From the NCBI GenBank assembly GCA_002841335.1, contig PHEY01000002.1:124001-188000 (forward strand): a DNA stretch of 64,000 nt, in the 5' to 3' direction. The first letter of the stretch is position 1. Every line of letters starts with the position of its first letter. The notes under the pieces are model-generated. The model worked only from the letters and a program-made list of their open reading frames with translations, ran no database searches and was not told the origin of the DNA. Both the position numbers and the translations under genes were made by a program. Shown here in pieces: positions 1-64,000 of the stretch. The stretch comes from Actinobacteria bacterium HGW-Actinobacteria-2 (GTDB lineage: Bacteria; Actinomycetota; Actinomycetes; Propionibacteriales; Propionibacteriaceae).

Positions 1-834
1 GATCAGTCCGCAGATCAGGGCGCCGGCGCAGATCACATCGGCTCGCCCGGGGACCATGGTCGGGTACTGAGCGACCTGTGCGATCGGCTGGCGCAGCAAC
101 TCGTCGGCGAAGGCGTCCAGTTCACCGACGTCCAGCTTGGAGCCGTGGACGGCGGCGCGGTCGTAGGTCTGCAGCCCTTGAATGAGTGCCGACAGGCTGG
201 TCACCGTGCCACCGACCCCGACCCAGGTGGCCACCTGCGCAAAGTCGATGCCGGAGTTGTCCAACAGGTCGTTGATGTGCGCCGTCGCCGCGTCGATCTC
301 CGCCGACGTCGGTGGGTCGCTGAACAAGAAGCGCTCCCGGACGCGCACCGAGCCGATGTCGAGGGAGATCGCGTGCTCCACGGCGCCGTCGCGACCCAGC
401 ACCAGTTCGGTCGACCCGCCACCGATGTCGATCACCAACACCGGCTGCGGCAGCGTCGGCAGTGCCGAGACCGCGCCCAGGTAGGACAGTCGGGCCTCTT
501 CCTGACCAGGGATGATCTCGGCATCCACACCCAGCCGGGCACGGACACCGTCGAAGAACTCCGCGGAGTTGGCCGCGTCCCGCGCCGCAGAAGTGGCCAC
601 CACGCGGCGTCGGCTCACGCCGAGGGAGTCCAGCTGCGCACCGAAGTCGGCCATCGCGTCCAGGGTGCGGGCGAGCGCGTCGGGGTGGAAGGCCCCGGTG
701 GCGTCCACGCCCTGCCCCAGGCGGGTGATGTGCAGGCGTCGGTCGACCTCGCTGAGGCGTCCGTCGCGTTGGCGGCAGATCAGCAGCCGCACCGAGTTCG
801 TGCCGCAGTCGACCGCGGCGACCAACTCACTCAT
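1..834 (-). CDS. ppx: Ppx/GppA family exopolyphosphatase, C-terminus cut by window edge
   Basis: Exopolyphosphatase or guanosine pentaphosphate phosphatase of the ASKHA fold; it removes terminal phosphate from polyphosphate or pppGpp in the cytoplasm. The reading frame is open for 278 codons and runs off the left end without a stop. Visible motifs are the phosphate-1 loop AAVDCGTNSVRLL (residues 6-18), SAARDA (82-87), GQEEA (110-114) and the second phosphate loop DIGGGSTE (136-143), all typical of the family. The ATG overlaps the end of the DUF501 gene by 8 bases, so the two are translationally coupled. The neighbour order ppx-DUF501-ftsB-eno matches the mycobacterial ppx2 locus (from memory), which favours the short actinobacterial Ppx2-like type. 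Confidence 0.93.
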   Translation of the reverse strand, partial: MSELVAAVDCGTNSVRLLICRQRDGRLSEVDRRLHITRLGQGVDATGAFHPDALARTLDAMADFGAQLDSLGVSRRRVVATSAARDAANSAEFFDGVRARLGVDAEIIPGQEEARLSYLGAVSALPTLPQPVLVIDIGGGSTELVLGRDGAVEHAISLDIGSVRVRERFLFSDPPTSAEIDAATAHINDLLDNSGIDFAQVATWVGVGGTVTSLSALIQGLQTYDRAAVHGSKLDVGELDAFADELLRQPIAQVAQYPTMVPGRADVICAGALICGLI

Positions 835-1330
835 AGTCCACCAGGCACGGACGGCTCCAGAAGTCGCCCAGGCGCGCCACCACCTCGTCTCCGATCGGGT
901 TCACCCCGGGCCCGGCAGCCAGCGCGTGCCCGAGCAAGGCGTGCAAGCACTTCACCCGGTTCGGCATGCCGCCGGCGCTGACGCCGTCGATCTCAGGCAC
1001 CTCCCCCAGCGTGGCCCGATCAGCCAGGTACGCCTGGTGCGCGGCTTCGTAGGCCGCGGCCAGTTCGGGGTCGGTGGCCAGTCGTTGGGTCAGCTCGGTC
1101 ATCAAGCCGCTCGCCTCCAGGGCCGAGCAGGCGGAACCGGCGCGCGGGCAGGTGAGGTAGTAGGTCGTCGGGAACGGCGTCCCATCGCTCAGGCGTGGCT
1201 CGGTGGCCAGCACGCCCGGCTTGCCGCACGGGCAACGCCAGGCGACCGCAGCCACACCCCGAGCAGGACGACCGAGTTGCGCTTCGACGATCGCGGCGTC
1301 GGCTTCGGTCAGCGGGGTGAACTCAGGCAC
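827..1330 (-). CDS. DUF501 domain-containing protein
   Basis: Small cytoplasmic protein of 167 residues of the DUF501 family, whose biochemical role is unknown. It shows two Cys pairs, C33/C35 in WRCPCGKPGV and C61/C68 in TCPRAGSAC, which could bind a metal; this is inference. The C-terminal half has the HALLGHALAAGPGVNPIGDEV segment typical of the family. It lies between the ftsB-like gene and ppx, in the position of Rv1025 in M. tuberculosis, and overlaps ppx by 8 bases, so it is probably co-transcribed. The family assignment is firm, the function open. Confidence 0.88.
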   Translation of the reverse strand: MPEFTPLTEADAAIVEAQLGRPARGVAAVAWRCPCGKPGVLATEPRLSDGTPFPTTYYLTCPRAGSACSALEASGLMTELTQRLATDPELAAAYEAAHQAYLADRATLGEVPEIDGVSAGGMPNRVKCLHALLGHALAAGPGVNPIGDEVVARLGDFWSRPCLVDYE

Positions 1331-1360
1331 GGCGGCATTCTCGCATGCCGCGGCCGAGGT

Positions 1361-1909
1361 TCACCGACCGGCGATCTTACGGACGGGTGAATCCGCGGTG
1401 GCCAAAGAGCCGTTCAGACGCTGCCACCAGGTCAGATCATCCTCGCCGACCACCGGACGCTGCGCCGACTCCAAGGTGATGCCGCCGCCGATCGGATTGC
1501 CGTTGTCGTCCACCAGCCGGAAGCCGGTCTCGCCGGGCATCGCCCAGCCGAGCCGCTCACGGGCCTGAGCCTTGACGTAGGCCGGGTCGCTCCAGCGGGC
1601 CAGTTCGGCCTCCAGCGTCGTGATCTGGGCGGTGTGATCGCGGATCTCCTGGTCGGCCACAGCCATCTCCTGCTGCTGGCGCACGTAGATCTGGAAGGTG
1701 CTGACGAACGACACCGCCAACGCCAACACCACCACGCCCAACGCGAGCGCCCTGCGGGTGAGCTTCAGCCGTTTCTGCCAGCGAGGAACCGGAACCGCCG
1801 GCGTGGCCTTCGGTGAGGCCGGGCGTGCGCCAGCGCGCGGACGCCGCCGCTGTTGCTGCTGACGTCCGGGACCGGGGCTGGGGCGCGGCTTACGCGGCGC
1901 GCCGGGCAT
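1361..1909 (-). CDS. ftsB: FtsB/DivIC-type septum formation initiator
   Basis: Bitopic divisome protein of the FtsB/DivIC family, which with FtsQ and FtsL links early and late division proteins. The 182 residues consist of a long Pro/Arg/Gln-rich cytoplasmic tail (1-50), one transmembrane helix (about 53-74), a short extracytoplasmic coiled coil (about 76-105) and the conserved segment YVKAQARERLGWAMPGETGF (111-130). The extended basic N-terminus is common in actinobacterial members. It lies between eno and DUF501 on the same strand, as in mycobacteria. The C-terminal tail beyond residue 135 is less conserved and may be disordered. Confidence 0.88.
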   Translation of the reverse strand: MPGAPRKPRPSPGPGRQQQQRRRPRAGARPASPKATPAVPVPRWQKRLKLTRRALALGVVVLALAVSFVSTFQIYVRQQQEMAVADQEIRDHTAQITTLEAELARWSDPAYVKAQARERLGWAMPGETGFRLVDDNGNPIGGGITLESAQRPVVGEDDLTWWQRLNGSLATADSPVRKIAGR

Positions 1910-1993
1910 GGGTTCCGCTCATCGCCTTCCAGGATAGGTGGGCGATCCGGCCGCCCCGGGACGGACGCGCCCGGCGACGACCTGCTGGAATGC

Positions 1994-2027
1994 CAATGGC
2001 CCCGACGCCGAAGCGCCGGGGCCATTG
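1994..2027 (-). terminator. Hairpin downstream of enolase
   Basis: A perfect 11-bp stem (1994-2004 pairing with 2017-2027, CAATGGCCCCG against CGGGGCCATTG) closes a 12-base loop 11 bases after the eno stop codon. No T-run follows, as is usual for actinobacterial terminators. It probably ends the eno transcript before the ftsB-like gene. Confidence 0.7.
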
Positions 2028-2037
2028 AAGGTCGTAC

Positions 2038-3333
<1,296 letters not shown>

Positions 3334-3438
3334 TCAGCTGGTGGAGGTCATCGGCTTCAGCCTACCGGCGATGACCGCCTGCCCGCGGCTGACCAGCGCA
3401 CACGGGCACATTCGTCCAGATGGCGGGCAATTGTGCTA

Positions 3439-4071
3439 TCAAAGGCCCGCTTCGGTCTCGCGGACCCGGTCCTCCAGCTGTCGCACCGCCGTCCGAGCCG
3501 CCTGCTCGGGATCGACGCCCAGTGCTCGCGCCCGCGCCACCAGCGCGATCATCGCCTCGCCCAGCTCGGTGGCCGTCTCCGGCTCCGCGACCGGCTCAGG
3601 TACCGAAACGTCCAGGCCGTGGTCGCCGGCTCGGGACAGGATCTTCTTGGCTCGACTCAGCGCCGACAGCCGCTCGGGGATCCCGTCCAACACCGAGTCC
3701 CGGCTCTTCTCGATCGCCTTCGCGCGCTCCCACGAGGCGTTCAGATCATCAGGGACGGCGGCATCGGTGAACACGTAAGGATGGCGGGCGATGAGCTTGT
3801 CGCAGATCCGCGCGGCCACCTGTTCCAGATCGAAGCGTCCGGTCTCGGCGGCGATCTCGGCGTGGAAGTAGACCTGCAGCAGCAGGTCACCCAGCTCCTC
3901 GCGCAGATCGGCGTCACTGCCGGCCTCGATCGCCTCGACGACTTCGAGGGTCTCCTCGATCAGGTAGTGCACCAGCGACTCATGGGTCTGCGCAGCATCC
4001 CAGGGGCATTCCTTGCGCAGCCGGTGCATCACCGACGCCAGCCTCGCCAGCTCGGGATACTGCTGCGTCAT
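3439..4071 (-). CDS. mazG: MazG family nucleoside triphosphate pyrophosphohydrolase
   Basis: All-alpha NTP pyrophosphohydrolase that hydrolyses noncanonical or excess NTPs to NMP and PPi. The first half carries the MazG signature: LRKECPWDAAQTHESLVHYL (19-38), the metal-binding EETLEVVEAIE and EELGDLLLQVYFHAE blocks. At 210 residues it is shorter than the two-domain E. coli protein (263) and resembles actinobacterial forms with a degraded second domain. The ATG lies 8 bases after the lipoprotein gene stop. The order mfd-lipoprotein-mazG-eno parallels Rv1020-Rv1023. Confidence 0.93.
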   Translation of the reverse strand: MTQQYPELARLASVMHRLRKECPWDAAQTHESLVHYLIEETLEVVEAIEAGSDADLREELGDLLLQVYFHAEIAAETGRFDLEQVAARICDKLIARHPYVFTDAAVPDDLNASWERAKAIEKSRDSVLDGIPERLSALSRAKKILSRAGDHGLDVSVPEPVAEPETATELGEAMIALVARARALGVDPEQAARTAVRQLEDRVRETEAGL

Positions 4072-4079
4072 GGGATCGG

Positions 4080-4595
4080 TCAGGACAGGACCCGGGACAG
4101 CGACCCGGAGTCGCCCGCGAACTGACCCTGAGTCGGATCCCAGGAACCGAAGACGGGGTTGAGTTCCACCGGGACGTTCGCGCAGACCTTCTGGAAGGCC
4201 GCGGACCCGGTCTCATCGCTCATCACCAGGATGTAATCGGCGAAGTCGGCCATGAACACCGACGTGGTCGGGTTCTTGAGCAGCGGCTCCCAGTTCGGGT
4301 AGGCGGCGTAGACCTGCTGGCGCTGAGCGTCGCTCACCGGGGCACCGATGTCTTTCTGGGCCAGCTTGGCGAGTTGCGAAACCACCAGCACCTGGGCGAC
4401 GTCACGCCGGGCAACACCCCAGCTCACCGAGGGATCGCTGGCGACCAAGGCCTTGGCAATGGTGTCCACCTGAGAGAGGGCGATCTCCTGTCCGCCCACC
4501 TTCGCGGCCACATTCGGGTTGTTGTCCGCGCAACCGGTCAACGCAAGGATCGCGGTGGCCAACACCGCCACCAGCTTCACCGCCGACTTCTTCAT
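4080..4595 (-). CDS. SurA N-terminal-like lipoprotein
   Basis: Exported lipoprotein of 171 residues. The signal peptide ends in lipobox LTGC with acylated Cys22. The mature part begins NNPNVAAKVGGQEIALSQVD, which resembles the N-terminal domain of SurA/PrsA-type chaperones (VNGEPIT-like opening), but no PPIase domain follows. A chaperone role in protein folding outside the membrane is plausible inference. It sits between mfd and mazG, where mycobacteria also have a lipoprotein, and reads into mazG with only 8 bases between them. Confidence 0.75.
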   Translation of the reverse strand: MKKSAVKLVAVLATAILALTGCADNNPNVAAKVGGQEIALSQVDTIAKALVASDPSVSWGVARRDVAQVLVVSQLAKLAQKDIGAPVSDAQRQQVYAAYPNWEPLLKNPTTSVFMADFADYILVMSDETGSAAFQKVCANVPVELNPVFGSWDPTQGQFAGDSGSLSRVLS

Positions 4596-4688
4596 CGCCT
4601 ACTCACTTCCGTCGTTCGTCCGCCGCGGCGATCCTACCCGGTGGCTGCCGTCGGCCCGTCCGGTTGCCGGGAATGTCCCACGTCCAGG

Positions 4689-8243
<3,555 letters not shown>

Positions 8244-8799
8244 CGCACCACCTTACTCCGGCGCGGTCGCGGGACCGGCCACCGCAAGCGGACATGCAAA
8301 CGGCGGACTCGCCACCGCAATCCCCCTCACGGTGTGAGCCCGCCGTAGCCCGGCTGCGCCGCCTCCAGCCCAAGGCGCTAGCGCGGCCGGCTAGGCCGAC
8401 GCGACCCATTCCAGGACTCTCGTCCGGCGCGGCCACGTGCCCCAGTCTCTGTTGGTAGAGGTCGCCGAACGTCGGTCATCGACCTGGCGCGGCATCTACC
8501 GGGCGCCGGAGTGCTGGCGTCCGGTTGAGTCGGCCAACGTTCGGCATCCCTCAACCCTCGAGGTCGAAGGCGCTCGAACCCACGATGGCCGGGGTTCCTC
8601 GATCCGAGCCGACGTGGCAGTGGGAATCGCCGTGCCGTCCGGAGGTCCAGGGACCCTGTCCGATCGTGGCCTCTGTCGAGAGCCTTCGATCAACCATCTG
8701 CATTCTATTGAGGCGTTTGCTAAGCAAAAAAGTCACCTATCAGGGTGACTTTTCATTTGTCCCCCTTGGGAGGGACGCGAGTTTCAATAATCTCCGGTA
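8244..8799. other. Long intergenic stretch between mfd and pth
   Basis: About 555 bases without a credible gene. The part nearest pth (8700-8800) is clearly AT-richer and holds the pth terminator. The stretch 8437-8495 starts with GTGCCCCAGT and resembles 16988-17040. A 103-codon plus-strand frame at 8437-8748 lacks a ribosome-binding site and matches nothing I recognise. The mfd promoter must lie just above 8243. Confidence 0.5.
8728..8753 (-). terminator. Rho-independent terminator of pth
   Basis: A perfect 10-bp stem AAAAGTCACC/GGTGACTTTT with a 6-base loop is followed, on the minus strand, by a run of Ts and a TTGCTTAG tail. It is a textbook intrinsic terminator about 47 bases after the pth stop. 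The A-tract on the other side makes it bidirectional. It is unusual here for being AT-rich. Confidence 0.88.
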
Positions 8800-9399
8800 T
8801 CAGGAGTTGAACCGATTCTGGGCCGCCTCCAGCCCGTCGGTCAGGAGACACTCCACCGCGTCCGCCGCGCGTGAGACGACCTCAGCGAGGTCGGCGGACA
8901 CCGCGCTCGGGAACGGCGACAGGACGAACTGGGCCGGGTCCTGACGGCCCGGCGGACGGCCGATCCCGAATCGGACCCGAAAGAAATCGCCGGTGCCCAG
9001 ACTTTGCCGAATCGACTTCAACCCGTTGTGGCCGTTATCTCCGCCACCGAACTTCAAACGCAACTGACCAAAGTCAATGTCGAGTTCATCGTGAATCACC
9101 ACCAGCCCCGACGCCGGGGTCTTGTAGTAGGCAGTGGCCTTGGACACCGCGAGCCCCGTGTTGTTCATGAAGGTGCGCGACTTCAGCAGCACCACGGCCG
9201 AGGCGTCCGCTCCGACTGCCCCCAGGCCGGCTGAGGTGACCCGCGTCGTGGCCACGTCCGCCCGTAAACCGAGCGAGCGGGAGTATTTCACTTGTGCCCG
9301 GCGGGCTAATTCGTCGGCAACCAAGAATCCGACGTTGTGACGGTGGGCTGCATAGGTTGGGCCCGGATTTCCGAGCCCAACCACCAGCCAATTCGTCAT
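8800..9399 (-). CDS. pth: Peptidyl-tRNA hydrolase
   Basis: Cleaves the ester bond between peptide and tRNA in drop-off peptidyl-tRNAs and so recycles tRNA. The 199 residues match the family. Visible are the N-terminal WLVVGLGNPGPTYAAHRHNVGF with the catalytic His (equivalent of E. coli His20), KSRTFMNNTG (substrate Asn), VIHDELDIDFGQLRLKFGGGDNGHNGLKS and FFRVRFGIGRPPGRQDPAQFVLS. It lies 5 bases after rplY and ends at the strong terminator, so rplY-pth form one unit, the usual actinobacterial arrangement. Confidence 0.97.
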   Translation of the reverse strand: MTNWLVVGLGNPGPTYAAHRHNVGFLVADELARRAQVKYSRSLGLRADVATTRVTSAGLGAVGADASAVVLLKSRTFMNNTGLAVSKATAYYKTPASGLVVIHDELDIDFGQLRLKFGGGDNGHNGLKSIRQSLGTGDFFRVRFGIGRPPGRQDPAQFVLSPFPSAVSADLAEVVSRAADAVECLLTDGLEAAQNRFNS

Positions 9400-9404
9400 G
9401 CCGA

Positions 9405-10013
9405 TCAGGCCTCTTCGGCCGACCCGGCCTCTGCGCCTTCGCCCTCACCCTCAGCAGCCTCTTCGGCCTCCTGGGTCGGCGTCGGCTGGATGGAGAGGAT
9501 CAGATCGGTGGGCTCACCGTTGAAGACCGAGCCGGTGGGCAGCTTCAGGTCGCCGGCGGTGATGGTCGCGCCGATCTCCAGACCGGTGATGTCGACCTCG
9601 ACATCGGTCGGGATGTGGGTGGCTTCGGCCTCCAGCGCGATGGTCTGCTGATCCATCACCACCATGGCGTCGCCCGGGTGGGTGCCGATGATGACCAGCG
9701 CCACCTCGACGGTGACCTTCTCGCCCTTGCGCACGATCACCAGGTCGAGGTGCTCGATCTCCGGCTTCACCGGGTGACGCTGCACCTGCTTGGCCAGCGC
9801 CAGCTGGGACTTGCCACCGTCAATGGTGATCTCCAGCACCGCGTTGGCGACCCGCAGGGCCAAGGACAGCTCATGGGCAGGCAGCGAGAGGTGCACCGGG
9901 TCGGTGCCGTGGCCGTACAGCACCGCGGGCACCAGGCCGGCACGGCGGGTACGACGGGCAGCACCCTTGCCGAACTCGCTACGCGAGACGGCGGCAATCT
10001 TGTTCTGGGACAT
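9405..10013 (-). CDS. rplY: 50S ribosomal protein L25/general stress protein Ctc
   Basis: Binds 5S rRNA on the large subunit. At 202 residues it is the long TL5/Ctc form: an L25 beta-barrel domain (1-95; RSEFGKGAARRTRRAGLVPAVLYGHG) followed by the C-terminal TL5 domain and a Glu/Ala-rich acidic tail (about 180-202). RBS-like AGGAGAG precedes the ATG. Upstream, a GGTAGGCT segment near 10139 could supply a -10. It is co-directional with pth and follows prs, as in many actinobacteria. Confidence 0.96.
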   Translation of the reverse strand: MSQNKIAAVSRSEFGKGAARRTRRAGLVPAVLYGHGTDPVHLSLPAHELSLALRVANAVLEITIDGGKSQLALAKQVQRHPVKPEIEHLDLVIVRKGEKVTVEVALVIIGTHPGDAMVVMDQQTIALEAEATHIPTDVEVDITGLEIGATITAGDLKLPTGSVFNGEPTDLILSIQPTPTQEAEEAAEGEGEGAEAGSAEEA

Positions 10014-10175
10014 TCTCAGCTCTCCTCAACCTCGTTCAAGACGTGATGTCGACCAGGGAGGACGATGGGGGCGCAATAATGCGTCCCGCCATGTCGATCA
10101 CGGGCGAAAGCCCCTCGCCTAGGCAACGCGGGAAAGCCTACCGTTTCCCCCGCGAGGGCGGAAATCGGCTCCGGC

Positions 10176-11150
10176 TCAGTGCCCGTTGAACAGCGAAGCG
10201 ACCGAGCCTTCCTCGAACACCGCCTGAATCGCCTGCGCCAGCAGCGGCGCCATCGACAGCACCGTGAGCTTGGGGATGTTGATGTCTTCGGGCAACGGCA
10301 GCGTGTTGGTGACGATGATCTCCTCGATCGCCGACTCGTTCAGCCGCTGGGCCGCCGGGCCGGAAAGGATCGGGTGGGTGGCTGCCGCGATCACCTGCTT
10401 GGCGCCGGCAGCCCGCAGCGCGGTGGCGGCTTGGGCGATGGTGCCGGCGGTGTCGATCATGTCGTCGACCAGTAGACACACTCGGCCGTGGACGTCGCCG
10501 ACCACCTCACCGACGGCCACTTCGTTGGCCTTGTTCGGGTCGCGCCGCTTGTGGATGATCGCCAGCGGCGAGCCAAGGTCGTCGGACCACATGTCGGCCA
10601 GCCGCACCCGTCCGGCGTCCGGAGAGACCACAGTGATCTCCGAGGCGTCGTAGTTGGCCTTCACGTACTCGGCCAACACCGGCAGGGCGAGCAGGTGGTC
10701 GACCGGGCCGTCGAAGAAGCCCTGAATCTGGGCCGCATGCAGGTCGACCGACATCAACCGGTTGGCACCGGCCGCCTTGTACAGGTCGGCCACCAGCCGC
10801 GCCGAGATCGGTTCGCGACCGGCGTGCTTCTTGTCCTGGCGTCCGTAGGGGTAGAACGGCGAGACCACGGTGATCCGTCGCGCCGAGGCCCGCTTCAGCG
10901 CGTCGATCATGATCAGCTGTTCCATCAGCCACTCGTTGACCGGCGCCGGGTGGGACTGGATCACGAACGCGTCCGCGCCGCGCACCGACTCCTCGAAGCG
11001 CACATAGATCTCGGAGTTGGCGTAGGTGAGGCTGCGGGTGGGCACCAGTTCGGTGCCGAGCAGGGTGGCCACTTCTTCGGCCAGTTCGGGGAAGGCACGC
11101 CCCGTGCAGACCATCAGGTGCTTTTCGGTGGGCCGCTTCAGACCGCTCAC
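10176..11150 (-). CDS. prs: Ribose-phosphate pyrophosphokinase
   Basis: Makes PRPP from ribose-5-phosphate and ATP for purine, pyrimidine, His and Trp synthesis. I place the start at GTG 11150, overlapping the glmU stop (GTGA), which gives 324 residues, the usual length; an upstream ATG would add 30 residues of no family similarity. Motifs: AFPELAEEVA, LTYANSEIYVRFEESVRGAD (ATP flexible region), FYPYGRQDKKHAGREPISA (catalytic flexible loop) and the PRPP loop VDDMIDTAGTI. It is translationally coupled to glmU, joining PRPP supply with UDP-GlcNAc synthesis. Confidence 0.97.
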   Translation of the reverse strand: MSGLKRPTEKHLMVCTGRAFPELAEEVATLLGTELVPTRSLTYANSEIYVRFEESVRGADAFVIQSHPAPVNEWLMEQLIMIDALKRASARRITVVSPFYPYGRQDKKHAGREPISARLVADLYKAAGANRLMSVDLHAAQIQGFFDGPVDHLLALPVLAEYVKANYDASEITVVSPDAGRVRLADMWSDDLGSPLAIIHKRRDPNKANEVAVGEVVGDVHGRVCLLVDDMIDTAGTIAQAATALRAAGAKQVIAAATHPILSGPAAQRLNESAIEEIIVTNTLPLPEDINIPKLTVLSMAPLLAQAIQAVFEEGSVASLFNGH

Positions 11151-12613
11151 TTCTCGTCCTCCTGGACTGCCCGGCGCAGGGCGGCGGCCTGCCGCGCAGA
11201 CGCTTCGCTCTTGCTGCCTGGACGCTTGCGCGCCACCCATCCGGCGATGTTGCGCTGTTGACCACGCGCCACTGCCAACTCCCCCGGCCCGACCGCAGAG
11301 GTGATCGTCGAACCGGCCGCCACATAGGCGCCCGGGGCGATCTCGACCGGAGCCACCAGCACCGAGTCACTGCCGACGAAGCTGTTGTCGCCGACCACCG
11401 TGGTCGACTTGGTGACGCCGTCGTAGTTGGCGAAGATCGTTCCGGCGCCGATGTTGACGCCCTCGCCGAGAATCGCGTCGCCGCAGTAGGACAGATGCGG
11501 CACCTTCGTGCCGGCCCCGATCACGGCCTTCTTCGTTTCGACAAAAGCGCCGATCTTTCCCCGTGCGCCCAGCTCGGTGCCCGGACGCAGGTAGCTGAAC
11601 GGTCCGACGGTCGCCCCGGCGGCGATGGTGGCCAACTCGGCGTGACTTCGGGTGACGGTGGCGCCCTCGCCCACCTCGACGTCGATCAAGGTGGTGTCCG
11701 GACCGATGGTCGCGCCGGTGGACACCGAGGTGGCACCTTCCAGCGAGGTGCCCGGCAGCAGGGTGACGTCGGCGGCCAGATCGACCCCGGCGTGCACCCA
11801 GGTGGTGGCCGGATCGATCACGGTCACGCCTTCGGCCATCCAATGGCGCAGGATCCGGCGGTTGGCTTCGGCGTTGCGTTCGGCCAGCTGAATGCGGTCG
11901 TTGACGCCTTCGGTCTGCAGATGATCGCTCAGCAACCAGGCGCCGACCCGTCCGCCCTCGGCGCGGGCGTGGGTGATCACGTCGGTGAGGTAGAACTCAC
12001 CCTGGGCGTTTCCGGTGGTCAGCGACGCAATGCCGGACCGCAGGACGGCCGCGTCGAAGGTGTAGATGCCGGAGTTGATCTCGTCGATCACCAGTTCATC
12101 GGGAGCCGCGTCGGCCTGCTCGACGATGCGGGCCACCTCACCGTCACTGCGGACAATCCGTCCGTAGCCGGTCGGGTCGGGCACCGTCGCGGTCAACACG
12201 GTGACCGCATTGCCTTCGCGTCGATGCGCAGCGACCAGCGCGACCAGGGTCTCCCCGGCGAGCAGCGGGACGTCGCCGGAGGTGACCACGACCTCGCCGT
12301 CCACCTCGCCCAGCGCCGCCAGGCCGGAACGGACGGCGTCGCCGGTGCCGAGTTGTTGTTCTTGGACGGCGACCACCACGTGGGGCGCGACATCGGCCAG
12401 GTGACTGCTCACCTGCTCACGTCCGTGCCCGACGACAACGACCAGACGTTCCGGGGCCAGCGCATCTGCGGCGTCCACGGCCAACGAGATCATCGATTGC
12501 CCAGCGACCTTGTGCAGCACCTTGGGAGTGGCCGACTTCATCCGGGTGCCTGCACCGGCGGCCATCACCACCACGGCCGCAACGGGCGTCGTTACGCCTT
12601 GGTCATCACTCAT
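11147..12613 (-). CDS. glmU: Bifunctional GlmU (GlcN-1-P acetyltransferase/GlcNAc-1-P uridylyltransferase)
   Basis: Makes UDP-N-acetylglucosamine for peptidoglycan. The N-terminal pyrophosphorylase domain (1-about 240) has VVMAAGAGTRMKS (15-27) and TSGDVPLL. The C-terminal left-handed beta-helix (from about 260) shows hexapeptide repeats and SYCGDAILGEGVNIGAGTIFANYDG with acetyltransferase His/Tyr residues. The 488 residues match actinobacterial GlmU. It is the first gene of the glmU-prs pair. The short C-terminal extension (QRNIAGWVARKRPGSKSEA) is normal for the phylum. Confidence 0.97.
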   Translation of the reverse strand: MSDDQGVTTPVAAVVVMAAGAGTRMKSATPKVLHKVAGQSMISLAVDAADALAPERLVVVVGHGREQVSSHLADVAPHVVVAVQEQQLGTGDAVRSGLAALGEVDGEVVVTSGDVPLLAGETLVALVAAHRREGNAVTVLTATVPDPTGYGRIVRSDGEVARIVEQADAAPDELVIDEINSGIYTFDAAVLRSGIASLTTGNAQGEFYLTDVITHARAEGGRVGAWLLSDHLQTEGVNDRIQLAERNAEANRRILRHWMAEGVTVIDPATTWVHAGVDLAADVTLLPGTSLEGATSVSTGATIGPDTTLIDVEVGEGATVTRSHAELATIAAGATVGPFSYLRPGTELGARGKIGAFVETKKAVIGAGTKVPHLSYCGDAILGEGVNIGAGTIFANYDGVTKSTTVVGDNSFVGSDSVLVAPVEIAPGAYVAAGSTITSAVGPGELAVARGQQRNIAGWVARKRPGSKSEASARQAAALRRAVQEDEK

Positions 12614-12723
12614 CAGCGGCTCCCCGTTTTCGTGGCTTCCCCAACCCTAACCGAGCCCGCGAGGGCCAGGAGGGGGTTCCGCATCGGCGCAGCAATCCTA
12701 ACCCTGCCAGGAGATCTGGCGTT

Positions 12724-12760
12724 TATGATCGCCCTGGCGCCATGCCCGGCGCCACCAGGG
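12724..12760 (+). promoter_or_regulatory. Candidate promoter and hairpin ahead of the acyltransferase
   Basis: TATGAT at 12724-12729 is a good -10 hexamer in the 205-base glmU/acyltransferase divergent gap; no clear -35 is visible. Immediately downstream, CCCTGG (12732-12737) can pair with CCAGGG (12755-12760), with the inner arms GCGCC (12737-12741 region) and GGCGC also complementary. This could be a 5'-UTR stem or an operator. Confidence 0.4.
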
Positions 12761-12818
12761 GAATCTTGCTGCGGGCCACGCCATCTTCGACGTGCGGCAA
12801 ATATGAGGTGGGGGTGAG

Positions 12819-14636
12819 ATGAGCGAAACCACACTCGCCAGTGCTCCCACGGCAACGACGACGACCCGTCGCACGGACATCGACGGCCTGCGCGCGGTAG
12901 CGATCGGGGCGGTGCTGTTGTGCCACACCGGCCTGGGCCTGTTCAGCGGTGGGTGGATCGGCGTCGATGTCTTCTTCGTCATCTCCGGCTTCTTGATCAC
13001 CGGCATCATCACCCGCGAGCTCAGCCAAGACCGCTTCACCTTCCGACGCTTCTACCTGCGGCGGGTGCGACGCATCCTGCCGGCGGCCACCGCGACGGTG
13101 CTGCTGTGTTTCCCGTTCGCGTGGTGGCTGATGCTGCCCGACTTCCTGCAGAACTTCGGCCAGAGCGCGGTGGCCACGATGCTGTCGGCCAACAACTTCC
13201 TGCTGGCTGTGACCAGCGGCTACTGGGCGCTGGAAAGCGCGTTCAAGCCGCTGTTGCACACCTGGAGTCTGGGCGTGGAAGAACAGTTCTACGTCGTCTT
13301 CCCGCTGCTCTTCGTCGGCATCATGCGGCTCTTCCGGCAGCACCGAACCCGGGTGATCGCAGCGCTGGCCGTCCTGGCGGTTGGGAGCCTGGTGTGGGCG
13401 CAGGTCGCGATTGCGACCAATCCCGATGTGGCCTTCTACCTGCCGCAATATCGGGCCTGGGAGCTCCTCATCGGCGCGATGGCCTCTTTCGCGGTGGTAT
13501 CGGGGCGCCGCTGGGAACAGTTCCTGCCCAGCGTGGGCCTGATCGCGGTAGTGGTCTCGGCGATCGCGTTCTCGCCGACGATCACCCCCGCGCCCGGAGC
13601 GTGGATGCTGGTGCCAGTACTGGGGACGGCTGCCGTGCTGGTCTACGGCCCGTCCGACCCCTGGGCGCAGCGGCTGCTGACCCTGCGTCCGATGGTCTTC
13701 ATCGGCTTGATCAGCTACTCGGCCTACCTGGTGCACCAGCCGATCTTCGCGTTCATCCGGGTGGCTTCGCTCAGCGAACCGAGTCCGTGGGTCTTCGTCG
13801 CCGTCCTGCCGGTGGTGGTGGTCGTGGCGTGGCTGAGTTGGCGCTCCATCGAGGAGCCGTTCCGTGACAAGCGCCGGGTGAGCACCCGGGCAGTCTTCGC
13901 CAGCCTGATTCCGCCGTTCGTGGTGATCCTCGCCCTCGGCCTGGTGCTGCACTTCTCCCAGGGCTTCCCCCAGCGAGTCTTCCCCTCACTCACCTCCAAG
14001 GCCGAGGTGTACGTCTCCTACAACGAGCGGGTGCGCGCCCTCACCATCGGGCAGCCGGAGGCGCCGACCGATCCCGACATCGTGGTGGTCGGCGACAGCT
14101 TCGGACGCGACGCCGTCAATGCCCTGCTCGAGGCCGAACCGGCGCTCACCGGACGAGTCGGCTACGCCGAGCCGGCCAACATCCGCGCAGCCTTCGACCC
14201 CAGCCTGTTGGCTCAGCTGCAACCGGCGGTGACCCCGAAGACCCTGGTGGTCCTGGCGATGCACGACCAGTCCGTCGAGGTCGGATTAGCTCAGATCGCG
14301 CAGCTCAACGCACTTCACCCACGGGCGATCGAGGCGTTCGGCACCAAGAGCTTCGGCTGGAACCTGAACCCGTACGGACGAGTGCCACTCGCGGAGCGTC
14401 CGGCTAGTCGGGTGGAAGTTCTGCCGGAGGTTGAGGCGACCAACGACGCGTTCGCCGCCTCAGTGCCCCACTACATCGACGTCATCCGAATGCTGGGTAG
14501 AGACGGACACAGCGTGCCGGTCTTCGATGGTGCCGGAAACCTGCTCTCCCCCGACCGCAATCACCTCACCCGCTACGGCGCAGTGCTCTTGGGTGATCGA
14601 CTTCGGACGGCGGCCCCGCAGCTGTTCACTCGCTGA
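12819..14636 (+). CDS. OafA/YrhL-type membrane acyltransferase with C-terminal SGNH domain
   Basis: Integral membrane O-acyltransferase (acyltransferase 3 family) that likely acetylates a cell-surface glycan. The N-terminus RRTDIDGLRAVAIGAVLLCHTG (about 18-40) carries the family Arg and His residues; about ten hydrophobic segments follow up to residue 370, including YLRRVRRILPAA and LLHTWSLGVEEQFY. The C-terminal part (about 390-605) begins IVVVGDSFGRDAVN, a GDS(L)-like SGNH block, with a late RNHLTRYGAVLLGD resembling the DxxH block. The 605-residue length fits fused OafA/SGNH proteins. The substrate cannot be told from the sequence. It breaks the conserved glmU-TetR neighbourhood. Confidence 0.85.
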   Translation: MSETTLASAPTATTTTRRTDIDGLRAVAIGAVLLCHTGLGLFSGGWIGVDVFFVISGFLITGIITRELSQDRFTFRRFYLRRVRRILPAATATVLLCFPFAWWLMLPDFLQNFGQSAVATMLSANNFLLAVTSGYWALESAFKPLLHTWSLGVEEQFYVVFPLLFVGIMRLFRQHRTRVIAALAVLAVGSLVWAQVAIATNPDVAFYLPQYRAWELLIGAMASFAVVSGRRWEQFLPSVGLIAVVVSAIAFSPTITPAPGAWMLVPVLGTAAVLVYGPSDPWAQRLLTLRPMVFIGLISYSAYLVHQPIFAFIRVASLSEPSPWVFVAVLPVVVVVAWLSWRSIEEPFRDKRRVSTRAVFASLIPPFVVILALGLVLHFSQGFPQRVFPSLTSKAEVYVSYNERVRALTIGQPEAPTDPDIVVVGDSFGRDAVNALLEAEPALTGRVGYAEPANIRAAFDPSLLAQLQPAVTPKTLVVLAMHDQSVEVGLAQIAQLNALHPRAIEAFGTKSFGWNLNPYGRVPLAERPASRVEVLPEVEATNDAFAASVPHYIDVIRMLGRDGHSVPVFDGAGNLLSPDRNHLTRYGAVLLGDRLRTAAPQLFTR

Positions 14637-14652
14637 ACAGCGGCGCCTTCGG

Positions 14653-14731
14653 CTCCCCGGGTAGGAGTCGAACCTACGTCGCTAGTCCTGATTCAAAGTC
14701 AGGCGGGCCCTGCCGGCAGACCAACCGGGGA
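14653..14731 (-). tRNA. tRNA-Gln (anticodon TTG), atypical form
   Basis: Cloverleaf on the minus strand: acceptor TCCCCGG with CCGGGGA, D-stem GGTC/GGCC, anticodon stem CCTGA/TCAGG enclosing loop CTTTGAA (anticodon TTG), T-arm GTAGG-TTCGACT-CCTAC, discriminator G, and CCA not encoded. The length of 79 is above the usual 72-75 because the variable region is about 9 bases and the D region is slightly long. It lies alone between two plus-strand genes. Confidence 0.8.
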
Positions 14732-14866
14732 ACGTCGCCGCGAAGGCGACCCGCACACTCTACGGGGGATCGATGGCTGGTTGCATCTCGCCCGTGAGGC
14801 GAGCCGGACGTCCAAGGTGAGCGTGGCGATTTCGCCGCAGGAAGAACCGGGTCCACAATTGGCGCC

Positions 14867-15556
14867 ATGTCCGTTACTGGCGCCAATGCCCGCGCCCGGC
14901 GCAGCCGGGTGCGAATGACGCGCAGTGAACGACGCGAGCAACTCATCGACGTAGCACGTGCCCTGTTCGCCGAGCGCGGCCTGGACGGTACCTCGGTGGA
15001 GGAGATCGCCGCCCACGCCGGCGTGAGCAAGCCGGTGGTCTACGAGCACTTCGGCGGCAAAGAGGGCTTGTACGCGGTCGTGGTCGACCGCGAGGTGCGC
15101 ACGCTGCACGACTCGATCCGAGCCGCGATCACCACCCCGCGCACCAACCCGCGCGCGCTGATCGAGTTGGGCACGCTGGCCCTGCTGGACTACATCGACG
15201 ACCACCCCAACGGCTTCCGGATCCTGTCGCGCGACTCCTCGGCCACCTCGCCGGACGGCTCGTTCGCCACGATCCTGTCCGACATCGCCTCCCGGGTTGA
15301 GGATCTGCTGGGCGACGAGTTCGCCAAGACCGGGCTCGACCCGGCCACCGCGCCGCTGTACTCCCAGATGCTGGTGGGCCTGGTGGCACTGGCGGGTCAG
15401 TGGTGGATGGACACCCGCGACGAGCTCCGCATGGCCAAGCCAGTGGTCGCCGCACACCTGGTGAACCTGGCGTGGTACGGCATGCGAAACCTGAGCGCCA
15501 ATCCTCGCCTCTATACACAGCGTCCGCTGTCCGTGGTGCCGAACCCCGAGAACTGA
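14867..15556 (+). CDS. TetR/AcrR family transcriptional regulator
   Basis: 229-residue one-component regulator. The N-terminal helix-turn-helix is clear: RREQLIDVARALFAERGLDG, then SVEEIAAHAGVSKPVVYEHFGGKEGLYAVV. The all-alpha ligand domain contains NGFRILSRDS and AGQWWMDTRDELRMAKPVVAAHLVNLAW. It matches, in position and type, the TetR gene that sits by glmU and mfd in mycobacteria (Rv1019), so its role is conserved but unknown. Start could be ATG 14867 or the internal ATG of MTRSERRE (about residue 17); the annotated one gives a basic N-terminal arm. Its target is not apparent; the downstream MFS gene, 108 bases away on the same strand, is one possibility. Confidence 0.88.
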   Translation: MSVTGANARARRSRVRMTRSERREQLIDVARALFAERGLDGTSVEEIAAHAGVSKPVVYEHFGGKEGLYAVVVDREVRTLHDSIRAAITTPRTNPRALIELGTLALLDYIDDHPNGFRILSRDSSATSPDGSFATILSDIASRVEDLLGDEFAKTGLDPATAPLYSQMLVGLVALAGQWWMDTRDELRMAKPVVAAHLVNLAWYGMRNLSANPRLYTQRPLSVVPNPEN

Positions 15557-15664
15557 CGCCTGCGCCGGGCAGCATCCCGGCAATTGAGCGGCATATGCCT
15601 CACCACACCCCGGTGATTCCGCTCGCGCACCCGACTGTCATCCGCCCCGCTTAGGGTGAGGCCT

Positions 15665-16831
15665 GTGATACCGCTGAGCTCACGGACGGCAGCCACCGCC
15701 ACCGGCATGCTGTTCGCCTACAACGGGGCGGTGGTCGGCGCCTACGCCGCCGCGCTCCCGGTCTTCCAAACCCGCTTCGAGCTCGCACCCCTGCAACTGT
15801 CCGGGCTGCTGGTCAGTGTCGGCGCTGCAGCGATCGCGTCGATGCAGCTGGCTGGACGGCTGTCCGACCGTTTCGGTGCCCGACGGGTGGCCTTGGCCAT
15901 CGTCCCGATCCTGATCATCGGCATTCTCGGCATCGGCCAAGCGTCGAGTGTGCCGGCACTGTTCGTTTTCGGCGCCATGATCGGCTTCGGTAACGGCGGT
16001 ATCGACGTGGCCATGAACGCGATCGGGGTCCAGGTGGAGCGCCATCGTCCTCGGCCGATCATGAGCCTGCTGCACGGCATGTGGAGCGTCGGGAACCTGA
16101 TCGGCGCGGCCTTGCTGTTGCTGCTGGTGACCACCTTCCGGGTCACCGATGTGGCCGGGGTGCAGTGGGCCACCGGTAGCGTCGCCGCGCTGGGCATCGC
16201 CGTACTCGTCCTCGGCTGGCGGACCGTGCCGGAAACCGAGCAGATCGCCCACACCGACACCGACACCGGTGCCCGCACACCGATTCCGGCTGCGGCCTGG
16301 GTGATGGGGGTGATGGCGATCGCGTTCGGACTGGGTGAGGGCACCGGCATGGACTGGTCGGGCGTCCACCTGAAGACCGTGGCCGGTGTGGACGCGGCTA
16401 CGGCCTCCCTCGGCGTCACCATGATCGCGGCGTTCATGGTGGTCATCCGCCTGCTCGGCGACTTCCTGGTGATGCGGTTCGGACGGCGCGCGGTCACTCG
16501 CTTCGGCGGTGCCACCTCCGCGGTGGGCTACCTGATCGTGGGCTTGGCGACACCCTTCCCCGTCCTGCTGGTCGGGTGGGCGCTGGTGGGGTTGGGCATC
16601 GGCATGATCGCCCCGCAGGTGTACGCGGTGGCCGGCCACACCGCAGGCGGACGCGGTTTGGCGGTGGTGGTGACCTTCGGCTACGTCACCTTCCTGGTGG
16701 GCCCGGCGATCATCGGCGCACTGGCCTCGGTGCTCGGCATCCAGCACACCATGCTGGTGCCGGCGGCGCTGCTGAGCGGGCTGATCCTGCTCGCCCGGGT
16801 GATGCCGGGCCCCGAGGCCGACGTCGACTGA
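15665..16831 (+). CDS. MFS transporter (12 TM, FucP/YbjJ-like)
   Basis: Major facilitator superfamily permease of about 388 residues and twelve hydrophobic helices. Motif A appears as GRLSDRFGARRVAL after TM2, and FGNGGIDVAMNAIGVQVERHR resembles the sugar/YbjJ-type subgroup. I take GTG 15665, which has GAGG five bases upstream, rather than GTG 15656. It is close to and co-directional with the TetR gene, so it could be an efflux pump under its control; the substrate is unknown. A hairpin with TTT follows at 16883-16913. Confidence 0.82.
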   Translation: MIPLSSRTAATATGMLFAYNGAVVGAYAAALPVFQTRFELAPLQLSGLLVSVGAAAIASMQLAGRLSDRFGARRVALAIVPILIIGILGIGQASSVPALFVFGAMIGFGNGGIDVAMNAIGVQVERHRPRPIMSLLHGMWSVGNLIGAALLLLLVTTFRVTDVAGVQWATGSVAALGIAVLVLGWRTVPETEQIAHTDTDTGARTPIPAAAWVMGVMAIAFGLGEGTGMDWSGVHLKTVAGVDAATASLGVTMIAAFMVVIRLLGDFLVMRFGRRAVTRFGGATSAVGYLIVGLATPFPVLLVGWALVGLGIGMIAPQVYAVAGHTAGGRGLAVVVTFGYVTFLVGPAIIGALASVLGIQHTMLVPAALLSGLILLARVMPGPEADVD

Positions 16832-16882
16832 CCCTCGGCACACGCCGAGCGCACCACGCACTGCCCCACGGGGACCCCAGAA

Positions 16883-16913
16883 GCCGACGAGCGAACGCTC
16901 GCTGGGCGGCTTT
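16883..16913 (+). terminator. Probable terminator of the MFS gene
   Basis: GCCG (16883-16886) and CGAGCG (16888-16893) pair with CGCTCG (16896-16901) and CGGC (16907-16910) with small internal bulges; TTT follows. It lies about 52 bases after the stop. Confidence 0.55.
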
Positions 16914-17054
16914 CCCCTGCCCGCAAGGCGCCCCCACAGCCCTTCACTGCGGCAACCCCGAGCCGTGGGGAGTTCTCTCCTCGCGCAAGTGCCCCAGTTC
17001 TGGTTGGCTACTTCCGAGAACAGTGATCTGGTGGGGCGACTAAAGGGGTAACGG

Positions 17055-19007
17055 GTGAGGCCTTCGAACTGGTCGGTGTTGGATCTGGCGCATGATCCGA
17101 CCCCGGGTGATCCGGTAGCGGTGCGCGCCGGTGGGACGCGGTATGTCGGGATCGCGGACGCGATCGGTCGAGCCGCCGCGACGATGCGGTCGTTGGAGGC
17201 TGGGGTCTCCAACGTTGACTCAGTGAAGGCCCTGCTGGAGTCCCGCGACAAGGTCGTCGACTCTGTCGGGGTCGCCGAGGGCCGCTACCGGGCGGCCGGT
17301 AATGCGCTGACCGCCTATGCCACCGTGTTGGACACGGTGCAGGTCGACACGCTGCACGCGTTGCGTGCGGCACATGCTGCCGCAGGTGACGCGGCCGATG
17401 CGGCCGATGATGAGGCGAAGTACCACCGCCGCGCCCAGGACGCCAAGGACGCCGGTGATACCGAGGAGCAGACCAAGTGGGAGAAGCGGGAGGACGCCGC
17501 GGAGCGGGCCGGCTCCCACGCTGCCGGCGCGGTGGCGGCCCAGAAGCGGGTCGTGGAGCGCGCCGTCGCTGACCGGGACACCGCTGCCCGGGCTGCGATC
17601 GAGGCGATCAACGCATCCACGTCCAATGACGGTCTGAATGACACCTGGTGGGACGACTGGGGCGCCAAGCTCACCGAATGGATCGCCAAGGTCGCCGAAG
17701 CGATCGCCATGATCGCCGGCGTCTTGGCGTTGCTGGTGTGTTGGATCCCGGTGATCGGACCAGCCCTTGCCGCAGTCTTGTTGACCGTGGCTGCGATCGC
17801 CGCGATCGTCGCCGCAATCGCGAACATCATCTTGGCCGCGACCGGCGAGAATGCCTGGGGTGAGGCCGTTGTCGGCGTCGTGTTCGCCGTCCTGGCTTGT
17901 GTCGGATGCCTCATCCAAAGGGTGTGGGTCGGACTCATCGGCCTCCGCCGCCAAGGTGAGGCCTGGCTCGGCTTCGGGATGCACACGCTGTCTGAGCTCC
18001 TGAAAGGCCGCCTGCCTCAAACGGCGGAGATCGCAGCGTTTTTGGTTCTGGCGGCCGGGCTCTCGGTCGGGACCACCGCCAACGTGTTCACCGGCACCGA
18101 TCAACACATCTTCGCTCAGGGCAAGCCGGTGGTGGGCGAGCCGCAAGTCATCACCCGCGCACCGATCACCGGGCTTCAAGACCTGACGGCAGGGATGCCG
18201 ATGAGCTACAACTCAGCTGGAGTCAGAGTGACCGCACTGCATGTGCCAGGCCAGCCGACGCGCTACATCGTGGAGGCGCCAGGGACTCAGGCCGAAATGT
18301 TCCGCGACGGGGGCTGGAACGGCAACCCGAATGCGCGCGACTGGCCTGCGAACCTGTGGGCCGTATCGACCGGCGACTCCGCCTATGAAGAAGGGGTGAA
18401 GCTGGCCATCGCCAAAGCCATCGCGCAGGACCAGGCGATCTACGGCAATTCCGGGGGACGACCGGAGATTCTGCTGAGCGGCCACTCGCAAGGCGGCATC
18501 GTGATGGCCAACATCACTTCTGATTCGGACTTCACCTCGAAGTACAACATCCGCGGAGTGATCACGGCCGGCTCGCCAGTGGAGTGCGCGGAAATCCCCA
18601 GCAACATCAAAGTGATGTCGATCCAACACGGCGCACCTGAGGTGTCATCGACGATCGCCGGGATCGCCACGCTTGGCGTTCCAGTCGTCAGCGCAGCGGC
18701 CCAAGTCGCCACGTTCTTCACTTCGGGGGACATCGTCCCGGCAACGGACGACGGCGGGCGGACCATTCTCGGCACCTATGAGTACCATCCCAACATCACG
18801 CGCGTCGTCACCCCACCACCTGGGCATGATCCGTTGACCAATCACGCCCAGGACAACTACGCCCTCGACCATCTGGATCGCCCCGACGTCCGTCGCTTCG
18901 AGGCGGACAATGGGCTCTCGGACTTCTACTACCCGAAGACCGATTCCGCTGACCCGCAGCCGTCCTCCACCACATACGACGTCCCGATTGGAGCAACCTT
19001 CGGATGA
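17055..19007 (+). CDS. Putative type VII-secreted protein with C-terminal alpha/beta-hydrolase (lipase-like) domain
   Basis: 650 residues, not a housekeeping protein. The N-terminus has the DPTPGDP (14-20) box followed by a helical region (25-200), typical of actinobacterial WXG/T7SS signal modules that open polymorphic toxins. A coiled, Ala-rich segment and a hydrophobic, membrane-active-looking stretch (about 211-290) follow. The C-terminal domain (about 365-650) contains the nucleophile elbow GHSQGG with Ser478; Asp559 (SGDIVP) and His597 (TNHAQDNY) are positioned to complete a triad. I infer a secreted lipase or phospholipase effector. GTG 17055 is preceded by AAAGGGG. It overlaps the next lipoprotein gene by 4 bases. 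No ESX machinery is in the window. Confidence 0.72.
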   Translation: MRPSNWSVLDLAHDPTPGDPVAVRAGGTRYVGIADAIGRAAATMRSLEAGVSNVDSVKALLESRDKVVDSVGVAEGRYRAAGNALTAYATVLDTVQVDTLHALRAAHAAAGDAADAADDEAKYHRRAQDAKDAGDTEEQTKWEKREDAAERAGSHAAGAVAAQKRVVERAVADRDTAARAAIEAINASTSNDGLNDTWWDDWGAKLTEWIAKVAEAIAMIAGVLALLVCWIPVIGPALAAVLLTVAAIAAIVAAIANIILAATGENAWGEAVVGVVFAVLACVGCLIQRVWVGLIGLRRQGEAWLGFGMHTLSELLKGRLPQTAEIAAFLVLAAGLSVGTTANVFTGTDQHIFAQGKPVVGEPQVITRAPITGLQDLTAGMPMSYNSAGVRVTALHVPGQPTRYIVEAPGTQAEMFRDGGWNGNPNARDWPANLWAVSTGDSAYEEGVKLAIAKAIAQDQAIYGNSGGRPEILLSGHSQGGIVMANITSDSDFTSKYNIRGVITAGSPVECAEIPSNIKVMSIQHGAPEVSSTIAGIATLGVPVVSAAAQVATFFTSGDIVPATDDGGRTILGTYEYHPNITRVVTPPPGHDPLTNHAQDNYALDHLDRPDVRRFEADNGLSDFYYPKTDSADPQPSSTTYDVPIGATFG

Positions 19008-19423
19008 AGAGACTCACCGCGGTTCTCGCCGCTCTCCTGACCCTCGTCGGTCTCTCCGGCTGTGGCGAATCCTTCGAAAAGCAGAATGCTGAAGGCACGG
19101 CCTACTTAGCCGGGCTGGCCCGCGGAATCCCGAACGCCGAGGTCCACATCGCGCGCTACGTCGTCACCGGTCCAGGGACCATCAACCACAACGTCCAGCT
19201 GGAACTGCGGACCGCATCAGTCGATCCCACGGTGATCTCCGGCTTGCTGACCCAGGCGTTCCGGGTCAGCGTGCAGACCTTCGAACACCAATCAGGCACT
19301 ACGTCGTCCAACTTCGAGGTGTCCGTCACCGACGGGGCGGGCACTGCGCATTTCCCCCAAGAGGTGGGGCTGAGCAACTACCCCTCTTACCCCGAGGTTG
19401 TCGAATGGCTCAAGACCCGCTGA
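19004..19423 (+). CDS. Small lipoprotein, candidate immunity protein
   Basis: 139 residues with a type II signal peptide ending LSGC (acylated Cys20). The mature part has no domain I recognise; it is predicted to sit on the outer face of the membrane. The ATGA overlap with the hydrolase gene means the two are made together. In other bacteria, secreted lipase toxins such as staphylococcal TslA are neutralised by neighbouring lipoproteins (TilA), so an immunity role is a reasonable inference from arrangement, not from sequence similarity. Confidence 0.7.
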   Translation: MKRLTAVLAALLTLVGLSGCGESFEKQNAEGTAYLAGLARGIPNAEVHIARYVVTGPGTINHNVQLELRTASVDPTVISGLLTQAFRVSVQTFEHQSGTTSSNFEVSVTDGAGTAHFPQEVGLSNYPSYPEVVEWLKTR

Positions 19424-19448
19424 GTGGGTGGGACCTCCGGTCGCGACG

Positions 19449-20375
19449 TCAGTCGAGCAGACGGGCGCCGGCGACCGGGCCTTGCACACGCTTGACCCCG
19501 CGGAAGAGCCCGCGGGTGGACAGCTGAGCGGCCAGGTCGATCGCTTCCACTTCGGTGGCGGCCAGAAAGGCCACCGTGGGTCCGGAGCCGGAGACGATCG
19601 CTCCGACCGCCCCCAACTCCATGCCAGTCTCCAACGCTTCGGCCAGTTGCGGACGCAAGGCCAGGGCCGCGGGCTGCAGATCATTGACCAAAGCGGCACC
19701 CAGGGCCACCGGGTCGCCACTCACCAGCGCGTTCATCAGCGCCGGCGGCACGTCCTCGGGCCCGTCACCACCCAGACCGAGATCGTCGAAACGGGCGAAC
19801 ACCGCCGGTGTCGACAACTCCCCCTCGCCGAACCCGAGCACCCAGTGATAGGTGCCACGAGTCAGCACCGGCATCAGCTGGTCGCCGCGATCGGCACCCA
19901 GGGCCGTCCCGCCGGTCAGGCAGAACGGGACGTCCGCGCCGAGTCGCGCGCCGAGTTCCCGCATCTGCTCCGGAGAGATGTCCAGATCCCACAACACCGA
20001 GCAGGCCAGCAGCGCGGCAGCGGCGTCCGCAGAACCGCCGGCCATTCCCCCGGTCACCGGAATCGCCTTGTGGATCTCCAACGCGACACCCACCTCGGTG
20101 GTCGCGACCAGATCGCGCAGCAATCGGGCCGCCCGGACGGCCAGGTTGGACTCGTCGGTGGGCACCAGGTCGGCCTGGTCACCGGTCACGGTCACGCTGA
20201 TCTGCCCCGGCTCGGCCCAGCGGGCGATCACCTCGTCGTACAGCGACACCGCCTGGAACACCGTGGACAGCCCGTGATAGCCGTCATCGCGACGCGGTCC
20301 ACTGCGCAGGGCAAGGTTGATCTTGCCCGCCACCCGGACGCGGACGTCATCGGCCTCGGCCATCGGAGATGCCAT
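19449..20375 (-). CDS. ispE: 4-(cytidine 5'-diphospho)-2-C-methyl-D-erythritol kinase
   Basis: GHMP-fold kinase of the MEP isoprenoid pathway. The 308 residues carry AGKINLALRSGPRRDDGYH (N-terminal Lys/Asn), the GHMP ATP loop PVTGGMAGGSADAAAALLA, LGADVPFCLTGGTALG and the C-terminal IVSGSGPTVAFLA. It is 9 bases downstream of ksgA on the same strand, the order ksgA-ispE being standard for actinobacteria. It converges with the lipoprotein gene 25 bases away. Confidence 0.97.
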   Translation of the reverse strand: MASPMAEADDVRVRVAGKINLALRSGPRRDDGYHGLSTVFQAVSLYDEVIARWAEPGQISVTVTGDQADLVPTDESNLAVRAARLLRDLVATTEVGVALEIHKAIPVTGGMAGGSADAAAALLACSVLWDLDISPEQMRELGARLGADVPFCLTGGTALGADRGDQLMPVLTRGTYHWVLGFGEGELSTPAVFARFDDLGLGGDGPEDVPPALMNALVSGDPVALGAALVNDLQPAALALRPQLAEALETGMELGAVGAIVSGSGPTVAFLAATEVEAIDLAAQLSTRGLFRGVKRVQGPVAGARLLD

Positions 20376-20384
20376 GCGGTGAGG

Positions 20385-21245
20385 CTATCCCACCGAGACG
20401 TCGCGACGGGCTTCGGCGATGCGCGCGAAATCGGCGATCCCCAGCACTTCACCGCGGGCTTGTGGATCGACTCCGGCGCCGGTCAGTGCCTGTTCAGCCG
20501 CAGCGGAAGAGCCGAACATCCCCGCCAGCGCCGAACGCAGCATCTTGCGGCGTTGCGCGAAGGCGGCATCGACTACCGCGAACACTTCCTCACGCGTGGC
20601 CGAAGTCACCGGCGGTTCGCGCCGGGTCAGCGACACCAACCCGGAATCGACATTGGGGACCGGCCAGAACACCGTCGGCGGCACACTGCCCACCCGCTTG
20701 GCCGCGCAGTACCAGGCCAGTTTGGCCGACGGCACCCCGTACGTCCGCGATCCGGGCGGGGCCACCAACCGGTCGGCAACCTCAGCCTGGACCATCACCA
20801 GACCGGTGGTGATCGTGGCGAACCGGGCCAGCACATGCAGCAGCACCGGCACGCTCACGTTGTAGGGCAAGTTCGCCACCACCGCGGTCGGCTGCGGATC
20901 GTCCAGGACGTCGACGCTCAGCGCGTCGGCCTCGATCACCCGCAACCGGTCAGCCCGATCGGCGAGCCGGTCGGCGGCGGTGATCGGCAGCTGGCGCGCC
21001 AAGCTGGACTCGATTTCGACGGCCACCACTTCGGCGACCACCTCCAGCAGTCCCAGGGTCAGCGAGCCCAGGCCCGGCCCGATCTCCAGCACCACGTCGT
21101 CGGCACCCACACCGGCCGCCGCCACGATTCGGCGGACGGTGTTGGCGTCGTGGACGAAGTTCTGGCCGCGCTGCTTGGTCGGCCGCAGGTCCAATGAGGC
21201 CGCCAGTTCACGAATGGTGCGCGGATCGAGCAGGGCTTCAGCCAT
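20385..21245 (-). CDS. ksgA: 16S rRNA dimethyladenosine transferase (RsmA/KsgA)
   Basis: SAM-dependent dimethylation of A1518 and A1519 in helix 45 of 16S rRNA during small-subunit assembly. The start is ATG 21245, sharing one base with the tatD stop, giving 286 residues; the longer open frame upstream lies inside tatD and is a shadow. Motifs: [18 protein letters not shown], the SAM motif [27 protein letters not shown] (catalytic NLPY) and [15 protein letters not shown]. It is in a tatD-ksgA-ispE operon. Confidence 0.97.
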
Positions 21246-22090
21246 CAGCCGACTTCCCCCCACTGCCCGAACACGCTGGTGGCGTTGGCGTCGAGCTGGT
21301 GACACAACTCGGCCAGGTCGGCCCCGCGACGCTCGGCGATGAACCGGACGGTGTGCGGCAGCAGGTAGCTGGAGTTCGGCCGTCCGCGGTGCGGCATCGG
21401 CGTGAGATAGGGCGCATCGGTTTCCACCAGAAGACGATCGGTCGGGGCGACGTCGAGGGCTTCGCGTAGTTCCTCGTTGGCCTTGAACGTCACCTGGCCG
21501 GCGAAGGACAAGTAGAAACCCCGGTCGAGGCACTCCTTGGCGAAGGCGGCATCACCGGAGAAGCAGTGCATCTGCACGCGGTCGGGTGCGCCTTCGGCGT
21601 CCAGCACCGCCAGCAGGTCGTCGCCGCATTCGCGGGCGTGGATCACCAGCGCCAGGTCGTGCTCCTTGGCCCAGGCGATGTGGGTGGCGAACGACTCACG
21701 CTGCAATGCCTGACCGTCGGCCTCGGGCGTGCGGTAGTAGTCCAGTCCGGTCTCGCCGATGCCGCGGATCTTCGGCGAAGTGGGGATCAGAGCGGCCAAC
21801 CGGTCGAGTTCTGCGCCCAGACCGGCACCGAGGCGGGCGGCGTCGTTGGGGTGGATCGCCACCGAGGCCACAACCTCGGGGTAGGCGTCGGCCAACGCCA
21901 CCACGGCGCGGGAGGACTCGACATCGGTGCCCACTTCGACCAGGCGGGTGACGTTCATCGCCAGTGCCGCGGCGATGGCGTCCAGTTCCGGCATGCCCTC
22001 GGCCTGGGCGGTGCTGCCGAGGTGGGTGTGGGCGTCAGTGGTGGGAACGGGCAGTGGGTCAGGGAGCGGAGGGAGATCTTGGCGGATCAA
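21245..22090 (-). CDS. tatD: TatD family metal-dependent hydrolase
   Basis: TIM-barrel deoxyribonuclease/hydrolase. The 281 residues show TDAHTHLGS (metal HxH), [25 protein letters not shown] (metal Glu), [16 protein letters not shown] and [20 protein letters not shown], the TatD signature. Overlaps both neighbours: one base with ksgA, four bases (ATGA) with rsmI, so the operon is tightly coupled. Physiological substrate is uncertain for the family; 3'-exonuclease activity is known for E. coli TatD. Confidence 0.95.
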
Positions 22091-22941
22091 GGTGACTCCT
22101 TACGTGCCGCGAGGGCGGCGGAGTAGAGGGGTTTTCGCGGGATACCACTTTCTTCGGCCACAGCTGCCACTGCGGTTGCGAAGCGTTCACCGGCGGCCAG
22201 GCGCGAGAGCACCTCGTCCACCGCGTCGGTGATCGGCATCAGGGACCCCTCTGCCCCAGCGATCACCACTGTCACCTCACCACGGACGCCGTCAGCTGCC
22301 CACTGCGCCAGCTCGGCCAACGTCCCTCGGCGGGTTTCCTCATAGGTCTTGGTCAGTTCACGACTGACCGATGCGAGCCGGTCCTCACCGAACGCCACGA
22401 CGGCATCGGCCAGGAAGTCGGCCACGCGATGCGGTGCCTCGAAGAACACCATGGTCCGTTGCTCTGCCGCCAGCGCCGCCAAGCTGCGCCGACGTTGGTC
22501 GGACTTCCGCGGCGCGAAGCCCTCGAAGCAGAACCGGTCGGTCGGCAAGCCCGACAGCGCCAACGCCACCAGTACCGCCGACGGCCCCGAGACCACCCGA
22601 ATCGGCACCCCAGCCGCGATCGCAGCGCCGACCAACCGGAATCCTGGATCGGACACCGTGGGCATTCCCGCGTCAGTGACCACCACGACGGTGGCTCCGG
22701 CGGACAGTTCGGCAGAAAGTTCTTGGGCGCGCGCCGTTTCATTGCCGTCGAAGTAGGACACCACCCTGGCCGTGGTCGTCCAGCCCAATCGAGCGAGCAG
22801 GGCATGGAATCGGCGGGTGTCCTCCGCAGCGATCACATCTGCTTGTGCAAGGACATTTCGCAAGGCCGGCGTCGCGTCGTCCACGTTCCCGATCGGCGTC
22901 CCGGCGAGCACCAACAAGCCCGTCTCCGCAGCGCCACCCAT
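22087..22941 (-). CDS. rsmI: 16S rRNA (cytidine1402-2'-O)-methyltransferase
   Basis: Tetrapyrrole-methylase-fold enzyme modifying C1402 in the decoding centre. 284 residues with GLLVLAGTPIGNVDDATPAL, VIAAEDTRRFHALL, VVTDAGMPTVSDPG, LSGLPTDRFCFEGF and FEAPHRVADFL, all RsmI hallmarks. GATACT six bases before the ATG suggests a leaderless start from a promoter facing pmt. First gene of rsmI-tatD-ksgA-ispE. Confidence 0.96.
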   Translation of the reverse strand: MGGAAETGLLVLAGTPIGNVDDATPALRNVLAQADVIAAEDTRRFHALLARLGWTTTARVVSYFDGNETARAQELSAELSAGATVVVVTDAGMPTVSDPGFRLVGAAIAAGVPIRVVSGPSAVLVALALSGLPTDRFCFEGFAPRKSDQRRRSLAALAAEQRTMVFFEAPHRVADFLADAVVAFGEDRLASVSRELTKTYEETRRGTLAELAQWAADGVRGEVTVVIAGAEGSLMPITDAVDEVLSRLAAGERFATAVAAVAEESGIPRKPLYSAALAARKESP

Positions 22942-23042
22942 TGGCCCAGTATCCCGGAAAACTCCCCACCTCGCGCCACGCGCCCACCCCGCGCCTACCC
23001 ACAGCGGCCGGGCGGCGGGGTTGGCGACCCAGGCTCGGGCAC

Positions 23043-23057
23043 TACTATGGCCGGGTG
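23043..23057 (+). promoter_or_regulatory. Leaderless promoter and start of pmt
   Basis: TACTAT (23043-23048), six bases, then GTG at 23055. With no ribosome-binding site present, this spacing places transcription and translation starts together and fixes the pmt start. Confidence 0.65.
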
Positions 23058-24920
23058 ACCGAACCGGAGGAAGCGCGGCCCGCCAGCGACAGCCACGACG
23101 CCGATGCCGCCCCCGGGTGGGTGAGGGTGGATCGTTCCTACCTCAGCGGCGAGACTCCGGCCGCGCGGCGTTCGGCCAGTCCGGAAGCCTCCGACGAACT
23201 CCCCGTCGAAGTGTTCACGCCGATCCCGCCGATCGACCCTGAGCAGTCCCCCGATGCCGATTGGGCCGGCGACGACCCCGTCGGCGAACCGGTGCTCGCG
23301 GCCGCACCGCCCAAGCTGTCCGCGCTGGCGCGGATCCGCAGCACCGCGCATGCCGACAAACTGACCACGATCGAGCGCTTGCGTGACGGGCAACAGGCCC
23401 TGTCCGATCGCTGGCAATCCTGGCTGATCACCCTCGCCATCACCGCGATCGCCTTCGCCGTGCGGTTCGTCAACCTCGCTTACCCGAACAAGCTCGAGTT
23501 CGATGAGACCTACTACGCCAAGGACGCCTGGACGTTGTGGCAGTTCGGCTTCGAGACCTCCTGGCCCAAGGACGTGGACGCTCGCGTGGCCGCCGGCGAG
23601 GTGAACCTCTACACCGACTCCGCATCGTTCATCGTTCACCCGCCGATGGGCAAATGGCTGATCAGTCTCGGCGAGCAGATCTTCGGGATGAACTCCTTCG
23701 GCTGGCGGTTCATGCCGCTGGTGTTCGGCACCCTGCTGGTGCTGATGACCATCCGGATGGCCCGCCGACTGTCCCGCTCCACGCTGATCGGCGCGTTGGC
23801 CGGCCTGCTGCTCACCGTGGACGGCTTGGCCTTCGTGATGTCGCGGCTGGCCTTGTTGGACGTCTTCCAGGCCTTCTTCCTGGTGGCCGGTGTGGCCGCC
23901 GTGGTCGCCGACCGCGACTACTTCCGCGGCAAGCTGGCCACCGTGTTGGAGGCCCGAGGCATCCACGACTTCGGCGGACGCTTCGGCCCGCTGATCTGGT
24001 GGCGACCCTGGCGGGTCGTCGCTGGGGTGATGTTCGGCCTGGCCATCGCGACCAAGTGGAACTCGCTGTTCGTCCTGGGCGCCATGGGCCTGCTGTCGGT
24101 GATCTGGGACGTCGGCGCGCGACGGTTGGCCGGCGCAGACTTCCGCAGCCTGCTGGCGCTCGTCGTTGACGGCATCCCCGCGTTCGTGAAGATGGTCGTA
24201 GTCGCCGCTCTGGTCTACCTGATCTCCTGGTCGGGCTGGCTGTTCAACCCCGGCGGCTGGGACCGCGATTGGGGCGCCAACCACCCCGAAGACCCGGTGG
24301 TGCGCACCGTGGGCGAGGGGCTGGCCTCCCTGTGGAAGTACCACCTCGACATGTTCGACTTCCATAACGGCGCGTTCATGCGGAACGAAGCCACCCACAG
24401 CTACGACGCCCATCCGATCGGCTGGCTGCTGATGGTGCGCCCCACCGGTATCGACGCGGTCAACTCGATCGCGCCCGGGGTGGACGGGTGCACCGCTGCG
24501 GCGAGCGAGACCTGCATGCGGGTGGTGTCGGCCATGGGCACGCCGCTGCTGTGGTGGCTGGCATTCATCGCGCTGATCGTCGGCTTCGTGTGGTGGATCG
24601 GCGGACGCGACTGGCGTTTCGGGGTGCCGATCGTCGCGGCCATGTCGACCTACGTCTTCTGGTTCCCCAATGCCGATCGGCCGGTGTTCTTCTTCTACGC
24701 GATCTGCATCATCCCGTTCACCGTCACCCTGCTGGCGATGGCCATGGGGCTGGTCCTCGGCCCACGCAACGGCCCCCATCGACGACGCGGAGCGATCATC
24801 GTCGGCGTCCTCACCGCCTTGGTGGTGCTCAACTTCGCCTACATCTACCCACTACTGACCGACCAGTTGCTGCTGACCTCGGACTACTACTCACGGGTCT
24901 GGTTCCGCACCTGGATCTAG
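23055..24920 (+). CDS. pmt: Dolichyl-phosphate-mannose--protein mannosyltransferase
   Basis: GT-C membrane glycosyltransferase that transfers mannose from polyprenyl-phosphate-mannose to secreted proteins during Sec export. 621 residues from GTG 23055. A cytoplasmic acidic N-terminus of about 115 residues precedes the first helix. The catalytic loop is KLEFDETYYAKDAW, with the acidic Asp-Glu pair, followed by VHPPMGKWLISLGEQIFG. About ten more transmembrane helices follow, with the PMT 4-TM C-terminal domain (WFPNADRPVFFFYAICI...). It lies divergent from rsmI, as in mycobacteria (Rv1002c/Rv1003), and is highly conserved. Confidence 0.95.
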   Translation: MTEPEEARPASDSHDADAAPGWVRVDRSYLSGETPAARRSASPEASDELPVEVFTPIPPIDPEQSPDADWAGDDPVGEPVLAAAPPKLSALARIRSTAHADKLTTIERLRDGQQALSDRWQSWLITLAITAIAFAVRFVNLAYPNKLEFDETYYAKDAWTLWQFGFETSWPKDVDARVAAGEVNLYTDSASFIVHPPMGKWLISLGEQIFGMNSFGWRFMPLVFGTLLVLMTIRMARRLSRSTLIGALAGLLLTVDGLAFVMSRLALLDVFQAFFLVAGVAAVVADRDYFRGKLATVLEARGIHDFGGRFGPLIWWRPWRVVAGVMFGLAIATKWNSLFVLGAMGLLSVIWDVGARRLAGADFRSLLALVVDGIPAFVKMVVVAALVYLISWSGWLFNPGGWDRDWGANHPEDPVVRTVGEGLASLWKYHLDMFDFHNGAFMRNEATHSYDAHPIGWLLMVRPTGIDAVNSIAPGVDGCTAAASETCMRVVSAMGTPLLWWLAFIALIVGFVWWIGGRDWRFGVPIVAAMSTYVFWFPNADRPVFFFYAICIIPFTVTLLAMAMGLVLGPRNGPHRRRGAIIVGVLTALVVLNFAYIYPLLTDQLLLTSDYYSRVWFRTWI

Positions 24921-25018
24921 CCCGATCCGACACGCCCCGGTCTCACCCTGCATCATCGCGGTGCGGTGGCACGCGTCCGCAATAGAGTTCCCTCGACTCG
25001 CTCGACAAAGGGGAGAAA

Positions 25019-26347
25019 ATGGCTCTGTGGACGCTCCACGGTAACGGCACAGTTCAACCAGGGGCGGTCGTCGCCCCCGACGAAAGACTCGGCTGGGGCA
25101 AGATGTTCGGCCTCGGTGCGCAGCATGTGGTGGCGATGTTCGGCGCCACCTTCCTGGTCCCCTTGATCACCGGATTCCCGGTGACCACGACGCTGTTCTT
25201 CAGCGGCTTGGGCACCCTGATCTTCCTGCTGATCACCGGAAACCGACTGCCCAGCTACCTGGGTTCGTCCTTCGCCTTCATTTCGCCGGTGCTGGCATCG
25301 ACGGCCGGCAAGGACTTCAGCAAGGCCCTGTTCGGCATCCTGCTCACCGGTCTGCTGCTGGCTGCGGTCGGCGCGGTCGTCCATCTGGCCGGTGCAGCCT
25401 GGATCGACGCCCTGATGCCGCCGGTGATGACCGGCACGATCGTGATGCTGATCGGTTTCAACCTGGCCGGTGCTGCCTGGGGTGGCGATGAGAAGTCCGG
25501 CTTCCGCGCTGCTCCACTGACCGCCTGGATCACCTTGATCGCGATCGTCCTGATCGCGGTGCTGTTCAAGGGACTGATCGGACGGCTGTCGATCCTGCTG
25601 GGCGTCCTGGTCGGCTACATCGCCGCTCTGGCCCAGGGACAGGTGGACTTCAAGGCGGTCGGCGAAGCCGCCTGGGTCGGCCTGCCGACCTTCACCCTGC
25701 CGACTGTCGACTTCAGTGTGGCGGCGTTGTTCCTCCCGGTGGTGCTGGTGCTGATCGCCGAGAACGTCGGCCACGTGAAGTCGGTGGCGTTGATGACTGG
25801 CAAGAACTACGACAAGACCATGGGCCGGGCCCTGCTGGCCGATGGTGTGGCCACCTCCCTGGCCGGCCTGGGCGGCGGCTCGGGTACCACCACCTATGCC
25901 GAGAACATCGGCGTGATGGCGGCCACCAAGGTGTACTCCACCGCGCTGTACTGGATCGCCGGCTTCATCGCCATCGTGTTGTCGTTCAGCCCGAAGTTCG
26001 GTGCGGCGATCTTCACCATTCCCGCAGGTGTGATCGGCGCTGCCGGCACCGTCCTGTACGGCATGATCGGCCTGCTGGGTGCCCGGATCTGGATCGAGAA
26101 CAAGGTCAACTTCACCAACCCGGTGAACCTGTTCCCGGCCGCGATCGGACTGATCATGGCCATCGCCAACTTCGACTTCACGATCGGTGGCCTGGAGTTC
26201 GGCGGCGTCACCGTCGGCACCGTGACCGCCCTGGTGCTCTACCACCTGATGAAGGCGATCGGTAAGGCGCGCGGCACCGACTACGAGCCCCCGGCGATCG
26301 CCGCGGAGTTCGAGACCGCCCAGCCGGGTGCTGAAGAGTTGCGCTGA
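25019..26347 (+). CDS. uraA: Uracil permease, NCS2 family
   Basis: Proton-coupled uracil importer of 442 residues and about 14 hydrophobic segments. QHVVAMFGATFLVPLITGF (TM1) and GGGSGTTTYAENIGVMA (signature near residue 285) are typical of UraA/PyrP rather than purine permeases. ATG is preceded by AAAGGGGAG. A -10-like TAGAGT lies at 24983. No PyrR attenuator is evident in the short leader. It ends at a strong hairpin, so it is monocistronic. Confidence 0.93.
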   Translation: MALWTLHGNGTVQPGAVVAPDERLGWGKMFGLGAQHVVAMFGATFLVPLITGFPVTTTLFFSGLGTLIFLLITGNRLPSYLGSSFAFISPVLASTAGKDFSKALFGILLTGLLLAAVGAVVHLAGAAWIDALMPPVMTGTIVMLIGFNLAGAAWGGDEKSGFRAAPLTAWITLIAIVLIAVLFKGLIGRLSILLGVLVGYIAALAQGQVDFKAVGEAAWVGLPTFTLPTVDFSVAALFLPVVLVLIAENVGHVKSVALMTGKNYDKTMGRALLADGVATSLAGLGGGSGTTTYAENIGVMAATKVYSTALYWIAGFIAIVLSFSPKFGAAIFTIPAGVIGAAGTVLYGMIGLLGARIWIENKVNFTNPVNLFPAAIGLIMAIANFDFTIGGLEFGGVTVGTVTALVLYHLMKAIGKARGTDYEPPAIAAEFETAQPGAEELR

Positions 26348-26353
26348 GTCAGC

Positions 26354-26392
26354 CACAGTGGCCCGCACCCTGATGGGGTGCGGGCCACTGTG
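26354..26392 (+). terminator. Strong terminator after uraA
   Basis: Perfect 17-bp stem (26354-26370 against 26376-26392) with a five-base loop, seven bases after the uraA stop. It is palindromic enough to work in both directions and separates uraA from the convergent oxidase-like gene. Confidence 0.88.
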
Positions 26393-26435
26393 CTGTCTGC
26401 TGGTGTTGTCGGGCGCGTCCGTCGCCCGCGGGTGG

Positions 26436-27071
26436 TCAGCGGGCGAGTAGCCGTTCGACCGACGCGGGCACCGCGATGCCGGGGCGGACGTCCGGGGCGG
26501 CCACGGCCTCGGTGTAGCCGGTACGCAGCGGGAGCATGCCGGCCCAGGCGTCACCCAACAGATCCTCGTCGCCGTCCTGGGGAGGATTCGGGGAGACCTT
26601 CATCGACCACTGATCGATAGCCAGGGCCAGCACCATCGTGGCCGCTTCCTCCTTGGCAGTGGACCCGCGTACCTCGCCGGTGCGACCAGGGACGTAGCGG
26701 TCGACGTAGTCGTTGAGCGCCTGCGACTTCTCCGCACCCTCCAGCAGCGTGCAGTTCCCGAACAGCACCGCGCTGCGGTAGGCCAGCCCGGTGCCCTCCA
26801 GGCTCCGGGAGATTTTGAGCGCATCGATGGCGGTCACGGTGAAGCAGATCTGGGCGCCCTCGGCGACCGTCCGCATCCGCCGCGAGCCGGTGGAACCGTG
26901 GAAGAGGATCCGGTCGCCCTGGCGGGCGAAGCTCACCGGGATCACCAGCGGTCCCTCATCCAGACTCAGACCCATGTAGCCGACCAGGACGTCGTCGAGG
27001 AGTTCATCGAGTGCGGCGCGGTCGGTGCGGCCGCGTTCGCCCTTACGGGAGGGAACCAGCGTGCGTTTCAT
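26436..27071 (-). CDS. Pyridoxamine 5'-phosphate oxidase-like flavin-binding protein
   Basis: 211-residue FMN split-barrel protein resembling the Pyridox_ox_2/NimA group: a basic N-terminus RKGERGRTDRAALDELLDDVLVGYMG, then LVIPVSFARQGDRILFHGSTGSRRMR (FMN-binding region). Members bind flavin or F420 and often reduce or sequester small molecules; the actual reaction is unknown here. Leaderless start: TAGGTT then seven bases then ATG 27071, divergent from azlC. Confidence 0.8.
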   Translation of the reverse strand: MKRTLVPSRKGERGRTDRAALDELLDDVLVGYMGLSLDEGPLVIPVSFARQGDRILFHGSTGSRRMRTVAEGAQICFTVTAIDALKISRSLEGTGLAYRSAVLFGNCTLLEGAEKSQALNDYVDRYVPGRTGEVRGSTAKEEAATMVLALAIDQWSMKVSPNPPQDGDEDLLGDAWAGMLPLRTGYTEAVAAPDVRPGIAVPASVERLLAR

Positions 27072-27120
27072 GGCAGATAACCTACGCGAGCCCGCGCCGG
27101 TGATGAGTTAGCGTGTAGCG
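27072..27120. promoter_or_regulatory. Divergent leaderless promoters of the PPOx-like gene and azlC
   Basis: Minus strand: TAGGTT (27079-27084), seven bases before ATG 27071. Plus strand: TAGCGT (27109-27114), six bases before ATG 27121. Both genes lack a Shine-Dalgarno sequence. Confidence 0.55.
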
Positions 27121-27813
27121 ATGCGCGCCTCCTTGTCCCAACGCCTCACCCCGGCGGTCCGGATGGGGATCTCGATCGCGATCGCGGTCGGGGTGTACGG
27201 GGTCTCCTTCGGTGCCCTGTCGGTCGCCGCGGGCCTGTCGGTGTGGGAGACGGTCGCGCTCAGCGCATTGATGTTCACCGGCGGATCGCAGTTCGCCTTC
27301 ATCGCCGTGATCGGCGGCGGTGGTGCGGGTGCCGCTGCCTGGGCTGCCGCCACCTTGTTGGGCGTTCGCAACGGCATCTACGGCATGCAGCTCAAGGCGC
27401 TGCTGCGTCCGCCCGGAAAGGCCATACCGCTGATGGCCCAACTCACCATCGACGAGTCCACCGCCACCGCAGTCGCCCAAGATGACCACGACGAGCGGGT
27501 TCGCGGCTTCTGGACCGCCGGAGTGGGCGTGTACATCATGTGGAACGCGTTCACCCTGCTCGGCGCACTGGCCGGGAACGCCCTCGGCGATCCCAAGATG
27601 TGGGGGTTGGACGGCGCCGCCGTCGCGGCGTTCCTGGGGTTGCTGTGGCCGCGGCTCACCGACAAGGACCCGATCGCCATCGCGATCATCGGTGCGATCG
27701 CCACCATCGCGCTGGTGCCGTTCGTGCCGCCAGGCATCCCGGTGCTCGGCGCCGCCGCGGTGACCGCGGGTGTGTGGGCGTGGCGGCACTACCACCGAAG
27801 GGCGGCAGCATGA
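27121..27813 (+). CDS. azlC: AzlC-type branched-chain amino acid exporter, large subunit
   Basis: 230-residue AzlC family permease. The conserved MGISIAIAVGVYGVSFGALSVAAGLSVWETVALS and FTGGSQFAFIAVIGGG segments identify the family, which with a small partner (AzlD) exports branched-chain amino acids. About six to seven helices. The stop overlaps azlD by ATGA. Likely leaderless. Confidence 0.9.
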   Translation: MRASLSQRLTPAVRMGISIAIAVGVYGVSFGALSVAAGLSVWETVALSALMFTGGSQFAFIAVIGGGGAGAAAWAAATLLGVRNGIYGMQLKALLRPPGKAIPLMAQLTIDESTATAVAQDDHDERVRGFWTAGVGVYIMWNAFTLLGALAGNALGDPKMWGLDGAAVAAFLGLLWPRLTDKDPIAIAIIGAIATIALVPFVPPGIPVLGAAAVTAGVWAWRHYHRRAAA

Positions 27814-28121
27814 CGTTGACCGCTTGGGTGCTGCTGGCCGCCTTCACCGCCTACGCCATCAAGGTGTCGGGCTATCTCCTGCCGCAGGCGTGGCTGGATC
27901 GTCCGCCGATCACCGAGCTGGCCGGCACCCTGACTGTGGGCTTGCTGGCCTCACTCACCTCGCTGAACACCGTCGCCAACGGACAGGCCCTGGTGTTGGA
28001 CGCCCGACTGCTGTCGCTGGCCGCGGGTGCGATCGCGCTGAAACTGCGCGCGCCTTACATCGTGGTGGTGTTGGTCGGTGCCCTGACGGCCGCGTTGGGC
28101 CGACGCTTCGGGTTGGCCTAA
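27810..28121 (+). CDS. azlD: AzlD-type small subunit of the amino acid exporter
   Basis: 103 residues, four hydrophobic helices, typical AzlD size; VLLAAFTAYAIKVSGYLLP opens the protein. The ATG overlaps the azlC stop by four bases, so the pair is translated together as the two-component exporter. Its stop overlaps the end of the convergent downstream gene by four bases. Confidence 0.88.
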   Translation: MTLTAWVLLAAFTAYAIKVSGYLLPQAWLDRPPITELAGTLTVGLLASLTSLNTVANGQALVLDARLLSLAAGAIALKLRAPYIVVVLVGALTAALGRRFGLA

Positions 28122-28630
28122 ACCGCCTGTTCGACCGGCCCAGCGGGCTCTGCTTCCGAAGCCGGCGATGAGCCGAGGACGCGAATCGCGCCGACCCACA
28201 CCAGGACGGTCGCGATCACCGACACGCCGTAGATCACCACGGTGGGCAACACACCGACGTTCGGAACTTCGACACCGGTGTTCTGTTGAGCCGTGATCCC
28301 CCACAGATCGACATAGCGGTTGAGCAGGGACCAGCCCCAGTCCAGTAGAAGGCCCACGAACAGCGGCACGATGCCCTTGACCCACAGCGGGCCACTGAGC
28401 CAGCGGCCCCACCCGAAGCCGATCAGCACCCCGACGCTGCCGATGATGGTGAGCCACGCCGCCACCGCAAACAGCGCAGTGATCACCTCGACTCCGAGGG
28501 TGTCGATCACTGCGGGGACCAGAGACAGGTTCAGCACGAGCGAAAAGGTCAGCCCCACGGCCGCCGTCACCCCGGCAATGCCGAGGACCCACGTCGCCCA
28601 CGTCAAAGGAGACTGGTCCTTGATGGTCAC
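28118..28630 (-). CDS. Conserved hypothetical membrane protein, 4 TM
   Basis: 170 residues with four hydrophobic segments at about 12-38, 47-73, 82-105 and 128-150, and a short acidic tail. No family recognised. No catalytic motif visible. It converges on azlD with a four-base overlap of the two coding ends. Upstream lies the compound hairpin at 28677-28749, which separates it from fadE, so it should have its own promoter. Confidence 0.7.
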   Translation of the reverse strand: MTIKDQSPLTWATWVLGIAGVTAAVGLTFSLVLNLSLVPAVIDTLGVEVITALFAVAAWLTIIGSVGVLIGFGWGRWLSGPLWVKGIVPLFVGLLLDWGWSLLNRYVDLWGITAQQNTGVEVPNVGVLPTVVIYGVSVIATVLVWVGAIRVLGSSPASEAEPAGPVEQAV

Positions 28631-28676
28631 CTGCGGTCCTCCGTCTCGGGGTTGACCTCAGGCTAGCGCGCAGCTC

Positions 28677-28749
28677 CCCCGCTGTGGCGGTCGCGACCTC
28701 GGTGAGGGGACACCGAGTAGAAGGGGGGGCACGACCGCCACAGCCGGGG
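28677..28749. repeat. Compound inverted repeat (nested hairpins)
   Basis: Outer arms 28677-28693 and 28732-28749 are complementary over 17 bp with one bulged base (core CTGTGGCGGTCG/CGACCGCCACAG). Inside is a second perfect 7-bp hairpin, CTCGGTG (28698-28704) with CACCGAG (28711-28717). It lies 17 bases beyond the fadE stop and probably terminates that transcript, although it is much larger than needed. Confidence 0.65.
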
Positions 28750-28766
28750 TTCCGGGCATCGGCGAC

Positions 28767-30686
28767 TCAGTCGTCGAGGAAGGCGGCTCCCAGCCAGGGC
28801 GCCGGAATGCCGAAGCCTTCCACCAATGCCAGTGCGTCGGGACGCAGCTGGCCGCACAGGGCGCCCACCTCCGCTCCGATGGCCTTCGAGCGGGAGGTGG
28901 AGATCTTGCCGTGTTCGAGGAACCACGCCCGATCGCTGTGGATGCTGCTCAGCGCATACAGGCTGCACAGCTTCTCCAGCACCGGTCGGGCCTGCTCGTC
29001 CTGGCAGGACTCGATGGCGGCGATGAACGCCTCCAGCGTGATCCGCTCCAGATGCGCCCGGGCGACGAACAGTAAGTGATCGCCGAGTTGATTGAGCGCG
29101 TCGAACTTCTTGCCGGCCTTGCGGGCGCGGCGAGCCAGCGACTCCAGCGAGTGCCGCTCACGCTCGGTGAACAGCAATGCCTGCCACCCCCGGTCGACCA
29201 GGGTGGTGTGTTCGGGTTGCCGGCGTGCGGCGGCGATCAGCCGCTCCACGACGACCGTGGCCGAGGTGCGCTCCAGCACCGAATCCCCGAACACCCGCGC
29301 GGTGGCCTGCACCATGTCAACGGTCTTCAACTCGCCCCAGATGTGGGCGTAGTCGCCCAACAGGGCTTTGGCCACCTGCTGAAGCAGGACGGTGTTGTCG
29401 CCCTCGAAGGTGGCGAACACATCGGCATCGGCTCGGAGTTGGACCAGCCGGTTCTCGGCCAGGTAGCCCGCGCCGCCGCAGGCTTCGCGGCATTCCTGCA
29501 ACGCGACGTTGGCGAACTGGGTGGTCATCGCCTTGAGCCCGGCTGCCCGCGTCTCCAGCTGGCGCTGCTCGGCGTCGGCATCAGTGCGGTGATACAGCCG
29601 AGCCAGGCTCGCGGTGACCTCGTTCTGGGCGAAACCCAACGCGTAGGCTCGCGCGATCAGCGGCAACAGCCGCCGCTGGTGGATGGCGTAGTCGGCCAAC
29701 AACACCCCGTCGGGATGGCCGGGGGCGCTGAACTGGCGACGCTGCAGGGCATACCGGGTCGCGATCGACAGGCCGCGCCGGGCAGCGATGCCGCCGGCCG
29801 CCGCGACACACACCCGTCCGCGGACCAGCGTGGACAGGATCGCGAAGAACCGTTTGTTGGCGTTGGCCAGCGGCGAGGAGTAGACGCCCTTGTCGTTGAC
29901 GCCACCGAAGCGATCCAACAGCATCCGCCGGGGCACCCGGACGCGCTCGAAGCGCAGGGTTCCGTTGTCGATGCCCAACAGGCCACCCTTGCCGCCGTGA
30001 TCCCCGATCACCACTCCGGGCAGCGGCTGGCCGGCGTCGTCACGGATCGGCACCAGAACGGCATGGACGCCGTAGCTGCGTCCGCGGACCTGCATCTGGC
30101 CGAAGACCACCGCCATGGTGCCGTGGTTGGCCGCGTTGCCGATGTAGGCCTTGGTGGCCTCCTCGGTCTGGGAGTGCACCTCGAACTCGTCGGTCTCGGG
30201 GATGTAGGTGATGGTGGTCTCCAGCTCGAACACGTCCGAGCCGTGACCGAGTTCGGTCATGCCGTAGCAGCCCAGCAGCTTCAGCGAAGCGATGTCGGCC
30301 AGGAAGGTGTCGTGATGCCACGCGGTGCCGAGGTTGGCCACTGCGCCACCGAACAGACCCAGTTGCACCCCGGACTTGATGGTGGCCGACAGGTCGCCGT
30401 GGGCCATCAACTCGAAGGCGATCACGGTGTCGGTGACGTCGCCGGGATCGTCGGCACTGGTGGGGACGCCTGAGGCCAGCGCGCCGCTGCGTCCGACTTC
30501 GACCAGGCGATCGAGCACCCATTGTCGGGCGGTGGCCAGGTCCTGTTCGGGGTCGCGGTGAAGGTTGGCCACCGGGAAGTTCGCCCGGGCCTGGGCTCGG
30601 CGTTCGGCGAACTCGCCGTCCAGGGTTCGGCGCAGCGCTGCGCCGAGGCCGGTGAGTTCTTCGGTGGGGTTCATCAACAGGGTCAT
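28767..30686 (-). CDS. Acyl-CoA dehydrogenase (FadE5-like)
   Basis: FAD-dependent acyl-CoA dehydrogenase or oxidase of 639 residues, longer than the 380-residue type because of a C-terminal extension, as in mycobacterial FadE5. Motifs: GCYGMTELGHGSD (FAD/substrate loop), RFERVRVPRRMLLDRFG, QRRQFSAPG, CREACGGAGYLAENR (ACAD signature) and FEGDNTVLLQQVAKALL. I use ATG 30686, five bases after AGGAG, rather than the adjacent ATG 30689. It overlaps the TetR stop, so repressor and enzyme are coupled. It is divergent from the thiolase-fabG-maoC genes, completing a beta-oxidation-like set. Confidence 0.9.
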   Translation of the reverse strand: MTLLMNPTEELTGLGAALRRTLDGEFAERRAQARANFPVANLHRDPEQDLATARQWVLDRLVEVGRSGALASGVPTSADDPGDVTDTVIAFELMAHGDLSATIKSGVQLGLFGGAVANLGTAWHHDTFLADIASLKLLGCYGMTELGHGSDVFELETTITYIPETDEFEVHSQTEEATKAYIGNAANHGTMAVVFGQMQVRGRSYGVHAVLVPIRDDAGQPLPGVVIGDHGGKGGLLGIDNGTLRFERVRVPRRMLLDRFGGVNDKGVYSSPLANANKRFFAILSTLVRGRVCVAAAGGIAARRGLSIATRYALQRRQFSAPGHPDGVLLADYAIHQRRLLPLIARAYALGFAQNEVTASLARLYHRTDADAEQRQLETRAAGLKAMTTQFANVALQECREACGGAGYLAENRLVQLRADADVFATFEGDNTVLLQQVAKALLGDYAHIWGELKTVDMVQATARVFGDSVLERTSATVVVERLIAAARRQPEHTTLVDRGWQALLFTERERHSLESLARRARKAGKKFDALNQLGDHLLFVARAHLERITLEAFIAAIESCQDEQARPVLEKLCSLYALSSIHSDRAWFLEHGKISTSRSKAIGAEVGALCGQLRPDALALVEGFGIPAPWLGAAFLDD

Positions 30687-31333
30687 CATTGCTCCTGTAG
30701 GTGTTGATCGACCAGGCGATCTGCCAGGGCCGGAGTGAAGAAGGCGTCGATCTCGGCCACGACCTGCGCCCGCGGCTTGGCTTGGCCGGTGGCCACCCAA
30801 TGGTCGGCCACGGCCCGCACGAAGCCGACCAGTCCGTTGCCCCAGGTGGTTGCCGCCGTGGACGGCTGCCCGTTGGCGACGAGGTGGTTGGCGATCGCCG
30901 AACTGATGTGATCGCCCATGATCTCCAGCAGTCCGCCGTACGGATCGACGCGGGCGGCGGCCTCGGGAGTGGGCGGGCTGAGCACGAACCGGTAGATCTC
31001 CGGGTCGCGTTCGACCAGGCCGAGGTAGGCGTCGGCCAGGTCATGGGCCAGCACCGGCAGATCGGCCGGGTTGGACAGTTGCAGAGCGGCTTCCAGACCG
31101 TTGTGGATGTAGTCGTGCACATTGGCCACCACAGCGGCGTACAGGCCGGCCCGGTCACCGAAGTGGCGATAGATCACGGTCTTCGAGGTGCCGGCTTGGG
31201 CGGCGATGTCCTCCATGCCGACCCCCGCGCCATGCTTGCGGATGGCGCGCAGAGCATGTTCGATCAGCTCCCGCTTCCGGGTGACTCGATGCTCGTCCCA
31301 GCGGGTATGTCGCCCATCAGTACTGCTTGCCAT
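30686..31333 (-). CDS. TetR family regulator of the acyl-CoA cluster
   Basis: 215 residues. Helix-turn-helix: RKRELIEHALRAIRKHGAGVGMEDIAAQAG then TSKTVIYRHFGDRAGLYAAV. The ligand domain is WGNGLVGFVRAVADHWVATGQ-like, seen in acyl-CoA responsive regulators. Autoregulated repressor of both fadE and fadA operons is the natural inference, because it sits between them and the intergenic region holds an imperfect palindrome. Leaderless: TACGCT, six bases, ATG 31333. Confidence 0.87.
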   Translation of the reverse strand: MASSTDGRHTRWDEHRVTRKRELIEHALRAIRKHGAGVGMEDIAAQAGTSKTVIYRHFGDRAGLYAAVVANVHDYIHNGLEAALQLSNPADLPVLAHDLADAYLGLVERDPEIYRFVLSPPTPEAAARVDPYGGLLEIMGDHISSAIANHLVANGQPSTAATTWGNGLVGFVRAVADHWVATGQAKPRAQVVAEIDAFFTPALADRLVDQHLQEQ

Positions 31334-31415
31334 GGCCCGAGCGTACCCGATACCGGATGTACCTGCTACCGTCAGTATCTAGTAAAAGTATGGTGCCCAA
31401 CACGCAGGAGGACCG
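31334..31415. promoter_or_regulatory. Divergent promoter region with candidate TetR operator
   Basis: Minus-strand -10 TACGCT (31340-31345) serves the TetR gene; plus-strand TATGGT (31389-31394) could serve the thiolase. Between them, 31349-31360 and 31368-31379 form an imperfect palindrome (GATAC at one end, GTATC at the other, 8 of 12 positions symmetric). Confidence 0.5.
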
Positions 31416-32693
31416 ATGAACGCTCCCCGATCCGCAGTGATCGTCGGCGGCAACCGCACCCCGTTCGTCAAGGCCGGCGGTGCCTACGCAGAGGCTAGCA
31501 ACCTCGACCTGCTCACCGCCGCTTTGGACGGCCTGGCGGCGCGTTTCGGCCTGGCGGGACGCCAGCTGGACGAGGTCGCCGGCGGCGCGGTGCTCAAACA
31601 CAGCGCCGACTTCAACCTCACCCGCGAAGCCGTCCTCGGATCAGCGCTGGCCCCCACCACGCCCGCGGTCGATCTGCAGCAGGCCTGCGGCACCGGCTTG
31701 GAGACGGTGATCTACCTGCACAACAAGATCTCCCTCGGCCAAGCCGAGGTGGGCATCGGCGCCGGCGTCGACTCCGCCTCGGACGCGCCGATCGTGGTCA
31801 CCAACCGGCTGCGTCGCGCGATCCTGGCCGCCAACCGGGCCAAGACTGTGCCGACCCGGCTGGCTGCCCTCAGCGCGATCCGCCCCGCACACCTGATGCC
31901 GGTGGCACCCCAGGTGGTCGAGCCGCGCACCGGGCTGAGCATGGGCGAACACCAGGCCGCCACCACCAAGCGCTGGGGCATCACCCGTCAGGCCCAGGAC
32001 GAACTCGCGCTGGCCTCCCACCAGCATCTGGCCGCGGCGTGGGCGTCCGGCTTCTTCGACGACCTGGTCACCGGCTACCTCGGAGTCACTCGGGACGGCC
32101 TGCTGCGCGCCGACACCTCGCGGGAGAAGCTGGCCGCCCTCAAGCCGGTGTTCGGTGGCGTGGACGGCACCATGACCGCCGGCAACTCCACCGCGCTCAC
32201 CGACGGCGCGGCGACCGTCCTGCTGGCCGAGGAGGGCTGGGCGAGCGCCAACGGCCTGCCGCGGTTGGCGCGCATCGTCGACGCACAGGTGGCCGCCGTC
32301 GATCACACCGCGGGCGATGATCTCCTCCTGGCACCGGCCCATGCGGTGGCGCGACTACTGGCCCGACAAGGCATGAGCCTGGGCGACTTCGAGTTCTATG
32401 AACTCCACGAGGCCTTCGCCAGCACGGTGCTGGCCACCATGGCCGCGTGGGAGTCGGCCGCGTACTGCCGCGAGTCCCTCGGGCTGCCGGACGCACTGGG
32501 CTCCATCGATCGCGACCGGCTGAACGTGAACGGCTCCTCCTTAGCCGCCGGACATCCCTTCGCCGCCACCGGCGGGCGAATCGTGGCCAGCCTGGCAAAG
32601 CAACTGCACGCGCACGGCTCAGGCGCCCGCGGCCTGGTGTCGATCTGCGCGGCCGGCGGCCAAGGCGTCGTCGCGATCCTGGAGGCGGTGTGA
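31416..32693 (+). CDS. Acetyl-CoA C-acyltransferase (FadA2/FadI-like thiolase)
   Basis: 425-residue thiolase. Nucleophile Cys in DLQQACGTGLETVI, then GAGVDSASDAPIVV; His and second Cys in FYELHEAFASTVLATMAAW, NVNGSSLAAGHPFAATGGR and SICAAGGQGVVA. It cleaves or condenses 3-oxoacyl-CoA. RBS GGAGG precedes ATG. The stop overlaps the fabG start by one base. Synteny with mycobacterial fadA2-fabG4-htdX (from memory) supports a fatty-acid role. Confidence 0.93.
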   Translation: MNAPRSAVIVGGNRTPFVKAGGAYAEASNLDLLTAALDGLAARFGLAGRQLDEVAGGAVLKHSADFNLTREAVLGSALAPTTPAVDLQQACGTGLETVIYLHNKISLGQAEVGIGAGVDSASDAPIVVTNRLRRAILAANRAKTVPTRLAALSAIRPAHLMPVAPQVVEPRTGLSMGEHQAATTKRWGITRQAQDELALASHQHLAAAWASGFFDDLVTGYLGVTRDGLLRADTSREKLAALKPVFGGVDGTMTAGNSTALTDGAATVLLAEEGWASANGLPRLARIVDAQVAAVDHTAGDDLLLAPAHAVARLLARQGMSLGDFEFYELHEAFASTVLATMAAWESAAYCRESLGLPDALGSIDRDRLNVNGSSLAAGHPFAATGGRIVASLAKQLHAHGSGARGLVSICAAGGQGVVAILEAV

Positions 32694-34045
32694 TGGCCAC
32701 CATGCTCGAACAGCTCTTCTACTCCGGCCCCGGACAGGCGGTCGCCGGCAAGCTCGGCCTCCCCGAGCCCGAGACCCTGCGCCGCGGCCGGGTGAACCCG
32801 TCCGGCCCGGTGGCGGTGACGTCACTGACCGGATCGAGTCTGGGCAGCGACACCCTCGCGCTGCTGGGCGTCGCGGCCTCGGCGGCCCTGGTCGACGACG
32901 GCGACGAGCCTCCGGCCTACCCCGCGCGACTGGGAGCGTTGGTGGTCGACGCCCGCGGGCTCACCCTGCTGCCCCAGCTCGAAGGGCTGCGCGCCGCGCT
33001 ACGTCCGGCGGTGAAGAGTATGGAGCCGTCCGGGCGGATCATCGTGCTGGCCGACGATGAGGTCAGCGGCCTGGAGGCCCACGCCGTCCGCCAGGCCCTC
33101 GACGGCATCAACCGCACCGTGGGCAAGGAACTGCGGCGCGGCGCAACCACCAACCTGATTTACGTCCGCCCCGGCACCGGCGCCACCGACCTCGCCAGCA
33201 CCCTGTCTTTCCTGCTGCAGGGACGCTCAGCGTTCGTCGACGGCCAGTCCTGGACGGTGGGGCCGGCGGCAGCCACATCCGCGGTGAGGGAGCGTCCGCT
33301 CACCGACCGGATCGTGGTGGTCACCGGCGCCGCCCGCGGCATCGGCGCCCAGATCGCCACCGTGGCCGCCCGGGACGGCGCCACCGTGGTCTGCGTGGAC
33401 GTCCCGGCCGGCGGCGAAGCCCTCGCAGCGTTGACCAATCAGCTGGGCGGCACCGCGCTGCAACTCGACATCACCGCCGCCGATGCCGGTGAACGGATCG
33501 CGGCCCAGGTGGCGTCGCGCTACGGCGACGACGCCCGGATTCACGCGATGGTGCACAACGCCGGGATCACCCGCGACAAGCTGCTGGTCAACACCGATGC
33601 GGCCCGCTGGGCGGCCGTGGTCGAGGTCAATCTGGCCGCGCAACTGCGGATGAACGTCGCCCTGCTCGACGGACGTCCCGGCGGCCTGGCCGACGACGGC
33701 CGGCTGGTGTCGATCGCGTCCACTTCGGGCATCGCGGGCAATCGCGGCCAGGCCAACTACGCCGCCTCCAAGGCCGGCGTGGTCGGATTGGTGCGGGCGC
33801 TGGCCCCGGAGTTGGCCGGGCGCGGCATCACCGTGAACGCGGTGGCACCTGGTTTCATCGAGACCGAGATGACCGCCAAGATTCCGTTCGTGCAGCGTGA
33901 GGTGTTCCGCCGCACCAACTCCCTGGGCCAAGGCGGCAATCCGATCGACGTGGCCGAGACCATCGGCTACTTCCTCGACCCGGCCTCGGCCGGGGTCACC
34001 GGACAGGTGGTTCGAGTGTGCGGGCAGAACCTGGTGGGTGCCTGA
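32693..34045 (+). CDS. High-molecular-weight 3-oxoacyl-ACP/CoA reductase (FabG4-like)
   Basis: 450-residue SDR with an N-terminal flavodoxin-like domain (about 1-200) and a C-terminal Rossmann SDR domain (from about 205). Motifs: VVTGAARGIGAQIA (NAD(H) binding), HNAGIT, catalytic Ser in SIASTSGIAG and the YAASK Tyr/Lys pair, then APGFIETEMT. Size and layout match HMwFabG/FabG4 of M. tuberculosis, which uses NADH and acyl-CoA. Overlaps fadA by one base and the maoC stop-start by one base. Confidence 0.92.
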   Translation: MATMLEQLFYSGPGQAVAGKLGLPEPETLRRGRVNPSGPVAVTSLTGSSLGSDTLALLGVAASAALVDDGDEPPAYPARLGALVVDARGLTLLPQLEGLRAALRPAVKSMEPSGRIIVLADDEVSGLEAHAVRQALDGINRTVGKELRRGATTNLIYVRPGTGATDLASTLSFLLQGRSAFVDGQSWTVGPAAATSAVRERPLTDRIVVVTGAARGIGAQIATVAARDGATVVCVDVPAGGEALAALTNQLGGTALQLDITAADAGERIAAQVASRYGDDARIHAMVHNAGITRDKLLVNTDAARWAAVVEVNLAAQLRMNVALLDGRPGGLADDGRLVSIASTSGIAGNRGQANYAASKAGVVGLVRALAPELAGRGITVNAVAPGFIETEMTAKIPFVQREVFRRTNSLGQGGNPIDVAETIGYFLDPASAGVTGQVVRVCGQNLVGA

Positions 34046-34893
34046 TGGAGATCCGTGAGCTGGCGGCGATGCCGGCCATGGGGCCGCTGTTCGCCCGTGC
34101 CCTGGTGCCTAGCTTGCGTCGTGGGCCGGCGCGCGTGCCCGAACACGCTGTCCGGGTGGCCGGGCTGAGTCAGGACCGCGCCCGGCTGGCCGACTATGAC
34201 CGCGTCTGCGGGTTCGCGATTCGTGACGAGGTGCCGCCCACGTGGCTGCACGTGTTGACCTTCCCACTGCATGTGGCGCTGCTGTCGGATCCGAGCTCAT
34301 CGGTCCGGCTGGCCGGGGTGGTGCACGTGTCCAACCGAATGCGGCTCCATCGTCCGGTGACCGCGGCCGAGCGACTGGACGCGACCGTCCACATCGAGGG
34401 TCTGCGTCCGCATCAGCGTGGCGCACTCTTCGACCTGGTCGGCGAGATTCGGGTCGGCGACGAGCTGGTCTGGGACGGGGTGAGCACCTATCTGGCACCC
34501 GGCGCGGTCGTACCCGGCGAGCCGGTGGAGGTGCCCAAACCGGAGTTCACGGTGAGCGACCCGATCGCGCAATGGCGTCTGCCGGCCGATCTGGGAAAGC
34601 AGTACCGTCGCGTGTCCGGCGACCCGAACCCGATTCACACCACCGTGATCGCGGCGAAGGCGTTCGGCTTCGCCCGTCCGATCATCCACGGCATGTGGAC
34701 CCACGCCCGGTTGCTGGCCGGCTTCGAGGCGCGACTCCCCCACACCTACGAGGTGGAGGTGAGCTTCACCAAGCCGATCCTGCTCCCGGGCAAGGTGGGC
34801 GCCTGGTGGCGTCCGGACGGCGTCAACTGGGCGGCCGCAGCGACCACCCCCGACGGCAGCAAGCCGTACCTGGTGATGGCCGTCAGGAGCTGA
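34045..34893 (+). CDS. MaoC-like double hot-dog dehydratase (HtdX-like)
   Basis: 282-residue (R)-specific 3-hydroxyacyl-CoA/ACP dehydratase. The catalytic half is in the C-terminal hot-dog domain: YRRVSGDPNPIHTTVIAAKAFGFARPIIHGMW with Asp and His of the hydratase-2 motif. The N-terminal half is a degenerate hot dog, as in HtdX. Last gene of fadA-fabG-maoC; the operon runs straight into a palindromic repeat at 34907. Confidence 0.9.
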   Translation: MEIRELAAMPAMGPLFARALVPSLRRGPARVPEHAVRVAGLSQDRARLADYDRVCGFAIRDEVPPTWLHVLTFPLHVALLSDPSSSVRLAGVVHVSNRMRLHRPVTAAERLDATVHIEGLRPHQRGALFDLVGEIRVGDELVWDGVSTYLAPGAVVPGEPVEVPKPEFTVSDPIAQWRLPADLGKQYRRVSGDPNPIHTTVIAAKAFGFARPIIHGMWTHARLLAGFEARLPHTYEVEVSFTKPILLPGKVGAWWRPDGVNWAAAATTPDGSKPYLVMAVRS

Positions 34894-34906
34894 CCGCGCC
34901 ACTCGC

Positions 34907-34947
34907 GAGGTTTCGACACGGCCGCTACGCGGCCTGCTCAACCAACG
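34907..34947. repeat. GGTTTCGAC...CTCAAC palindromic interspersed repeat, copy A
   Basis: GAGGTTTCGAC is followed by the palindrome GGCCGCTACGCGGCC (34921-34934 region) and CTCAACCAACG. It lies between two convergent genes and can fold into a hairpin, so it may act as a shared terminator. A related copy is at 47867-47905. Confidence 0.5.
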
Positions 34948-34962
34948 ACGAAGGACTGACTG

Positions 34963-36795
34963 TTACCAGCGTTCCTTGGTGCGCGGGCCGTCCGACCGTG
35001 AACCACGATCGCCGCGGTCGCTGCCGCCGCGATAGGGACGCTCGCCGCGCGGGGAGTACTCCCGGTTCGGACGATCGTTGCGGCGGGGGGCGCCGTTGTC
35101 GCGGGACAGTTCGATCAGCTTGCCGGAGATCCGGGTCGACTTCAGCGCCGCCCAGCAATCCTCTGACAGTCGAGCGGGCAACTCGATCAGCGAGTGGTCC
35201 ATTCGAATGTCGATGTGGCCGAAGTCCTCGCTGCGCAGGCCGCCCTCGTTGGCCAGCGCACCGACGATCTGGCGCGGGCCGATTTTGTGCCGCTTGCCGA
35301 CCGAGATGCGGTAGGTGACCAGGCCCTGGCTGCTGCCCCGGCTGGGACGTTCACCGCGCCCGCGCGGCTCCCGGCCTTCGCGATCTCCGCGATCACTCCA
35401 CTGCTCGCGAGCGCGCTCGGGGCGCACCGGAGCGTCGGGCTCCAGCAGCATCGGCTCCTCGCCCTGCAGGGTGAGTGCCAAGGCGGCAGCGACGTCCACT
35501 TCCGGGACGTCGTACTCGTTGACGTAGTGGGCGACCACTTCGCGGAAGAACTCCAGACGATCCGCAGCGAGCGCCTCGGTGATCTGGTCGTCGAAACGGC
35601 TGAGCCGGCTGGCGTTGATGTCTTCGGCTGACGGCAGGGTCATCGGGCTGAGCGACTGCTTGGTGGCGCGCTCGATGGTGCCCAGCAGTCGCCGTTCCCG
35701 CGGGGTGACGAACGAGATCGCCTCACCGCTGCGGCCGGCTCGGCCGGTACGTCCGACACGGTGGACGTAGGACTCGCTGTCCAGCGGCAGGTCGAAGTTG
35801 ATCACGTGGGTGATTCGGTCGACGTCCAGGCCGCGGGCGGCCACGTCGGTGGCCACCAGGATGTCGAGCTTGCCCGACTTCAGGTGTCCGATCACGCGCT
35901 CACGCTGTGGCTGGGCGATGTCGCCGTTGATGGCGGCGGCGGAGTAGCCGCGGGCGGCCAGCTTTTCGGCGACGGTCTCGGTGTCGTTCTTGGTGCGGAC
36001 GAACACGATCAGTCCGTCGAAGTTCTCCACCTCCAGGATGCGGGTCAGCGCGTCGACCTTGCTGGGGTAGGACACCTGCAGGTAGCGGTGCCGGACGTTG
36101 GCGGCGGTGGCGGTCTTGCCCTTGACGCTGACCTCGACCGGGTCGGTCAGGTAGCGCTGGCTGAGTCGACGGATCGCCGGCGGCATGGTGGCCGAGAACA
36201 GCGCCACCTGCTTGTCGTCGGGGGTGTCGGCCAGGATCGTCTCGACGTCCTCGGCGAAGCCCATGCTGAGCATCTCGTCGGCCTCGTCCAGCACCAGGAA
36301 GCGCAGCTGGGTCAGATCCAGGGTGCCCTTCTCGAGGTGGTCCATGATCCGGCCGGGCGTACCCACGACCACATGGACGCCACGAGCCAGCGCACTCAGC
36401 TGCACGCCGTAGCCCTGGCCGCCGTAGACGGGCAGCACGTGGACGCCGTGCATCCGCGCGGCATAGGACTGGAAGGCCTCACACACCTGGACGGCGAGTT
36501 CGCGGGTCGGCGCGAGGACCAACGCCTGCGGCGCCTTCTGCTTGAGGTCGAGTTGGTCGAGGATCGGCAGGGCGAACGCGGCGGTCTTGCCGGTGCCGGT
36601 CTGGGCGGTGCCGACCACGTGGCGGCCCTCGAGAAGGGCCGGAATCGTCTTGGCTTGGATGGGCGAGGGAGTCTCGTAACCGAGGTCGCGCAGCGCTCGA
36701 AGGATCTTGTCGTCCAGACCGAGTTCGGCGAAGCCGGCGGCGCTCGATTCGGAGATGGCGGTATCGGCGTCCAGCTCGGGAAGTTCTGAATTCAC
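34963..36795 (-). CDS. DEAD-box RNA helicase with DbpA-type RNA-binding domain
   Basis: 610 residues from GTG 36795; the longer open frame upstream is the LysE gene antisense region and not real. Helicase core: Q motif FAELGLDDKILRALRDLGYETPSPIQ, AQTGTGKTAAFALP, PTRELAVQV, VLDEADEMLSMGF, SATMPPAIRRLS, ATDVAARGLDVDRI and HRVGRTGRAGRSG. A DbpA RNA-binding domain follows (about 480-555), then an Arg/Gly/Asp-rich tail. Likely a DeaD/CsdA-type helicase in ribosome assembly or cold response. Confidence 0.93.
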   Translation of the reverse strand: MNSELPELDADTAISESSAAGFAELGLDDKILRALRDLGYETPSPIQAKTIPALLEGRHVVGTAQTGTGKTAAFALPILDQLDLKQKAPQALVLAPTRELAVQVCEAFQSYAARMHGVHVLPVYGGQGYGVQLSALARGVHVVVGTPGRIMDHLEKGTLDLTQLRFLVLDEADEMLSMGFAEDVETILADTPDDKQVALFSATMPPAIRRLSQRYLTDPVEVSVKGKTATAANVRHRYLQVSYPSKVDALTRILEVENFDGLIVFVRTKNDTETVAEKLAARGYSAAAINGDIAQPQRERVIGHLKSGKLDILVATDVAARGLDVDRITHVINFDLPLDSESYVHRVGRTGRAGRSGEAISFVTPRERRLLGTIERATKQSLSPMTLPSAEDINASRLSRFDDQITEALAADRLEFFREVVAHYVNEYDVPEVDVAAALALTLQGEEPMLLEPDAPVRPERAREQWSDRGDREGREPRGRGERPSRGSSQGLVTYRISVGKRHKIGPRQIVGALANEGGLRSEDFGHIDIRMDHSLIELPARLSEDCWAALKSTRISGKLIELSRDNGAPRRNDRPNREYSPRGERPYRGGSDRGDRGSRSDGPRTKERW

Positions 36796-36827
36796 TACAT
36801 AACTGTAGGGGTTGGCCGAGATTCGAC

Positions 36828-37469
36828 CTAACCGGAGACGATTGGCACCGAGGTGAGCCCCACCACGATCACCGAGATTCCGAGCAGAATGATCACCGCC
36901 GAGGCCACCCAGCCGAGCATTCCGACGACCCGCGCCGGCAGCATCGCCCCCACCCGCGCACCGACCACGGCCAGGCCCAACTGCCAGGCCAGGGACGCCA
37001 TCCCGGTGCCCAGGACGAAGGCGGCTGGCGCCAGCCAGGACGACGCCGTGGTGGTGACCACGCTGGCCAGCGCGAGGAAGTAGAGCAAGGTGGCCGGGTT
37101 GATCGCGGTCAGCGCCACGAAGCGCCCGAACACGTCCCGCTTGGGCACCTCGCCCGGCTCGGTGGCAGCACTCGATCGCCCGCGGACGAACTGGTGGACG
37201 CCCAGGCCGATCAGCACCAGCCCGGAGATCACCGCCGGCACCGCACCCCAGGAACGGATCACCGGAGCGAACACCACCCCGACGCTCACCGCCAGGGTGC
37301 AATAGATCAGGTCGACGAAGGCCACCCCGGCCCCGGCTGCGGCTCCGTGACGCAGCCCGTTCAGGATCGCCTCGCGCAGGATCAGCACGCCGATGGCGCC
37401 CAGCGGCATGGCGATGGCCAGGCCCGCGGCGAGTCCGGCCAGCAGTGCCGGGAGTGCTTGATCGATCAT
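36828..37469 (-). CDS. LysE/RhtB family amino acid exporter
   Basis: 213 residues with six hydrophobic helices; PLGAIGVLILREAILNGLRHGAAAGAGVAFVD is the LysE signature region, and TAINPATLLYFLALASVV is the conserved second half. ATG 37469. It is divergent from an Lrp/AsnC regulator, an arrangement common for amino acid exporters regulated by their cargo. Substrate unknown. Confidence 0.86.
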   Translation of the reverse strand: MIDQALPALLAGLAAGLAIAMPLGAIGVLILREAILNGLRHGAAAGAGVAFVDLIYCTLAVSVGVVFAPVIRSWGAVPAVISGLVLIGLGVHQFVRGRSSAATEPGEVPKRDVFGRFVALTAINPATLLYFLALASVVTTTASSWLAPAAFVLGTGMASLAWQLGLAVVGARVGAMLPARVVGMLGWVASAVIILLGISVIVVGLTSVPIVSG

Positions 37470-37539
37470 CGCCCTATTGTCGCGAAGGTAGGTCCTCACG
37501 ACAGCTGAACATGCCGCGGCAGCGCTACGATCACTCAGT

Positions 37540-37971
37540 ATGGACGCCACCGACGAACGGATCTTCGCTGAACTGCGGCAGAACGCCCGCATTTCGTTCA
37601 GTGAGCTGGGCCGTCGCGTCGGCCTGAGCACGAACGCCACCGCCGCCCGGGTGCGCAAGCTGGAGACCGAAGGCTTCATCGCCGGCTACACCGTGATCTC
37701 CCCCACGCAGCTGGCCCGTCCCGGCGCGCTGGAGGTTTACATCGACGTCCGGCTGGCCGACGGCTTCGACGATGCCGACTTCCTCGCGGCCGTCCATCCG
37801 CTCAGTGAAGTGATCGACGCCGTCCACCTCACCGGCGGCTTCGACTTCCTGGTGCGCGCCGTGGTGGCCGACACGGCCAGCTTGGACCAGTTGGTGAAAC
37901 GGCTGAAGCGCGAGTGCGGCGCCGTCCTGACCCAGACCCGGGTGGCGCTTCGTCCAGCCCGGTTGAACTGA
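37540..37971 (+). CDS. Lrp/AsnC family regulator
   Basis: 143 residues: N-terminal winged helix (DERIFAELRQNARISFSELGRRVGLSTNATAARVRKLETEGFI) and C-terminal RAM ligand domain (LEVYIDVRLADGFDD...). Probably senses an amino acid and controls the divergent LysE exporter. TACGAT eight bases before ATG suggests a leaderless or nearly leaderless start. Confidence 0.9.
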   Translation: MDATDERIFAELRQNARISFSELGRRVGLSTNATAARVRKLETEGFIAGYTVISPTQLARPGALEVYIDVRLADGFDDADFLAAVHPLSEVIDAVHLTGGFDFLVRAVVADTASLDQLVKRLKRECGAVLTQTRVALRPARLN

Positions 37972-38015
37972 CCCCGCCCTCAGCGGGTTTCACCCCGCCA
38001 CCTAGGATCACAGGC

Positions 38016-38657
38016 ATGCGGCGCCGGGCCATTGTCTCCATCCTCGCCGGGCTCGTCGTGCTGGGGTTGGCGCCGACCGCGGTCGCGTTGGCCGTGGGCG
38101 GCTCCCGTATCGCCGCCGCCACCCAGGTGCCCGCCCAACCGGTGGCGATCGTGTTCGGTGCCGCCACGTTCGCCAACGGTCAGCCGTCCCCGTTCCTGAA
38201 AGCGCGCCTCGACCTGGCCCGCCAGCTCTACGACCAGGGCAGCGTCCGGGCGATCCTGGTCTCGGGCGACAACCGGCACGTCGACTACAACGAGCCCGAC
38301 GCGATGCGCAACTACTTGGTCGCCCAAGGCGTCCCACCAGGAAAGGTGGTGGCCGACTACGCCGGGTTCGACACCTACTCCACCTGCGTGCGGGCCAAGC
38401 GGATCTTCGCCGTCGACCAGGCGATCCTGGTCAGCCAGAGCTACCACCTGCCGCGGGCGATCACGACCTGCCGGGCGGTCGGCGTGGACGCGTGGGGCGT
38501 CGGCGACGACAGTGCCCGCCAATACTCCGACCCCTGGTGGCAGGGCAGTTTGCGCGAGGTGCCCGGCAACGCCAAGTTGGTCGTGGACCTGGCGACCAAC
38601 CGCCAGCCGGTGCTCGGCAAACCGGAGACCAGCATCACCGACGCCCTGAATCGCTGA
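38016..38657 (+). CDS. SanA/YdcF-like DUF218 membrane-anchored protein
   Basis: 213 residues: short basic N-terminus, one transmembrane helix (about 5-27), then the DUF218 domain outside the membrane with AIVFGAATFANGQPSPFLKARLDLARQLYDQG, ILVSGDNRHVDYNEPDAM, STCVRAKRIF and VSQSYHLPRAITTCRAVG. Resembles E. coli SanA, linked to envelope integrity and vancomycin exclusion; the reaction is unknown. TAGGAT seven bases before ATG 38016 fits a leaderless start. Confidence 0.82.
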   Translation: MRRRAIVSILAGLVVLGLAPTAVALAVGGSRIAAATQVPAQPVAIVFGAATFANGQPSPFLKARLDLARQLYDQGSVRAILVSGDNRHVDYNEPDAMRNYLVAQGVPPGKVVADYAGFDTYSTCVRAKRIFAVDQAILVSQSYHLPRAITTCRAVGVDAWGVGDDSARQYSDPWWQGSLREVPGNAKLVVDLATNRQPVLGKPETSITDALNR

Positions 38658-38721
38658 GGGGAATCACCACCACCGCGTCCCGGTTGAGGTGTGCATCCCG
38701 TCCGACTCCCGAAAGCTGACC

Positions 38722-39678
38722 ATGACCACTGCGGCCGAGGCACCCACCGTGCGAGTCTGGGCCGTCGTCCTGAACCCCTCCAAGTTCGACGACCCCGCGA
38801 CAGTGAAGGACCGGGTCGCACAGCTGTGCGACGCACGCGGTTGGCCGACTCCAGCCTGGTACGAGACCACGGTGGACGATCCGGGCTTTGGGCAGGCGAA
38901 GCAGGCGATCACCGACGGCGCGGAGCTGGTCTGCCCGCTCGGCGGTGATGGGACGGTGCGCGCGGTCGCGTCCGGCGCGTTGGGCAGCGGAGTACCACTC
39001 GGGTTGCTGCCCGGCGGCACCGGAAACCTCCTGGCCCGCAACCTGGGATTGCCTGTGGACGACCTGGACGCCTCGGTTGAGGTTGCTCTCACCGGCCGGA
39101 CCGCATCGATCGACGTCGGCGAAGTGCGCTGGGACGGCGGCGAGGCGGACATCTTCCTGGTGATGGCCGGGATGGGGTTGGACGCCCAGATCATGGCCGG
39201 GGTCGACGAGGGCCTGAAGAAGAAGGTGGGCTGGTGGGCATACGTGGCCTCTGCGGTCACCGCGGTCTTCCGGCTGGGTTTCGCGGTGCGGGTGCGCGCC
39301 GACGAGAGCCGAGAGTTCAGCCAGCACGCCCGCACGGTGCTGATCGGCAACTGTGGCGAACTCACCGGCGGATTGCAGCTGATCCCGCAGGCCGAGGTCG
39401 ACGACGGAGTGCTCGACGTGGTGATCGCCTCGCCGCGGTCGCTGGCGTCCTGGGTGGCGATCGCCATCAACCTGATCACCCGGCAGCGGCGCGGCCACCG
39501 GTTGTTCGTCCACCGCCAGGCCACTCGGATCACGGTGCGAACCCGCGAGCCGGTCGAGGCCCAGCTGGACGGCGACGCGGTCGGACCGAAGCGGGTCCTG
39601 TCTGCTCGGATCCTGCCCAACGCGCTCCCCGTCCGGCTCGCTCGACGCATCAACGAGACGCCGGATCGGTCGCAATGA
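38722..39678 (+). CDS. Diacylglycerol/lipid kinase (DagK/YegS family)
   Basis: 318 residues. Nucleotide loop CPLGGDGTVRAVASGALGSG and the lipid kinase motif LPGGTGNLLARNLGLP, then DVGEVRWDGGEADIFLVMAGMGLDAQIM. Cytoplasmic, probably phosphorylating diacylglycerol or related lipid in phospholipid recycling or phosphatidylinositol mannoside metabolism. I choose ATG 38722 over GTG 38689 because similarity begins there, although the GTG has GAGG nearby; the start is uncertain by 11 residues. Confidence 0.88.
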   Translation: MTTAAEAPTVRVWAVVLNPSKFDDPATVKDRVAQLCDARGWPTPAWYETTVDDPGFGQAKQAITDGAELVCPLGGDGTVRAVASGALGSGVPLGLLPGGTGNLLARNLGLPVDDLDASVEVALTGRTASIDVGEVRWDGGEADIFLVMAGMGLDAQIMAGVDEGLKKKVGWWAYVASAVTAVFRLGFAVRVRADESREFSQHARTVLIGNCGELTGGLQLIPQAEVDDGVLDVVIASPRSLASWVAIAINLITRQRRGHRLFVHRQATRITVRTREPVEAQLDGDAVGPKRVLSARILPNALPVRLARRINETPDRSQ

Positions 39679-40015
39679 CTCCTTCCCGTCGCCCCGTCTC
39701 TAAATCGGAGACGAGATCGCCGAGCTTTACATCGCAGTGCCGCGCAGCCCACCCTCGCCACGCTTGGGCCCGTGGTTAGGGGTTTCGCGGCCGAAAATCG
39801 GTCCCGTTTCCGATAACGCCTAGATCACGATTCGGCCCAAAGGGGTGGTTGATGGCCGCTACTGTTCCCCACATGGGTGACAACCCGCTATCGTTCAAGC
39901 TGGTAGTCGCTGTACCGGCTCGCACCCTGCCGGGTTTGAGTCGTCCCGCAAGGGGTGCGGAGACCACGTGCGGTCCCGGCAGTCGGAGCCGCGCCCACAA
40001 GAAGGAGAATGTTGC
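39679..40015 (+). promoter_or_regulatory. Long structured 5' region of the cold-shock gene
   Basis: 337 bases without a gene. A weak hairpin (CGTCTC 39695-39700/GAGACG 39708-39713) may end the lipid kinase transcript. Closer to csp, CGCACCC (39921-39927) pairs with GGGTGCG (39953-39959). TACTGT near 39865 could be a -10. GAAGGAG at 40001-40007 is a strong Shine-Dalgarno. A long 5' UTR with thermosensitive folding is known for csp mRNAs; here it is inference. Confidence 0.5.
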
Positions 40016-40219
40016 ATGACCACTGGAACCGTTAAGTGGTTCAACGCAGAGAAGGGCTTTGGCTTCATCGCGCCCGATGGCGGCGGGCCTGACGTTTTTG
40101 CTCACTACACCGCGATCACCAGCTCCGGTTTCCGCACTCTTGATGAGAATCAGAAGGTGGAGTTCGAGATCACGCAGGGTCCGAAGGGCCCGCAGGCTTC
40201 CAATATCAACCCGCTCTGA
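40016..40219 (+). CDS. Cold-shock protein CspA family
   Basis: 67-residue single OB-fold nucleic acid chaperone. [20 protein letters not shown] is RNP1-containing, and DVFAHYTAI is RNP2-like with Tyr in place of the usual Ser. Binds single-stranded RNA/DNA and melts mRNA structure. Very strong RBS, long leader and a strong terminator suggest high expression. Confidence 0.96.
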
Positions 40220-40239
40220 TTTTCAGAGCTTCGGCAACT

Positions 40240-40268
40240 CGGCCCCTCGCTTCGGCGGGGGGCCGTTT
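40240..40268 (+). terminator. Terminator of csp
   Basis: 11-bp stem (40240-40250 with 40255-40265, one G-T pair), UUCG tetraloop and TTT tail, 20 bases past the csp stop. Classical intrinsic form. Confidence 0.88.
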
Positions 40269-40288
40269 CATATCTCGCCCCAGGGTCG

Positions 40289-40906
40289 CTACTCCGCGCA
40301 GTCCTGGTCAGCGGTCTGCAAGGTGAGTTCGAGGACCTGGCCGGCATCGATGTAGATCCGGTAGAAAGCCGTGGGGTTACCGGGCACCTTCACGAAGCCG
40401 AGCCCTTGGTCGCCTTCGCTGCCCTTCCACGTCGGGTAGGCCTTCTTCACTTCTTTGACCAGGCTGCCCAGATGGACGCCCTCCGGGGTGGGCACGCCCG
40501 ACATGGCACCGATGATCACCAGCTTGCCGGTAGTGGTTGAGAAGAACAGCTTTCCTTCCAGGTCGGAGGCATCCGCGGGAACCGCACCGTCCAGACGACC
40601 GTCGCCGTCGGCGCCGCAGGTGCCGTTGTTGCCGCTGATGCCCGTGACCAGACCGCTATCCATCGCCTGGGCCTTGGTCATCCCCAGCTTGAGCCCGGCG
40701 TAGCCGTCCGGGCCGAGCGGGGCAGCTGAGGGAGCAGGAACACTTGGGGACGGCAGCGGCGCGGCGGGCGAACTGACGGTCACCGACGGCGGACCGGGTT
40801 GGGCGGTCGGCATCGTGCCGGGAGCTTTGATCGCACACCCGGAGAACGTCAACGCCACCAGCGCGGCGCCCACTCCGGCGGCTATGGAAATGCGCGGCAT
40901 GACCAA
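40289..40906 (-). CDS. Secreted lipoprotein of unknown function
   Basis: 205 residues. Signal peptide with lipobox FSGC, a Pro/Ser/Ala-rich linker (about 28-65), then a globular domain with YAGLKLGMTKAQAMDSG, which looks like the opening of SmpA/OmlA or similar small lipoprotein folds, and four Cys (TCGADG; DQDCAE). Likely surface-attached. No operon partner; it converges with csp at the csp terminator. Confidence 0.72.
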   Translation of the reverse strand: MVMPRISIAAGVGAALVALTFSGCAIKAPGTMPTAQPGPPSVTVSSPAAPLPSPSVPAPSAAPLGPDGYAGLKLGMTKAQAMDSGLVTGISGNNGTCGADGDGRLDGAVPADASDLEGKLFFSTTTGKLVIIGAMSGVPTPEGVHLGSLVKEVKKAYPTWKGSEGDQGLGFVKVPGNPTAFYRIYIDAGQVLELTLQTADQDCAE

Positions 40907-41082
40907 CCTCCTGCCTCAACACTGACCCGGCACCGACGCCGGTGGCGCCCAGCTTAGGAGACCGTGCCCAACACCGAGCGGAGGCGCCGCGCGGCTGGCA
41001 CCGGACGTCCGTGGTGGGTGGGGTGCAGGGTTTTTCGCCGCACCCGCCAAGATGTTAGGCTGGTCGCCGCTGCAGAGCAGTT

Positions 41083-41155
41083 GGGGCTATGGCGCAGTTG
41101 GTAGCGCGTCTCGTTCGCAATGAGAAGGTCAGGGGTTCGAATCCCCTTAGCTCCA
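41083..41155 (+). tRNA. tRNA-Ala (anticodon CGC)
   Basis: 73 bases: acceptor GGGGCTA/TAGCTCC, D-arm GCGC/GCGC with AGTTGGTA loop, anticodon stem TCTCG/TGAGA with loop TTCGCAA (anticodon CGC), T-arm AGGGGTTCGAATCCCCT, discriminator A; CCA not encoded. A GC hairpin follows closely. Confidence 0.95.
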
Positions 41156-41496
41156 CTCAACTTGGCTTGACCATGCCCGCCATCCGGCGGGCATTCGCAT
41201 TTTCGTCATCGACTGTGGGGGTCAAACCCCCACACCCCCAGCCGGGGGCACCCCGGACCCCGCCGTCACCGGACCCTGCCGCCACGGACGACGACTCCCC
41301 CTGGCCCCACTCAACTCGGCCTGACCATGCCCACCAATCGGCGGGAACCCGCGTCCGGTTGCTTCCCTACCGGACGCGGCCGCGACATCTGGCGTCCACC
41401 TCGTACTACGGGATGGGCAAAAGACAGCAAGAGGACGACCGTGGGGGTATGGGACTGGGGGTGGTGCAGCCGCTAGTGTGAATCTCGCGCGAGGGG
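41156..41496 (+). other. Gene-free stretch after tRNA-Ala with a partial duplication
   Basis: No credible gene. CACTCAACTTGGCTTGACC starting at 41153 (the last bases of the tRNA and its flank) recurs imperfectly from 41309 as CACTCAACTCGGCCTGACC, followed in both by ATGCCC and a GGCGGG arm. About 28 of 32 positions agree. It may be a local duplication or a scar of site-specific recombination at the tRNA. The promoter for the SPFH gene must be near 41470. Confidence 0.45.
41173..41194 (+). terminator. Terminator of tRNA-Ala
   Basis: Perfect 9-bp stem ATGCCCGCC/GGCGGGCAT with a four-base loop, 18 bases after the tRNA, then a T-rich stretch (CATTTTCG). Confidence 0.82.
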
Positions 41497-41538
41497 TTGG
41501 GTGCACCGAACTTCGACATGAACGAGAGGATCCTTCTC

Positions 41539-42720
41539 ATGGGACTCATTCAGGCAGCGATCGGCGCGATCGGCGGGACTCTGGCCGATCAGTGGCTGGA
41601 CTTCTACTCGATACCCAACGGCCTCGCGCCAACGGCGGCGCTGTTCTCCGCGGTTCCCCAAGGGCAGAACGCCGGACGCGGATCCAACACCAAGGGCTCT
41701 GAGGGTGTGATCACCAACGGCAGCCGCATCATCGTCCCGGAGGGCTACGGCCTGGTACTGATGCAAGAAGGCGCCATCACCGGCTTCGCCGCACAGGCCG
41801 GTGCCTACGAGTGGAACTCCGAGGCGCAGGATTCGCAATCGATCTTCGCCGGCAACGACCTCGTCAGCTCGCTGGTGACCACGTCCTGGGAGCGGTTCAA
41901 GTTCGGCGGACGTCCCAGCGCCCAGCAGCGGGCCTACTTCGTCACCCTGAAGGAACTGCCGAACAACCGCTTCGGTACCCAGTCGGAGATCTACTGGGAC
42001 GACGCCTACATGAACGCCCAGGTCGGCGCGGTCACCCGCGGCACCTACACGATGAAGATTGTCGACCCGATCCTGTTCATCAAGGCATTCGTGCCGGCCG
42101 CCTACTTGGAGCCCGGTCGCGTGTTCGACTTCACCGACATCGACAACGATGCCGCGGCCCAGCTCTTCAATGAGGTCGTCGGATCGCTGGCCCCGGCCTT
42201 CTCGATGTACACCAACGACCCGATGAAGCAGAACCGGATCACCCGCATCCAGCAGGATTCGATCGGCTTCGCCAAGAGCCTGTCCGCCGCAGTGGAACAG
42301 AACTACCAGTGGCGCTCCGGCCGCGGTCTGGAGATCGTGGCGACCGCGATCATCGCGATCGAGTACGACGAGACCACCCGCGAGTTGCTGCGCAACGTGC
42401 AGCGCGCCGACGCGCTTTCGGGTCAGCGTGGCAACTCCAACATGCAGGCCTCGATGGCATCAGGCTTTGAGGCCGCCGGAGCGAACACCGGAGCCCCCGG
42501 CCTGATCGGCATGGGCATGGCCGCCGGCACCACCGGAGTCGGCGCGTTGCAGCAGCCGACCGCGGTTCCGGCGCAAGTCCCCGGCCCGCAGGATCCGCCC
42601 GCGCGGGAACCTGCCGAGGATCCGATGGCCAAGCTGACCCAGATGAAGCAGATGCTGGACGCCGGACTGATCACTCAGGCCGACTACGACGCTGCGAAAG
42701 CCAAGCTCCTGGGGCTGTGA
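41539..42720 (+). CDS. SPFH/virion-core (YdjI-like) protein with C-terminal SHOCT motif
   Basis: 393 residues from ATG 41539, which has GAGAGG upstream; an alternative start 14 residues earlier is weaker. N-terminal amphipathic/hydrophobic helix MGLIQAAIGAIGGTLADQW, then SPFH-like domain with VPEGYGLVLMQEGAITGF, SEIYWDDAYMNAQVGAVTRG and IEYDETTRELLRNVQRADAL. A flexible Gly/Ala/Pro region precedes a SHOCT-type helix hairpin LTQMKQMLDAGLITQADYDAAKAKLL. Resembles B. subtilis YdjI, a membrane-surface scaffold that works with PspA. It is followed within 7 bases by a zinc-ribbon protein, as ydjG pairs with ydjI. Confidence 0.82.
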   Translation: MGLIQAAIGAIGGTLADQWLDFYSIPNGLAPTAALFSAVPQGQNAGRGSNTKGSEGVITNGSRIIVPEGYGLVLMQEGAITGFAAQAGAYEWNSEAQDSQSIFAGNDLVSSLVTTSWERFKFGGRPSAQQRAYFVTLKELPNNRFGTQSEIYWDDAYMNAQVGAVTRGTYTMKIVDPILFIKAFVPAAYLEPGRVFDFTDIDNDAAAQLFNEVVGSLAPAFSMYTNDPMKQNRITRIQQDSIGFAKSLSAAVEQNYQWRSGRGLEIVATAIIAIEYDETTRELLRNVQRADALSGQRGNSNMQASMASGFEAAGANTGAPGLIGMGMAAGTTGVGALQQPTAVPAQVPGPQDPPAREPAEDPMAKLTQMKQMLDAGLITQADYDAAKAKLLGL

Positions 42721-42727
42721 GATCCCG

Positions 42728-44086
42728 ATGAGTGACTCCGCACTTGGGCCGATCCAACCGCCTGTGACGGAGGGCTATGGCGCTGTGCCGCCACCTCCGC
42801 CACCTCAGCCACAGGCGGCGCCGCCACCACCGCCTCCGTCCGCGCCGCCCCCACCGGCAGCGCCTCCGATCTCAGCTCAGCCTCCGGCCGAGCCTGCCCC
42901 CAGTCCGACGTCCACCGAGCCTCAACGGGTCGACACCGCCAACACCCGTCTCAGCGACGGCCTCAACCGTTGCCCGAAGTGCGGCTCGACCGACATCCAA
43001 CTGCGGGTCTCCACCGGAATGTTGATCTGCCTGTTCTGTCGGAATGAGTGGTCCGAGGCCCAGGTTGAGCCGATGGTCTCCGGTGAGGTTCCGCTGACTG
43101 ACCTCACCGGCACCACGATCGCCTCGGGCGCGACCGACATCTCCCCGGAGGTGTCGGGGATGATGACTCTGAAGTGTGCAGGGTGCGGCTCCGAGGTGGT
43201 GGTCAACACCGCTGAGGCGATGTCGTCACGGTGTCACTGGTGTCGCCACGTCCTGACCATCAACGAGCAGATCCCCAACGGGGCGGTGCCTGATGCCGTG
43301 CTGCCGTTCGGCATCACCCACGACCAAGCAGTGGAGAAGATCCGCGAGTTCGCCGGGAAGCGACGCATGTTCGCCCACAGCTCATTCCGCACCGGGTTCT
43401 CCCCGGAGAACGTGGTGGGCGTCTACCTGCCCTACATGGTGGTCGACGGCAACGCCAGTGCCGACGTCCAAGGCTTCGGTGAGATCGAGACCCGGCGCTA
43501 CACCCGCAAGGTCGGCGACCATGAGGAGACCTACTACGACGCCGACGTGTACCAGGTGCACAGACACGTCGACTACACCGTGGACGACCTCACCATCGAG
43601 TCCTCCACTCAGCGGGCCGACATGAACACGCTGGTCAACACCAACAACATCATCAACACGATCCTGCCGTTCGACACCAAGAACGCGGTGCAGTGGAACG
43701 CCAACTACCTGGTCGGCTACACCTCCGAGCGCCGCGATCAGGACGTGTCGCAGATTCAGCCCGTGCTGGAGAACCAGCTGCTGTCCATCGCACGCTCCCA
43801 GGTCCACAACTCGGTGCGGCAGTACGACCGCGGCGTGCGCTGGGAAGCCGAGCATCTGGACGTCCACGGCACCCGGTGGGTGGCGATGTATCTGCCGGTA
43901 TGGCTGTACTCCTTCTATCAAGAAGGCAAGAGCTCGTCGATGGTGCACTACATCGCCGTGAACGGACGTACCGGCGAAACCATGGGCAGCGTCCCGGTGT
44001 CACACGGACGGCTGCTCCTGGCCGCGCTCGCTGCCGGAACGGTGTTGGAGGCAATCGTGATCTGGATTCTGGTGATGATGTCATGA
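42728..44086 (+). CDS. Zinc-ribbon membrane protein (YdjG-like)
   Basis: 452 residues: Pro-rich N-terminus (1-75), two zinc ribbons (CPKCGSTDIQ...CLFC and CAGCGSEVVV...CHWC), a beta-rich middle domain (about 190-425) with VVGVYLPYMVVDGNASADVQGFGEIE and WVAMYLPVWLYSFYQEG, and a single C-terminal transmembrane helix (about 427-452). In Bacillus, the TFIIB-type ribbon protein YdjG and YdjH anchor YdjI to membranes; an equivalent role is inference. The stop overlaps the next small gene by four bases. Confidence 0.8.
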   Translation: MSDSALGPIQPPVTEGYGAVPPPPPPQPQAAPPPPPPSAPPPPAAPPISAQPPAEPAPSPTSTEPQRVDTANTRLSDGLNRCPKCGSTDIQLRVSTGMLICLFCRNEWSEAQVEPMVSGEVPLTDLTGTTIASGATDISPEVSGMMTLKCAGCGSEVVVNTAEAMSSRCHWCRHVLTINEQIPNGAVPDAVLPFGITHDQAVEKIREFAGKRRMFAHSSFRTGFSPENVVGVYLPYMVVDGNASADVQGFGEIETRRYTRKVGDHEETYYDADVYQVHRHVDYTVDDLTIESSTQRADMNTLVNTNNIINTILPFDTKNAVQWNANYLVGYTSERRDQDVSQIQPVLENQLLSIARSQVHNSVRQYDRGVRWEAEHLDVHGTRWVAMYLPVWLYSFYQEGKSSSMVHYIAVNGRTGETMGSVPVSHGRLLLAALAAGTVLEAIVIWILVMMS

Positions 44087-44367
44087 CCCCGCTACTGATC
44101 GACCTCCTCATCGCGCTGAAGAGCTCCGACGGCGGTTCGGGTTGGATCCTGCTGGCCGGTCCGGCCGGCGCTGTCGGCACCTACTGGGGGCTCTACCAGT
44201 ACTACCGAAACACCAACAAGTCCCACGACTTCGAGCACGACACGGTGATCGAATCGCAGAACATCACTGGTGGTGAGCAACAGGTGGACCGCGTCCAGGG
44301 CACGCAGCGAACCACAATCAGCGGCGACAACGTGAGCAACTACCGCCAACGAGTACAGCGCGTGTGA
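44083..44367 (+). CDS. Small single-pass membrane protein
   Basis: 94 residues; a hydrophobic segment at about 20-36 (GWILLAGPAGAVGTYWGLY) and a polar cytoplasmic tail with HDFEHDTVIESQNITGGEQQ. Unknown family. The ATGA overlap with the zinc-ribbon gene shows it is the third member of this unit, so it may be an accessory subunit of the SPFH complex. A strong hairpin follows directly. Confidence 0.72.
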   Translation: MTPLLIDLLIALKSSDGGSGWILLAGPAGAVGTYWGLYQYYRNTNKSHDFEHDTVIESQNITGGEQQVDRVQGTQRTTISGDNVSNYRQRVQRV

Positions 44368-44375
44368 CGGCCTGC

Positions 44376-44407
44376 GGCAGTGGCGCAACCTCGCGTGCGC
44401 CGCTGCC
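44376..44407 (+). terminator. Terminator of the SPFH operon
   Basis: 12-bp stem GGCAGTGGCGCA/TGCGCCGCTGCC with one G-T pair and an 8-base loop, nine bases after the stop. Separates the three-gene SPFH unit from the channel gene. Confidence 0.7.
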
Positions 44408-44415
44408 GGCGGGCC

Positions 44416-44427
44416 TAGACTGAGCGC
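44416..44427 (+). promoter_or_regulatory. Leaderless promoter of the K+ channel gene
   Basis: TAGACT (44416-44421) followed by six bases and GTG 44428, no ribosome-binding site. Confidence 0.55.
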
Positions 44428-44967
44428 GTGCGGAGCTGGCCGAAGGTAGTGAACCGGGTCGTGCTGCCGGTCGCCATCTTGGTGTTCTACTTCACCATTC
44501 CTGTCAGTTCCCGCGATGCTCCTTTGGGGCTCCTGGTCGGCACCCTGCTCGGTGCCGGATTGCTGATGCTGGTGGCCCGGGTGGTGTTCACCGAACTTCG
44601 GCGCGAGGAGCGGCGCTTGAAGCCCATCCACCTGCTGATCGCCTTTGAGCTCGCGCTGGTGGTGTTCTCATTCGGCTACTACCTGCTGGCCCACGCCAAC
44701 CCCGCAGAGTTCACCGGACTGAGCACCCGCCTCGACGCGCTCTACTTCTCCATGACCACGATGGCCACCGTCGGCTACGGCGACGTCAGCGCCACCGGCC
44801 AGCTCGCCCGGGCGCTGGTAACCATCCAACTCGCCTTCAACCTGGTGTTCATCGCCACCTTGTTCGGGCTGCTGCAGGACCAAGTGCGCCAGAACGCGCT
44901 GCGCCGTCGCGCCTCGTCCGCCACCACCGGCGAGGGCACCTCACCCGAGGAGCCCGAGCGTCCATAG
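44428..44967 (+). CDS. Two-TM-pore type potassium channel protein
   Basis: 179 residues, four hydrophobic helices; the selectivity filter TVGYGD at 114-119 lies between the last two (pore helix LDALYFSMTTMATVGYGD). The C-terminus is short and basic then acidic, with no RCK/TrkA domain, so gating is unknown. Likely tetramer conducting K+. Leaderless GTG start, separate from the preceding SPFH unit. Confidence 0.9.
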   Translation: MRSWPKVVNRVVLPVAILVFYFTIPVSSRDAPLGLLVGTLLGAGLLMLVARVVFTELRREERRLKPIHLLIAFELALVVFSFGYYLLAHANPAEFTGLSTRLDALYFSMTTMATVGYGDVSATGQLARALVTIQLAFNLVFIATLFGLLQDQVRQNALRRRASSATTGEGTSPEEPERP

Positions 44968-45063
44968 CGTGGACGCCGAAGCGGTTTCCCTAACTCGACC
45001 GTAACCGGGGGCGGCCAACGGCTGTAACTCGGCGGTGGTTGGCTAGCGGGAAGCCGATCGAAA

Positions 45064-46131
45064 GTGAGCACCCCCGTGACCATCACCACCTCTGAACTGC
45101 GTGGCGTGACCGGACGCACCTTGTACTTCTCCGGCACCATCCGCGATTGCGTCCTGTCCGAGCGCAACGTGATCCCCACTGTCGCCGGGGGCCTCGTGCC
45201 CCGCTACGAGAAACTCGAAGTGCGCACCAAGCCGGGCCAGTCGCTGTCGTTCTACAAGTCCGGGGCACTGCGGACGATCTACCTCGAAGACCAGACCGAC
45301 GTGGACACTCCCATCGGGCCGCTGCCGGCCGAGCTGGTCAGCTTCTACGAGGACGGCGCCCTCAACACCGTCTTTCAGCTCAACGGTCAGCTGAGCTACG
45401 CCTGGACCGAACGCGACGAGAAGTCGCTGGCGGTCGAATGGACCCTGCCGTTCAGCTTCGACACGATCACCGCGAAGATGATCTCGATCCGCTTCTACCC
45501 CGGCGGTGAAGTGCGCAGCCTCACCTTGTGGCCGGGAGAAACCATCCTGCTCAACACCCCCGTGGGACGCACGCTCGCCCGCACCGGCGTCCGGCTGCAT
45601 CCCAATGGCAGCTTGGCGTCCTTCGAGCCGTCGTTCCCGTTGCAGATCGAGACCCCGATCGGCGTCCTGACCGCCTATGACGTGGACGCGTTCACTGTCG
45701 ACGGGGATCAGAACTCGGTCCGCTTCGACGAGAACGGCACCCTCACTCACCTGACCACGGCCGGTGAGGTCGTGGTGGAGACCCCCGATCGCGGCACCGT
45801 CCGGGTGGCTTCGCGGACGCGGTACGCCCTCACTTCCGATGTCCGGGTGAAGCTGCCCATCGAGATCAGCTTCGAAGGTGATCAGGTGGTCATCGACAAC
45901 GGCCAGGACCTCGACACCTTCTCGCTGGCGGACTGCACTTTCACGGTGATCTCCGAGATCGAGACCTCAGCGCTGACCGCGTGCGACATGCGCTGCGAGT
46001 CCGGTGGCGGCGACTTCGACGCCGTCGACGGCTGCGACGGCGGCAGCTGCAGCTCAGGCGGCTGCGGCTCCGGCGCCGACCACGGCTGCGAGAACTGCGT
46101 CGACGGGCAATGCACCGGCATGTGCGCCTAG
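45064..46131 (+). CDS. MORN-like repeat protein with Cys-rich C-terminal tail
   Basis: 355 residues, no signal peptide. Residues about 55-260 hold five imperfect beta repeats with core F/L-Y-x-x-G-x-L (SFYKSGALRTIYL, SFYEDGALNTVFQ, RFYPGGEVRSLTL, RLHPNGSLASFEP, RFDENGTLTHLTT), often followed by an ETPIG or DTPIGPL turn. The last 49 residues carry nine Cys in Gly/Ser/Asp-rich sequence (CGSGADHGCENC, CTGMCA), suggestive of metal or cluster binding, or of a maturase-modified tail. I recognise no family with certainty; GTG 45064 start has weak GGGAAG upstream. Unusually Cys-rich for this genome. Confidence 0.68.
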   Translation: MSTPVTITTSELRGVTGRTLYFSGTIRDCVLSERNVIPTVAGGLVPRYEKLEVRTKPGQSLSFYKSGALRTIYLEDQTDVDTPIGPLPAELVSFYEDGALNTVFQLNGQLSYAWTERDEKSLAVEWTLPFSFDTITAKMISIRFYPGGEVRSLTLWPGETILLNTPVGRTLARTGVRLHPNGSLASFEPSFPLQIETPIGVLTAYDVDAFTVDGDQNSVRFDENGTLTHLTTAGEVVVETPDRGTVRVASRTRYALTSDVRVKLPIEISFEGDQVVIDNGQDLDTFSLADCTFTVISEIETSALTACDMRCESGGGDFDAVDGCDGGSCSSGGCGSGADHGCENCVDGQCTGMCA

Positions 46132-46206
46132 GTCAGCGCCACGACCGGCTCGGGGAGATCTTGGCGGAGCAGTCGGGACGAGGGCGCTGATCCCGCTGTC
46201 CGAGGC

Positions 46207-46971
46207 TCAACCCAGCGTGCCGATTTGGAATCCGGCCAGGGTCTTGTTGGGCTGGCTCTGGCTACCGTGCTGACCGTGGAAGGCGGCCGTACCGTCAGTG
46301 CCACACAGGCCGATGATCCGCTGCGGGCCACCGGGATGCTGGTTGATCCAGTTGGTCACGTCGTAGACCTTGCCGTCGACGACCGTCCAGCAGGAAGTTG
46401 CCGAGGCATGCTGCTGCACCTGCGCCATGGTGATGCGGGCAACTGACGCAGTGGATGTCGGGGTCAAGGTCGGGGTCGGACTGGCCGAGCCGGAGACCTG
46501 ACTGGCCCACACTGCGGTAGCTCCGGTATGTCCGACCAGGACGACCAGCACCAACGCGGCCACTGCGAGCAGGCTTGCCGCTGCTCCGGTGATCGTGGCG
46601 GCCACGGACTTCACTCCGGCGAGAGCGGCCCGGCGCTGCAGCCAGAACCACACCGCACCGACGACGAAGGTGACCACCATCACCGGCACCAGGATGCTGG
46701 CCAGTTGCTGGTGCTCGACCGGCAGCCCAACGCGGGCAGCCAGCGCCTCACCGGACTCCTTCGCGATGACAGCGGCGAAGGCGCCACCGGCCAGCGCGGC
46801 CATGGTCAGCCAGCCGTACGGCTTGCGCCAGGTGGGGACGAAGTAGATCACGATCAGGGCGACAGCCGAGATCGGGATGAGCATGATGGCCGCGTGCACG
46901 ATCAGCGGGTGCACCGGCAGACCGCCGATGGTGTCGAAGAGGCCGGACTCGAGAGGCAACAACTGATGCAT
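46207..46971 (-). CDS. DUF2231-type membrane domain fused to cytochrome b5-like haem domain
   Basis: 254 residues. N-terminal four-helix membrane domain with IGGLPVHPLIVHAAIMLIP (DUF2231 type). After a Thr/Pro/Ser linker (about 160-178) a cytochrome b5-like domain follows: CWTVVDGKVYDVTNWINQHPGG carries the first haem His, and GTAAFHGQHGSQ the second. Likely a membrane-bound haem protein in electron transfer, with the b5 part probably facing outward after the fourth helix, though topology is uncertain. No clear partner nearby. Confidence 0.85.
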   Translation of the reverse strand: MHQLLPLESGLFDTIGGLPVHPLIVHAAIMLIPISAVALIVIYFVPTWRKPYGWLTMAALAGGAFAAVIAKESGEALAARVGLPVEHQQLASILVPVMVVTFVVGAVWFWLQRRAALAGVKSVAATITGAAASLLAVAALVLVVLVGHTGATAVWASQVSGSASPTPTLTPTSTASVARITMAQVQQHASATSCWTVVDGKVYDVTNWINQHPGGPQRIIGLCGTDGTAAFHGQHGSQSQPNKTLAGFQIGTLG

Positions 46972-47039
46972 GGTTGAAATCTAAACCGGACATCCAAATG
47001 CCCTGGTGAAGCCAGCCTCAATGTTCGCTAAGGAACCGA

Positions 47040-47801
47040 TCAGCCGACGTCCTCTTGGCGGGTCTCGATGGTCGGCTCAGCTGCGGGCTCGGTGATCGGA
47101 TCGGCCGTGACCGGGGCGGCACCGGGGGCGACCACCGGCGCAGAGAGATCGATCGTGCGCACCGTCCGCGGGGCCAGCGGGGTCGACACATAGGTGGGAC
47201 GGGTGATCGGCACCGGATCCCACAGCGAACCAGTGGTGGTGATCGGCACGCTCAGCTCGATCGAGTGCCCACGGCTGGCCACGTCCAAGTCGTTCAGCGA
47301 CAGCGCCACGGTCTCCTCGACCTCGCCACCGCGAATGGCTTGCGCGCGCCGATCGAAGTCGGCCCGCATCGCCCGCACACTGAAGCGAGCGATCACCAAG
47401 AAGCCGGCGATCAACCCGGACGGCACCAGGGCCGCCCACCAGGCGCCCACCCCGACGGCCGCCAGCGCAGCCACCACGATCTGCACCGCCAACAGGAAGA
47501 TCAGCACCCGGCGACGCCGTTGGGCCGCCTGGATATCGAGCAGCTTCAGCTCGTTGAGCTTGGCGCGACGGGTCAGCGGGGTGGAGATGTCAGCGGCACC
47601 CGGATCGGCTTCAGCCAGCGACCCGCCGGAGCGGACGATCGTCACTTCACCGCTGAACGGGATCGCCGGATCAATGTCCTCGACGAGCTCGACCCCACGC
47701 TGACGCAGGAAATAGGGCACCAGGTAGATCAGCCAAGCCGCAGCGATGGCGCCGAAGATCAGCCCAGTAAAACCCATACTCAACAAGCTAAGGGCGAACA
47801 T
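47040..47801 (-). CDS. GlpR/SepX-like divisome membrane protein
   Basis: 253 residues. N-terminal transmembrane helix (about 8-28) with LIYLVPYFLRQRG, a cytoplasmic linker, two further helices (about 98-143), then a long disordered tail rich in Pro/Thr/Ala. This layout and the neighbours (rimJ, moeA-like glp) match mycobacterial Rv0996, C. glutamicum GlpR and Streptomyces SepX, which join FtsZ-ring function. Identification rests on synteny and topology. Starts by ATG 47801. Confidence 0.75.
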   Translation of the reverse strand: MFALSLLSMGFTGLIFGAIAAAWLIYLVPYFLRQRGVELVEDIDPAIPFSGEVTIVRSGGSLAEADPGAADISTPLTRRAKLNELKLLDIQAAQRRRRVLIFLLAVQIVVAALAAVGVGAWWAALVPSGLIAGFLVIARFSVRAMRADFDRRAQAIRGGEVEETVALSLNDLDVASRGHSIELSVPITTTGSLWDPVPITRPTYVSTPLAPRTVRTIDLSAPVVAPGAAPVTADPITEPAAEPTIETRQEDVG

Positions 47802-47866
47802 GGACGGACCCGGCGACCCAGCCCGGCGCGTCTGCGGATTGACTCCTGGTTTGCCCCGATTGTCAA

Positions 47867-47905
47867 GGGGTTTCGACCCGCTCGCTGCTCAACGAGCGCC
47901 CCGGA
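47867..47905. repeat. GGTTTCGAC...CTCAAC palindromic interspersed repeat, copy B
   Basis: GGGGTTTCGACCCGCTCGC, then TGCTCAACGAGCG, between the glpR-like start and the rimJ stop. Shares the GGTTTCGAC and CTCAAC ends with copy A at 34907. Confidence 0.45.
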
Positions 47906-47953
47906 CGTACAGCGCAGGTTGAGCCTGGGCCGACCCTGAGCTGGTCGGTGGCA

Positions 47954-48574
47954 TCAATCGGCGCGGCTGATCGAGCGCTCGTAGTGGGCCAGCACCGAGT
48001 CGATCACGTCCTCGGCGTTGAGCACGAACATGTCGTGATCGCGCCACTCCCCGTTGACGTGCATGTAGCGCTCGCGGCGGCCCTCCAGCCGGAAGCCGAG
48101 CTTGCGAACCACCGCAAGCGAGTTGGTGTTCTCCGGACGGATGGCGATCTCGATTCGATGCAGCCCGATAGCGAAGCAGTAATCGCAAGCCATCGCCACC
48201 GCCCGCGGGATGATCCCCCGGCCCGCCCACGCCGGGTCGACCCAGTAGCCGATCTGAGCCCAACCGGCCGAACCGCGAGCGATCCCGGACACCGTGACCT
48301 GCCCGACGAAGCGCGGACGCTCGCCCGGCGGGGTGTACTCCACCGCCCACGGCAACATCGCCCCGGCCCGGGCCCTGGCCCTGAACATCCGCAGCAACTG
48401 CCCGAAGCTCAGCGGCGACTCCGGCGACTCCGGTGGCCGGGTCGAATCCCAGCGACGGAACCACAACGGCGAGGACGCACGAATCCGGGCCCACGCGGCC
48501 TCGTCACGACGGCGCAGTGGACGTAACACGACCGGCGGGCTGCTCAGCCGTACCGGCCACCGTCCTTCACTCAT
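47954..48574 (-). CDS. rimJ: GNAT N-acetyltransferase (RimJ/RimL-like)
   Basis: 206 residues with RimJ-type features: LRPLRRRDEAAWARIR opening, IGYWVDPAWAGRGIIPRAV (acetyl-CoA loop region) and HRIEIAIRPENTNSLAVVRKLGFRLEG. Probably acetylates an N-terminal Ala/Ser of a ribosomal or other protein. Positioned between moeA-like and glpR-like genes as in mycobacteria (Rv0995), 10 bases after the moeA-like stop. Confidence 0.88.
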   Translation of the reverse strand: MSEGRWPVRLSSPPVVLRPLRRRDEAAWARIRASSPLWFRRWDSTRPPESPESPLSFGQLLRMFRARARAGAMLPWAVEYTPPGERPRFVGQVTVSGIARGSAGWAQIGYWVDPAWAGRGIIPRAVAMACDYCFAIGLHRIEIAIRPENTNSLAVVRKLGFRLEGRRERYMHVNGEWRDHDMFVLNAEDVIDSVLAHYERSISRAD

Positions 48575-48584
48575 GGCGCGGTCT

Positions 48585-49895
48585 TCAGTCCAGCACCCAG
48601 CACACGACCCCGCCGCCGATCGGGATCACACCCACGCCGGCTGGTACGAAGATCACGGTGTTGGCGTCCGACAACTCGGTAGCGCCCTGGTCGCCGATGT
48701 AGGGCAGTGGCCGCACCCCGGCCGACGTGCTGTGCGCGAGCACGAGCTGCGTCCGCACGGCGTCGCTCTCCACGGGGCTGGTGAGTTGTCCGTCGACCAG
48801 TTCCGGCTCGGTGATCTCCTGACCGCCCAGTCGCTCGACCAACGGACGGCCAAACAGCTCGTAGGCCAGGTAGGCCGACACCGGGGTCACCGGCAAGGTC
48901 AGCATCGGAATGCGGTCCGGGCCGATCAGCCCGAACAGCATCGGGTGCACGAACCCGTCCACCTCAGCCAGGTCGAAGGCCCCCATTCCCGCCAGACCGT
49001 CCAGGAGTTGCGGGACGTAGTCGGCGACCAGGATCACCAGATCCGCACGCACGAGCTGTTCGCCCACCGCGTTGGCGATCACCTTGGGATCCGGCGGCAG
49101 GATGCCGGAGGCGTACACCTGGGCGCCGTCGTCACGCAGGGACGCGGCCAGCAGCGTGGTGGTCGAGTCGTACCGCTCACTGAGGCGGGTCAGCGGCAGC
49201 CCGGGCTCGATCAGCCCCTTCGCCGCGGTGACCAGCGCAACCCGGGGCCGCGGTCGGGCCAAGACCTTGTCATGCCCCACTTCGGCGATCAGACCCAGGG
49301 CGCGCGGGGTGAGCATGGCACCGTGACCGAGCAACCGATCGCCGTCGGTGACCCGTGAGCCGGCCAACCGCAGGTTCTGCTGGAATCGGGCTTCGACCCG
49401 GAACTCGACTTCACCGCCGACGACCATTCCGAAGTCGAACGGCACCACCGCGTCGGCGCCCTCGGGTACCGGAGCGCCTGCGGCGACCTGAACCGCGGTA
49501 CCGGGCGTCAACGGGTGGCCGGGCAGATCGCCGGCCGCCACGCTGCCCACCACCGGCAGGATGATCGGGTTCATCTCCCCGGCGCCGGCCAGGGTGGCTG
49601 CCCGTACTGCCCAGCCGGCCACCGTCGCCGAGGTGTAGATCGGCAGATTCAGATCGGAGGTGAGCGACTCACACAAGGTGAGCCCGCTGGCGTCCATCAA
49701 GCCGATCCCGAACGGACGCATCTCCCCGATCATGGAGATCAAGTAGTCGCGGTGTTCGTCGATGCCGCGTAAGCCATTCGGGTCGACACCCGGCGCCCCC
49801 GGCAGGCGCTCCAAGGACGGCACCGGCGGACGTGGCGGCGGAGCAGCCTCCGCCGACGTTTCCGAACCCCCCTTGGCACGTGAGAACAGAGCCAT
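48585..49895 (-). CDS. MoeA/gephyrin-like protein Glp, catalytic residues degenerate
   Basis: 436 residues with the MoeA fold (domains E, gephyrin-like Rossmann and C-terminal beta). The segment at 84-97, LPIYTSATVAGWAV, replaces canonical LPxFDNSAMDGYAV, so the catalytic Asp-Asp pair is missing. The usual LPGNPVSA reads LPVTPVSAY, and the N-terminal Ser/Pro-rich extension (about 1-40) is not normal for MoeA. Together with the adjacent GlpR/SepX-like gene this supports a Glp scaffold that binds FtsZ, as described for C. glutamicum, rather than molybdenum cofactor synthesis. Leaderless: TATGGT, six bases, ATG 49895. Confidence 0.85.
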   Translation of the reverse strand: MALFSRAKGGSETSAEAAPPPRPPVPSLERLPGAPGVDPNGLRGIDEHRDYLISMIGEMRPFGIGLMDASGLTLCESLTSDLNLPIYTSATVAGWAVRAATLAGAGEMNPIILPVVGSVAAGDLPGHPLTPGTAVQVAAGAPVPEGADAVVPFDFGMVVGGEVEFRVEARFQQNLRLAGSRVTDGDRLLGHGAMLTPRALGLIAEVGHDKVLARPRPRVALVTAAKGLIEPGLPLTRLSERYDSTTTLLAASLRDDGAQVYASGILPPDPKVIANAVGEQLVRADLVILVADYVPQLLDGLAGMGAFDLAEVDGFVHPMLFGLIGPDRIPMLTLPVTPVSAYLAYELFGRPLVERLGGQEITEPELVDGQLTSPVESDAVRTQLVLAHSTSAGVRPLPYIGDQGATELSDANTVIFVPAGVGVIPIGGGVVCWVLD

Positions 49896-49912
49896 GCGCT
49901 TACCATAAGACA
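49896..49912. promoter_or_regulatory. Overlapping divergent -10 elements, both leaderless
   Basis: Plus -10 TACCAT (49901-49906) then six bases to ATG 49913; minus -10 TATGGT (49907-49902) then six bases to ATG 49895. The two hexamers share five bases, and the two start codons are only 17 bases apart. Confidence 0.65.
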
Positions 49913-50524
49913 ATGAATCCCGGCGCAGGAGCAGGCCAGCCGAAATCGGGCCGCCCCCTCCCGGACAAGTCAAGACTCCGCATCGAGTTGACCGCTGCCC
50001 GCGCCGAACGCCACCGTGATCCCGACGCCGATCAGCGCCTCGTTGAGCGCGCGCTGGCCGCGACCGCCGGCGCGAGGGTAGTTGCCTGTTACGTGGCCCG
50101 TCCCGAAGAACCGGACACGGCCGGCTTGCTGACCGCACTGCGGGAAGCGGGCGTCCAGGTGTTACTGCCGGTGCTCACCCGCGTGCCTGACTGGGCCTGG
50201 TTCGCCGGGCCCGATCAGCTGACTCCAGGCCCCTTCGGCATCAGCCAGCCGACCGGCGTCCGGCTCGGGGCGTCCGCCCTGGCGCTGGCCGACGTGATCT
50301 GGCTGCCCGGGCTCGCCGGGACTGTCGGGGGTGTGCGGCTCGGCACCGGTGGCGGCTGGTACGACCGGGCGCTGCTCCATGCCCGGCCGGACGCTCCGCG
50401 CGGGCTGTTGCTCTTCGACGACGAGGTCCGCGACCAGCTGCCGCACGACCCGTGGGACCAGCCGATCGACCTGATCGTGACCGAGCGTCGCACGATCACC
50501 TGCGGTGGCCAACCGGTGGAATAG
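49913..50524 (+). CDS. 5-formyltetrahydrofolate cyclo-ligase
   Basis: 203 residues. Converts 5-formyl-THF to 5,10-methenyl-THF with ATP. N-terminal DKSRLRIELTAARAER, then DVIWLPGLAGTVGGVRLGTGGGWYDRALL with the family GxGGGWYDR loop. Leaderless ATG 49913, divergent from the Glp-like gene, which resembles Rv0992c/Rv0994 neighbourhood in mycobacteria. Confidence 0.93.
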   Translation: MNPGAGAGQPKSGRPLPDKSRLRIELTAARAERHRDPDADQRLVERALAATAGARVVACYVARPEEPDTAGLLTALREAGVQVLLPVLTRVPDWAWFAGPDQLTPGPFGISQPTGVRLGASALALADVIWLPGLAGTVGGVRLGTGGGWYDRALLHARPDAPRGLLLFDDEVRDQLPHDPWDQPIDLIVTERRTITCGGQPVE

Positions 50525-50594
50525 CTCGGCGCCGATTCGGAGTTGTACCCTCGGCGCCGATACGATGCCGACGCCAACCTGTCAGGAGGTGAAC

Positions 50595-50897
50595 ATGCCC
50601 ACCTATCAGTACCGCTGCACGGAGTGCGGATCAGAACTCGAGGTCGTCCAGAAGTTCACCGACGACCCGTTGTCGGTCTGCCCCGAATGCGACGGCGCCT
50701 TGCGCAAGGTGTTCAACGCCGTCGGCGTGGTGTTCAAGGGCTCCGGCTTCTACGCCACCGACAACCGGACCAAGGGCAAGACGGCGGCCGCCAAGGCCGA
50801 GCCGAGCAAGTCCGATGCGAGCACGTCGACCGCCAGCTCCGCCGCTGCGCCGACGTCCGGCGGCTCGTCATCCACAGGCAAGGAATCGGCTGCCTGA
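50595..50897 (+). CDS. FmdB family zinc-ribbon regulatory protein
   Basis: 100 residues. Begins MPTYQYRCTECGSELEVVQKF with two CxxC knuckles (CTEC, CPEC) and the RKVFNAVGVVFKGSGFYATD core, then a low-complexity Ser/Ala/Lys tail. RBS AGGAGG. Related to Rv0991c and thought to bind zinc; Rv0991c has been linked to redox chaperone action, but that is not shown here. Confidence 0.9.
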   Translation: MPTYQYRCTECGSELEVVQKFTDDPLSVCPECDGALRKVFNAVGVVFKGSGFYATDNRTKGKTAAAKAEPSKSDASTSTASSAAAPTSGGSSSTGKESAA

Positions 50898-50939
50898 CCC
50901 TGTGGATGCTGACCGATTCGGGCCAGCCGTCCCCAAGGT

Positions 50940-51566
50940 GTGGGCATGCAGCCCGCTCGATTTTTCACTCCCCTGATCCGTGCCTTCACCTGGCATCGGC
51001 GCTGGTTCGCCGCGATCCTGGTCGTGGTCGCCGTGACCGCTGGACTCAATGCCCTCTCCGCCCGGGCCTCGGGTGCTGTCGCGGTGGTGGTCACCGCAAC
51101 CGCTGTACCGGGTGGTGCGACCCTGACCGCCGATCAGCTCACCGTGGCCTGGCTTCCCGCCGATGCCGTTCCTGCCGATGCCCTCACCTCACCCCAGGCT
51201 GCGGTCGGCACAGAAGCGGTGGTCGACCTGCCCGCACGGACGGTGGTCAGCCCGGCTGTGCTGCTCAGCGACCGGCCGGCCGTGGCACCGGGCAAGGTCG
51301 CCTTGCCGATCCGATTCTCCGACTCCTCCCTGGCCGGCGTGTTGAGCGTCGGCTGCCATCTGGACGTGTTGGGCCCGGCTGCCGAGGGCAGCGGGTTCAG
51401 CGTGATCGCCGGCGATGTCCGAGTGATCGCCTTGCCCACACCGGCAGCCGGGTCCCCGCTCGGCGGCGGCGGCAGCCCGCTGGTGCTGGTCGAGGTCGAT
51501 CAGGCTCAAGCAGTGGCCATCAGCGCGGCCGCGGCTGGGACGGGACTGAGCTTTGCTCTACGGTGA
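50940..51566 (+). CDS. SAF domain protein, RcpC/CpaB-like
   Basis: 208 residues: a TM helix at about 20-40 and an extracytoplasmic part with SAF-like ATAVPGGATLTADQLTVAWLPADAV and a LDVLGPAAEG beta fold. Similar to CpaB/RcpC proteins of tight-adherence pilus assembly, but with no pilus genes in this window. Start GTG 50940 or ATG 50946 cannot be decided. Commonly found near mscL in actinobacteria. Confidence 0.78.
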   Translation: MGMQPARFFTPLIRAFTWHRRWFAAILVVVAVTAGLNALSARASGAVAVVVTATAVPGGATLTADQLTVAWLPADAVPADALTSPQAAVGTEAVVDLPARTVVSPAVLLSDRPAVAPGKVALPIRFSDSSLAGVLSVGCHLDVLGPAAEGSGFSVIAGDVRVIALPTPAAGSPLGGGGSPLVLVEVDQAQAVAISAAAAGTGLSFALR

Positions 51567-51598
51567 ATCGAAGAGTCACACCCCAAAGGAGCGCACCC

Positions 51599-51967
51599 AT
51601 GGCCGGATTCAAGGACTTCCTGATGCGTGGCAATCTCATCGAGGTTGCGATCGCCTTCATCATCGGCGCGGCTTTCGGCAGCGTGACCACCTCCTTCACC
51701 AAGCTGGTGATGGACGTCATCGGCAAGGTGATCGGCGGCCAGCCCGACTTCAGCGCCGTGACCGTCGCCGGGGTCAACATCGGCGTCTTCATCACCGCGG
51801 TGATCTCCTTCGTGATCACTGCGACCGTGGTCTACTTCGGCATCGTCAAACCGTACGAGGCCCTCAAGACACGCCTGATCAAGGCCGAGGAAGCCGCAGC
51901 GTCCAGCCCGACCAGCGAAGAGCTGCTCACCGAGATCCGCGACCTGCTGGCCAAGAACCAGAGCTGA
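51599..51967 (+). CDS. mscL: Large-conductance mechanosensitive channel MscL
   Basis: 122 residues, pentamer that opens on membrane tension. N-terminal FKDFLMRGNLIEVAIAFIIG, TM1 with GAAFGSVTTSF and TM2 with ITAVISFVITATVVYFGIVKPY; cytoplasmic helix ELLTEIRDLLAKNQ. RBS AAAGGAG. It shares a terminator with the convergent hypothetical gene. Confidence 0.96.
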   Translation: MAGFKDFLMRGNLIEVAIAFIIGAAFGSVTTSFTKLVMDVIGKVIGGQPDFSAVTVAGVNIGVFITAVISFVITATVVYFGIVKPYEALKTRLIKAEEAAASSPTSEELLTEIRDLLAKNQS

Positions 51968-51979
51968 GCTTCCTCAGCT
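51962..51979. terminator. Small convergent hairpin at mscL end
   Basis: AGCTGAG/CTCAGCT 7-bp stem with CTTC loop, overlapping both the mscL and the convergent gene stop codons; possibly a bidirectional terminator. Confidence 0.5.
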
Positions 51980-52336
51980 GCCGTGATGCGGCGGCACCTC
52001 ACGCATCAGGCGTTCCTCGTCGGCATTGAGTCGGCGCCGCGCAGACGGCGGACGAGTCTCCAACACGACCAGGTCGAGGGCGGCTCGAGCGCGATTCAGC
52101 GCAGCATGGAACTGCGCCGGCCCGCACCCGGAACGGAGTCGATTGGGCACCGCGTGCGGCCACGGGCGTTCGGCATCGACGGTCTCGCGCGCATGACCGG
52201 CCAGCCGCTCGGCCGTCCACCCCTGCTCCGCCAGCGCCGCCAGCAGCGCGTCGATGTCAGGCAACTCGGGCGAGGCCAGCTCCAGTTCCTCCCCGGTCAG
52301 CGCGAAGCCCAAGGCGATGTGCCAAGCAGGACTCAC
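51974..52336 (-). CDS. Conserved hypothetical protein after galU
   Basis: 120 residues starting at GTG 52336, which overlaps the galU stop (GTGA). It opens MSPAWHIALGFALTGEELELASPELPDIDALLAALAEQGW and ends in a basic Arg-rich region; no recognised domain. Coupled to galU, so presumably a partner, but nothing in the sequence tells what it does. Confidence 0.6.
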   Translation of the reverse strand: MSPAWHIALGFALTGEELELASPELPDIDALLAALAEQGWTAERLAGHARETVDAERPWPHAVPNRLRSGCGPAQFHAALNRARAALDLVVLETRPPSARRRLNADEERLMREVPPHHGS

Positions 52337-53685
52337 CGGAAATGCTCCGGCTGCCCGGTGTCGGCCAGTTCGACCGCGCCGACCACCTCAGCGGGGGCGT
52401 CGAAGTGCCACTCCCCCTTCACCCGCAGCGACTGCGCCTGGCGCAGCGAGGGCACCACGCTCACCAAGCGGTCGAAGTCGTCGACCAGCTTGTAGTGACT
52501 GTCCAGCTGGATCTCCGGGATCGCCGCCGTGGCCACCAGTCGTCCGTCCTCGCCGAGGTCGAAGACGTCGGAGCGCAGCAGCATCAACTCGTTGGTGGTC
52601 TTCACCGGCTGGAACCGATCCCGACCGACCTCGATGGCCACCGCGCCGGGGAACACCTCGATCGCCGCCCCCATCGCGCTCTCCAACTGGATCACCTTCG
52701 GCGACGACGGATCGGCCGGATCGACGGTCTTGTCGTTGCGGATCAGCGGCAGGCCGAGCACCCCGTCACGCTCAGCGAGAGTGCGCCGCAGCACGAGCAG
52801 GTCGAGCCACAGGTTGTTGGCGTGGAAGTAGGGGTGGCGGTGCTCATCGGTGAAGAAGTCCATCTCCTCCGGCGCGGTCTGCGCGGTGTCGCGCAGGATC
52901 AGCTGCCCATCGGCGATCCGGACGGCGAGGTGACCACCCTTGCGGTCGTTGATCGTCCGCGGGCACACTTCGGCGGCGTACGGCGCACCGGAGGCGGCGA
53001 ACCAACCGGCCAGGCGAGCATCCGGGGCGGCCCCGAGGTTGTCGCCATTGGCCACCGACGCGTAGCGGAAACCGGCGTCGATCAGGGCGTCGAGCACGCC
53101 ACTGCCCAGCAGCGCCGGGTACAGGTCGCCATGACCAGGCGGGCACCACTCCAGGGTGGGGTCGGCGGGCCAGCTGACCGGTTCCAGCGAGTCAGCGAGG
53201 ATCTTCGGCTCAGCGTTCTGGACGAAGTCCAGGCCCAGGCCGTCCACGGCGAGCTCGGGGTAGCGCTCCAGGTAGCCCAGGGTGTCCTCGCGGGTGCGGA
53301 AGCTGTTCATGAACAGCAGCGGCAGCCGGGCGCCATACTGCTGACGGGCATGGGTCACCTGCGCCACGATCAGGTCGAGGAACGTCCGCCCGGAGCGGAC
53401 TTCGAGCAGCGTCTTGGCCCGGTCGAGCCCCATGGAGGTGCCCAAACCCCCGTTGAGCTTGATGATCACGGTCTGGCGGATCGCCGCCTCGGCGTCCTCG
53501 TCGCTGATCTCGAGGCTGGCCAGGTTCGGCACGTCCAGCAAGGGACGAATGCTGGCCTCGGCGATGATCCCGGTGGCCCCGGCGGCACATTGGTGCCAGT
53601 AGTGGGTGAAGTTCTTGATCGCGGGTTCGCTGACTCCGGCGGCCTGCATCTTGGCCACGCAACGCGCCATTGCCTCAGTGCTCAT
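52333..53685 (-). CDS. galU: UTP--glucose-1-phosphate uridylyltransferase, UDPGP (eukaryote-like) type
   Basis: 450 residues of the UDPGP family: IIKLNGGLGTSMGLDRAKTLLEV (nucleotide loop with catalytic Lys), LLFMNSFRTREDTLGYL, VPNGDLY-like HGDLYPALLGSG, VANGDNLGAAPD and KGGHLAVRIADGQL. Makes UDP-glucose for glycolipid and cell-wall synthesis. Not the short GalU family of E. coli. In mycobacteria galU sits by moeA1 and rimJ (Rv0993), as here. Confidence 0.93.
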   Translation of the reverse strand: MSTEAMARCVAKMQAAGVSEPAIKNFTHYWHQCAAGATGIIAEASIRPLLDVPNLASLEISDEDAEAAIRQTVIIKLNGGLGTSMGLDRAKTLLEVRSGRTFLDLIVAQVTHARQQYGARLPLLFMNSFRTREDTLGYLERYPELAVDGLGLDFVQNAEPKILADSLEPVSWPADPTLEWCPPGHGDLYPALLGSGVLDALIDAGFRYASVANGDNLGAAPDARLAGWFAASGAPYAAEVCPRTINDRKGGHLAVRIADGQLILRDTAQTAPEEMDFFTDEHRHPYFHANNLWLDLLVLRRTLAERDGVLGLPLIRNDKTVDPADPSSPKVIQLESAMGAAIEVFPGAVAIEVGRDRFQPVKTTNELMLLRSDVFDLGEDGRLVATAAIPEIQLDSHYKLVDDFDRLVSVVPSLRQAQSLRVKGEWHFDAPAEVVGAVELADTGQPEHFR

Positions 53686-53760
53686 GCCAGTGATGCTAGG
53701 GCACGGTCAACACCGCGCAAGTCGGGTGAGACATCGGGGACGGTTCGCCGCGGGGCCGGC

Positions 53761-54963
53761 TCAGTTGATGCCGACCCGATCCAGCGCGGCGCGGAGATCG
53801 GCGACCAGATCGGCGGGATCCTCCACCCCGATACTCAGCCGCAGCAGGCCGGCGGTGATTCCCGCAGCTGCCTGCAGATCGGCCGGCATCGCGGCATGGG
53901 TCATCGTCGCCGGGTGCGAGATCAGGGACTCCACTCCACCCAGACTCTCTGCCAGACAGAAGGTCTCCAAGCCCGCCACCAAGGTCGGGACGGCGTCGGC
54001 ATCGGCGAGTTCGAAAGAGACGATGGCACCGAAGCCGTCCTGTTGCCGAACGGCCAACTCGTGCTGTGGATGGCTCGCCAACCCCGGGTAGTGGACCTTG
54101 GCCACCGCCGGATGGGACGTGAGCAGCTCGACGATCTCCCGCGCACCGCGTTGGGCCGCTGACACCCGCAGATGCAGGGTCCGCAGGCCGCGCAGCGCGA
54201 GGAAGGAGTCGAAGGCGCCGCCGGTCACGCCCAGCGTGTTCGCCCACCAGCCCAGCTGTTCACTGACGGCCGCGTCAGCGGCCACGATCACCCCGGCGAC
54301 AACGTCGGAGTGGCCGTTGAGGTACTTGGTGGCCGAATGCACCACCACATCGGCTCCCCACTCGATCGGACGCTGCAGCACCGGGCTGGCGAAGGTGTTG
54401 TCGGCCACCACCAATGCACCGGCGGCATGGGCAGCTTCGGCGATGACGGCGATGTCGGCCAGTCGCAGCAGCGGGTTGGACGGGGTCTCCAGCCAGACCA
54501 CGTCGGCCCCGGCGGCGATCGCCGCGGTGGCGGCCTCGGTGTCGCTGAAGTCGACCAGACGCAGCTGCAGCCTTCCGGTGCGGGCCAGCGCGTCGAAGAG
54601 CCGCCACGATCCGCCGTAGCAGTCCGCAGGCGCCAGCAGGGTGCCGCCGGCCGGCAGCAGCGCGTGCAGCACGGTGGTGATCGCCCCCATGCCGGAGGCG
54701 GTCACCCAGCCGCCGGCGCCGCCTTCGAGGTCGGCGACCGCAGCAGCGAACAGGTCGCGGGTGGGATTCCCGGAACGGCTGTAGTCATAGTCGCCACGCT
54801 CACCGAATCCGGTGAAGGCGTAGGACGTGCTGAGGTAGAGCGGCGGGGTCACCGCGTGGTGGGTGGGGTCGGTCTCGATGCCGGCGCGCACCGCCCGGGT
54901 GGCCGGACGGGGACAGTGACTGCGATCGGAGCCGGAGTCGGCGCTCTCAGTGCGGGAGTTCAT
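53761..54963 (-). CDS. metB: Cystathionine gamma-synthase/gamma-lyase (PLP)
   Basis: 400 residues from ATG 54963. PLP-dependent Cys/Met metabolism enzyme with YDYSRSGNPTRDLFAAAVADLEGG, VWLETPSNPLLRLADI, VADNTFASPVLQRPIEWGADV and the Schiff-base Lys in VVHSATKYLNGHSDVVAG. Either forms cystathionine from O-acyl-homoserine and Cys, or cleaves it. A Met-rich leader ORF, able to pair with the metB start region, lies 113 bases upstream, which favours the synthase reading (Met biosynthesis). Confidence 0.9.
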   Translation of the reverse strand: MNSRTESADSGSDRSHCPRPATRAVRAGIETDPTHHAVTPPLYLSTSYAFTGFGERGDYDYSRSGNPTRDLFAAAVADLEGGAGGWVTASGMGAITTVLHALLPAGGTLLAPADCYGGSWRLFDALARTGRLQLRLVDFSDTEAATAAIAAGADVVWLETPSNPLLRLADIAVIAEAAHAAGALVVADNTFASPVLQRPIEWGADVVVHSATKYLNGHSDVVAGVIVAADAAVSEQLGWWANTLGVTGGAFDSFLALRGLRTLHLRVSAAQRGAREIVELLTSHPAVAKVHYPGLASHPQHELAVRQQDGFGAIVSFELADADAVPTLVAGLETFCLAESLGGVESLISHPATMTHAAMPADLQAAAGITAGLLRLSIGVEDPADLVADLRAALDRVGIN

Positions 54964-54964
54964 G

Positions 54965-54977
54965 GATGGTCCTTGCT
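54965..54977 (-). promoter_or_regulatory. Shared ribosome-binding element of metB
   Basis: Minus strand AGCAAGGACCATC just before ATG 54963. The identical 13-mer precedes ATG of the DUF4395 gene at 57192-57204. AAGGA is the Shine-Dalgarno core. Confidence 0.7.
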
Positions 54978-55076
54978 CGAAGCTGCGGATGGCGGGTTCT
55001 TCCGCTGACGGCTGATCGACGACACCTTGTTCGGTGCTGTCGGCTCGCTGCTCCTGTTCAGGGGCGAGGTGGCTCG

Positions 55077-55136
55077 TCAGCGGCTGAGCATTCGCGCACG
55101 CATGACCATCATGGTCAGTGAGCGCGGACGAGACAT
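55077..55136 (-). CDS. Leaderless Met-rich leader peptide upstream of metB
   Basis: A 19-codon ORF, MSRPRSLTMMVMRARMLSR: five Met in 19 residues (1, 9, 10, 12, 16). No Shine-Dalgarno; TACCCT with six bases before the ATG gives a leaderless start. The Met codons ATGATG (codons 9-10) plus GTC can pair with the metB start region (55104-55113 with 54961-54971). Not in frame with metB, 113 bases before it. Its logic fits translation attenuation by Met-tRNA supply. Confidence 0.68.
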   Translation of the reverse strand: MSRPRSLTMMVMRARMLSR

Positions 55137-55142
55137 GGCCAC

Positions 55143-55179
55143 AGGGTAGCAGCCGGGTGCGGCAAGGCGGCCGGCCGCC
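55143..55179 (-). promoter_or_regulatory. Promoter of the Met leader with upstream palindrome
   Basis: -10 TACCCT (minus strand, 55143-55148), six bases before ATG 55136. GGCGGCCGGCCGCC (55166-55179), a perfect 14-bp palindrome, overlaps the -35 area and could be an operator. No good -35 seen. Confidence 0.5.
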
Positions 55180-55251
55180 CAGACGGCGCCGGCGTTCCTG
55201 ACCACGGTGGGGACGTCCACGATTTCCTTCTGTCCTGGCGGTGGGGCCACC

Positions 55252-55281
55252 GGGGGCGTCCGGCCAGGATCGGACGCCCCC
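55252..55281 (-). terminator. Terminator of cysK operon
   Basis: Perfect 11-bp stem GGGGGCGTCCG/CGGACGCCCCC with an 8-base loop, 10 bases after the cysK stop. It isolates the metB leader unit from the cysK unit. Confidence 0.82.
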
Positions 55282-55290
55282 GCGGGCCAC

Positions 55291-56223
55291 TCAGTCGAGC
55301 AGGTCTGCGTACAGCGGGGTGGACAGGTAGCGCTCGCCCCAGTCGGGGGTGATCACCACGATGGTCTTGCCGGCATTGGCCGGGTCGGCGGCCAGTTCGG
55401 CCGCGGCCCGCAGGGCGGCACCCGAGGAGATGCCCAGCAGCAGACCCTCCTCCTTGGCGACGCGCTTGGCCCACTCGATCGCGTCGTCCCCGGACACCTT
55501 GATGATGCCGTCGACCACGCCGAGGTTGAGGATGGACGGGATGAAGCCAGGAGAAATGCCCTGGATCTTGTGCGGGCCCTTCGGCTCACCGGACAGCACT
55601 GCGGACTCGGCCGCCTCGACGGCGTAGATCTTCACCTCGGGCTTGTACTGCTTCAGCACGGTGCCGATGCCGGTGATGGTGCCACCGGTGCCGACGCCGG
55701 AGATGACGATGTCGACCTTGCCCTCAGTGTCGGCCCAGATCTCTTCGGCCGTGGTCTTCTTGTGGATCTCTACGTTGGCCTGGTTGTCGAACTGACGAGC
55801 CAAGATCGCACCCGGGGTGCTAGCGGCGATTTCGGCGGCGCGGGCGTTGGCGCCCGGCACACCTTCGGCGGCCGGGGTGAGGATGAGCTCGGCGCCGAGG
55901 GCGCGAAGTACGGCGCGACGCTCCTTGGAGAAGCTTTCGGGCAGGGTGATGATCACCTTGTAGCCCTTGGCCGCACCCACCCACGCCAGCGCGATCCCGG
56001 TGTTGCCGGAGGTGCCTTCGACGATAGTTCCGCCCGGCTGCAGCGAGCCGTCAGCCTCAGCGGCCTCGATGATGGCCACACCGATCCGGTCCTTCACCGA
56101 GTTGGCCGGGTTGTAGTACTCCAGCTTGGCCAGGACAGTGGCCTGGCTGTCGCCGTAGAGCCGGTTGATCTTCACCAGCGGGGTGCGACCAATGAGCTTG
56201 GTCGCGTCTTCGTAGTAGGTCAT
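55291..56223 (-). CDS. cysK: Cysteine synthase (O-acetylserine sulfhydrylase)
   Basis: 310 residues from ATG 56223. PLP-dependent replacement of acetate by sulfide. Motifs: IGRTPLVKINRL, LEYYNPANSVKDRIGVAII (PLP Lys in NSVKDR), VEGTSGNTGIALAWVGAAKGY (substrate loop) and SGVGTGGTITGIG. Cytoplasmic. Third gene after DUF4395 and thioredoxin-like; 76 bases separate it from the thioredoxin-like gene. Confidence 0.95.
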   Translation of the reverse strand: MTYYEDATKLIGRTPLVKINRLYGDSQATVLAKLEYYNPANSVKDRIGVAIIEAAEADGSLQPGGTIVEGTSGNTGIALAWVGAAKGYKVIITLPESFSKERRAVLRALGAELILTPAAEGVPGANARAAEIAASTPGAILARQFDNQANVEIHKKTTAEEIWADTEGKVDIVISGVGTGGTITGIGTVLKQYKPEVKIYAVEAAESAVLSGEPKGPHKIQGISPGFIPSILNLGVVDGIIKVSGDDAIEWAKRVAKEEGLLLGISSGAALRAAAELAADPANAGKTIVVITPDWGERYLSTPLYADLLD

Positions 56224-56299
56224 CGTGTGCCTCTCGCTCTTCCTGACTGTTGTTGAGTGCTGATAGTTGTCGTGTGGTTGTGTGCTGACTGGCGGACGC

Positions 56300-56722
56300 T
56301 CAAGCGGCCATCGGGCCGACCACCTGGCCGAGTGCGTCCAATACTTCGGGTTTGCGCGCGGCGCCGACGATGCGGTGCCGGACCGCGCCCGAGCCGTCCA
56401 GGACGAGGACGGTCGGGGTGCGGGTGATGCCGAACGCATCGACCAGGTCGAGGCGGGTCTCGGCGTCGATGTCGATGTGGGCCACTTCGGGACGGTCGGT
56501 GACCACCTCGGTGAGGACCCGGTGGGTGCTGCGGCAGGGGGCGCATACCGCTGCGGAGAACTGGACGAAGGTGGCCTGGGTGCCGAGTTCGGCGCCGAGG
56601 CGCTCGGCGTCCAGGCGGGCCGCGCGCCGCAACGTCCGCGCTCGTCCGTCGGTGAGCCGGCGGTAGCCGCCGAATCCGAGGGCGAGCACCAGCGCAGCGA
56701 GAACGACCCACAGACCGGTCAT
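56300..56722 (-). CDS. Membrane-anchored thioredoxin-like protein
   Basis: 140 residues. N-terminal hydrophobic anchor (about 3-20), linker, then a thioredoxin fold with active site CxxC in FSAAVCAPCRST, and ITRTPTVLVLDGSG with the cis-Pro. Probably a membrane-tethered reductant facing cytoplasm. Overlaps or lies within 2 bases of the DUF4395 gene, with which it may form a sulfur-transfer or redox pair. Confidence 0.85.
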   Translation of the reverse strand: MTGLWVVLAALVLALGFGGYRRLTDGRARTLRRAARLDAERLGAELGTQATFVQFSAAVCAPCRSTHRVLTEVVTDRPEVAHIDIDAETRLDLVDAFGITRTPTVLVLDGSGAVRHRIVGAARKPEVLDALGQVVGPMAA

Positions 56723-56723
56723 G

Positions 56724-57191
56724 TCAGGCCCCTTCCACCGTGGCGGGCTTGGCGAACAGCCGCTTGCCCAACAGGTACAGCTCGCAGCCCAAGCAGTAGT
56801 CGAACACCGCGTTGAGCAGTGCGGCCACCAGCGCGAACCCTGTCGCGATGTAGAACACCGTCGCGAGGCCAAACACTCCGCCGATCAGGCCGACCAGGGC
56901 GAAGCCGAGGCCGACAGCCTGCGCGAATCGCGGGGGCCGGGCGTCCTCCAGTTCGGCCGGTGGGGCCAGGCGCGGTCGGACGAACCTGCGGAAGACCCAG
57001 CCGTAGGGCTGATACCGGACGCCGAGGATGGCGCCGATGGCGAAGGCGATGGCCTGCAGGATCAGCAGCGGCAGTCCCCACTGGGGGCCGAGCGCCACGC
57101 TCGCGGCAAGCACCACCGAGGTGATGATCGCCGCGAAGCGTGGGCCGCGCGGATCCACCACCTCGGCGGTGGCGGGCGATGAAGCAGTCAT
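56724..57191 (-). CDS. DUF4395 membrane protein
   Basis: 155 residues, DUF4395: DPRGPRFAAIITSVVLAASVAL, a central four-helix membrane region, and C-terminal CLGC motif near the end (YCLGCELYLLGKRLF). Its partner is the thioredoxin-like gene directly downstream. Probably part of a sulfur/thiol pathway. Preceded by the shared AGCAAGGACCATC element and, further upstream, by a Cys-rich leader ORF. Confidence 0.82.
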   Translation of the reverse strand: MTASSPATAEVVDPRGPRFAAIITSVVLAASVALGPQWGLPLLILQAIAFAIGAILGVRYQPYGWVFRRFVRPRLAPPAELEDARPPRFAQAVGLGFALVGLIGGVFGLATVFYIATGFALVAALLNAVFDYCLGCELYLLGKRLFAKPATVEGA

Positions 57192-57204
57192 GATGGTCCT
57201 TGCT
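57192..57204 (-). promoter_or_regulatory. Shared ribosome-binding element of the DUF4395 gene
   Basis: Minus-strand AGCAAGGACCATC abutting ATG 57191, identical to the metB element. The extended CAGCAAGGACC is complementary, with two bulged As, to the Cys codons of the leader peptide. Confidence 0.7.
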
Positions 57205-57319
57205 GAATGGGTGGAACGGTGAGTGTGGTCTGGGGCCTGTGCCTCGGCGGATTGCCGGAGGGCTCGTCCGCGGGTCGGCATTACCGTGCGTCGCGGGCGT
57301 CAGTGGGCAGGCGGAGGCG

Positions 57320-57385
57320 TCAGCGACAACACATTCGCATCCGGCAGCAGGCCGGGCGAACAATCGTGTATACAGACGCGGACAT
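57320..57385 (-). CDS. Leaderless Cys-rich leader peptide upstream of DUF4395-trx-cysK
   Basis: A 21-codon ORF. It has four Cys as two pairs, Cys13-Cys14 (TGC TGC) and Cys19-Cys20 (TGT TGT), each pair flanked by Arg, the last codon being Arg21 before TGA. Leaderless: TAAGGT, six bases, ATG 57385. The codon 12-14 stretch, GGCCTGCTG at 57345-57353, can pair with the downstream ribosome-binding region CAGCAAGGACC (57195-57205). 128 bases lie between its stop and the DUF4395 start. Resembles the Cys-responsive leaderless attenuators of mycobacteria. Confidence 0.75.
   Translation of the reverse strand: MSASVYTIVRPACCRMRMCCR
57367..57374. promoter_or_regulatory. Palindrome TGTATACA, candidate GntR operator inside leader ORF
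   Basis: Perfect 8-bp palindrome over codons 4-7 of the Cys leader ORF, about 20 bases after the inferred transcription start. GntR/FadR-type regulators bind related TNGTATACNA sequences, and a GntR gene lies 113 bases away. Weak evidence: could be chance. Confidence 0.3.
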
Positions 57386-57391
57386 GTGCCT

Positions 57392-57397
57392 ACCTTA
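57392..57397 (-). promoter_or_regulatory. -10 element of Cys leader
   Basis: TAAGGT on the minus strand, six bases upstream of ATG 57385. Possible -35 GTGGAC 17 bases further upstream. Its spacing is the same as for the Met leader. Confidence 0.55.
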
Positions 57398-57497
57398 GCA
57401 GGGCGGGCGGGGATGTCCACTCCCCCAGGGCCGACTACGCCTCAATGCGTAGCCCGCACTCATCGTCGACGCAGGTTCCGGCGTCGGCGCGTCCCGA

Positions 57498-58145
57498 TCA
57501 GCCCAGGGCGCGCAGGCGCATCTGGCGACTGCGCTCCAGGTGCTCGGTCATCAGCGCACCGGCCTGATCGGCGTCGCCAGCGATGATCGCCTCGAGGATC
57601 GCGCCGTGGTCGTGAGCGGTCGCAGTGAGGTCTTCGGTGGATCCGGGCGGGCCCTGATCGTAGATCCGCAGCTGGGCCATCCAGCGGTTCATCGTGCCCG
57701 CAATGGTGGCGTTATGGGCCGCTTGCCACAGGGCCACATGCCAGTCCGAGTTGGCCTCATGCCCGGCTCGTTCCTCGCCGGCGGCCGCGGAACTCAGCGC
57801 ACCCTCGTGACACGCGCGCAGCCGGGCGATGTCCAGGTCGGTGTGACGGCGGGCGGCCGCCACCGCGGCCACGCTCTCCAGCGCGATCCGCGCCTCGTAG
57901 ATCTCCATGACATCGTCCGGGGTGCCCGTGCGAACCCGAAAGCCGTTGTCAACGCGCTCAATCAGACCGTCCTGCTGGAGCGCCACCAGGGCCTCACGCA
58001 CGGGCGTCCGCGAGACGCCGTAGCGAGTGGCCAGCGAGGTTTCCAGCAGGCGCTGGCCGTGAGGGAACTCGCCGTTGAGGATGTCATCTCGGATGCGCAG
58101 GTACTGATCAGTCGTGAGCGAACCCGATGCGGAGCGCTCCGCCAT
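57498..58145 (-). CDS. GntR family (FadR subfamily) regulator
   Basis: 215 residues from ATG 58145, with GGGAG upstream; the alternative start 14 residues earlier is less likely. Winged helix: YLRIRDDILNGEFPHGQRLLETSLATRYGVSRTPVREALVALQQDGLIERV; then the all-alpha FCD ligand domain with EIYEARIALESVAAVAAARR and ANSDWHVALWQAAHNATIAG (metal-binding His). Regulates unknown targets; the cysK-operon leader is the nearest candidate. Confidence 0.88.
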   Translation of the reverse strand: MAERSASGSLTTDQYLRIRDDILNGEFPHGQRLLETSLATRYGVSRTPVREALVALQQDGLIERVDNGFRVRTGTPDDVMEIYEARIALESVAAVAAARRHTDLDIARLRACHEGALSSAAAGEERAGHEANSDWHVALWQAAHNATIAGTMNRWMAQLRIYDQGPPGSTEDLTATAHDHGAILEAIIAGDADQAGALMTEHLERSRQMRLRALG

Positions 58146-58306
58146 GATGGTCTCCCTTCGGTGACGGTCGGGGGAATTCTCCCACATACACTCGCCGACT
58201 CCTGGGTGCGCGGCCCGGTTGCGACAGGGTCGCCGACGTCAGGGAGCTGTGGGGAGCGGAGCCGCAGCGCGATAGCGCGAACACTACGAGCGCGTGAAGA
58301 CAAAAC

Positions 58307-58379
58307 GAGAGTGACGCACCTCGAAGGGCTTAAAGCCGTCTACCCACCCCCAGGAGACAACATCGAGTGCGTCACTCTC
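58307..58379. repeat. Perfect 13-bp inverted repeat upstream of tRNA-Arg
   Basis: GAGAGTGACGCAC (58307-58319) and GTGCGTCACTCTC (58367-58379), a perfect inverted repeat, with an inner TCGA pair one base further in on each side (one bulge). The 47-base spacer has no gene. Could be a hairpin, MITE-like end pair or att-type site. Confidence 0.6.
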
Positions 58380-58511
58380 ACCAACGAGGCTACCTGAACC
58401 CCCCACTGTTGCCAAGCCGAAGGTGGGGCAAACTGCATAGTCACAGGCGACGCACAGGTTGGCTCGGCAGCTCTCCCCCTCGGCAAGATACGCTAGGTGG
58501 GCTTCGGCGTT

Positions 58512-58587
58512 GGCCCCATAGCTCAGGGGATAGAGCAGAGGTTTCCTAAACCTTGTGTCGCAAGTTCGAATCTTGCTGGGGTCGCCA
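58512..58587 (+). tRNA. tRNA-Arg (anticodon CCT)
   Basis: Acceptor GGCCCCA with TGGGGTC (one G-T pair), D-arm GCTC/GAGC with AGGGGAT loop, anticodon stem AGGTT/AACCT with loop TTCCTAA (anticodon CCT), T-arm GCAAG-TTCGAAT-CTTGC, discriminator G and an encoded CCA (58585-58587). The accessory block starts immediately after it. Confidence 0.95.
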
Positions 58588-58807
58588 TCGAAGTGGACCC
58601 GCCACGTCGGCACCCACTCCCACCAGGCCACCAAGCGACAAGCGAGGAGCAGGTGAGCGAACCTTGCCTGCCTGGATGAAGCCCCTCCGAGTGGACGGGC
58701 AATACCCGCGGCCAATGCGAACACTTTGGGGTTGGCGAGGCCACTCCGCCCCCGAAAACCACTTCTTTACGTGTGCGTGAACCGGTACCGTTCCCACAGG
58801 AGGCGCC

Positions 58808-61198
58808 ATGACCAAGAAGACCGGTGACGATCTCGCCGCACAATACACGGACGAAGACTGGCGAGCTAGATACCTTCAGCTGGTAGACATCGTCACACTG
58901 CTGCGTCATAGCATCATCGGATCTTCATTCAAGATCCCCGATCGAATGAACTCAGCATTCACCCTCACTGAATACGGATCTCAGATCCAAAAGGACCTCA
59001 CCACTAAGCATGACGTGCCAGCCAAGGAGGCGCGGATGATGTGCCTACTGGAGATCGCTCACGACGAGCCGATGGTCAACCTCGAGCGCACCCACTTCGA
59101 CGTACTCACTGACGAAATATCGGCATCCATAGTGAAGGGCGCTATGCGATACCCCTTCATCTACGGCGGATACCTGTACCGACGCGCGGCGGAGATCTTC
59201 CCCGATCGACGCAGTCGTCTGAACTCTAAGGAGACGGCGGAACTCCTCGAAGGGATGCCATGCGGCGTCTTCCAGGTCGGCGACCTAGTCGTCGGGCCAC
59301 GCGGAGTACTTCGATCCCAAGCCAATCGCTGGGTCCCTCCCACAGTGAAGGTGCCTTTGCAGCACTGCGGGGATTTGACCTGTCGACGACCGCACTGGAC
59401 CTCGCTCTCAACTGACTACGATGCGCCGATCAACCAGCACCTGCCCAAGATCACGAAAGTACTCACGGACAATCTTGTGGCCCGCGGCGCTTGGACCGAC
59501 TTCACCGGGCTACTCGCTGAGGAAGCCTCGAGGCCATTTGACGATCTCGCGATGGTCGGGATTCCGGTGTCACTTGGCGATTGCCTTACCGACGAGGAGT
59601 TGGCCCTGGTAGCAAGCCAGCTTTCAATCGAAGTGCCCGAACTCGATAGCGCAGAGCTTCGCGCCAATCTGCTGCAGGAGATTTGGACTAAGACTGATGA
59701 CGACATCGCACGAAGCGTGGACTTCCTCATCACGGCAGGCTCCATCTCGCTCGCTCCGCACGAGGTACGACGCCCACCTCTGGTCGATGTTGCGGTCGGC
59801 TCCTTCGAGCTCCGAGTCGAGATCGGCAGGCACGGCGTGCGTCTACGCCCTGATGACCCAGAGGTCCCCCTTCTTCGACTTAGGAGACTCATAACCCATC
59901 TCTACGACTTCGACAACGACTCCGACCTAAGCGAACTCCGGTGGCAACTCCGTACGATCGATGGAACAGACGTCCACGAGATGCTCGAGGAGTACCTCCG
60001 GGTAACGTCACCATCTGACGCGATAGGAGCCCTGGTACTGTCGCGGCGCCAGAACGTACAGCAGGCAATGACTGAGCTTGGCATCGAGAGCGGCGTTTCG
60101 CTCGGTGAACTCGCCCCCGCCTCTGACGATGTACTGGTGGTTGAGAAGCTTATGTGGAAGCTGGGCTTCCCTCAAAGCCCTCAGGCGAGTCTCGCCGCCG
60201 AGTTCTGGCAACGCCAGAAGGAGGCAAGGCAAGCTGTCCGTGACGCGAACGGTAGTGCGATTCTCGACCTGCCACGGTTGCGAGAGGTACTGCGCGAGTT
60301 GTTCATCAGCCTCGAAGGTCTCCTTGGAGACACCGTCGACTTCGCGTGGTGGGTCTTGGCCACCGACCATCTCGCCGCCGCAAGGCCGTTCACGTACACA
60401 CCGAGCCAAGGGGAGCCCGCCTGGGCGGCGCTTGCAAGTCATGCCAATGCGATATCAGCACCCGATAAGCCACGTTTTGGCGATCGCGCAAAACGCACCC
60501 TCTACCCCCTGGGCCAGTCATTCTCAGTCCTCGGTTCACTCCTCAAGTCGTTCGAGGACGACCCGAAGGGCTACTTGCGTCCAACCACATCCATACCCAA
60601 ATGGGCATATCAAACTGAACTCAAGGAGTTCCCGCTCCGCCACACGGTCCCGTATCTCGACCTGACGGAACTCGCTCGAAGGTCGATCGCGGCTGGCCTG
60701 GCCGAGGTGTCGAAGCTCCTCAAGGACGGCAACGTTCACGGTGTACGCAACCAGGTCTCGCACTTCCAACGATCCAACTCCAACATGGACGACGTCCTCA
60801 AGGCGATCCAGGCAGCTTCATCATCGGTCGAAATACTCGACACGCTCGGGTTCATCAGAGCCGAGTACCGCGCCAGCCGCACGGAGCGCGACGCCTGGGG
60901 CAGGTATGTCATCTACATGCGTTCTGCTGCCGGTGACGAAGTCACATTTACTAGGCCGTCCAAGGTTGGGTTGGTGGGACTCCCGAACCTGCATACTCCG
61001 CAGTACCTGGTGCGATCGGCCGTGTTTAGCTCCCCGCGAGAGGTGCTGCGTTTTCGCGTCGGAGCCGACTCCGCATTCAGCGAGATGTGGGCTGGGTTCC
61101 CCCTACCTCGCGCGAAGCGCACCGGCGTACTCCAACAGGCGATGGAGCCCGCAAGCGACGTCGTGCGAGCCTCCTACAGCGTCCTCCCAGGGAACTAG
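58808..61198 (+). CDS. Large orphan protein with HEPN-like motif, downstream of tRNA-Arg
   Basis: 796 residues, unrecognised. It has lower GC and mixed codon use relative to its neighbours. The N-terminal 200 residues contain YRRAAEIFPDRRSRLNSKE, and a Cys cluster, CGDLTCRRPHW. Near the C-terminus helices surround RNQVSH (Arg647-x4-His652), the signature of HEPN ribonucleases, in a context ...DGNVHGVRNQVSHF. No transmembrane segment. Stand-alone gene next to a tRNA, so a mobile or defence gene is plausible. Function is not established. Confidence 0.7.
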   Translation: MTKKTGDDLAAQYTDEDWRARYLQLVDIVTLLRHSIIGSSFKIPDRMNSAFTLTEYGSQIQKDLTTKHDVPAKEARMMCLLEIAHDEPMVNLERTHFDVLTDEISASIVKGAMRYPFIYGGYLYRRAAEIFPDRRSRLNSKETAELLEGMPCGVFQVGDLVVGPRGVLRSQANRWVPPTVKVPLQHCGDLTCRRPHWTSLSTDYDAPINQHLPKITKVLTDNLVARGAWTDFTGLLAEEASRPFDDLAMVGIPVSLGDCLTDEELALVASQLSIEVPELDSAELRANLLQEIWTKTDDDIARSVDFLITAGSISLAPHEVRRPPLVDVAVGSFELRVEIGRHGVRLRPDDPEVPLLRLRRLITHLYDFDNDSDLSELRWQLRTIDGTDVHEMLEEYLRVTSPSDAIGALVLSRRQNVQQAMTELGIESGVSLGELAPASDDVLVVEKLMWKLGFPQSPQASLAAEFWQRQKEARQAVRDANGSAILDLPRLREVLRELFISLEGLLGDTVDFAWWVLATDHLAAARPFTYTPSQGEPAWAALASHANAISAPDKPRFGDRAKRTLYPLGQSFSVLGSLLKSFEDDPKGYLRPTTSIPKWAYQTELKEFPLRHTVPYLDLTELARRSIAAGLAEVSKLLKDGNVHGVRNQVSHFQRSNSNMDDVLKAIQAASSSVEILDTLGFIRAEYRASRTERDAWGRYVIYMRSAAGDEVTFTRPSKVGLVGLPNLHTPQYLVRSAVFSSPREVLRFRVGADSAFSEMWAGFPLPRAKRTGVLQQAMEPASDVVRASYSVLPGN

Positions 61199-61245
61199 TC
61201 CCAAGACTGCTCATGGGTACGTAGTCGTGCGGCGAGTTGACGCGC

Positions 61246-62565
61246 TCAAGACTCTGCCACCGGCGCCGATGACGCGGGAACCGGCCCCAAACGCCCGCCC
61301 AGGCCCTGGCGATCGGGAGCGATGGCGATCCGACGAAGCTCTGAGTCGAAGGATTCCGCACCCAGCAGACTGACCAGTTCGGCACGCATCTGCTCCAGCG
61401 GCGGGTGCAACTCCTCGCCGACGTCGGCCACCAGGTCGTCGATCAAGGCCGTCACCCGACGGGTGATCTGTGGCTGGCCGGCGCCGAAGACCATGATCTC
61501 CAGCAGGCCCAGCGCCACCACGTCCGCCCAGGACGGGGCCGGCACGACCACCCGGCCCTCCCCACGGACGGCCTGACGCGCACCCAACGGCAGGCCGGCG
61601 GCCACCCGCAGGACGCCTTCGATCTCGTCCAATGCCCGCACGGCCGTGGTCGGGTCGTTGATACCCGGCGACAGCGCCTTGATGGCGATGTCGACCAGCA
61701 GCCGCAGCGCATAGAACGGGTCGTAGCGCAGCGAACGCTCCGAGTCGATCACCACAGCTCGACGCAACCGCGCCTGCAGCGCCGAGCTCAACTCGAGGCC
61801 CTTCGGCGCAACCACCCGCAGCAGCGGCGCCCCCGGGGTGATGGCATCACCCACCTGCCGCGCCACCCAGATTCTCAGTCCACGCCGCGCGGCCAGCCGC
61901 ACCAGGCCGCTCTGATCCACCGCGATCACCTGGCCCGATCCGGCACTGCGGACGATCAGCGCCCCGCTGGGCGCCTCGTCGTCCGCCGCGGACACCGACG
62001 CACGTGATCCGACCAACACCGCCAACTGCCCACGCGCCCGACGACCCAGATCGGACAGCACCGCGTCCACCCGCATCCGGCTGCCCACCGAGTGAAGCAA
62101 CCAGATGAAGGCGGCCAGGCTGGTGAACAGCAGCATCACCGCCAGGATCACCGTCACCGCCGGCGCGTAGTCCGGACGTCCCAGCGAGCCCACATCCAAC
62201 AGGCTGACGAAGGTGAAGGTGACCGTACCCAAGAAGATCGCCAGGATCACTCGGGTGGCCCGTGCCCGCAGGAAGTAGGAGACCGTCCGCGGCGAGTACT
62301 GGCTCGAACCGAACTGCAGCAGCAGCACGACGAAGGAGAACACGAAGCCGGTGAAAGTGATCATGCCGCCACCGATAGCCGACAACAGTTGCGCGGTGGA
62401 CGACGCCGACACCAGCTGCGGAACGTAGCCCCCGCGCATGAGTTCATCATCAACTTGGGAGACGAACTCACTGAGCGCGATCCCCGCCAGAACGCCGACG
62501 GTGGGAATCACCCAGAAGGCGCGTTCCCACCACAGTCGCACTCTGGTTCGGCTGATCACGGCCAT
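61246..62565 (-). CDS. DUF2254 family membrane protein
   Basis: 439 residues: four hydrophobic helices in the first 170 residues (20-40, 65-88, 108-130, 135-160), with GGGMITFTGFVFSFVVLLLQFGSSQYSPR as family motif, then a large cytoplasmic part with ALSPGINDPTTAVRALDEI. Family function unknown. Starts ATG 62565; no operon partner is visible. Confidence 0.85.
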   Translation of the reverse strand: MAVISRTRVRLWWERAFWVIPTVGVLAGIALSEFVSQVDDELMRGGYVPQLVSASSTAQLLSAIGGGMITFTGFVFSFVVLLLQFGSSQYSPRTVSYFLRARATRVILAIFLGTVTFTFVSLLDVGSLGRPDYAPAVTVILAVMLLFTSLAAFIWLLHSVGSRMRVDAVLSDLGRRARGQLAVLVGSRASVSAADDEAPSGALIVRSAGSGQVIAVDQSGLVRLAARRGLRIWVARQVGDAITPGAPLLRVVAPKGLELSSALQARLRRAVVIDSERSLRYDPFYALRLLVDIAIKALSPGINDPTTAVRALDEIEGVLRVAAGLPLGARQAVRGEGRVVVPAPSWADVVALGLLEIMVFGAGQPQITRRVTALIDDLVADVGEELHPPLEQMRAELVSLLGAESFDSELRRIAIAPDRQGLGGRLGPVPASSAPVAES

Positions 62566-63187
62566 CTGATGTACCTCCAGTGAGTCCGCAGCGACGTTGG
62601 CGGAACCGACCTGTTCGCGTCAGTCTCTCAGGCTGACCGGGGCCCCGGCAGGCGCCACGCGAAGATCGTCCCGCCCGAAACGCGGCCCATCCGGCACGCC
62701 TGAAGTGAGTTCCGTGTGGAACAGATGCTCGCCTGGTTTCGGCCCGGTGCTCGGGTTCAGGTGCCGATGGCCGAACTGCACGAAACTTCCGGGCCGATCT
62801 TCGAGAAGATCAGCAACGCGGTCCCCGTCGACGGCGGCGACATCATCAGTCCCGCAGGCCAGAATCGCCGAAAAATGGGGAAGGCGACGCCCAATCGAAG
62901 CCGTCGCCCCCCGTTGATAGCCTCGCGTCTTGAACGTCGCCGCCCGACCCTTGAGTCGGTCATTGAGTACCCACAACCGACATTACGCCTTCTGGTGGGC
63001 ATGTGCGGTCAGACTCCTGGGTGTAACGGTTACCGCCCGTGACGATGTGCGAGGTCCGCGTTACTACCGCAATCGGATCCGAACCGTATCCCGTGGCCCC
63101 GCCAAGACGTCGCACCGAGCCCGTACGCCGCCTCCGAACTTTGTGGTTCTGCCTGCGAACCGCGGCTCTACCCGGGAGAATTGGAGA
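62566..63187. other. Gap between DUF2254 gene and TolB-like gene, no firm gene
   Basis: About 620 bases. The plus-strand frame 62716-63042 (GTG start, 108 codons) has high third-position GC over its first half but no RBS and no recognised similarity; a minus-strand frame at 62620-62976 is equally open. I cannot choose, and it may be a decayed gene. The promoter for the DUF2254 gene must lie around 62570-62620. Confidence 0.4.
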
Positions 63188-64000
63188 GTGTCCCTGCCTT
63201 TTGGCCAGATACCCGAGCTCGTCGGCTGCGACGCAGAGCAGGCCGGTGAGGCGCTCCAGCGGGTCTTGGCGAGCCGCAGTTTCCAGGCAGCACCCAAGGC
63301 ACGAGACTTCCTGCGCTACGTGGCAACCGAAACGCTGGCCGGACGCGGGCAGCGCCTCAAAGAGTTCACCATCGCCCGATCGGTCATGGACCGCGGTACC
63401 GAGTTCGCGAGCCACACCGATTCAGCAGTGCGAGTTCAGGCCCGACGCGTCCGTCTTCTCCTGGAGCGCTACTACGCCGAAGACGGTGCCGACGACCCCA
63501 TCCGCATCACCATCCGCAAGGGCAGCTACGTCCCGACATTCAGCGCCTCCACCACCACACCCCCGCAGGACGAACCCGCGACCGAATGGACCGAAGGCCC
63601 CGGTCTCATCATCGGCAGGTTCGTGGACCTCAACTCCCCAGACGGAAAGTCGGCGCAATCCATCGGCGCCGCCGAGTCGCTCGCCCACGCCTTCAGCCAG
63701 TTTCCCGGGTTGAACGTCTACGGACCGATCTCGCTGACAGCCGATGATCTAGGCCCCGGCAAGGAGTTTCCGGCAACCACCCTGAGGGCGCAATATCTGC
63801 TGGAGGGCTCCGTGCGCGTCGAGCGGGAACGGCTGCGAGTCACGGCACGCCTGATCGACCTCGAAACCAGCCGCCTGGTCGTGGCCACCACCGCAGACCG
63901 CGATCTGGAGCAGTTCAGTGGCTTTCAAGCAGAGGGGCAACTGGCATCCGAAATCGCAGCGCAGCTGGGCGACTACCGCGGCGACCTTCAGCGCGACCTG
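63188..64000 (+). CDS. TolB-like/adenylate-cyclase-associated regulatory protein, N-terminal part
   Basis: The first 271 codons, open to the window edge; GTG 63188 with GGAG upstream. Residues about 20-110 match a conserved module seen before TolB-like and TPR regions in proteobacterial signalling proteins: LQRVLASRSFQAAPKARDFL, LAGRGQRLKEFTIARSV, VRVQARRVRLLLERYY and IRKGSYVPTF. A TolB-type N-terminal segment with LRAQYLLEGSVRVERERLRVTARL follows. Probably a TPR or cyclase-like domain continues beyond the edge. Unusual for an actinobacterium. Confidence 0.7.
   Translation, partial: MSLPFGQIPELVGCDAEQAGEALQRVLASRSFQAAPKARDFLRYVATETLAGRGQRLKEFTIARSVMDRGTEFASHTDSAVRVQARRVRLLLERYYAEDGADDPIRITIRKGSYVPTFSASTTTPPQDEPATEWTEGPGLIIGRFVDLNSPDGKSAQSIGAAESLAHAFSQFPGLNVYGPISLTADDLGPGKEFPATTLRAQYLLEGSVRVERERLRVTARLIDLETSRLVVATTADRDLEQFSGFQAEGQLASEIAAQLGDYRGDLQRDL

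Follow-up and report, generated by a model that had tools for sequence, protein, structure and literature searches.

Does the short, Met-rich open reading frame (ORF) ahead of metB in Actinobacteria bacterium HGW-Actinobacteria-2 act as a leader peptide through which the ribosome reads methionine supply? The ORF lies between cysK (56223..55291) and metB, on the minus strand of the window, the whole 64,000-nucleotide stretch of DNA that was analysed. The metB protein scores 527.7 bits against TIGR02080 (cut-off 504.55). Its product is cystathionine, a Met precursor; as the enzyme uses up Cys on the way to Met, control by Met would make biological sense. Met is also the amino acid with which translation itself starts, which makes it an awkward signal for a leader peptide, and its sensing by one a puzzle. 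The reading favored here, with a probability of roughly 60%, is that the metB leader represents a Met-responsive branch of a family of leaderless Cys attenuators, in which pausing at Met codons would open the metB ribosome-binding site (RBS). The features on which the argument draws are collected in Table 1; genomes and loci carry handles beginning with G and L.

Table 1. Positions of genes, leaders and candidate RNA elements in the window.
Feature	Position	Strand	Remarks
metB, cystathionine gamma-synthase family	53761..54963	minus	TIGR02080 above cut-off, PF01053
metB RBS AAGGACCATC	54965..54974	minus	Shine-Dalgarno AAGGA plus complement of the anti-RBS
Element X GCCGTCAGCGGA	55001..55012	minus	12 nt, 37 nt ahead of metB; 3' strand of candidate helix P1 lies within
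CCGCTGACG, 5' strand of candidate helix P1	55075..55083	minus	contains the leader stop codon; shuffle p 0.03 in G000
Met leader ORF MSRPRSLTMMVMRARMLSR	55077..55136	minus	ATG at 55136, TGA ends at 55077; kept in six genomes
Conserved leader end GCGAATG-N6-CGCTGA (R-M-x-x-R-stop)	55077..55095	minus	common to Cys and metN leaders
GATGGTC, candidate anti-RBS	55104..55110	minus	Met codons 9-11; complement of metB RBS; weak support
TACCCT, -10-like box	55143..55148	minus	6 nt ahead of leader ATG, leaderless-type start; TAnnnT at 6-7 nt in 6/6 relatives
Strong inverted repeat GGGGGCGTCCG..CGGACGCCCCC	55252..55281	minus	3' of cysK, ahead of leader promoter; no T run; by eye
DUF4395 gene	56724..57191	minus	behind Cys leader
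Cys leader MSASVYTIVRPACCRMRMCCR	57320..57385	minus	TAAGGT 6 nt ahead of ATG; upstream of DUF4395

The first-pass annotation had described an ORF with five Met in 19 codons, placed 113 nt before metB behind TACCCT, and this was confirmed on the minus strand: the Met codons are numbers 1, 9, 10, 12 and 16, and the 113 nt run from the leader stop to the metB ATG (54963). Its statement that the leader start has no Shine-Dalgarno sequence also held, the predicted start being of the leaderless type in all six genomes that carry the leader (in G017, GAGG occurs near the ATG). The metB gene itself has AAGGA six nt ahead of its start. ORFs of 12-40 amino acids that begin with ATG or GTG 5-8 nt behind a TAnnnT box number just five on both strands of the window; the Met and Cys leaders are two of these, with the most Met and the most Cys, respectively. 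The chance of at least four Met in 18 codons is 3.9 × 10−4 at an assumed Met rate of 2%, and 0.043 at the rate of the five window ORFs, in which the leaders themselves are included. Judged from sequence, conservation in six genomes is stronger evidence for the Met leader than these codon-chance figures.

A consensus scan of 54900-57450 found no two-hexamer sigma-70-type promoter and no -35 box, so the leader promoter is predicted from the -10-like box alone. The inverted repeat behind cysK is probably a transcription end. The only intrinsic terminator site in 54900-57450 is on the plus strand, and a classical trp-type transcription attenuator was rejected, no terminator being found on the minus strand between the leader and metB. 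The missing minus-strand terminator also speaks against a rival reading, that leader translation is linked to transcription attenuation (with Rho or in another way) and not to control of translation initiation. Such attenuation would suit the 81-131 nt of poorly conserved RNA between the leader stop and metB in five genomes and a folding test that gave no consistent signal of RBS occlusion; it is nevertheless judged very unlikely. The only Rfam match at gathering score in the region is a tRNA (58512-58584), with no riboswitch or T-box, and a SAM riboswitch or T-box at metB was rejected on this basis; SAM and T-box families are also not among seven sub-threshold matches.

metB was sought in 30 genomes of the genus, and the upstream region of one locus per genome was read. 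The leader lies directly ahead of metB in five of them, G000, G017 (MSRPRPMAMMMVVRARMLSR), G005 (MPGTRMTMVVPAMPGRMRRR), G004 (MFIAHASAAMTAARRGRMRRR) and G010 (MFIAHANAAMLAAQRGRMRRR), and a sixth leader, MFAAPMTAMMAGLRARMRRR in G003, is found at a contig end, with 24 nt left after element X and metB on another contig. Each of the six has 2-5 Met beyond the start and zero Cys. Four are Met-rich, and those of G004 and G010 have one Met only besides the shared last Met. The ORF is thus kept in relatives, and the refutation that had been proposed for it, namely that it is not conserved, fails. The metB proteins of the leader-bearing genomes are 73-88% identical to that of the window. The leader-metB pair is located behind cysK in G000, G017, G004 and G010 and behind what are presumably pdxS/pdxT-like genes in G005, while in G003 two genes in reverse orientation stand between cysK and the leader.

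The six metB leaders were used to build a covariance model (R1), which was run on 197 genomes of the family and matched 28 at E ≤ 0.5. The six source genomes score E ≤ 5.2 × 10−8, which is no independent test, the model being made from them, and the others score 0.012 or worse; three of these weaker matches are leaders of metN (G164, G184, G176), discussed below. Beyond these six, the 197 genomes give no strong match, and weak matches may escape the search. When 28 metB proteins were placed in a tree, the six leader genomes and G011 formed one group with support of 92/85, below the support mark of the tool; the leader trait requires two label changes on this tree, for which one gain and one loss suffice. 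A strict Met-leader pattern matches G000 alone among 296 genomes of the phylum, G000 being the sole family member there. The Cys/Met leader end, with one mismatch allowed, occurs in 8 of 391 genomes of the order, every one in the family. Looser forms would escape both patterns.

Other metB-like genes of the genus have upstream features of their own. The gene itself has a leaderless-type start, with TAnnnT 6-8 nt before the start codon, in 12 of 21 other loci checked (L007-L011, L017-L019, L021, L022, L024, L029). In G001 and G002 (L012, L014), a ten-codon ORF with two Cys (MSRCQIRCPK and MSRCPSRCTR) stands just before metB and is preceded by a purine-rich stretch; the stop codon of the G002 ORF shares bases with the metB start (ATGA).

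The origin of the Met leader is suggested by its 3' end. Over their final 19 nt, the Met leader (GCGAATGCTCAGCCGCTGA) and the Cys leader at a distance of 2.2 kb (GCGAATGTGTTGTCGCTGA) are identical save for a six-nt middle, which reads TGT TGT (Cys Cys) in the Cys leader and CTC AGC in the Met leader. A search of the 197 family genomes for GCGAATG-N6-CGCTGA returned 40 places in 33 genomes, and the reversed control returned six. When 30 of the 40 places (L040-L069) were screened by script for short ORFs that are in frame and preceded by a -10-like box, ten had one: the six metB leaders and four metN leaders, one of the latter (L053, G045) counted only through a long TTG start. The remaining twenty are likely due to chance. 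The second places in G000 and G017 are Cys leaders of DUF4395 genes. When the 330 nt upstream of 20 DUF4395 loci were scanned without a filter, exactly one leaderless-type ORF was found in each of 14 (L158, L160-L171, L175) and none in the other six; among these is G017, where the contig ends too soon and the leader end is visible. In DUF4395 leaders, a Met is situated at, or near, the start of the Cys run. The Met leader would thus be akin to the Cys leader of the same genome, by a short end motif in the same register on which no tree can be built. G009 (L030) has TATATT and a further ORF, MSHQDCLCFARCGVTLMCLRMR, about 226 nt ahead of its match, a distant metB/metY-like gene; the peptide is Cys-rich with some Met, and the ORF contains the same GCGAATG.

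The shared-end pattern also led to a third kind of leader, found ahead of metN (metNIQ) and carrying both Met and Cys codons. Orthologs of metN at E ≤ 1 × 10−95 are present in 44 of the 197 family genomes, and 30 of these loci were scanned with no Met or Cys filter. All twelve loci with at least 68% identity have a leader (L179-L185, L191-L195), and none of the other 18 scanned has one. Nine of the twelve follow the box rule; G111 has CAGACT (by eye), G016 is cut by the contig end and G045 has no clear box. In these leaders, as in VFTTACRLARLHTAAPAMMCMRMCCC, MM or LM comes before an end that resembles R-M-C. In G011 (L235, L181), metB lies behind metN, metI, metQ and another PLP-enzyme gene on one strand, with a Met+Cys leader heading metN, and such a metNIQ-metB arrangement is a possible source of the metB leader. 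A strong inverted repeat seen by eye after metQ could interrupt co-transcription with metB in this genome.

Codon content follows the gene that stands behind the leader: Cys for DUF4395, Met and Cys for metN, and Met for metB. The six metB leaders (115 codons) hold 15 Met outside the last and no Cys, and the run of Cys codons near the stop is absent from them; ten metN leaders (252 codons) hold 26 Met outside the last and 34 Cys, and fourteen DUF4395 leaders (323 codons) hold 3 and 52. The metN count omits G111 and G016 and includes G045, whose start is unsure, and four metN leaders were first found by a pattern or locus favoring the shared end. Fisher's test of metB against DUF4395 leaders gives p = 3.7 × 10−7 for Met and p = 5 × 10−8 for Cys, values that are overstated because relatives are counted as independent. 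A Met near the stop is common to all three kinds of leader and is therefore, alone, no evidence of Met sensing.

These likenesses suggest that the metB leader probably works like those of the Cys family and is descended from, or sister to, that family, with another amino acid as its signal. The Cys run that defines the family is missing from it, so that it does not qualify as a member, and its kinship is by the end motif. In evolutionary terms it would be a branch of the actinobacterial leaderless Cys attenuators that gave up its Cys codons for others and retained or gained Met codons. The wider proposal, that Met is read by codons and that an ancestral leaderless Cys or Met+Cys leader was re-tuned to give three sensors with one end motif (DUF4395 for Cys, metNIQ for Met and Cys, metB for Met), has about even odds of being right. 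The same replacement of TGT TGT, by CTC AGC or Arg codons, within a 3' end that matches Cys leaders could also be expected of a relic, that is, a Cys or Met+Cys leader that has lost its Cys codons and its function and is kept by chance or as a promoter only. The Met-poor leaders of G004 and G010 would fit such a relic. We consider it unlikely, as the ORF, the box, the leader end and X are all kept in six genomes in which the spacer is 47% identical and the metB proteins 73-88%. The conserved R-x-R-M-x-x-R peptide end also raises, by analogy, the idea of nascent-peptide arrest that senses S-adenosylmethionine, for which there is a precedent in the same enzyme, Arabidopsis CGS1, as outlined in PMC8137854. 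A similar end is present in DUF4395 Cys leaders, for which SAM would be an unexpected signal. Within the end, the two positions ahead of the last Arg vary, and G005 carries P in place of the R of the others; arrest of this type is highly improbable. For the favored Met-responsive attenuator, the RNA between the leader and metB remains to be considered.

Two stretches stand out in the six-genome alignment (A3): the leader end (89% pairwise identity) and element X (GCCG(T/C)CAGCGGA, 92%), compared with 47% for the spacer between them, 51% for the stretch from X to the RBS and 54% for the opening portion of the leader. X is positioned 35-37 nt from the metB start in all five genomes with metB on the contig, while the distance from stop to X ranges from 33 to 83 nt. 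CCGCTGA in the leader end is complementary to TCAGCGG in X in five of the six genomes, and G005 has six pairs and an A-C; the extension of this helix (P1) varies. No covariation is found in P1 across the six genomes, and since its pairs are invariant this counts neither for nor against the helix; RNAalifold reports two pairs with double changes, in a poorly aligned flank. Compared with shuffled spacers, P1 as a contiguous helix gives p = 0.03 in G000 and p = 0.005 in G017, and 0.21-0.43 in the other four. The longest contiguous helix of the stop region reaches p < 0.05 in 2/6 metB, 3/14 DUF4395 (G004, G020, G016) and 1/9 metN leaders (G164), and the helices of the DUF4395 and metN leaders differ in sequence from that of metB. 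In the DUF4395 leaders of G004, G020 and G016 (L160, L162, L163), the complement is found 38-77 nt downstream (shuffle p ≤ 0.015). A stop-region complement as an exclusive mark of metB leaders was rejected, some DUF4395 and metN leaders having their own, and a stop-region helix may be a wider trait of these leaders. On the alignment, X with its complementarity to the stop region is, covariation apart, better conserved than the candidate anti-RBS pairing.

That pairing was the switch proposed in the first-pass annotation, in which codons 9-11 pair with the metB RBS. The complementarity exists: GATGGTC (55110-55104) and GACCATC (54971-54965) can pair over their whole length, and a single bulge allows CATG to join the helix. 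Related forms are GATGGTT:GACCATC in G017, TGGTGGTTC:GGACCACCG in G005 and CGCGGG:CCCGTG in G004 and G010, where the pairing falls in other codons. Across the five genomes, matching each leader to its own RBS ranks first among 30 distinct assignments when judged by contiguous helix (4/120 permutations tie), and 8/120 permutations are equally good by duplex energy. Codon shuffling gives p values of 0.125 (G000), 0.167 (G017), 0.01 (G005), 0.284 (G004) and 0.199 (G010), and comparison of the leader:RBS duplex with shuffled leaders gives 0.03, 0.114, 0.524, 0.602 and 0.342 in the same order. Several leaders show a hairpin whose loop contains an ATG, but this candidate was dropped (codon-shuffle p 0.165, 0.048, 0.489, 0.156, 0.092 and 0.832). 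Complementarity of this kind, in GATGGTC:GACCATC and in the G005 pair, together with the suitability of ATG-rich RNA for a CAT-containing RBS, would also be expected if the leader RNA or ORF controls metB and its Met codons serve as nucleotides (ATG:CAT near the RBS) and not as sensors of Met-tRNA. This is unlikely, given codon-shuffle tests that are weak except in G005, the frequency of Met codons in metN leaders too, and leader:RBS duplexes no stronger than shuffled in any of four metN leaders tested.

For the preferred reading, in which Met-tRNA is sensed, the effect of a stalled ribosome was calculated in five metB leaders. A ribosome was masked codon by codon, and the energy needed to open the RBS was computed in each case. 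Masking at the Met codons of G000 shifts this energy by less than 1 kcal/mol. In G017, it falls by 1.3-1.5 kcal/mol at Met 7 and 9; in G005, it falls by 2.6 kcal/mol at Met 13 and does not fall at Met 6 or 8; and at the last Met of G004 and G010 it rises by about 3 kcal/mol. A simple anti-SD switch was set aside, the masking effect across the five leaders giving it no consistent support. Of the proposed switch, therefore, the complementarity with its bulged CATG stands, and support from shuffling and stalling across relatives is weak. The related claim, that the leader has the same design as the Cys leader tuned to Met, is borne out for the peptide and is only a possibility for the RNA, where the stalling calculation is inconsistent.

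The mechanism that we envisage would begin with a leaderless mRNA that starts at the leader ATG, from which a short Met-rich peptide would be translated ahead of metB. When charged elongator Met-tRNA is scarce, the ribosome would pause at the Met codons and cover leader RNA that otherwise pairs downstream; the metB RBS would then not be held closed, and metB would be translated. When Met is plentiful, the ribosome would run off, the stop region would pair with X, the RBS would probably be occupied by a portion of the leader, and metB expression would be low. In this scheme, we infer the transcription start, the translation, the Met sensing, the direction of the switch and the working helix. 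The Met-poor leaders of G004 and G010, the inconsistent stalling, a P1 helix without covariation and the missing -35 box were counted against the Met-responsive reading in arriving at its probability.

SAM riboswitches and Met T-boxes are the usual RNA controls of Met genes; unlike these, the metB leader would have its signal read by translation, and no Rfam family matches its region at gathering score, a tRNA apart. For many amino acids, leaders that are read by their codons are known. Within the open literature on Met leader peptides and leaderless attenuators, subscription papers lying mostly outside it, the titles and abstract openings listed name no bacterial Met-codon leader. Polycysteine leaderless sORF attenuators of mycobacteria have reportedly been described by Canestrari et al. 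2020. The uORF of M. tuberculosis metE is a different thing from the Met leader: as outlined in PMC11260477, it works together with a B12 riboswitch, and its candidate start codons are not ATG and are led by an SD sequence. The outline of SAM-II and metA in PMC9373788 describes no Met-codon leader. In Arabidopsis CGS1/MTO1, a peptide of the coding region senses SAM and mRNA decay follows, according to the summary in PMC8137854; the likeness is that expression of cystathionine gamma-synthase is set by ribosome behavior, and the difference is that CGS1 has no separate leader ORF.

Closer parallels are found in the Actinobacteria. Seliverstov et al. 2005 (PMC1262725) predict Cys leader peptides upstream of cys genes, also in Propionibacterium acnes, encoded by short ORFs in which runs of Cys lie near the stop; their abstracted account gives structures for Trp, Cys, Leu/Ilv and ileS, with none observed upstream of genes of other amino acid pathways. 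The metB leader resembles these Cys leaders as a short ORF upstream of a sulfur gene, and metB, a Met gene, falls outside the pathways named there. In the mycobacterial polycysteine leaderless sORF attenuators, ribosome passage through Cys codons is reported to set downstream expression, as outlined in PMC9031893 and PMC9094748, with a forerunner study in PMC4633059. Like them, the metB leader has a leaderless-type short ORF, a sulfur-metabolism target and codons of the relevant amino acid; unlike them, it has no Cys codons, has Met instead, and its target is metB. The Cys leader of the window is of the same general kind as the mycobacterial ones, likened by kind and not by homology, and the Met leader shares its 3' end. 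Together, the leaders of DUF4395, metN and metB can serve as a natural experiment on how the amino acid specificity of a leader shifts.
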